The notes under the pieces are model-generated. The model ran no database searches. It saw nothing but the letters and a program-made list of their open reading frames with translations, and had not been told where the DNA came from. A stretch of DNA of 32,223 nucleotides from Uliginosibacterium gangwonense. GTDB taxonomy: Bacteria > Pseudomonadota > Gammaproteobacteria > Burkholderiales > Rhodocyclaceae. The stretch covers positions 1 to 32,223 of the forward strand of contig DYIB01000026.1 of assembly GCA_020723855.1 (NCBI GenBank), given 5' to 3'. A program made the translations under genes and the position numbers. Below, one piece after another: positions 1 to 32,223 of the stretch (position 1 is the first letter of the stretch; every line of letters starts with the position of its first letter).

Positions 1-1354
1 TCACCAGGCGCAGGTTGGCCTCGGTCATCTCGCGCTTGGCGCGGCGCGCCTTGGCTTCGCCGGTGGACATCTGTTTGTTGATCTCCTTGAGATCCTTCAG
101 CGGGATGCCGATGCGCTCCTGCAGGTCGATGAGCTTCTGCTGCTCCTCGATGATGGCCGGCGCGGCGCGCATGAGGGCAGCGGCGTAGGGCTTGGCGCTG
201 GACACTTCCTGCTTCAGCCATTCCAGGTTGGTCTCGTTGCCCGGGAACACCTTGATGAAGTGGGGGCGCGGCATGCCGCTTTTCTTCACGCACAGTTCCT
301 GGATCTTGCGCTCGTGGTTGCGCACGTCCTCGACCATGTGGCGCACCGAGTCGGACAGCTTTTCGATGATGCGCGCGGTGAAGCGGATGTACATCAGCTC
401 TTCGGAGATCTGCTGCTGGGCCTTCAGATAGGCCTTGTCCTTCGGGCCTTTCTTCTGCAGCGTGCTCTGCATCTTGTTGTAGAGCTGGCGTATGGTGGCG
501 AAGCGCTCCAGGGCATCGGCCTTGAGCTGCAGCAGGGAGGCGGAGACGGCGCCGCCTTCGCCGCCCTCTTCCTCCTCTTCCCCTTCCTCTTCGGCGACGG
601 CCAGTTCCTCATCCTCGGCGAGCGGTTCCAGTTCCTCGGCCGCATTGGGGTCGATGAGGCCGTCCACCAGCTCGTCGATGCGCATCTCGTCCTTCTCCAC
701 CTTTTCCGCCATCTCGAGGATCTCGGCGATGGTGGTGGGGCAGGCGGAGATGGCCTGGATCATGTGCTTCAGGCCGTCCTCGATGCGCTTGGCGATCTCG
801 ATCTCGCCCTCGCGCGTGAGCAGTTCCACCGAGCCCATCTCGCGCATGTACATGCGCACGGGGTCGGTGGTGCGGCCGAATTCCGAGTCGACGGAAGACA
901 GGGCCTGCTCGGCTTCCTCTTCCGCTTCCTCGTCGTCCACGACGGCGGGCACGGCGTCGGACATGAGCAGCTCTTCGGTGGCCGGGGCCTCGTCGAAGAC
1001 CTGGATGCCCATGTCGTTGAAGGTGCTGATGATGGACTCGATCTGTTCGGCGTCCACCATGTCGTCGGGCAGGTGGTCGTTGATCTCCGCGTACGTGAGG
1101 AAGCCGCGCTCCTTGCCCAGGGCGATCAGGTTCTTCAGGCGCGTGCGGCGGGCCTCGGCGTCCACCGGCACGGCCTGCTCGGCGGCGTGGCCGGCCTGCT
1201 GGTCCTTGGCGCGCCTGCCTTTGATGGCCGCAGCGGCTTCCGCCGGGCGTTTTGCCCTGGAGGGCTCCGGAGCCGGCGTGGGGGGTTCCTTGGCCTTGGC
1301 GATCCTGGCTTTGGGCGTTTCCTTGGCGGGGGGGTTCGCTTTCTCCTTGGCCAT
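1..1354 (-). CDS. rpoD: RNA polymerase primary sigma factor RpoD (sigma-70), 3' end cut by window edge
   Basis: Housekeeping sigma factor that directs core RNA polymerase to -10/-35 promoters. 451 codons are visible from ATG at 1354; the frame is open to base 1, so the promoter-binding regions 2.2-4 lie outside. Visible in order: a basic Ala/Pro/Lys-rich N-terminal extension of about 75 residues, region 1.1 (RLKNLIALGKERGFLTYAEI), region 1.2 (PVRMYMREMGSVELLTREGE), the non-conserved region with a Glu-rich acidic stretch, and the start of region 2.1 (EMTEANLRLV) at the edge. The extension makes region 2.1 begin later than in E. coli RpoD, as is common in betaproteobacteria. TGAGGA upstream is the ribosome site. 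It is the last gene of the rpsU-yqeY-dnaG-rpoD cluster, 42 bases after dnaG, with a TATAAT box in the gap. Confidence 0.97.
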   Translation of the reverse strand, partial: MAKEKANPPAKETPKARIAKAKEPPTPAPEPSRAKRPAEAAAAIKGRRAKDQQAGHAAEQAVPVDAEARRTRLKNLIALGKERGFLTYAEINDHLPDDMVDAEQIESIISTFNDMGIQVFDEAPATEELLMSDAVPAVVDDEEAEEEAEQALSSVDSEFGRTTDPVRMYMREMGSVELLTREGEIEIAKRIEDGLKHMIQAISACPTTIAEILEMAEKVEKDEMRIDELVDGLIDPNAAEELEPLAEDEELAVAEEEGEEEEEGGEGGAVSASLLQLKADALERFATIRQLYNKMQSTLQKKGPKDKAYLKAQQQISEELMYIRFTARIIEKLSDSVRHMVEDVRNHERKIQELCVKKSGMPRPHFIKVFPGNETNLEWLKQEVSSAKPYAAALMRAAPAIIEEQQKLIDLQERIGIPLKDLKEINKQMSTGEAKARRAKREMTEANLRLV

Positions 1355-1390
1355 GTTTTCCTCAGTGAGCGGAGCGTGAAAAAACCGGAA

Positions 1391-1396
1391 ATTATA
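1391..1396 (-). promoter_or_regulatory. candidate rpoD-proximal promoter (-10 box)
   Basis: A perfect TATAAT on the minus strand sits next to the dnaG stop codon, about 37 bases before the rpoD ATG. The upstream TCGACA (5/6 of the -35 consensus) is only 15 bases away, so spacing is poor. rpoD of E. coli also has promoters of its own near the end of dnaG. Seen: the box; inferred: its use. Confidence 0.4.
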
Positions 1397-3202
1397 CTAC
1401 AAGTCAGAGCTTGTCGAAGCTTGCTTAAATTGCTGTTTTTGCGAGAGAAGTTCCCGGTAGCGCAGCAATTCCTCGGGGGTGTGGGTGTTGCCGGCGATTT
1501 TCTTGTGAAGAGCCTCGAACTCCTGGGCGCGTTGCGCTTGGCGCAAGCTGTCGACGGTATCGTTAAGCAATGCCTCTATAGTACCTTCGTCGAAGTAGTT
1601 CTCGTTTAGTTCCGTGATCAGTTCGGCGAGCACGGCCTGATGCTCGGTGGCGCGAAAATGCTCCATGATGGGCGCGAGGCTGGCGCTGACGGTCAGGCTG
1701 CCGTCCTCCACCGCGTCCACCAGGGCCTTGAGGGCGTTCATCTCGGCGCTGGCGGGAGACGCCGACAGGATGTCGTGGGGCACGCGCACAATGAATTCCG
1801 GGTGGTGCAGCACCAGCATCAGGAGCTTCTTTTCCGGCGGCGAGGGGGCGGGGCGCGCGGCGCGGACGGCGGCGAAGGGCGCACCGTTGCCCGAGAACGG
1901 CACGGGCCGGGCGGCGAGCCGGCCCAATCCCAGCAGGCGCTCCGCCTCCCGCGGGCTGCTGGGCACCTGCCCGGCCAGGCGCACCACGTCGTGGGCCAGT
2001 TGGGCGCGCAGTTGCGGCGCCTTCACCCGCTCCAGCAGTTCCTTGGCCTCCTGCATCAGGCGCGCCTTGCCTTCGTGGGTGCCGAGATCGGGCCGCGCGC
2101 GCAGGCGCTGCAGGACGAAGGCACTCAGCGAGGCGGCCTGGGCGGCCAGCCTGCGGAAGGCCTCCGCGCCGTGCTCGCGCACATAGCTGTCGGGATCGTG
2201 CTCGGCGGGAAGAAACAGGAAGGCGACCGATTTCTTGTCCGCCAGGGATTCCAGGCTTGCCTCCAGGGCGCGCCAGGCGGCCTTGCGCCCGGCGTGGTCG
2301 CCATCGAAGCAGAAGACGATGCGATCGGCCTGGCGCAGCAGCTTGTGCACGTGGTAGGGCGTGGTGGCGGTGCCGAGCGTCGCCACGGCGTTGTCCACGC
2401 CGTGCTGGGACAGGGCGACCACGTCCATGTAGCCTTCCACCACGATCACCGTGTCGGTTTCGCGGATGGCGCTGCGTGCCTGGGGTAGGCCGTAGAGCTC
2501 GCGCCCCTTCTCGAACAGGGGTGTTTCCGGAGAGTTGAGATACTTGGGCTCGCCGGCGCCAAGCACGCGGCCGCCGAAGCCGATGACGTTGCCGCGCGCA
2601 TCCAGGATGGGGAACATGATGCGGTCGCGGAAGCGGTCGTAGCGCTTGCCCGAGTCGCCCTCGATCACCAGGCCGCACTCCACCAGGGCCTTGGCCTGGT
2701 AGTCGGGAAAGGCCGCCGCCAGAGGGCGCCAGTCGTCCGGCGCGTAGCCGATGCCGAAGCGCGCAGCAACCTCGCCCGTGAGGCCGCGCGCCTTGAGGTA
2801 GTCCTTCGCCCTGTCGCTGGCCTTGAGCTGTTCGCGGTAATACCTGGCGGCGCGGGTCATGACCTCGGTGAGCGAAGTGGTGTCGATCCTGGGCTTGAAG
2901 TCGTCGCGCTGGCTCTGGGGCACCTGCATGCCCACCGAGGCGGCGAGCTCGGCCACTGCCTCGACGAAGCCCAGGCCGGCGTAGTTCATGACAAAGCCGA
3001 TGGCCGTGCCATGGGCGCCGCAGCCGAAGCAGTGGTAGAACTGTTTGGACGGGCTGACCGTGAAGGACGGGGTTTTCTCGCTATGGAAGGGGCAGCACGC
3101 CATGTAGTTGGCGCCGCCTTTTTTCAGCGGGACGTAACGCCCGACTACGTCGACGATGTCGACACGCGCCAGAAGCTCTTGTATGAATGATTCTGGAATC
3201 AC
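1397..3202 (-). CDS. dnaG: DNA primase DnaG
   Basis: Makes RNA primers for Okazaki fragments and for replication start, working with the DnaB helicase. 601 residues, normal for the family. The N-terminal CHC2 zinc finger has C37, H40, C58 and C61. The catalytic core has the RYDRFRDRIMFPI motif near 187-199. The TOPRIM domain shows EGYMD at 256-260 and DGDHAG at 300-305, with E256, D300 and D302 as metal ligands. The C-terminal helicase-binding domain follows to residue 601. The ATG at 3202 is chosen because the protein then begins MIPESFIQEL, the usual primase start. Between yqeY and rpoD, all on the minus strand. Confidence 0.98.
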   Translation of the reverse strand: MIPESFIQELLARVDIVDVVGRYVPLKKGGANYMACCPFHSEKTPSFTVSPSKQFYHCFGCGAHGTAIGFVMNYAGLGFVEAVAELAASVGMQVPQSQRDDFKPRIDTTSLTEVMTRAARYYREQLKASDRAKDYLKARGLTGEVAARFGIGYAPDDWRPLAAAFPDYQAKALVECGLVIEGDSGKRYDRFRDRIMFPILDARGNVIGFGGRVLGAGEPKYLNSPETPLFEKGRELYGLPQARSAIRETDTVIVVEGYMDVVALSQHGVDNAVATLGTATTPYHVHKLLRQADRIVFCFDGDHAGRKAAWRALEASLESLADKKSVAFLFLPAEHDPDSYVREHGAEAFRRLAAQAASLSAFVLQRLRARPDLGTHEGKARLMQEAKELLERVKAPQLRAQLAHDVVRLAGQVPSSPREAERLLGLGRLAARPVPFSGNGAPFAAVRAARPAPSPPEKKLLMLVLHHPEFIVRVPHDILSASPASAEMNALKALVDAVEDGSLTVSASLAPIMEHFRATEHQAVLAELITELNENYFDEGTIEALLNDTVDSLRQAQRAQEFEALHKKIAGNTHTPEELLRYRELLSQKQQFKQASTSSDL

Positions 3203-3254
3203 GCGTGGTATGTGGGGGCATTGACGTGAAAAGCAACGCCCGAACCTTTAGGCC

Positions 3255-3260
3255 ATTATA
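3255..3260 (-). promoter_or_regulatory. candidate dnaG promoter (-10 box)
   Basis: Perfect TATAAT on the minus strand in the 106-base yqeY-dnaG gap, about 53 bases before the dnaG ATG. No good -35 element lies at 16-18 bases. It would let dnaG and rpoD be transcribed apart from rpsU. Confidence 0.35.
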
Positions 3261-3308
3261 GGAAATGGCGGACGGATTGCCGGTTTATCGGCGCACCGGC
3301 GTCCGGCT

Positions 3309-3761
3309 TTAGCCTTGGGCGGCAAGCGTCGCTTTCACCAGGGCGGAAACCTGGCTCATGTCGGCCCGGCCGGCGAGCCGGGGCTTGAGCACGCCCATTA
3401 CCTTGCCCATGTCCTGGGGCCCCTTGGCGCCGCTGGCGGCGACAGCCTCCCGCACGGCCGCCTCGATCTCGGCCTGGGACAGGGCCTGGGGCATGTAGGC
3501 GGTCAGCACCTGTACCTCGAATTTCTCGGCGTCGGCCAAGTCGGTACGGCCTGCGGCTTCGTACTGGGCGATGGAGTCGCGGCGCTGCTTGAGCATCTTG
3601 TCGATGACGGCGACGATGCCGGCGTCGTCGAGCTGCACGCGCTCGTCCACTTCCCGCTGCTTGATGGCGGCCAGCAGCAGGCGAATGGCCGACAGGCGGG
3701 CGCTTTCCCTGGCGCGCATGGCCGCCTTCATATCCTCGTTGATCCTGGCTTTCAGCGACAT
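3309..3761 (-). CDS. yqeY: GatB/YqeY domain protein
   Basis: 150-residue helical protein of the GatB/YqeY family, which shares its fold with the tRNA-binding tail domain of the amidotransferase subunit GatB. The specific role of the free-standing protein is not established; a link to tRNA or translation is assumed. The start MSLKARINEDMKAAMRARES and the repeated basic/acidic helices are typical, and the length matches the family. ATG at 3761 is preceded by GAGG at good spacing. It lies between rpsU and dnaG, an arrangement common in many bacteria, so the context supports the call. Confidence 0.93.
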   Translation of the reverse strand: MSLKARINEDMKAAMRARESARLSAIRLLLAAIKQREVDERVQLDDAGIVAVIDKMLKQRRDSIAQYEAAGRTDLADAEKFEVQVLTAYMPQALSQAEIEAAVREAVAASGAKGPQDMGKVMGVLKPRLAGRADMSQVSALVKATLAAQG

Positions 3762-3796
3762 GGCTTACCTCGGCAAAGAAAGGCTATGGGGCAGGG

Positions 3797-3837
3797 CACA
3801 AAAGCAAACAGCCGGTGTCGCGGATAGCGACCCGGCT
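3797..3837 (-). terminator. hairpin terminator/attenuator after rpsU
   Basis: On the minus strand an 11-bp GC-rich stem (3810-3837, one bulged base, 5-base loop) is followed by the T-rich run GTTTGCTTTTGTG. It starts about 30 bases after the rpsU stop and precedes yqeY. E. coli has a partial terminator at the equivalent place between rpsU and dnaG, which lets S21 be made in excess over primase and sigma. Inference here: the same partial termination. Confidence 0.68.
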
Positions 3838-3866
3838 GGATCGGCGTCGACCGCGCCCGAGCGCGA

Positions 3867-4079
3867 TCAGTACATCCGGGGCGGCAACTGCTGGCTGCGG
3901 ATGCGCTTGTGATGACGCTTGATGGCAGCGGACAGCTTGCGCTTGCGCTCCGCGGTCGGCTTCTCGTAGAACTCGCGCGAACGCAGTTCCGTCAGAATTC
4001 CCGTTTTCTCGATGGCGCGCTTGAAGCGGCGAATGGCCACTTCGAATGGTTCGTTTTCCTTGACGCGAATACCCGGCAT
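3867..4079 (-). CDS. rpsU: 30S ribosomal protein S21
   Basis: Small-subunit ribosomal protein needed for efficient initiation. 70 residues, [20 protein letters not shown] to the C-terminal QQLPPRMY, the standard length and sequence. A longer frame reads through it from upstream, but the ATG at 4079 is preceded by AGGAAGG at the right distance and follows a TATAAT promoter, so 4079 is taken as the start. First gene of the macromolecular-synthesis cluster; the hairpin after it probably limits read-through to yqeY, dnaG and rpoD. Confidence 0.98.
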
Positions 4080-4113
4080 GGAGCCTTCCTGGTTGAACTG
4101 GGAAAAAAGTCGC

Positions 4114-4141
4114 ATTATAACGGCTTTTGCGCCGGAATCAA
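4114..4141 (-). promoter_or_regulatory. sigma-70 promoter of rpsU
   Basis: Minus strand: TTGATT (4141-4136), 16-base spacer, perfect TATAAT (4119-4114). The predicted start near 4107 gives a leader of about 28 bases with a strong ribosome site. It is the best promoter match I noticed in the window. Confidence 0.75.
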
Positions 4142-4166
4142 AAACCGGATAGCCTGTCCTCAAAGG

Positions 4167-4172
4167 TAGAAT
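4167..4172 (+). promoter_or_regulatory. possible tsaD -10 box
   Basis: TAGAAT on the plus strand 21 bases before the tsaD ATG; no clear -35. It would give a very short leader of about 15 bases with no obvious ribosome site. Weak. Confidence 0.28.
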
Positions 4173-4193
4173 CCGACTTTTTGGTTGCCTGCC

Positions 4194-5219
4194 ATGCTGG
4201 TTCTCGGCCTCGAAACCTCCTGCGACGAGACGGGGGTCGCCCTCTACGACAGCGCCGCCGGCCTGCTGGCCCATGCCGTGCATTCCCAGGTGGACCTGCA
4301 CCAGGCCTACGGCGGCGTGGTGCCCGAGCTGGCCTCGCGCGACCACGTCCGGCGCTTGGCGCCCATCCTGCGCGAGGTGCTGCGCCGCACCGGGCGTACG
4401 CCGGAGGACATCGACGCCATAGCCTACACGGCCGGACCGGGACTGGCGGGCGCCCTGCTGGTGGGGGCGAGCTTCGCCGAATCGCTGGCCTTTGCGCTGG
4501 GCATCCCGGCACTGCCGGTGCACCACCTGGAAGGGCATTTGCTGTCGCCGCTGCTGTCGCCGCAGCCGCCCCGCTTCCCCTTCGTCGCCCTGCTGGTCTC
4601 CGGCGGCCACACCCAGTTGATGCGTGTATCGGGCATCGGCGACTACGAGCTGTTGGGCGAAACCCTGGACGACGCGGCGGGCGAGGCTTTCGACAAGACG
4701 GCCAAGCTGATGGGGCTGGGCTATCCGGGCGGCCCGCAACTGGCGCGGCTGGCGGAGCGCGGCAGGCCGGGGCGCTACAGCCTGCCGCGGCCCATGCTCA
4801 ATTCGGGCGATCTCAACTTCAGTTTCAGCGGCCTCAAGACGGCGGTGCTGACCCAGTACGCCCAGGGGCGGGTGGCGGTGGATGAGGCGGCGGACCTGGC
4901 CTGGGAGGTGCAGGCGGCCATTGTGGACGTGCTTGCCGCCAAGGCCCTGGCCGCCCTGGAGCGCTGCGGCCTCGGGCAACTGGTGGTGGCGGGCGGGGTG
5001 GGCGCCAACCGGCGTCTGCGCGAGCGGCTCGATGCCGGCGTCGCCAAGGTGGGCGGGCGCGTGTTCTACCCGGAACTGGAGTTCTGCACCGACAACGGCG
5101 CCATGATCGCGCTTGCCGGGATGCTACGCCTGACGGTGGGCGGGATGCCGGCCGATGCGCAGCCGCGCGGCTTCTCGGTCAGGCCGCGCTGGCCTCTTCA
5201 GGGCTTGTCGGCGGCCTGA
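4194..5219 (+). CDS. tsaD: tRNA threonylcarbamoyladenosine synthesis protein TsaD
   Basis: Transfers the threonylcarbamoyl group to A37 of ANN-decoding tRNAs, in complex with TsaB and TsaE. 341 residues. The start [14 protein letters not shown] is the family N-terminus, so the ATG at 4194 is preferred to the in-frame TTG nine bases earlier. Metal ligands H111 and H115 lie in VHHLEGH; the ASKHA-fold motifs [17 protein letters not shown] and the C-terminal DNGAMIA (third metal ligand Asp) are present. It is divergent from rpsU, a very common arrangement. Its last 22 bases overlap the 3' end of plsY on the other strand. Confidence 0.97.
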
Positions 5220-5821
5220 TCCTTCTTCTCGCCGATCTTGCTCTCGCGGCCTTCGCGCAGCTTCTGGATGTTCTCGCTGTGGCGCCAGAACAGCAGTATC
5301 GACATGCACAGCACCGCCGTCGTGTAATCGCCCCCGGACAGCATGATGACGGCGAGCAGCGGCGCGGCGCTGGCGGCGGCCAGCGCCGCCAGCGAGGAAT
5401 AGCGGAAAGCGGCGGCCACCGCGACCCACACGGCCAGCACCGCCAGCCCCAGCCACGGATCGAAGCCGAACAGCACCCCGGCCGCCGTGGCCACGCCCTT
5501 GCCACCGCGGAAACCGAGGAAGACCGAGTGCAGGTGGCCGAAGAAGACGGCGAAACCGGCCAGGGCGATGTCGGAAGCCGCCAGGCCGTACTGGGGCGCC
5601 AACGCTCTTGCCAGAAGCACGGCCACCAGGCCCTTGCCGGCATCGCCCAGCAGGGTGAGCAGGGCGGCCAGTTTGTTGCCGGTGCGCAGCACATTGGTGG
5701 CGCCCGGGTTGCCCGAGCCATAGCTGCGCGGATCGGCGAGGCCGAACACGCGGCTGACGATCACTGCGAAAGGAATCGAGCCGATGAGATAGGAGACGAG
5801 GCCGACGATGAGTGTATTCAT
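5198..5821 (-). CDS. plsY: Glycerol-3-phosphate acyltransferase PlsY
   Basis: Inner-membrane enzyme that uses acyl phosphate to acylate glycerol-3-phosphate, the first step of phospholipid synthesis in the PlsX/PlsY route. 207 residues with about five membrane segments. Family motifs visible: [11 protein letters not shown], then [14 protein letters not shown] (phosphate loop), GDAGKG, and [14 protein letters not shown] charged tail of about 20 residues rich in Lys/Glu closes the protein. ATG at 5821. It converges on tsaD and is divergent from folB, separated from it by only 68 bases. Confidence 0.95.
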
Positions 5822-5889
5822 GGGAATCGCCTGGGCGGCGCTTGCGGCATTCGGGCTAGAATTGCGCGGATTGTAGCCGAGATTGCAAC

Positions 5890-6240
5890 GTGGACCGCAT
5901 TTTCATCGAAGAACTGCGCACCGAGGCGTGGGTGGGCATTTATCCGCGGGAGCGCGCCGCGCCCCAGACCGTCGAGCTGCACCTGGAGATCGGTGTGCCG
6001 CGCGGGGCGGGGCACAGCGACAGCATCGCCGACACCATCGACTATGCGCAGGTGATTTCCCGCATCCGCACCGATCTGCAGGCCAACCATTTCAACCTGC
6101 TGGAGAAGCTGGCCGAGCATGTGGCCGAGATGCTGATCCACGAGTTCGGCGCGCCCTGGGTGAGCGTCAAGGTCGCCAAGGTGGGCGTGATGAAAGGCGT
6201 CAAGCGCGTCGGCGTGTCGATCGAGCGCAGCAGGGCGTAA
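5890..6240 (+). CDS. folB: Dihydroneopterin aldolase
   Basis: Folate pathway enzyme that converts 7,8-dihydroneopterin to 6-hydroxymethyl-dihydropterin and glycolaldehyde. 116 residues, the usual length. The start MDRIFIEELRTEAWVGIYP holds the conserved Glu of the active site; the C-terminal half has KVAKVGVMKGVKRVGVSIER with the conserved Lys and the last strand. The start is GTG at 5890; no upstream ATG gives a family-like N-terminus. Divergent from plsY; the stop is followed by the decayed ybaK fragment on the other strand. Confidence 0.9.
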   Translation: MDRIFIEELRTEAWVGIYPRERAAPQTVELHLEIGVPRGAGHSDSIADTIDYAQVISRIRTDLQANHFNLLEKLAEHVAEMLIHEFGAPWVSVKVAKVGVMKGVKRVGVSIERSRA

Positions 6241-6284
6241 GTCAGGTTCTTGGTGAATGCTTGCGGTCGCCGTGAAGGATAGCC

Positions 6285-6356
6285 GGTGAAGGCGACCTCG
6301 TGGCTGCGCAGGAGGCGGGTCGCCGGGGTTTCGGAAACATGCTCGGTATTGCCCAT
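6285..6356 (-). pseudogene. N-terminal fragment of a YbaK/EbsC Cys-tRNA(Pro) deacylase
   Basis: From ATG at 6356 the minus strand reads MGNTEHVSETPATRLLRSHE followed by VAFTGYP, which matches the N-terminus of YbaK-type aminoacyl-tRNA deacylases (HVSETPAT-LL--HGV-F--H-Y). Homology then stops; the frame continues as low-quality sequence into the antisense of folB. The rest of a normally about 155-residue gene is missing. It begins 26 bases after xerD in the same direction, and a YbaK gene after xerD is familiar in betaproteobacteria, so this looks like the 5' stub of a deleted operon gene. Identification is by remembered motif only. Confidence 0.55.
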
Positions 6357-6382
6357 GACGGATTGCGCCGGATGATCTCCGA

Positions 6383-7303
6383 TCAGCCGCGCGGATGGTG
6401 CCGGGCGTGCAGCTCTTTGAGGCGCTCGCGCGCCACATGGGTATAGACCTGGGTCGTGGAGATGTCGGCATGGCCCAGCAGCAGTTGCACCACGCGCAGG
6501 TCGGCGCCGTGGTTGATGAGGTGGGTGGCGAAGGCGTGGCGCAGCGTGTGGGGCGACAGGCGGCGCGCCTCGATGCCGACGCGCGCGCCATAGCGCTTGA
6601 CAAGGTTCCAGAACATCTGGCGCGACATGGGCGCGGCGCGGGCGGTGACGAACACCTGGTCGCAGCTCCTGCCCTGGAGCAGCGCGCCGCGCGCCTCGAC
6701 GAGATAACGTTCCAGCCAGTCCTGGGCCACTTCCCCGAGGGGCACCAGGCGTTCCCTGGAGCCCTTGCCGAATATGCGCACGATACCCATGTCGCGGCTC
6801 ACCTCGAACAGCTTCAGGCCCACCAGCTCCGACACGCGCAGGCCGGTGGCGTAGAGCACTTCCAGCATGGCGCGGTCGCGCAAGCCGCGCGGCGTGCCGA
6901 TGTCGGGCGCGCCCAGCAGGGCCTCCACCTGGGCTTCGGACAAGGTCTTGGGAAAGCGGTCCGGCGTCAGGGGCGGATCGATGTGCAGCGTCGGGTCGGC
7001 CTCGATGCGGTTCTGGGCCAGCAGGTGCCGGTAGAAGCGGCGCAGGGCGGAAATCAACCGGCGCTGGCTGCTGGGCTTGGCGCGCAGGCTGAAGTCGCGC
7101 AGGTAGGCGGCGATGTCGGCCCGGTCCGCCCGGACCAGCGACTGGCCCCGGGCGGCGAGCCAGGCGGCGAACAGGGCCAGATCGCTGCGGTAGCTCGCCA
7201 GGGTATTTTTCGCCAGGCCATGCTCCAGCCACAGGGTATCGGTGAAGGCATCGAGCAGGGCAACGTCACCGCCGGCCGGGGCCGCGGCCGCCGTCTCGCT
7301 CAC
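6383..7303 (-). CDS. xerD: Site-specific tyrosine recombinase XerD
   Basis: With XerC it resolves chromosome dimers at dif. 306 residues. N-terminal SAM-like core-binding domain (about 10-105), then the catalytic domain with the full set R156, K180, H252, R255, H278 and nucleophile Y287 (contexts ATGLRVSEL, GKGSRER, HTLRHAFATH, LLGHADISTTQVYTHV). The start is GTG at 7303, overlapping the ogt stop as GTGA; the frame is open far upstream but there encodes antisense-like sequence. XerD is preferred to XerC from overall resemblance and the ogt-xerD neighbourhood. Probably translationally coupled to ogt. Confidence 0.94.
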   Translation of the reverse strand: MSETAAAAPAGGDVALLDAFTDTLWLEHGLAKNTLASYRSDLALFAAWLAARGQSLVRADRADIAAYLRDFSLRAKPSSQRRLISALRRFYRHLLAQNRIEADPTLHIDPPLTPDRFPKTLSEAQVEALLGAPDIGTPRGLRDRAMLEVLYATGLRVSELVGLKLFEVSRDMGIVRIFGKGSRERLVPLGEVAQDWLERYLVEARGALLQGRSCDQVFVTARAAPMSRQMFWNLVKRYGARVGIEARRLSPHTLRHAFATHLINHGADLRVVQLLLGHADISTTQVYTHVARERLKELHARHHPRG

Positions 7304-7773
7304 AGGGCGGCCTCGTGCCGCAGCAGCCAGCGCTTGGTGTGCAGCAGATAGCCGTCGCGCGCGTTGGCGAAGCCGCCCAGACCGCCGGTGGCGGAAATCA
7401 CGCGGTGGCAGGGCACCACCAGCGGATAGGGATTCTTGCCGCAGGCCTGGCCTACGGCACGCGGCGCACTGCCCAGCTCCGCGGCCAGCTCGCCGTAGCT
7501 GCGCGTGCGGCCCGGGGGAATCTCGGCGATCTTGCGCCACACGGCGCGCTGGAACGGCGTACCGCGGGGCGACAGGGGCAGGTCGAAGGCGAAGCCCGGA
7601 TCGGCGAGATAGGCGCGCACCTGTCTCGCGGCTTCCGCCGCCAGGGGGTGGCTGGCAGCCGTTTCGGCGCCGGGCGGCAGGAACACCAGCTCGCACAGGT
7701 AGTCGCCCGCGACGCGCATACCGACGCGGAAGCCGGGGGCGGCGACGATGGCCTGGAACGCCTGGGGGCTCAC
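7300..7773 (-). CDS. ogt: Methylated-DNA--protein-cysteine methyltransferase
   Basis: Suicide repair protein that moves the methyl group from O6-methylguanine to its own cysteine. 157 residues. The acceptor is C122 in NPYPLVVPCHRVI; the DNA-binding helix-turn-helix with YGELAAELGSAPRAVGQA and the finger Arg precede it, and GGFANARDGYLLHTKRWLL closes the domain. Start GTG at 7773 overlaps the stop of the upstream DUF1850 gene (GTGA), and its own stop overlaps xerD in the same way. A repair gene coupled to a transporter operon is probably a matter of genome layout, not function. Confidence 0.94.
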   Translation of the reverse strand: MSPQAFQAIVAAPGFRVGMRVAGDYLCELVFLPPGAETAASHPLAAEAARQVRAYLADPGFAFDLPLSPRGTPFQRAVWRKIAEIPPGRTRSYGELAAELGSAPRAVGQACGKNPYPLVVPCHRVISATGGLGGFANARDGYLLHTKRWLLRHEAAL

Positions 7774-8147
7774 GGTGCGCAGGGGCGGAGTTCGATGACT
7801 TGCGTATTGTCTGGATCGGGCAGGCGTTGTGCAAGAGGGGCGCAGCGCCCCTCCAGGCACAGCTCGTAGCCTTGAGCGTAGGGCGAATGGGTGAGAAGCA
7901 GACGCGCCAGCGGCGCCAGGGCCGGGCGATAGCGCCATACGCCGTTGTCCAGGCGCGCCCCCGCGGGCGGCTCCATGCCGGCGCCGCTGCCGTGCACGCG
8001 CGCCTCGACCAGCTCCAGGCGCCCCCGGGCGACCCGGTAGTCCTCTTCCCAGCGGATTTTCTCGATGGAGTGCTGCCAGGCCAGGGTGAAGCCGTTGACC
8101 GCGAGGAAAACGGTCGCCGCCCCGGCCGCCAGGCACACACCGCTCAT
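7770..8147 (-). CDS. DUF1850 protein of the TAXI-TRAP operon
   Basis: 125 residues. One N-terminal hydrophobic segment (about 1-20), then a small domain with the DUF1850 pattern: WQHSIEKIRWEEDYRV, RLELVEARVHGSGAGMEPP, and a Cys-containing LCLEGRCAPL near the end. DUF1850 proteins are typically encoded beside TAXI-type TRAP transporters, and this gene starts 17 bases after the permease. The function is unknown; a helper of the transporter in the membrane or periplasm is the natural guess. Three Cys near the end (LCLEGRC and the final PCAP) could form a disulfide. Ends in the GTGA overlap with ogt. Confidence 0.75.
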   Translation of the reverse strand: MSGVCLAAGAATVFLAVNGFTLAWQHSIEKIRWEEDYRVARGRLELVEARVHGSGAGMEPPAGARLDNGVWRYRPALAPLARLLLTHSPYAQGYELCLEGRCAPLAQRLPDPDNTQVIELRPCAP

Positions 8148-8164
8148 GGTTCAGTGCCGCATCT

Positions 8165-10270
8165 TCAGGCCAGGGCTTGCCGGTTGCGGCGGCGCGCGGC
8201 GACGGCGTGCCACGCGAGGAACAGCGCCGAGGCCGCGAAGCCCAGCTCGTCGGTGACCGGCAGGGCCGCCACCAGCAGTCCGGCGGCGATCACCGCCCAG
8301 ACGCGCTCGAGCCTGTTCAGCGGCGCCCACAAATGGCCGATGACCGCGCCGCCCCACAGGCAGATGGCGAGCAGCGCCTTGAACACCACGTAGGCCACCC
8401 CGAGCAGCGTCCAGTCGCCCTGCAGCATCAGGGCGTTGTCATAAACCGCCATGTAGGGCACGACGAAGCCGGCGACGGCGATCTGGGTTGCCTTGAAGCC
8501 GATCTTCATGGGCGCTTCCTTGGCGATGGACGAGGCGGCGAAGGCCGCCAGCGCCACCGGCGGCGTCAGGTCGGCCATGATGCCGAAGTAGAACACGAAC
8601 ATGTGGCTGACGATCAGCGGCACGCCCAGCTTGAGCAGGGCCGGCGCGGCGATGGAGCTGGTGATGATGTAGTTGGGGATGGTGGGGATGCCCATGCCCA
8701 GCACCAGGCACACCAGCATGGTCAGCAGCAGGGAAAGGAACAGGCTCTTTTCGCCTATGGTCAGGATGAAGCCGGCGAAGCTGGAGGCGGCGCCGGTCAG
8801 GGTCAACACGCCGATGATGACGCCGACGATGGCGCAGGCCACGCCCACCGGCAGCGCCTGCCTGGCGCCGTCCACCAGGCTGGTCCGCATGGTGTGCAGC
8901 GTCTTGCGCCCGCCCTTGATGCCGAAGCAGGCCAGCACCAGCAGGCCGATCAGGCCCAGCACCGGGACGATGCCCCATTTGGCGAAGGACGAGGCGCCCA
9001 GCGCCAGGGCGATCCAGAACACGTAACGGAAGGCCTGCCCGGACACGCGCGCCGCCAGGGCGGCACCCAGGATCAGGATGGCGGTGAGCGCCAGGCCCAC
9101 CATGCCGGCGAACATGGGGGTGAAGCCGTTGAACAGCATCCACACCAGCACCGCCAGGGGCAGCACCAGATACCAGTTCTCGCGCATGGCGCGCCACGGG
9201 TTGGGGCACTGCTCCTTGGGCAGCCCCAGCAGCTTGGCGCGCCCGGCCTCCAGATGCACCATCCAGAAGGCGGTCACGTAGTAGAGGATGGCGGGAATGG
9301 CCGCGGCCTTGACGATTTCGGCATAGGGCACGTTCAGGTTCTCGGCCATGATGAAGGCCACGGCGCCCATCACCGGTGGCATGATCTGCCCGCCCATGGA
9401 GGAAGTGGCCTCCACCGCGCCGGCGAACACGCCCGAGTAGCCGAACTTCTTCATCAGCGGAATGGTGAACTGGCCGGTGGTGAGCACGTTGGCCACGCCC
9501 GAGCCGGAGATGGTGCCCATCATGGCCGAGGAGGCCACGGCCACCTTGGCCGGCCCGCCCCTGGTATGGCCGACGAAGCCCAGGGCCAGGGAATTGAACA
9601 GGTTGATCATCCCGGCGTGCTCGAGGAAGGAGCCGAACAGGATGAACAGGAAGATGTAAGTGGCGGACACCAGGGTCGGGATGCCGAAGATGCCTTCGGT
9701 GCCCAGCGCCAACTGGCTGATGATCTGGTCCAGGCCGTAGCCCCGATGGGCTAGCGCCCCCGGCAGATACTGGCCGAACAGGCCGTAGAGCAGGAACAGG
9801 CCGCACACGATGGGTAGCGCCAGCCCCAGGATGCGCCGGGCCGCTTCGAAGGCCAGCAGCACCAGCAGGGAGCCCACGATCAGGTCGGCGCTGCTGGGGT
9901 CGCCCGAGCGCTGGATCAGATCGGCCTCGAACACCAGGTGGTAGAAACTCAGGGCGAAGCCGGCGGCCGCTAGCAGCCAGTCGTACCAGGCGATCCGGTG
10001 CAGGTTCTTCCTCCCCTTCCAGGCGGGATAGAGGAGGAAGGTCATGAGCAGCAGGAAGCCCACGTGCAGCGACCGGGTGACCAGGCTGGACAGGGGATGG
10101 AAAGCGGCGACCACGATCTGGTAGGCGGAAAAGGCCAGGCCCACGACGACGATGGCCTGCAGGGCGGGACCTTGCAGGTGGCGCTGCACGCCATGCTCTT
10201 GGAATTCCTGGGTGCCCGCCGGGGCGGTCGACGGATTGTGCCTGGTCGTTTCAGGGGCGGTATGAGACAT
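8165..10270 (-). CDS. TRAP transporter fused permease (small 4TM + large 12TM), TAXI type
   Basis: Membrane component of a secondary, ion-driven uptake system that works with a periplasmic TAXI receptor. 701 residues: a DctQ-like N-terminal part fused to a DctM-like part. Many membrane segments; typical signatures are HAGMINLFNSLALGFVG, MMGTISGSGVANVLTTGQFT and ATSSMGGQIMPPVMGAVAFI in the centre, and LGMGIPTIPNYIITSSIAAP in the second half. ATG at 10270 is chosen over one 39 bases upstream because GGGAG precedes it. Transported substrate unknown: receptors of this class take glutamate, other organic acids or unknown ligands. The receptor gene is upstream, DUF1850 downstream. Confidence 0.93.
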   Translation of the reverse strand: MSHTAPETTRHNPSTAPAGTQEFQEHGVQRHLQGPALQAIVVVGLAFSAYQIVVAAFHPLSSLVTRSLHVGFLLLMTFLLYPAWKGRKNLHRIAWYDWLLAAAGFALSFYHLVFEADLIQRSGDPSSADLIVGSLLVLLAFEAARRILGLALPIVCGLFLLYGLFGQYLPGALAHRGYGLDQIISQLALGTEGIFGIPTLVSATYIFLFILFGSFLEHAGMINLFNSLALGFVGHTRGGPAKVAVASSAMMGTISGSGVANVLTTGQFTIPLMKKFGYSGVFAGAVEATSSMGGQIMPPVMGAVAFIMAENLNVPYAEIVKAAAIPAILYYVTAFWMVHLEAGRAKLLGLPKEQCPNPWRAMRENWYLVLPLAVLVWMLFNGFTPMFAGMVGLALTAILILGAALAARVSGQAFRYVFWIALALGASSFAKWGIVPVLGLIGLLVLACFGIKGGRKTLHTMRTSLVDGARQALPVGVACAIVGVIIGVLTLTGAASSFAGFILTIGEKSLFLSLLLTMLVCLVLGMGIPTIPNYIITSSIAAPALLKLGVPLIVSHMFVFYFGIMADLTPPVALAAFAASSIAKEAPMKIGFKATQIAVAGFVVPYMAVYDNALMLQGDWTLLGVAYVVFKALLAICLWGGAVIGHLWAPLNRLERVWAVIAAGLLVAALPVTDELGFAASALFLAWHAVAARRRNRQALA

Positions 10271-10330
10271 TGCGGTTCTCCCGGAGTCGTCCGGACATGT
10301 TGCGAGCATCGAGCCGGCGCAAGAGGGCTC

Positions 10331-10358
10331 GCGACAGGCCGCAAGGGCAGCCTGTCGC
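10331..10358 (-). repeat. intercistronic hairpin between TAXI receptor and permease
   Basis: Perfect 9-bp inverted repeat GCGACAGGC / GCCTGTCGC with a 10-base loop, in the 136-base gap. No T-run follows, so it is not a classic terminator. It probably stabilises the 3' end of the receptor message, which is usually needed in excess over the permease. Confidence 0.6.
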
Positions 10359-10406
10359 CAGGGAGGCGCCGGGCGGGGGATCGGGACATGCGCCCGATCG
10401 CCGGCG

Positions 10407-11354
10407 CTATTTCAGCAGGCCGACTTCGCGGTAATACTTCTCCGCCCCCGGATGCAGCGGCACCGGCATGCCCTTGACGGCGTTTTCCCGCTTGATCGCC
10501 TTGGCGGCCGCATGGGCGGCGACCAGCTGGTCCAGGTTGTCGTACATGGCCTTGGTCATCTTGTACACTATGTCGGCCGGTACACCCTCGTGGGTGACCA
10601 GGAAGTTGGCGATGGCCACGGTGGGCACGTCGGCGTTCTGGCCCTCGTAGGTGTTGGCGGGAATGACGGCCGGCTGGTAGGCCGGGTCCCCCACCTTGGC
10701 CACCACGTCGGCGGGAACGGGCACGACTACGATCTTCACCGACGTGGCCAGGTCGCGCAGGGAGGCGACCCCCAGGCCGGCGGACTGCAGCGTCACGTCC
10801 AGTTGGCGGTTCTTCATGAGTTCCACCGATTCGCCGAAGGGCAGGTATTCCACTTTGGCGAAGTCCTTGTAATTCAGCCCGGCGGCCTTGAGGATGGCGC
10901 GGGCGTTGAGCTCGGTGCCCGACTTGGGCGCGCCGACGGAGATGCGCTTGCCTTTCAGGTCGGCGAGAGTCTTGATGCCGGAATCGGCCGAGGCCACGAT
11001 CTGGATGTAGTTGGGATAGATGCCGGCCACGCCGCGCAGCTTTTTGAGCGGTGTCTTGAAGCCGGCCTCTGCCTCGCCTTTCCAGGCGTCCGACAGGGCG
11101 TCTCCCAGGGTGAAGGCGATTTCCCCGCGGCCGGCCTGCAGCAGGTTGAGGTTTTCCGCCGAGGCCTTGGTGGCCTGCACCGACGACTTGGCTTCGGGGA
11201 TCGCCTTGCCGTAGATCTGCGACAAGGCCACCCCCAACGGGTAATACACGCCGCTGGTGCCGCCCGTCAGCACGTTGATGAACTGCTGGGCGTGGCTGGA
11301 CAGGGAAAGCGCCGCCAGGCAAAGACCTACCCCGAACGCGCGTAATGCTTTCAT
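10407..11354 (-). CDS. TAXI family TRAP transporter solute receptor
   Basis: Periplasmic binding protein of a TRAP uptake system. 315 residues with a signal peptide (about 1-22, cleavage after SHA). The mature part begins QFINVLTGGTSGVYYPLG, the TAXI hallmark, and continues with QATKASAENLNLLQAGRGEI and the second-domain GKRISVGAPKSGTE. The ligand cannot be read from the sequence. AGGAG lies just before the ATG at 11354. First gene of a minus-strand run receptor-permease-DUF1850-ogt-xerD. Confidence 0.94.
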   Translation of the reverse strand: MKALRAFGVGLCLAALSLSSHAQQFINVLTGGTSGVYYPLGVALSQIYGKAIPEAKSSVQATKASAENLNLLQAGRGEIAFTLGDALSDAWKGEAEAGFKTPLKKLRGVAGIYPNYIQIVASADSGIKTLADLKGKRISVGAPKSGTELNARAILKAAGLNYKDFAKVEYLPFGESVELMKNRQLDVTLQSAGLGVASLRDLATSVKIVVVPVPADVVAKVGDPAYQPAVIPANTYEGQNADVPTVAIANFLVTHEGVPADIVYKMTKAMYDNLDQLVAAHAAAKAIKRENAVKGMPVPLHPGAEKYYREVGLLK

Positions 11355-11402
11355 CGTGTCTCCTTTCTCTTTTGATGAAGAATAAACAGAGTTGGCCGGC
11401 GG

Positions 11403-11408
11403 ATTATA
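11403..11408 (-). promoter_or_regulatory. candidate promoter of the TAXI-TRAP operon
   Basis: Perfect TATAAT on the minus strand, 49 bases before the receptor ATG, in the 286-base gap after the chalcone-isomerase-like gene. No good -35 is visible. A second weaker box (TACAAT, 11539-11534) lies further upstream. The rest of the gap shows nothing I can name apart from the hairpin at 11621-11636. Confidence 0.35.
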
Positions 11409-11620
11409 TCCCTGGGGAAGGAGGCCTCCCGGCGCCGGCGAAGGCCGTAGCTGTCACGACCCGTGCGCCACGATTCGCAATCGACGTGCCAGCCCTGCCG
11501 GCTCCGTACCGCTGCCGCAATTCGTTGATTTCTATTGTAGCCCCCGGAATTTGTAGTACCGGAGGAAGGGTGGTCGTGCGAAAAACCGGAAATCGGCCGG
11601 CGGCGCCCGGGCGGAGAAAC

Positions 11621-11636
11621 GGCCGCCGGTGCGGCC
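11621..11636 (-). terminator. weak terminator-like hairpin after the chalcone-isomerase-like gene
   Basis: GGCCGC - 4-base loop - GCGGCC starting five bases after the stop codon, followed on the minus strand by GTTTCTCC. The stem is short and the T-run poor. Confidence 0.33.
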
Positions 11637-11640
11637 GGGA

Positions 11641-12231
11641 CTATGACTGCTTGCCCAGCAGCGCTTCCTTGAGGTCCGCCTGGGCGGGCTCCTGGCCCAG
11701 CCAGATCTTCAGCAGGGCCCGGTAGAAATCCTCGCCGGGGATGTCTTTGCCCTTGGCGCTGCCGTTGAACTGCAGGCGGGTGCCGGACTCGGGCAGGAAA
11801 TCCAGGGTGACGGTGGAGCCCTTGGCAGCGGTGCCCAGGCCCAGCATGATGGCGCGGAATTCCTCGACGCGCGCCTTGAGGGGCGCCAGTTCCGCCTCCG
11901 TATGGTTTTTCTCCAGGGCGGAGATGAGGGCGTCGGCGAACTGCTCGGCGGTGAGCTCGCGCAGGGTCACGATCTGGATGCGCTTGGGCCCCTTGACGCT
12001 GAGCACGGCGTCGGCGGCGCCCTTCTTCTCCGGGAGATAAAGGCCCAGGGCATACACCTTGAAGAAGGCGCGGCTGCGTAGCCCCGCGCCGTTCAGGCTC
12101 AGCTCGGCGTTGCCGACCCTGGTCTTGTCGGCGAACTTCACGCCGGCCACGTCCACGTCCGCCCGGGCGGGCGGGACGACCAGCAGCAGAACGGACAGGG
12201 CAGCGACGAGCAGGTGCAGCGGTTTCGTCAT
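11641..12231 (-). CDS. secreted chalcone isomerase-like protein
   Basis: 196 residues with a signal peptide (about 1-24, hydrophobic core LLVAALSVLLLVVPPARA). The mature part follows the bacterial chalcone-isomerase-like fold: DVAGVKFADKTRVGNAELSL, RAFFKVYALGLYLPEK, KRIQIVTLRELTAEQFADAL, and a C-terminal SAKGKDIPGEDFYRALLKIW. Bacterial members are not known to act on flavonoids; a lipid-binding role is possible but unproven. ATG at 12231 with GGGAG upstream, 41 bases after proA, so probably co-transcribed as the last gene of the leuS-lptE-holA-proA run. Confidence 0.82.
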   Translation of the reverse strand: MTKPLHLLVAALSVLLLVVPPARADVDVAGVKFADKTRVGNAELSLNGAGLRSRAFFKVYALGLYLPEKKGAADAVLSVKGPKRIQIVTLRELTAEQFADALISALEKNHTEAELAPLKARVEEFRAIMLGLGTAAKGSTVTLDFLPESGTRLQFNGSAKGKDIPGEDFYRALLKIWLGQEPAQADLKEALLGKQS

Positions 12232-12272
12232 GTTGTTCTCCCGGTTGTCATCGATGGTGCCGCCATGATAGC

Positions 12273-13544
12273 TCAGCCCCGCACCTCACCCGCGCCCAGC
12301 ACGATCCATTTCAGGCTGGTCAGCCCCTCCAGGCCGACCGGGCCGCGCGCGTGCAGCTTGTCGGTGGAGATGCCGATCTCCGCCCCCAGGCCGTACTCGA
12401 AGCCGTCGGCGAAGCGCGTGGAGGCGTTTACCATCACCGAGCTGGAATCCACTTCCCGCAGGAAGCGCAGGGCCTTGGTGTAGTTCTCCGTGACGATGGC
12501 GTCGGTGTGCTGGGAGCTGTAGGTGTTGATGTGCTCGATGGCGGCGTCGAGGCCGGCGACGACGCGCACCGACAGGATGGGCGCGAGATACTCGGTGCGC
12601 CAGTCCTCCTCGGTCGCCTCCTTCATCTGCGGCACCAGGGCGCGCGAAGCGGCGCAGCCGCGCAGCTCGACGCCCTTGTCGAAATAGATCCTGGCGAGTG
12701 GGGGCAGCACGCGCGCCGCGATGCTGCTGGCCACCAGCAGGGTCTCCATGGTGTTGCAAGTACCGTAGCGCTGGGTCTTGGCGTTGTCGGCGATGCGCAC
12801 GGCCTTGTCCAGGTCCGCCTCGTCGTCGATGTACACGTGGCAGATGCCGTCCAGGTGCTTGATCACCGGCACCCGCGCCTCGCGCGCGATGCGCTCGATC
12901 AAGCCCTTGCCGCCGCGCGGCACGATGATGTCCACATACTCGGGCATGGTGATCAGCTCGCCCACGGCGGCGCGGTCGGTGGTCTCCACCACCTGCACCG
13001 CCGCCTCCGGCAGGCCGGCGGCGGCCAGGCCGGCGCGCACGCAGGCGGCGATGGCCTGGTTGCAGTGCAGGGCTTCCCTGCCGCCGCGCAGGATGGCAGC
13101 GTTGCCCGACTTGAGGCACAGGGCCGCGGCGTCGGCGGTGACGTTGGGCCGCGCCTCGTAGATGATGCCGATCACGCCCAGGGGCACACGCATCCTGCCC
13201 ACCTGGATGCCGCTGGGGCGGCGCTGCAAGTCGCTGATCTCGCCCACCGGATCGGGCAGGGCCGCCACCTGTTCCAGGCCCTGGGCCATGGCCTCCACGC
13301 CCTTGGGCGAGAGGGTGAGCCGATCGATCAGGGCCGGCTCCAGGCCGGTGGCGAGGGCCTCCTCCAGATCCCGGGCATTGGCGGCGAGCAGTGTCTCGCG
13401 CCGGGCGCGGATTTCCGCCGCCATGGCGGCGAGCGCCGCGTTCTTGGCGGCGGTCGATGCCTGCGCCATGGCGCGGGAGGCGGCGCGGGCACGGCGGCCC
13501 AGTTCCCGCATGTAATCCTTGACGTTCAAATGCTCTTGCTTCAT
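12273..13544 (-). CDS. proA: Glutamate-5-semialdehyde dehydrogenase (gamma-glutamyl phosphate reductase)
   Basis: Second step of proline synthesis: NADPH reduction of gamma-glutamyl phosphate. 423 residues. Aldehyde-dehydrogenase fold; catalytic C263 in [13 protein letters not shown]; cofactor-binding [20 protein letters not shown]; oligomerisation segment and C-terminal [20 protein letters not shown] are standard. The ATG at 13544 overlaps the holA stop by four bases (ATGA); the frame is open upstream only as a shadow of holA. Its usual partner proB is not in the window. Confidence 0.97.
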
Positions 13545-14560
13545 GCCACTTCCTTTCGCCGCGCCATGCGCAGCGTCAACTGCAGGAACTCGTCCCACAC
13601 GTCGCCCTGAACCAGGCCCTTGATCATTCTGTCGATGCGCGCCGCATGCAGCAGCGCGGCGTGCAGCTGGCCGGCGCGCAGCCGGAGGGCCGCGCGCTGC
13701 AGGGCGGCGGCGCGGCGGTCGTCGAACACCCGCTCGGCGCGCAGCACGGCGCCGGCCGGCTTGCCCTCGTCCACGCCGCTGCGTAATGCCAGCAGCGTAC
13801 GGATCTCGCTGGCCAGCGCCCACAGGATCAGGGGCGCCGCCACGCCCTCGGCGCGCAGGCCGTCGAGCAGCCGGGCGCAGCGGCCCGGATCGCCCTCCAG
13901 CAGGGCGGCGCGCAGGCCATCCACATCATAACGCGCGACGTTGAGCACCGCAGCTTCCACCTGGGCCAGGGACAGCTCGCCCGGAGGATAGAGCAGGCCC
14001 AGCTTCTGGATTTCCTGGTGGGCCGCGAGCAGGTTGCCTTCCACGTGGGCGGCCATGAACTCCAGCGCCTCGCGCCTTGCGTTCTGGTCCTGGCGCTGCA
14101 GGCGGGCGCCGATCCAGGCGGGCAGCTCCGCCAGTTCCGGCGCATTCAGCTCCACCGCCACCCCGGCCCCTTGCAGGGCCTCGTACCAGGCGCCCTTGCG
14201 CGTCTGCCAGTCCAGCTCCGGCAGGGTGACCAGGGTCAGCACGCCCTGGGGCAGGTGCTGGCAATAGCGTTGCAGGGCTTCGCCCCCGTCGCGCCCGGGG
14301 CGGCCGGAGGGAATGCGCAGGTCCACCAGCTTGTGGGCCCCGAACAGGGACAGATTGCCGGCGGCGAGCCACAGGTTGTCCCAGCGGAAGCCGGGCCCGG
14401 CCACCAGCACCTCACGCTCCGTGTAGCCCTGGCTGCGCCCGGCGCGGCGGATGGCGTCGGCGGCCTCGATCACCAGCAGGGGTTCGTCGCCGTGCAGCAC
14501 GTAGAGGGGCGCCAGGGACTTGGCGAGATGGGCCGCCAGTTGCTCCGCGCGCAGTTGCAT
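13541..14560 (-). CDS. holA: DNA polymerase III delta subunit HolA
   Basis: Clamp-loader subunit that opens the beta sliding clamp. 339 residues starting [40 protein letters not shown] and the segment [20 protein letters not shown] (residues contacting the clamp) are typical. The C-terminal collar domain ends [21 protein letters not shown] at 14560 follows lptE by 10 bases. The conserved order leuS-lptE-holA supports both calls. Coupled to proA by an ATGA overlap. Confidence 0.95.
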
Positions 14561-14570
14561 GGAAGCCTTC

Positions 14571-15059
14571 TTAAGACTGCTGCGGCCGGGCCGCCGCCAT
14601 GCGCCGCAGGATCTGCTGCACCAGGTCGGCGCGCATGTCCCGGTAGAGCAGGGCTTCCTCGTTCTCCTTGGCCAGCACCTGCTCGTCGTTGAAGGTGATG
14701 TCGCGCGTGAGGACGATGTCGCTCCTGGGCAGCAGATCCACGCCCTTGTTGTTATGGATGCGGAAGGCGAAGCGGTACACCAGCTGGTATTCGCGCACGC
14801 GGCCGGCGGAGTTGAGGCTGAGGATGTTCTTTTCCGTGCGCTCGTCCACCACGGTGAGAATGGCCTCCGCCTCCTGGGGCGAATTGACCACCCGGGTCGT
14901 GCCCTGGGCGCGGATGGTGCGCTTGAGGGCGGCCCCCAGCTCCGAGGCATCCGACACGGCCACGTAGAGGCTGGCAAAGGGCAGGGGCTGCGGCCCGCGC
15001 AGGTGGAAGCCGCAGGCGCCGAGCAGCAGCAGGGAAGCCAGGGCGAGGATGCGGATCAT
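14571..15059 (-). CDS. lptE: LPS assembly lipoprotein LptE
   Basis: Outer-membrane lipoprotein that plugs the LptD barrel and helps put lipopolysaccharide on the cell surface. 162 residues. Lipobox LLGAC with the lipid-bearing C16, followed by GFHLRGPQPLPFASLYVAVS, the LptE N-terminal signature. The ATG at 15059 is the only one giving a correct lipoprotein signal. Seven bases separate it from leuS. The family is poorly conserved in sequence, so gene order and the N-terminal motif carry the call. Confidence 0.93.
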   Translation of the reverse strand: MIRILALASLLLLGACGFHLRGPQPLPFASLYVAVSDASELGAALKRTIRAQGTTRVVNSPQEAEAILTVVDERTEKNILSLNSAGRVREYQLVYRFAFRIHNNKGVDLLPRSDIVLTRDITFNDEQVLAKENEEALLYRDMRADLVQQILRRMAAARPQQS

Positions 15060-15066
15060 GGCATGC

Positions 15067-17724
<2,658 letters not shown>

Positions 17725-17765
17725 TCAACCCCCGCCGCGCTCCGCGTGGCGCGGACATCTGAGCC

Positions 17766-18326
17766 GTGGCCTCCGCTTCTCCCGGCGGCGATCTCGCCGC
17801 TCTGCTGGCGCGCACCGCCCTGGGCGAGCGTGCCGCCTTCGCCGAACTCTACCGTGCCGCCGGCGCGAAACTGTTTGGCTTCGCCCTGCGTATATTGACC
17901 AGACGGGACCTGGCGGAGGAATGCTTGCAGGAGGCCTTCGTCAGCATCTGGCGCCATGCCGGCGAGTTCCGCCCCGACCGGGCCCAGCCCATGACCTGGA
18001 TGACGACCATCGTACGCAACCGCGCCCTGGACATGCTGCGGGCGGCGCCGCCGGAAGACGGGCTGGGCGAAGAGGAGACCATGGAGCAATGGGCGGCGGC
18101 GGATCTGGGCCCCCTGGAGCGGGCGGTGGCAAGCCAGGAGGCGCGGGCGCTGATGCGCTGCCTGGAGCGCCTGGCACCGCGGCAACGCCAGGCCATCGCC
18201 CTGGGTTTCTTCCACGGCCTGGCCCACGAGGAGCTGGCCCGGCGCCTGGCCCAGCCCCTGGGCACCGTCAAGACCTGGATCCGGCGCGGACTACAGCAGT
18301 TGAAGAACTGCCTGGGTGAGCCATGA
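17766..18326 (+). CDS. ECF RNA polymerase sigma factor (RskA-controlled type)
   Basis: Alternative sigma factor. 186 residues with only region 2 (LYRAAGAKLFGFALRILTRR and LAEECLQEAFVSIWRHAGEF, about 29-68) and region 4 (RLAPRQRQAIALGFFHGLAH through the helix-turn-helix PLGTVKTWIRRGLQQLKNCL), as in ECF factors. Start GTG at 17766 chosen as the most upstream reasonable codon; GTG use and no strong ribosome site leave it slightly uncertain. Its stop overlaps the next gene, a membrane anti-sigma factor, as ATGA; this pairing is typical of the SigK/RskA class. Target promoters unknown. Confidence 0.93.
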   Translation: MASASPGGDLAALLARTALGERAAFAELYRAAGAKLFGFALRILTRRDLAEECLQEAFVSIWRHAGEFRPDRAQPMTWMTTIVRNRALDMLRAAPPEDGLGEEETMEQWAAADLGPLERAVASQEARALMRCLERLAPRQRQAIALGFFHGLAHEELARRLAQPLGTVKTWIRRGLQQLKNCLGEP

Positions 18327-19012
18327 GATACGACGATCCCGCGCTGCGCTCGGCCCTGGCCGCCGAATACGCCCTGGGCACCCTGAGGGGGGCGGCGCGC
18401 CGCCGCTTCGAGCGCCTGATCGCGGCCCATCCTTCCTGGCGGCGCGAGGTGGACCGATGGCAGACACGCCTGGCGGGGATGGCCGAGACGATTCCCGCCG
18501 TGGAACCGCCGCCGCGGCTATGGCGCACCATCGAGGCGCGGGTGCCCGGGTCGGCGGCCGACGGCCTGCAACGGGCGCTGCGCCGCTGGCGCGGCCTGGC
18601 GCTGGCTGCCACGGCGGCGGCCCTGATCCTGGGAACGGCCGTGGTGCTACGGCCGGCCCCGGCGCCCACCGGGGTCGCCCTGCTGTCCGATGCGGCGGCG
18701 CGCCCCGGCTGGGTGCTCACCCTGCAGCGCCGCGACGGGCGCGCCGAGCTGCAGGTGCGTGCGGCGGCACCGGCGCTGCCGGGTCCCGGGCAGGCCTACG
18801 AATTATGGCTGCTGCCCGGCGGCGGCGCGGCGCCCGTATCCCTGGGCCTGTTGCCGGCCGCCGGGGCCAGGACCGTGCCGCTCGATGCCGGCCAGGCCGC
18901 CATGCTGGCCAGGGCCCGAGGGCTGGCGGTGAGCCTCGAGCCGGCCGGCGGTTCGCCCACCGGCCAGCCCACAGGGCCCGTGGTGTACCAGGGCCGTCTC
19001 GACGAAGTCTGA
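18323..19012 (+). CDS. membrane-bound anti-sigma factor, RskA family
   Basis: 229 residues. Cytoplasmic N-terminal sigma-binding part (1-90; LAAEYALGTLRGAARRRFER), one membrane segment (91-109), and a periplasmic C-terminal domain typical of anti-sigma-K factors (GWVLTLQRRDGRAELQVRA, QAYELWLLPGGGAAPVSLGL). The zinc motif HxxxCxxC of many anti-sigma factors is absent, as usual for this class. It should hold the sigma factor at the membrane until proteolysis or a periplasmic signal frees it. Translationally coupled to the sigma gene (ATGA). Confidence 0.9.
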   Translation: MRYDDPALRSALAAEYALGTLRGAARRRFERLIAAHPSWRREVDRWQTRLAGMAETIPAVEPPPRLWRTIEARVPGSAADGLQRALRRWRGLALAATAAALILGTAVVLRPAPAPTGVALLSDAAARPGWVLTLQRRDGRAELQVRAAAPALPGPGQAYELWLLPGGGAAPVSLGLLPAAGARTVPLDAGQAAMLARARGLAVSLEPAGGSPTGQPTGPVVYQGRLDEV

Positions 19013-19104
19013 ATCCGATCGCCGTCCTCCTCCGTACAAGTGCCTGGGAGCGGAAGACCCATCGACCGCCCCGTTTCCTTCAACTTGAGACAAGGAGATT
19101 CATT

Positions 19105-19545
19105 ATGGGCACGATGTCGAAGATGATGGCGATCGCGACGATTTGCGGCTTTGTGCTGGCGGGCTGTGCCGGTACCGGCATGAAGACGGAGGCGTCCCTT
19201 TACGAGCGCCTGGGGGGCAAGCCGGCGATCGGCGCGGTGGTGGACGATTTCGTCGGCAACGTGGCGGCCGACCAGCGCATCAACGGCCGCTTCGCCAACA
19301 CCGATATTCCCCGCCTGAAGCGCCTGCTGGTGGAGCAGATCTGCGCCGGCACCGGCGGGCCCTGCACCTACACCGGTCGTGACATGCAGACGGCCCATGC
19401 GCGCATGAATATCACCGAGGCGGAGTTCGCCGCCCTGGTGGAGGATTTGGTGAAATCCCTGGACAAGTTCCGGGTGCCGGAGCGGGAGAAGGGTGAGCTG
19501 CTGAGCGCCCTGGCGGTCATGAAGCCCGACATCGTCGGGCGTTGA
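19105..19545 (+). CDS. group 1 truncated haemoglobin, lipoprotein form
   Basis: Haem protein of the 2-on-2 globin fold. 146 residues. A lipoprotein signal (about 1-20) ends in VLAG and C21, so the globin should sit in the periplasm attached to a membrane. Globin part: SLYERLGGKPAIGAVVDDFV, proximal His H98 in QTAHARMNI. Aligned by eye to mycobacterial trHbN, the distal positions B10, E7, E11 and E15 are V50, L71, L75 and I79, so Tyr B10 and Gln E11 are absent. C80 and C87 could form a disulfide. AAGGAG precedes ATG at 19105. It follows the anti-sigma gene by 92 bases and may belong to its regulon. Confidence 0.88.
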   Translation: MGTMSKMMAIATICGFVLAGCAGTGMKTEASLYERLGGKPAIGAVVDDFVGNVAADQRINGRFANTDIPRLKRLLVEQICAGTGGPCTYTGRDMQTAHARMNITEAEFAALVEDLVKSLDKFRVPEREKGELLSALAVMKPDIVGR

Positions 19546-19553
19546 CAGACCGT

Positions 19554-19580
19554 TGCGCCGGCGGTGCGACCGCCGGCGCA
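19554..19580. repeat. perfect 12-bp hairpin between convergent genes
   Basis: TGCGCCGGCGGT, 3-base loop, then its exact complement. It lies between the globin and the convergent 107-residue gene. No T-run on either strand, so if it ends transcription it does so as a GC-only stem from both sides. Confidence 0.55.
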
Positions 19581-19610
19581 GCCCCAGGTGGGGGGCGGGC
19601 GGCGCTACCG

Positions 19611-19934
19611 TCAGGCGGCACGCAGTTTGTTCGGCCTGGCGCAGTTGCGGCTGAAATGGAGCGCCAGGGTGCGGTACACCATCAGGGGCAGCAGCCACAC
19701 GCGGGTGTGGGCGCGCACCAGGGGCGCCAGGTTCTCGGCGGCATAGGCCGCAGGCGCTTCGGCCGCGATCAGCTCCAGGAAGCGCTGGACCGCCGCGGCG
19801 TAGTAGTCGGAGGTCCCGACCCAGCCGGTCTTGACGGTGGCGTCCCTGACCGCCTCCCGCCACAAGGCCTCGGCGCGCTTATCGCTGATGCCCGTGCGGC
19901 GGGCATGCCAGGTAACAATCATCGGTGTTTTCAT
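19611..19934 (-). CDS. conserved hypothetical protein (107 residues)
   Basis: No function recognised. From ATG at 19934 (AAGGAG upstream) it reads MKTPMIVTWHARRTGISDKR, then a helical acidic/basic part with WVGTSDYYAAAVQRFLELIA, and a basic C-terminus (HTRVWLLPLMVYRTLALHFS, then NCARPNKLRAA). No signal peptide, no clear membrane segment, one Cys. A longer frame from 20015 exists, but its extra residues look like leader sequence. It is convergent with the globin gene. The region upstream carries an FNR-type box at -41.5 of a candidate promoter, so expression under low oxygen is plausible. Confidence 0.7.
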   Translation of the reverse strand: MKTPMIVTWHARRTGISDKRAEALWREAVRDATVKTGWVGTSDYYAAAVQRFLELIAAEAPAAYAAENLAPLVRAHTRVWLLPLMVYRTLALHFSRNCARPNKLRAA

Positions 19935-20033
19935 GCGGTTCTCCTTGCCATCGTGTAGCCATAGGGCCGGGGGACGCCTTGTGGGCTCCGCCGGCCGAGC
20001 CATGTTGCTATGCAAAATAATAAGACCAGCTCA

Positions 20034-20075
20034 ATCTTAGTCGCTATTAGGCCAGCAAGACTTGATCGAGTTCAA
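20034..20075 (-). promoter_or_regulatory. FNR/ANR-type box with class II promoter
   Basis: Box at 20062-20075: on the minus strand TTGAA-N4-ATCAA, one mismatch from the FNR consensus TTGAT-N4-ATCAA, inside the wider near-palindrome CTTGATCGAGTTCAAG. Twenty-two bases downstream lies TAAGAT (20039-20034). If the start is at 20027, the box is centred exactly at -41.5, the class II activator position. The leader to the ATG at 19934 would be about 93 bases. Confidence 0.55.
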
Positions 20076-20095
20076 GAAATTTTTGCGATGCACAA

Positions 20096-20124
20096 ATTAT
20101 AGCCAAATGACCGGCTGGTAAGAA
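20096..20124 (-). promoter_or_regulatory. second upstream promoter of the 107-residue gene
   Basis: Minus strand TTCTTA, 17-base spacer, perfect TATAAT (20101-20096). The predicted start near 20089 puts the FNR-type box just downstream, where a bound regulator would block this promoter. Confidence 0.4.
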
Positions 20125-20140
20125 GGGGGTGCCCAAGTAG

Positions 20141-20157
20141 GCACAAGCTATTTGTGC
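20141..20157. promoter_or_regulatory. operator-like palindrome GCACAA-N5-TTGTGC
   Basis: Perfect 6-bp arms with a 5-base centre. A third GCACAA copy lies at 20090-20095. It sits between the promoters of the 107-residue gene and uvrD in an AT-richer island. The regulator is unknown; it is not a LexA box. Confidence 0.42.
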
Positions 20158-20215
20158 ACTGTGCTGCAACATGGAACGGGAGAAGACCTTCGGCGGGTGG
20201 CTTCCCGGCGGAAGG

Positions 20216-20221
20216 TATAAT
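20216..20221 (+). promoter_or_regulatory. uvrD promoter (-10 box)
   Basis: Perfect TATAAT 25 bases before the uvrD ATG at 20246; no good -35. Its position inside the longer open frame argues against the upstream ATG at 20171. Confidence 0.42.
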
Positions 20222-20245
20222 GGCCGCTACTTCCGATCGCAGCCG

Positions 20246-22573
20246 ATGTCGAATTTTCTCCGCGGACTCAATCCCGAGCAGCTCGCCGCCGTCACCCTGC
20301 CGCCTCAGCACGCCCTGATCCTGGCCGGGGCGGGCAGCGGCAAGACCCGGGTGCTCACCACCCGCATCGCCTGGCTGATCCAGACCGGCCAGGTCTCGCC
20401 CCAGGGCGTGCTGGCGGTGACCTTCACCAACAAGGCGGCCAAGGAGATGCTGGCGCGCCTGTCCGCCATGCTGCCCATCGATACCCGCGGCATGTGGATC
20501 GGCACCTTCCACGGCCTGTGCAACCGGCTGCTGCGCGCCCACCACCGGGACGCCGGCCTGCCCCAGTTGTTCCAGATCCTCGATTCCGCCGACCAACTGG
20601 CCGCCATCAAGCGCCTGCTCAAGACGCTCAACGTGGACGACGAGAAATTTCCGCCGCGGGAGCTGATGCATTTCATCAACGCCCAGAAGGAGGCGGGCCT
20701 GCGCCCCCACGCGGTGGAGGCCCGGGACGACTATACGCGCCGGCGCAGTGAGCTGTACCAGGCCTACGAGGCCCAGTGCCAGCGCGAGGGTGTGGTGGAC
20801 TTCGCCGAGCTGCTGCTGCGCTGCCACGAGCTGCTGGAGCGCAACGAGATCCTGCGGCGCCATTACCAGGCACGCTTCCGCCACATCCTGGTGGACGAGT
20901 TCCAGGACACCAATGCGCTCCAGTACCGCTGGCTCAAGCTGCTCGCCGGCTACAACGAACGCAGTCCGGCCGCCGGGCCGCCCCAAGGCCGGACGGCACG
21001 AGGCGGAGCCGTGCCGGGCACTGAAGTCGTTTCGGAGTCGCCCGTGATTTCCTCGCGCAGCGAGCAAATCGTCTCCCCTCCCGTGAAGGAGGGGACGGGG
21101 GCGGGCGGGTGTATCTTCGCTGTGGGGGATGACGACCAGTCGATCTATGCCTTCCGCGGCGCCGAGGTGGGCAACATGCGCGACTTCGAGCGCGAGTTCC
21201 GGGTGCACCACGTGATCCGCCTGGAGCAGAACTACCGCTCCCACGGCAACATCCTCGATGCCGCCAATGCCATCATCAAGCACAACGTGTCGCGCCTGGG
21301 CAAGAACCTATGGACCAACGCCGGCGCCGGCGAGCCGATCCGCGTGTTCGAGGCCTACGGCGACGGCGACGAGGCACGCTGGATCGTGGAGGAAGTGAAG
21401 GCCCTGTCCCTGGACGGCGTGGCGCGCCGGGAGGTGGCCCTGCTGTACCGCTCCAATGCCCAGTCGCGCGTGCTGGAGCATGCCCTGTTTTCCGCCGGCA
21501 TTCCCTACCGCGTCTATGGGGGGCTGCGCTTCTTCGAGCGCCAGGAGATCAAGCATGCCCTGGCCTATCTGCGCCTCATCGCCAATCCGGACGACGACAC
21601 CGCCTTCCTGCGGGTGGTGAATTTTCCGGCGCGCGGCATCGGTGCGCGCTCCCTGGAGCAACTGCAGGACGCGGCGCGCGCCCGGGGCAGCAGCCTCTAC
21701 GGCGCCGTGCCCCACCTGGCCGGCAAGGCGGGCGCCACCGTGGGCCAGTTCGTGCAGCTTCTGGGGCGGCTCAAGGACACTGCCGCGGGCCTGGCACTGC
21801 CCGAGATCGTGGAAGCCGTGCTCGATTCTTCCGGGCTGCGCGCCCACTATCAGGCGGAGAAGGAAGGCCAGGACCGGCTCGCCAACCTGAACGAGCTGAT
21901 CAACGCCGCGGCCAACTTCGTTGCCGAAGAGGATGACGTCTCCCTGGCGTCCTTCCTGGCCCATGCTTCCCTGGAGGCGGGCGAGCATCAGGCGGGCGAG
22001 GGCGACGACGCCCTGCAGCTCATGACCGTCCATGCCGCCAAGGGCCTGGAATTCGACGTGGTGTTCCTGAGCGGGCTGGAGGAGGGACTGTTCCCCCACG
22101 AACAGTCGACCCTCGAGCCAGAGGGCCTGGAGGAGGAACGCCGCCTCATGTATGTGGCCGTGACACGGGCACGCAAACGGCTCTACCTGTCCTATGCCCA
22201 GACGCGCATGCTGCACGGGCAATCGCGCTACAACCTGCCTTCGCGCTTCCTGGAGGAGATCCCCGAAGGGCTGCTGAAATGGCTCACGCCCAAGTCGGGC
22301 AGGGGCGGCCGGGCGTGGGGCGCCGCGCAGGCCGGGTACGCCGGTGCGCCGGCGGGCTACAACGGCGCGTGCTCCAGGACGGCGGACCGCGACAGGAACG
22401 CAGCCGCAACGGGCGGCTTGCGTGTCGGTCAAACCGTGACCCACCCCAGGTTCGGCCAGGGCGTGATCGTCGATGCCGAGGGCGCCGGGTCGGACGCGCG
22501 GGTGCAGGTGAATTTCGGCCGCGAGGGCATGAAGTGGCTGGCGCTCTCCGTGGCCAAGCTGACACCCGTCTAA
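20246..22573 (+). CDS. uvrD: DNA helicase II, UvrD/PcrA family, with an in-frame insert
   Basis: ATP-driven 3'-5' helicase for mismatch and excision repair. 775 residues. Walker A AGAGSGKT 27-34; motif Ib TFHG 87-90; Walker B VDEFQD 216-221; motif III GDDDQSIYAFRG from 294; LEQNYRS; late motifs TVHAAKGLEFDVVFL and YVAVTRARKRLYLSYAQTR; a C-terminal Tudor-like domain (VGQTVTHPRFGQGVIVDAEG) as in UvrD/PcrA. ATG at 20246 is chosen because the protein then starts MSNFLRGLNPEQ and TATAAT lies just upstream. Odd: about 50 extra residues (near 238-288), low-complexity and rich in Gly, Pro and Ser, separate motif II from motif III, where E. coli UvrD has about seven residues. Confidence 0.95.
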   Translation: MSNFLRGLNPEQLAAVTLPPQHALILAGAGSGKTRVLTTRIAWLIQTGQVSPQGVLAVTFTNKAAKEMLARLSAMLPIDTRGMWIGTFHGLCNRLLRAHHRDAGLPQLFQILDSADQLAAIKRLLKTLNVDDEKFPPRELMHFINAQKEAGLRPHAVEARDDYTRRRSELYQAYEAQCQREGVVDFAELLLRCHELLERNEILRRHYQARFRHILVDEFQDTNALQYRWLKLLAGYNERSPAAGPPQGRTARGGAVPGTEVVSESPVISSRSEQIVSPPVKEGTGAGGCIFAVGDDDQSIYAFRGAEVGNMRDFEREFRVHHVIRLEQNYRSHGNILDAANAIIKHNVSRLGKNLWTNAGAGEPIRVFEAYGDGDEARWIVEEVKALSLDGVARREVALLYRSNAQSRVLEHALFSAGIPYRVYGGLRFFERQEIKHALAYLRLIANPDDDTAFLRVVNFPARGIGARSLEQLQDAARARGSSLYGAVPHLAGKAGATVGQFVQLLGRLKDTAAGLALPEIVEAVLDSSGLRAHYQAEKEGQDRLANLNELINAAANFVAEEDDVSLASFLAHASLEAGEHQAGEGDDALQLMTVHAAKGLEFDVVFLSGLEEGLFPHEQSTLEPEGLEEERRLMYVAVTRARKRLYLSYAQTRMLHGQSRYNLPSRFLEEIPEGLLKWLTPKSGRGGRAWGAAQAGYAGAPAGYNGACSRTADRDRNAAATGGLRVGQTVTHPRFGQGVIVDAEGAGSDARVQVNFGREGMKWLALSVAKLTPV
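20964..21095 (+). repeat. palindromic element inserted in frame in uvrD
   Basis: Three inverted repeats in a row: GTCCGGCC (20964-20971) with GGCCGGAC (20987-20994); GGCACG (20995-21000) with CGTGCC (21010-21015); TCCCCTCC (21074-21081) with GGAGGGGA (21088-21095). Together they fill the segment that makes this helicase longer than its family. It resembles short intergenic palindromic repeats of GC-rich proteobacteria, here read as protein. Confidence 0.65.
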
Positions 22574-22586
22574 GGAGTTCCGACCG

Positions 22587-23384
22587 ATGAAAATGAGCGC
22601 CAACGGCATCGACATCCATTACGACCTCACCGGCAGCGGCCCCCATGTGACCTTCGTACACTCGCTGTCGAGCAATCATTCCATCTGGGAGTCCCAGGTC
22701 AAGACGCTCAAGGACAGCCATGCGCTCCTGACCTTCGACTTGCGCGGCCATGGCCGGAGCAGCGCGCCTGCCGGAGCCTATACCCTGGAGCTGCTGGCCG
22801 ACGACGTACTGGGGCTGTGGGATGCCCTGGGGATCGACCGGTCCCATGTCGTCGGCATCTCCCTGGGCGGCATGGTGGCCCAGACCCTGGCGCTGAAGGC
22901 GCGCCGGCGGGTCAAGAGCCTGGTGCTGGCGGACACCAGCAGCTACTATCCGCCCGCCGCCGCCGCGGCCTTCGCCGACCGCATCCGTATCGTCGGCGAA
23001 CAGGGCGTCGAACCGCTGGTGCAGCCGACCCTGGAGCGCTGGTTCACGGCACCTTTCCGCCGGGAGCGACCGGAAGCGGTGGAGCGCATCGCCAATCTGA
23101 TCCGGCGTACCCCGGCGAGCGGCTATATCGGCTGCTGCCATGCCATCGCCCGGCTCGACACCTTTTCGCGCCTGAACGAAATCCGCTGCCCGACCCTGGT
23201 CATCGTCGGCGAGCAGGACCAGGGCACGCCGCCCGACATGGCACGCGCCATTGCCGAGGGCATCGCGGGGGCGCGCCTGGAAATCATCCCCGGCGCCCAT
23301 CTCACCTGCGTGGAGCAGGCGGAAGTCTTCAACAAGCTTCTGTTGGATTTCCTCGCGAGCCAAGACCAGGAGACGCGCGGTTAG
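22587..23384 (+). CDS. alpha/beta-fold hydrolase, 3-oxoadipate enol-lactonase-like
   Basis: 265 residues. Alpha/beta hydrolase with nucleophile S92 in VGISLGGMVAQ, acid D211 in VIVGEQDQGTP and base H238 in IPGAHLTCVEQ. The oxyanion-side segment near the N-terminus reads FVHSLSSNHSIW, and LLTFDLRGHGRSSAP is typical of PcaD-like enzymes. No other beta-ketoadipate gene is nearby, so PcaD activity is not claimed; hydrolysis of a small ester or lactone is the safe statement. AAGGAG precedes ATG at 22587, 13 bases after uvrD, so it may be co-transcribed with it. Confidence 0.85.
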   Translation: MKMSANGIDIHYDLTGSGPHVTFVHSLSSNHSIWESQVKTLKDSHALLTFDLRGHGRSSAPAGAYTLELLADDVLGLWDALGIDRSHVVGISLGGMVAQTLALKARRRVKSLVLADTSSYYPPAAAAAFADRIRIVGEQGVEPLVQPTLERWFTAPFRRERPEAVERIANLIRRTPASGYIGCCHAIARLDTFSRLNEIRCPTLVIVGEQDQGTPPDMARAIAEGIAGARLEIIPGAHLTCVEQAEVFNKLLLDFLASQDQETRG

Positions 23385-23447
23385 CGGCGGCTTATGCTGC
23401 CTCGCGGAGCTGGCCGCAACTTCGCGCGAGGTGGCCCGCACCGGCAA

Positions 23448-23467
23448 CCGCCTGGGCAACCAGGCGG
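23448..23467. repeat. 8-bp hairpin with GCAA tetraloop
   Basis: CCGCCTGG-GCAA-CCAGGCGG in the 157-base gap between the hydrolase and SDR genes. A perfect stem with a GNRA loop on the plus strand and no T-run; possibly a 3' stabiliser or weak terminator. Confidence 0.5.
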
Positions 23468-23541
23468 ACACCATCGATGCGGTAGGATCACTCTACCCCG
23501 GGCAACGGCACCGCAGACGAGACTGATATCGGGAGAAGGAC

Positions 23542-24321
23542 ATGGATCTCGGCATCGCCGGAAAAACCGCATTGGTATGCGCCGCCAGCAAAGGCCTGGG
23601 CCGGGCCTGCGCATTCGCCCTGGCCGGGGAAGGCGTCAATCTGGTCATCGTCGCGCGCGGCGCCGAGGCGCTGGAAGCGGCGGCGGCGCAAATCCGCCAT
23701 GCCACCGGGGTGAACGTGCGGGCGGTGGCGACCGATATCACCACCGCGGCGGGCCGCGCCGCGGCTCTTGCTGCCTGCCCGCAGCCGGACATACTGGTGA
23801 ACAACGCCGGCGGGCCGCCGCCGGGCGATTTCCGCGAATGGAGCCGGGATGACTGGCTACGGGCGCTGGATGCCAACATGCTCACGCCCATCGAACTGAT
23901 CAAGGCCACCGTGGATGGCATGATCGAGCGGCGTTTCGGGCGCATCGTCAACATCACCTCCAGCGCCGTAAAGGCACCCATCGACATCCTGGGACTGTCC
24001 AACGGCGCACGTTCCGGTCTTACCGGCTTCGTCGCCGGGCTGGCGCGCAAGACGGTGAAGCACAACGTCACCATCAACAACCTGCTGCCCGGGCCCTTCG
24101 CCACCGACCGCCTGCGCGCGACGGTGGAGGCGGCGGCCAATGCCGCGGGCAAGCCTTTCGAAGAAGTGTGGGCGGCGCGCATGCATGCCAACCCGGCCGG
24201 CCGCTTCGGCGATCCCGAGGAATTCGGCCGCGCCTGCGCCTTCCTGTGCAGCGCCCACGCGGGCTATATCACGGGCCAGAACCTGCTGCTCGACGGCGGC
24301 GCCTATCCCGGCGCTTTCTGA
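23542..24321 (+). CDS. SDR family oxidoreductase with atypical active site
   Basis: 259 residues, Rossmann fold. Cofactor loop CAASKGLGRA (13-22, in place of TGxxxGxG), NNAGG at 87-91, Ser pair S140/S141 in NITSSAVKAP, C-terminal YITGQNLLLDGGAYPG. The expected YxxxK is missing: the aligned stretch is LGLSNGARSGLTGF, placing L152 where Tyr and A156 (R157 next) where Lys should be. This LSNGARSGL version is, from memory, shared by a whole subfamily annotated as SDR or 3-oxoacyl-ACP reductase-like, so it is not a local mutation. Substrate unknown. AGAAGGA precedes ATG at 23542. Confidence 0.86.
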   Translation: MDLGIAGKTALVCAASKGLGRACAFALAGEGVNLVIVARGAEALEAAAAQIRHATGVNVRAVATDITTAAGRAAALAACPQPDILVNNAGGPPPGDFREWSRDDWLRALDANMLTPIELIKATVDGMIERRFGRIVNITSSAVKAPIDILGLSNGARSGLTGFVAGLARKTVKHNVTINNLLPGPFATDRLRATVEAAANAAGKPFEEVWAARMHANPAGRFGDPEEFGRACAFLCSAHAGYITGQNLLLDGGAYPGAF

Positions 24322-24484
24322 GGGCGGCGCGGGTATAGAAGTTGAGCGCCGGCGGCGTGGCATGGACGAATTCGTCGGTGCCTCGGCGCATCAGCTTGAA
24401 CTGCAGCATCTGGTCGAAGAACTCCGCCAGGGTCGGCTCGGCTTCTGCCGCCCTGCCCAGCAAGTACTGGCTGGAATCTGCCGC
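24322..24484 (-). pseudogene. unidentified gene fragment, antisense
   Basis: The minus strand reads as believable protein for about 50 residues (SQYLLGRAAEAEPTLAEFFD, then QMLQFKLMRRGTDEFVHATP and PALNFYTRAAL) before running into the antisense of the SDR gene. It has no start of its own and meets the DctD fragment head-on. I do not recognise the family. It looks like the C-terminal end of a lost gene. Confidence 0.35.
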
Positions 24485-24774
24485 CCCTGCGCAGCCGCAA
24501 GGAGGACATCCCGCTGCTGTTCGCCCATTTCCTACGGCGGGCCGCCGAGCGCTACTGTCTGGGCGTGCATGCCGCGCCCGGGCCGGCGGCGTCCGGACCG
24601 GCGTCCCTGGCGGAGCGGGTAGACCGGGTCGAGCGCAGCATCATCGAGGAGGCGCTGCGCCGCTCGCGCGGCCAAGTCACCCAGGCGGCCGAGTACCTGG
24701 TGGTGCCCAAGAAAACCCTCTACGACAAGCTGCGCCGCTACAACCTCGATCCCGACAAATACCGGGCAGGCTGA
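24475..24774 (+). pseudogene. C-terminal fragment of a DctD/NtrC-type sigma-54 activator
   Basis: About 99 codons remain. NLPPLRSRKEDIPLLFAHFL is the end of the AAA+ sigma-54 interaction domain; after a linker comes a Fis-type helix-turn-helix, SIIEEALRRSRGQVTQAAEY and LVVPKKTLYDKLRRYNLD, ending at TGA 24774. The KKTLYDKLRRY form is typical of DctD-like regulators of C4-dicarboxylate uptake. The receiver and most of the ATPase domain are gone, so it cannot activate transcription. It lies just before malic enzyme, which fits a former C4-dicarboxylate locus. Confidence 0.72.
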
Positions 24775-24820
24775 GTCCGCCTGCGGATGCCCACAATGGG
24801 GGCGGCGCGCCGTTGTCCAG

Positions 24821-24826
24821 TAAAAT
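24821..24826 (+). promoter_or_regulatory. candidate maeB promoter (-10 box)
   Basis: TAAAAT, 57 bases before the maeB ATG; no convincing -35. The leader of about 50 bases ends in a good AGGAG. Confidence 0.35.
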
Positions 24827-24883
24827 GCGCTTAGGGAGATCCGCCCCGTCTCCCGTGACGCTCTAGGGAATCAGGAGAGAGAA

Positions 24884-27163
<2,280 letters not shown>

Positions 27164-27217
27164 GCCGGGAACCACGGCGGCGCGCCGCGGTCTTCCCGGG
27201 CGAGGAGGGCGGACGCG

Positions 27218-27418
27218 ATGTCCCGATGGCTGATCACTCTTGGCCTGGTGCTGGTGGCGCTGGGGCTGCTGTGGCCGCTGGCCACCCGGCTCGGCCTGGG
27301 GCGGCTGCCCGGAGACATTCTCATCAAACGGGAAGGTTTTACTTTCTATTTCCCGCTCACCACGGGCCTGCTCGTGTCCGCCCTGATCACCCTGATCCTG
27401 TGGATCTTCCGCCGCTGA
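27218..27418 (+). CDS. DUF2905 small membrane protein
   Basis: 66 residues with two membrane segments (about 4-22 and 46-64) around the loop LGRLPGDILIKREGFTFYFP, the DUF2905 signature. Function unknown; the family is widespread and usually encoded alone. GAGGAGGG precedes ATG at 27218, 54 bases after maeB, so it may be on the same message. Confidence 0.88.
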   Translation: MSRWLITLGLVLVALGLLWPLATRLGLGRLPGDILIKREGFTFYFPLTTGLLVSALITLILWIFRR

Positions 27419-27568
27419 GGGTTGCCGCCGTGTCGCAGCGCATGCCCGGCCGCCGCGGGCGGATGCTAAAGTAGTGGCGGGACCGGGAGCGCGCCGGCTC
27501 GCGAGAAAGGCTCAATCGGCCCGCTGCCGTGCCGTTAGTAATGTTGCCGCGGGACGCCCACTGACCCA

Positions 27569-28703
27569 ATGGACATAAAAGTACCGGTTGCGCGCCTCAA
27601 CCACGGGATGTTCGTGCACGAGCTGGATCGGCCCTGGCTCGACACGCCTTTTGCGCTCCAGGGTTTCCTCATCCGGGACGAAGACCAGGTGCAGCGCCTG
27701 CGCCAGTACTGCTCCTACGGTCTGGGTAGACCCCGCCCAGTCCCGGCCGGGCGCCATTCCCGCCGACCTGATGGCGGACCTGGAGGCCGGCCCCGACGAC
27801 AAGCCGCTGGCCGGCGACATCGAGCTGTTGCCGCCGCACCTGCGCCGCGCCGCGCTGCAGAAGGTGCGCAGCCGTTTCCCCGATGCCCCCCCATCCGGGA
27901 GACCATCCTCTACGAGGAGCGCACCTCCTTCGAGGAGGAGCGGCCCGCCGCCCGCGCCGCCTGCACCAGACCGACAGCTATACCTACAGCCACTTGATCG
28001 ACGCTTCCGTCTACCTCATCGCCTTCGGCCGCCAGCTCGGCTTTCCCGAGCCGGTGCTGCAGATCCTGGGGCTGGCAGGGCTGATGATAGACATCGGCAA
28101 GCTGCGCGTGCCGCCGGAAGTGCTGCATCACCCGGGCGAGCTGACGCCCCAGCGGTTCGAACAGGTCAAGGAGCATGTGCGCCACGGCATAGACATGCTG
28201 CACGAGATCGGCACCGTACCGGGCAAGGCACTGGAAATCATCGCGCGCCACCACGAGCGCTGGGACGGCAGCGGCTACCCGGACGGCCTGGCGGCCGAGG
28301 CCATAGGGATATTCGGCTCGCTGGCGGGCATCGTCGATGTCTATACCGCCATGATCCTGGACCGTCCCTATGCCCGCGCCAAGTCCACCCTGCAGGGCCT
28401 GCAGGCCCTCTACGGCGGGTGCGAGCGGCTGTTCAGCGCCGCCCTTGTGGAGCAGTTCATCCAGATGGTGGGCGTCTATCCGGTGGGCAGCTTGGTGGAA
28501 CTGAATACCCAGGAAGTGGGCATCGTCATCCAGGAGAACCGTACGCGCCGCCTCAAGCCCAAACTGATGCTGCTGCCGGATGCCCGCAAGCAGCCCTATG
28601 GCAAGCCGCCGGTGCTGGATCTGTTCACCGAGCCCCAGGACGCGGCCGGAAACCCGGTGACCATTGTGCGCGAGCTGGAGCCGGGCGCCTACCCCCTGCG
28701 CCG
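27569..28703 (+). pseudogene. HD-GYP domain protein (DUF3391 + HD-GYP), broken by frame breaks and a deletion
   Basis: Family role: cyclic-di-GMP hydrolysis. From ATG at 27569 the DUF3391 domain reads MDIKVPVARLNHGMFVHELD and on to QYCSY, then needs a one-base skip at 27719 to continue as VWVDPAQSRPG. A second break lies in a run of seven C at 27886-27892, after which IRETILYEERTSFEEE is in frame. A third near 27960 leads to LHQTDSYTYSHLIDASVYLI; the linker of perhaps 60 residues usually found here seems missing. The HD part reads GLMIDIGKLRVPPEVLHHPG, with Ile where the HD His should be; HHERWDGSGYPDGL (GYP motif) is intact. Homology stops at VRELEPGAY near 28690, where a PldA fragment follows. 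Confidence 0.8.
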
Positions 28704-28814
28704 CCCCTGTTCGCCAATGTCGGCGGCTATCTGCACTTCCAGTATTTCAACGGCTACGGCGAGAGCTTTCTCGATTACAACCTGAAGCGCCGCTCCCAGT
28801 TCCGCATCGGTTTT
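28704..28814 (+). pseudogene. C-terminal fragment of outer-membrane phospholipase A (PldA)
   Basis: In a different frame from the preceding HD-GYP part: PLFANVGGYLHFQYFNGYGE, then SFLDYNLKRRSQFRIGF. The FxGYGESLxDYN pattern is the hallmark of PldA near its last beta strands. Only about 37 residues remain, and the final strand runs into unrelated sequence 44 bases before the quinone oxidoreductase gene. Confidence 0.7.
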
Positions 28815-28857
28815 CCATCGTGCGTTAGCATAGAGCTTTTGCCTCGAGGAGACGACC

Positions 28858-29832
28858 ATGATCCATGCCATCCGCTTCCACAAGACCGGCGGCCCGGAGG
28901 TTCTGCAATGGGAGCCGGCCAACGTCGGCGACCCGGGCCCCGGCGAGGCGCGCGTGCGCCACCACGCCGTCGGGCTCAACTTCATCGACATCTACTACCG
29001 CACCGGTCTCTATCCCACGCCCCTGCCCTCGGCCATCGGCCTGGAGGGCGCCGGCGTGGTGGAGGCGGTGGGCGAGGGTGTGAGCGAGATACGCCCCGGC
29101 GACCGCGTCGCCTATGCCGGCGGTCCCCTGGGGGCCTACGCCGAAGCGCGCGTCATGCCGGCCGATCGCCTGGTGAAGCTGCCCGAGGGCATCGACTTCC
29201 GGCAGGCCGCGGCGATGATGCTCCAGGGTATGACGGCGCAATACCTGCTGCGGCGTACCTACCGCGTGCAGCCGGGCGACACCATACTCATCCACGCCGC
29301 GGCGGGCGGCGTCGGCCTCATCGTGTGCCAGTGGGCCAAGGCCCTGGGCGCCACGGTCATCGGCACCGTGGGCTCGGAGGCCAAGGCCGCCCTGGCGCGG
29401 GCCCATGGCTGCGACCATGCGATCGTCTATACGCGCGAGAAATTCGCCGAGCGTGTGAAGGAAATCACCCAGGGCGAAGGCGTGGCCGTGGTGTACGACT
29501 CCATCGGCAAGGATACCTTCATGGACTCCCTGGCCTGCCTGCGGCCCATGGGGATGATGGTGCTGTTCGGCAGTTCGTCGGGCCCCGTGCCGCCCCTGGA
29601 CCTGCAGCTCCTGGCCAGGATGGGCTCCCTGTTCGTCACGCGGCCGACGCTGTTCACCTATACGGCGAAACGCCGGGATTTGCTGCACACCGCTGCCGAT
29701 CTGTTCGAGGTGGTGCTCTCCGGCAAGGTGAGAATCGAGGTCAACCAGACCTTCGCCCTCAAGGACGCGGCCCGGGCCCAGGCGGCGCTGGAGGCGCGCC
29801 AGACCACCGGGTCCACCGTGCTGCTGCCCTGA
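28858..29832 (+). CDS. NADPH:quinone oxidoreductase (zeta-crystallin type)
   Basis: 324 residues of the zinc-free medium-chain dehydrogenase/reductase family, reducing quinones with NADPH. N-terminal GroES-like domain (MIHAIRFHKTGGPEVLQWEP; GLNFIDIYYRTGLYP; GLEGAGVVEAVGEGV), then the Rossmann part with AAAGGVGLIVCQWAKALGA, the NADPH loop. The zinc-ligand Cys/His set of alcohol dehydrogenases is absent, as expected. GAGGAG precedes ATG at 28858. Intact between two eroded stretches. The symbol qor is often used for this family, but the exact orthology is not tested. Confidence 0.92.
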   Translation: MIHAIRFHKTGGPEVLQWEPANVGDPGPGEARVRHHAVGLNFIDIYYRTGLYPTPLPSAIGLEGAGVVEAVGEGVSEIRPGDRVAYAGGPLGAYAEARVMPADRLVKLPEGIDFRQAAAMMLQGMTAQYLLRRTYRVQPGDTILIHAAAGGVGLIVCQWAKALGATVIGTVGSEAKAALARAHGCDHAIVYTREKFAERVKEITQGEGVAVVYDSIGKDTFMDSLACLRPMGMMVLFGSSSGPVPPLDLQLLARMGSLFVTRPTLFTYTAKRRDLLHTAADLFEVVLSGKVRIEVNQTFALKDAARAQAALEARQTTGSTVLLP

Positions 29833-29834
29833 AC

Positions 29835-30012
29835 GGGCGGCCGATCACTTGGTCGAAGGCGCGCCCGATCTCGGCGAACTCCGCCACGTGCGTGGCGTCG
29901 CCCACGCGCACGTCCAGGTCTCCCGGCCGAACTTCTGCACGGCCGTGCGCAGCCTTTCGCTCCAGCGCAGCACCGACATGTGGCTACCGAACCAGCCCGA
30001 CATGTCGGACTG
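29835..30012 (-). pseudogene. fragment of a signalling protein, probably its HAMP region
   Basis: Minus strand: SDMSGWFGSHMSVLRWSERL, RTAVQKFGR, then after a one-base frame break DLDVRVGDATHVAEFAEIGR and AFDQVIGRP. The pattern LxxAVxxFGxGDLxVRV...EIGxAFDQ resembles HAMP linkers of sensor kinases and diguanylate cyclases. It has neither start nor end. Identification is tentative. Confidence 0.38.
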
Positions 30013-30122
30013 AAGTCCAGGCCGCCGCCCGCGGCCTTACCCTGTTCGATTCACCGCCTTCCCGCGTCGAGAAGGACCTGGAGCAGTGGCGGCCGCTCAT
30101 CGACTGGGTCGAGTCGGCCTGA
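30012..30122 (+). pseudogene. C-terminal fragment of a ParA-like ATPase
   Basis: EVQAAARGLTLFDSPPSRVE then KDLEQWRPLIDWVESA and TGA at 30120. The GLTLFD-PP---V-KDLEQW-PLL-W pattern is that of the C-terminus of small ParA-family proteins in betaproteobacteria. The P-loop and the rest are missing. A perfect 12-bp palindrome CCGACATGTCGG (29997-30008) marks the joint with the antisense fragment to its left. Confidence 0.5.
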
Positions 30123-30152
30123 GCCGGCGGGCATCAACATAGTAGGAGCATC

Positions 30153-30851
30153 ATGATTCGCTTACGCCCCGGCAACGAGAGAGGCCACGCCAACCATGGC
30201 TGGCTCGACACCTATCACAGCTTTTCCTTCGCCGACTACTACGACCCGGACGAGATGGGCTGGAGCGTGCTGCGCGTGATCAACGAGGACCGGGTGCAGC
30301 CCGGCATGGGCTTCGACACCCACGGCCACCGGGACATGGAGATCGTGACCTATGTCCTGGCAGGCGCGCTCAAGCACCAGGACAGCATGGGCAACGGCGC
30401 CGTCATCCGCCCCGGCGAGGTGCAGCGCATGAGCGCCGGCCGCGGCGTGCTACACAGCGAGTTCAACGCCTCCCGGGAAGAGCCGGTGCATCTGCTGCAG
30501 ATCTGGATCCAGCCCAAGGTGACCGGCATCCGGCCGAGCTATGAACAGAAATACTTCGCGCCCGAGGAGAAGCGCGGGCGGCTGTGCATCGTCGCCTCGC
30601 CCGATGGTCGCGAGGGCAGCGTCACGATCCACCAGGACGCGGCCCTCCACGCCGCCCTGCTCGCTCCGGGCGAAACGGTGGCCTACGAGCTGGTGCCGGG
30701 CCGGCGTGCCTATGTGCACCTGGTGCGCGGCGAGGCGGACGTCAACGGCATGCGCCTCACGGGGGGCGACGGCGCCAAGATCGCGGACGAGACGCGGCTC
30801 GCCATCGTCGCAGCCGGTGAGGCCGAGGTGCTGCTGTTCGACCTGCCCTGA
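30153..30851 (+). CDS. pirin family protein (YhhW/quercetinase-like bicupin)
   Basis: 232 residues, two cupin barrels. Metal ligands H57, H59, H101 and E103 (contexts [11 protein letters not shown] and RGVLHSEFN) match the iron site of E. coli YhhW, which has quercetin 2,3-dioxygenase activity in vitro. The natural substrate is unknown. Starts [25 protein letters not shown] lies before ATG at 30153. Stand-alone gene, intact between remnants. Confidence 0.93.
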
Positions 30852-30889
30852 TCGATTTGCCGAAAAACCGCTTTCAACTGCGCCTGCGA

Positions 30890-31062
30890 TTAGCCCAGCC
30901 GGAACACCGCCCGCACTTCACCCGTGACGACATCGCGGGCATACACCGGCGCTTGAGGATCGCCCAGGGCATGCAGCACGCGACCGTGCGCATCCGCCAC
31001 GGCGATGCGGCCCTGGTGCAGGCATTCCACGAGGGGGCCGCGCGTGACTTCGATCAGGGGTT
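30890..31062 (-). pseudogene. L-asparaginase II remnant with its ends joined by an internal deletion
   Basis: Minus strand, ending at TAA 30892-30890: CKPLIEVTRGPLVECLHQGR, then IAVADAHGRVLHALGDPQAP and VYAR match the N-terminus of asparaginase II (PF06089 type: VEVTRGxLVESxHxGxIAVVDxxGxVLxxLGDP). The next residues DVVTGEVRAVFRLG and stop resemble the extreme C-terminus of the same family. About 250 residues between are missing, in frame. No ATG or GTG start is visible near the 5' side, which abuts the GGDEF gene's stop. Confidence 0.6.
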
Positions 31063-31086
31063 TGCAGGACTCCAGGGCCGTCGCTG

Positions 31087-32223
31087 CTAGCGGGCGCGCC
31101 GGATGCGGTTGCGTCCCAGGCGCTTGGCTTCCAGCAGGGCATCGTCGGCGGCCTGGGTGATGTCGTTGCCCGTGGCATAGTCCGGGTAGGCCGCCAGGCC
31201 GGCGCTGAAAGTGGCCCGCAGGGTGCCGCCGGCGTGGGCGTGGGGCAAGGTGGAGAAGTCCTGGCGGATGCGGTCGAGCACGGCTTCCGCCTCATCCAAG
31301 CCGACGTCGCGCAGCACGACGATGAATTCCTCGCCGCCGTAGCGGCCGATGAGGTCGGAGGCGCGCAGCCGTCCCTTGAGCAGCCAGGCCAGGCTGCGGA
31401 TCACCTGGTCGCCCACCGGGTGGCCGTAGGTGTCGTTCACCGACTTGAAGTGATCGATGTCCAGCATCGCCACGCACAGGCGGTCCTCGGCCGGATTGAG
31501 GGACTGCATCAACTGGTTGAGCCGGCTCTTGGCCGCCGAGTGGTTGAGCAGGCCGGTGAGGCTGTCGTGCTGGCTGGAGCGCTGCATCTCGCGATAGCGC
31601 TCGATCTTGGTCTTGACCACCGCCGCCAGGAACACGGGATTGCAGGGCTTGGTGAGGAACTGGTCGCCGCCCAGGCGCAGGGCCTCCACCTGCATGCCCA
31701 CGTCCGTCTCGCTGGACAGATACACCACCGGCAGCGACTGGTAGGCGGGCAACTGGCGCAGCACGCGCGTGGCCTCGACGCCGGTGCAATGGGGCATGTA
31801 CATGTCCATCAGCACCAGGTCGGGCCGGTACTGCTCGACGGTGGACAGCAGTTGCTGCGGATTGCCGATGGAATGGCTGTCGATGCCGTGCTGGGACAGG
31901 GCGCGCTGGATCATGGCCACGGCGGTGCTGGAATCTTCCACCACCAGCACGCGGTAAGCGTCCTGCTCCTGGGACTGGATGAGCTCCAGCACGCGCCCGA
32001 GCACCGTGGCGGTCTGCTGCTCGGACTGGATGGTCACGTCCGCGCCGGCGCGCACCAGCTCCACCATGGCGTCCAGGCACTTGGGCACCGCCAGGCAGAA
32101 CAACTGGCTCGCCGGATGCTGCCGGCGCAGGCGGCGCACGAGCTGCAGTTCGCTCACACCGTAGCCGGCGGCTCCGGGCATGAACAGGACCACCAGGGGC
32201 GAGGGCTCGGGCGGCAGATCGTG
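31087..32223 (-). CDS. response regulator with GGDEF domain (diguanylate cyclase), 5' end cut by window edge
   Basis: 379 codons visible, open to the right edge. Order: a first receiver-like domain of which only the last half is seen (VVLFMPGAAGYG to QQTATVLGRVLELIQ), with no phospho-acceptor in the visible part; a full receiver domain (YRVLVVEDSSTAVAMIQRAL) with acceptor Asp in LVLMDMYMP (codon 31806-31804) and Lys in FLTKP; a GGDEF domain with DSLTGLLNH, DIDHFKSVNDTYGH, the active GGEEF (31338-31324) and, five residues before it, the inhibitory RxxD site as RASD. It should make cyclic-di-GMP when phosphorylated and be product-inhibited. The stop TAG is next to the asparaginase remnant. Confidence 0.93.
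   Translation of the reverse strand, partial: HDLPPEPSPLVVLFMPGAAGYGVSELQLVRRLRRQHPASQLFCLAVPKCLDAMVELVRAGADVTIQSEQQTATVLGRVLELIQSQEQDAYRVLVVEDSSTAVAMIQRALSQHGIDSHSIGNPQQLLSTVEQYRPDLVLMDMYMPHCTGVEATRVLRQLPAYQSLPVVYLSSETDVGMQVEALRLGGDQFLTKPCNPVFLAAVVKTKIERYREMQRSSQHDSLTGLLNHSAAKSRLNQLMQSLNPAEDRLCVAMLDIDHFKSVNDTYGHPVGDQVIRSLAWLLKGRLRASDLIGRYGGEEFIVVLRDVGLDEAEAVLDRIRQDFSTLPHAHAGGTLRATFSAGLAAYPDYATGNDITQAADDALLEAKRLGRNRIRRAR

Follow-up and report, generated by a model that had tools for sequence, protein, structure and literature searches.

The uvrD gene in a 32,223-nt stretch of Uliginosibacterium gangwonense DNA (contig DYIB01000026.1; the whole stretch is referred to as the window) carries, translated in frame between helicase motifs II and III, a full copy of a dispersed palindromic element of ~147 bp that is normally intergenic (type A), and several different repeats occupy the same UvrD loop across the bacterial family of the window. 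The account that we consider probable is that a palindromic repeat lodged in a permissive UvrD loop, where several repeats are found, and that the resulting alleles have been inherited, exchanged and lost. The idea of the initial annotation, a mobile-type palindromic repeat turned into protein and comparable in principle to the Rickettsia palindromic elements (RPE), is borne out by the dispersed homologues and the in-frame state described below.

The gene was assigned as UvrD-like from TIGR01075 (981.7 bits, below the cut-off of 1144) and the Pfam domains PF00580, PF13361 and PF21196, and the true start may be residue 26 (MSNFLRGL). Between VDEFQDTN and GDDDQSIY, the former and VGDDDQSIY being taken by us to be motifs II and III, the window protein has 77 residues, whereas the same interval spans 27–36 residues in 89 of 92 loci, the other exceptions being G009 (52) and L113 (63); about 50 codons are therefore extra, as had been proposed at the outset, and the same count speaks against an insert conserved throughout the family. 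Further long intervals were found in G018 (76), G023 (56) and G021 (43). Alignment of E. coli UvrD (3lfu) to the window protein stops at residue 261 and resumes at residue 310. The reading frame is intact through the insert and the helicase motifs are all intact, both as first described. GC content by codon position was 0.75/0.69/0.76 in the insert compared with 0.71/0.44/0.89 in the rest of uvrD, and this lack of coding periodicity was a first sign of a non-coding origin. Upstream of uvrD, beyond the gene that holds the insert, lies a frame (18316–19545) whose C-terminal part resembles what we take to be a truncated-globin lipoprotein.

Table 1. Positions in the window of the uvrD gene, the presumed motifs flanking the loop and the elements of the insert
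Feature	Position	Strand	Remarks
uvrD ORF with insert	20171..22573	+	800 aa
Presumed motif II, VDEFQDTN, residues 241–248	20891..20914	+	VDEFQDT invariant in alignment
Presumed motif III, VGDDDQSIY, residues 318–326	21122..21148	+	Invariant in alignment
Type A palindromic element, model positions 1–147, translated in frame	20960..21106	+	89.4 bits, E 1.2e-15
Hairpin 1, GTCCGGCC/GGCCGGAC, conserved loop CGCCGGGCCGCCCCAA	20964..20994 (arms 20964–20971/20987–20994)	+	Read from sequence; helix 1 of covariation analysis
Hairpin 2, GGC GGA GCC	21002..21010	+	Sequence; helix 3 of covariation analysis
CTCGC GCA GCGAG, a variant form of the CGAGCGCAGCGAGC box found in the other copies	21053..21064	+	Sequence
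Hairpin 3, TCCCCTCC/GGAGGGGA	21074..21095 (arms 21074–21081/21088–21095)	+	Helix 6 of covariation analysis

The coordinates originally given for the insert (20957–21109) and its inverted repeats were confirmed, with the arms located in the sequence. In addition to the hairpins of Table 1, an inverted repeat CGGCACG/CGTGCCG is present at 20994–21000/21010–21016, and a G-rich tail follows hairpin 3 and reaches 21109. The insert contains two perfect 8-bp arm pairs, a number equalled in 62 of 2000 shuffles, and its fold z-score is −1.04; because of these values the palindromes alone are weak evidence, and what lies beyond chance is the homology to dispersed repeats together with the covariation. 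Elsewhere in the window, at 5254–5508 and 19432–19686, clusters of perfect 8-bp inverted repeats are denser than in the insert.

When the insert was searched as DNA against 61 genomes, 17 of them, including the window genome, had matches at E ≤ 0.01, some of the weakest being short or doubtful (e.g. G035). The better copies share a layout consisting of a variable stem enclosing CGCCGGGCCGCCCCAA, then another, short hairpin, the CGAGCGCAGCGAGC box, a hairpin of the CCCCTCCC..GGGAGGGG type and a G-rich tail; nine of ten excised copies were 128–153 bp long and the tenth (L063) was partial. A covariance model, R1, was built from eight copies, all outside UvrD, and detected over its full length both the window insert, with the score given in Table 1, and the UvrD insert of G018 (90.2 bits, E 8.4e-16). 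Compensation in the stems was strong across 55 matches (54 distinct), in an alignment that is fitted to the model and hence biased toward it: 91.9% of cells were paired, and two-sided changes were seen in 199 cells, compared with 51 in shuffles and 24–44 when partners were slid. Helix 1 had two-sided changes at eight of its ten pairs among the 54 distinct copies; here the sequence varies freely while pairing is kept, with only five G-U cells (columns 7–12), a pattern suggestive of DNA-level change and not of selection on RNA. The first stem mostly opens with GCAG, the second pair being C-G in 37 and U-G in 12 of 54 copies, and at most about a fifth of type A copies could, as judged from these letters, read GTAG. 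The RAYT domain (PF01797) was present in 9 of 18 genomes and absent from nine, including G018, G342, G104, G097 and G308. The frames with PF01797 in G000 (the window genome) and G009 (124–153 aa) resemble what we assume to be IS200 transposases. A link between RAYT and type A was set aside, there being no clear correlation across the 18 genomes.

Searching 37 genomes with R1 gave matches at E ≤ 0.01 in 13; among ten more, seven had matches at E ≤ 1e-5 and G314, G097 and G076 had none. The matches at E ≤ 1e-5, which are lower bounds since 150 candidates were scored per genome, and which include the UvrD copy where present, numbered at least 138 in G235, 62 in G089, 8 in G104, 6 in G333, 4 in G342, 4 in G137 and 1 in G359, where the UvrD copy was the only such match among the candidates scored. 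The expectation that the element would have further copies thus held for relatives but not for the window genome itself, whose 84%-complete assembly contains no second full copy (next DNA match, E 0.137). That genome does contain four hairpins of 74–78 nt, scoring 33–40 bits, with a related loop (e.g. CGCCGAGCCGCCTCAAG) at G000:C18:10226, C20:6682, C132:597 and C48:803 (L194–L197), which are perhaps its own intergenic repeat of a related kind. The look into intergenic DNA that had been suggested was productive: type A copies were found beside a gene of the FtsW/RodA family in G009 and beside DPBB/SPOR genes in G028, G026 and G016, and two copies adjoin enolase in G018. The copies of G028, G026, G016 and G009 (L200, L201, L204 and L205) perhaps mark one ancestral position between genes that we take to be rodA and rlpA. 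In G025, at least four copies of a related hairpin unit lie in tandem and recur every ~148 bp (L055, G025:C1 from about 769241). When eight loci were searched against Rfam on both strands with E up to 1, no match reached a gathering score; the sole match, a snoRNA below its gathering score, lay outside the element.

For the survey of relatives, a UvrD segment without the insert served as query against the window's family, where 394 of 395 genomes matched. Follow-up covered 44 of the 394, namely 40 with best E values of ~1e-49 to 1e-71 and four weaker ones; seventeen weaker-scoring genomes and three of group g15 (1e-71 to 1e-73) lay outside it. An enlarged loop was present in 39 of the 44, so that 39 of 394 is a lower bound, and as the count needed an open frame, out-of-frame insertions do not enter it. 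These 39 comprise 36 genomes with loops of 43–114 residues plus G023, G095 and G089, the last with two tandem type A copies at a contig start; the loop was normal in G408, G363 and G116, only a paralogue was found in G071, and G248 was unreadable. Within the loop, the type A model matched in 13 genomes at E < 0.1, eight of them below 1e-5, and in G359 and G089 two successive type A copies share one open frame. A repeat of ~40 bp, B1, forms the insert in nine genomes, and another, B2, in three (G009, G308 and G296, the latter two assigned by eye). A further repeat occupies the UvrD loop of L113 in G061, which is outside the family set. The other long loops were fragments, REP-like pieces or plain low-complexity stretches, and no own-genome source was found for the insert of G021. 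All type A copies in UvrD share one orientation.

With the UvrD copy counted where present, B2 matched 80 times in G009 (~40 places, many palindromes being hit on both strands), the L113 repeat 32 times in G061, and B1 2–17 times in each of 12 genomes, three of them without a UvrD insert. B2 resembles a 3′ portion of type A in inverted orientation (score 28 against up to 22 in shuffles), and the proposal of four mutually unrelated repeats at the loop was dropped for this reason. B1 is indistinguishable from shuffles in its likeness to type A (20–21 against up to 23), and the G061 repeat has no likeness to it (16 against up to 21).

Other possible hosts were compared with UvrD. Across 35 of these genomes, 40 paralogue hits crossing the equivalent loop differed from the query by only −5 to +4 residues. 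Coding frames were scored by codon usage trained on 24 loci (L076–L099), a coarse measure, since in 21 of 44 cases one flank or both scored weakly; by this score no coding frame open on both sides contained any of the 43 non-UvrD type A copies scored in G235, which has at least 137, or any of 47 other copies from eleven genomes, whereas the UvrD copy, scored as the 44th of the G235 set, was flagged as in frame. With 0 of 90 copies outside UvrD in a coding frame, UvrD may be a special host and not simply a permissive one. The same scan of G009 covered 42 places (38 B2, UvrD and three matches to the type A model) and flagged nine, including UvrD; of the other eight, two are genes by Pfam and six resemble antisense frames by eye. 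In both genes, B2 is translated as a peptide of the LPSPASGRGAGGEG type: a WaaA-like kdotransferase (PF04413; L317, G009 230429–230471) and an MmeI-like DNA methylase (PF20473; L319, G009 2806143–2806183).

At the protein level, pN/pS pooled over six pairs was 0.72 in the insert, a ratio that a low insert pS would inflate if the DNA is constrained, compared with 0.04–0.32 in the rest of UvrD. Two further pairs were computed and left unpooled; the values of single pairs, based on small counts, lay between 0.31 and 2.51, with one undefined. An AlphaFold model from a 29-row alignment (overall pTM 0.52) placed residues 264–310 below a pLDDT of 50, so that the insert is predicted to be disordered, between a predicted helix (249–259) and a predicted strand (314–320), and its best PDB matches were UvrD. 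In this fold the loop connects the helix that follows motif II with the beginning of the strand leading to motif III, and it should lie at the end away from the nucleotide rather than beside the ATPase site as first suggested. The best-supported view of these calculations and predictions is that the insert acts as near-neutral filler in a permissive loop, and the protein is presumably made and working normally.

The history of the loop was approached through a quick-search tree of UvrD with the loop excluded (93 rows, in which congeners without the insert had been chosen deliberately). At least 18 changes between repeat and no-repeat states were counted, with the weak case G076 taken as type A, G074 as repeat, and G089 and 'other' loops omitted; parsimony is unable to separate gain from loss in this count. 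Close pairs of unlike state include G352/G001, G018/G104, G235/G333, G308/G097 and G070/G192. Most sisters without an insert have a uniform 12-residue loop, and no repeat remnant was seen in those loops that were read. Type A copies in UvrD were alike at 0.81 for both G000–G342 and G018–G137, compared with 0.69–0.72 to own-genome copies (none sampled for G000), while the G235 UvrD copy had its nearest counterpart among own-genome copies (0.79, against 0.76 for the best UvrD copy) and that of G089 was undecided (0.73 against 0.74); each own-genome value comes from a sampled subset of that genome's type A copies. A single clade of type A UvrD copies was not rejected (AU p 0.37), and the element tree accordingly gave no proof of independent type A insertions.

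The sequence flanking B1 was also informative. In four B1 carriers from different genera (G138, G172, G148 and G181), the 36 nt upstream are alike at 0.94–0.97, compared with 0.53–0.61 to their nearest relatives without the insert, and the 300 nt further upstream are alike at 0.79–0.88 in both comparisons. The other carriers (G070, G352, G393, G318 and G402) gave 0.69–0.86 over the 36 nt, and in G352 this stretch is nearer to its no-insert relative (0.78) than to carriers (0.72). In the UvrD genes of the first four (L228, L240, L241 and L252), native upstream codons form a hairpin, ACCGCCTGCAA..TTGCAGGCGGT or similar, and this native-codon hairpin is nearly identical across three groups. Synonymous divergence was lower in the insert than in the gene in all eight pairs (two only slightly so, and G009 was used twice), the lowest value being 0.00 compared with 0.27 for the gene in G009–G296. 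The simplest reading is that short stretches were exchanged between species, and some alleles have probably been swapped between genera; constraint on DNA hairpins could alternatively account for the low insert divergence. Exchange rather than loss alone would explain the scatter of alleles.

In the sequence of events that we propose, an element of ~147 bp, normally intergenic, would have inserted into the UvrD loop that separates motifs II and III, or reached it by recombination, with an orientation and frame free of stop codons that would allow its translation as a disordered loop of ~50 residues. Different repeats could then have settled there in related lineages because the loop tolerates them, and the resulting alleles would have descended within lineages, moved between species and been lost.

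Other explanations bear on parts of this evidence. A target at the DNA level, where GC-rich codons from LLAG to GGGA attract hairpin elements or template-switch events, would suit the fact that all insert types start directly after LLAG (LAS in G314) and the native-codon hairpin of the B1 alleles; we regard it as unlikely, since no target duplication was visible in the 11 pairs with and without insert that were read, the flanks of which have diverged. It is unlikely, too, that the insert is favoured, with repeats altering UvrD activity or partners (e.g. a mutator or recombination-prone state) and selection keeping or restoring them. The same gene and loop are hit in at least 39 of 394 genomes, no type A copy elsewhere scored as lying inside a gene among the 90 examined and the paralogue loop is unaffected, and the available text of PMC3733652 suggests something similar for REP-tagged repair genes; against this, the residues evolve near-neutrally and vary by repeat type, and close sisters lack the insert. 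A bolder version, which we hold to be quite unlikely, makes the UvrD loop a dedicated landing and exchange site, where hairpin repeats, including at least two that are unrelated to each other, are repeatedly installed and then cross genera as short cassettes, as the hairpins or the altered helicase aid persistence or spread of the repeats.

One or a few ancestral insertions followed by many losses, without recurrent insertion or exchange, would accord with the AU test and with the likeness of B2 to an inverted part of type A. This is improbable given that different repeats occupy the site, that of G061 being unrelated to type A, that most no-insert sisters share the uniform 12-residue loop, and that four of the nine B1 carriers are alike across genera close to the insert to a degree not matched above it. 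Some loops (G083, G133, G275, G398, G240, G023 and G109) resemble low-complexity stretches by eye, as an ordinary lineage-specific loop might; for the window, such a loop or an assembly artefact was ruled out by the match to a dispersed family at E 1.2e-15, and with in-frame inserts also present in the one-contig genomes G009, G107 and G172 we take this explanation to be extremely improbable.

If a palindromic repeat did lodge in a permissive UvrD loop as proposed, the locus amounts to a replicated natural experiment on non-coding repeats becoming protein, with one site, several repeats, and sister species with and without the insert. The type A element itself combines a conserved loop with stems that vary widely yet stay paired, and has no Rfam family in the eight loci searched. 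Neither a repeat hotspot in the UvrD loop nor the type A element was found in the open-access literature.

Several known systems are close to this case. According to the parts of PMC2229807 available, RPEs are palindromic, 105–146 bp long, and lie between genes as well as in frame in conserved proteins, where they are apparently tolerated. Type A is likewise palindromic and occurs between genes and, in frame, within a conserved gene, but RPEs hit many genes of a Rickettsia host, whereas the full type A element was found only in UvrD among the genes scored, and in another host. The same text describes MITEs of the ERIC/Correia type as short, non-autonomous and structured, sometimes with in-frame gene fusions; type A differs in being without terminal inverted repeats, its ends CGCAGTCC and GGGCGGG not being complementary by reading, and no target duplication was visible in the 11 pairs read, whose flanks have diverged. 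MITEs of Coxiella are described in PMC5896051, as far as its available text goes. Also close is PMC3733652 (2013), whose accessible portions report GTAG/CGTC REPs within genes, often ones for repair, name UvrD/REP helicase, note inserts in Thauera and describe recB genes of two Xanthomonas that share roughly one insertion position. Repeats within UvrD-type genes have thus been known since 2013, and the suggestion made then, that repair genes are not hit by palindromes by accident, can now be examined in one gene with matched pairs. The type A family and the recurrence at one site look new, and the list of species in that paper may include some of the UvrD cases here. In both systems, repair genes contain palindromic repeats that are translated in frame; the REPs of that text are 20–40 bp long, whereas type A measures ~147 bp and has several hairpins, and in the present case a single loop accommodates several repeats across a bacterial family.
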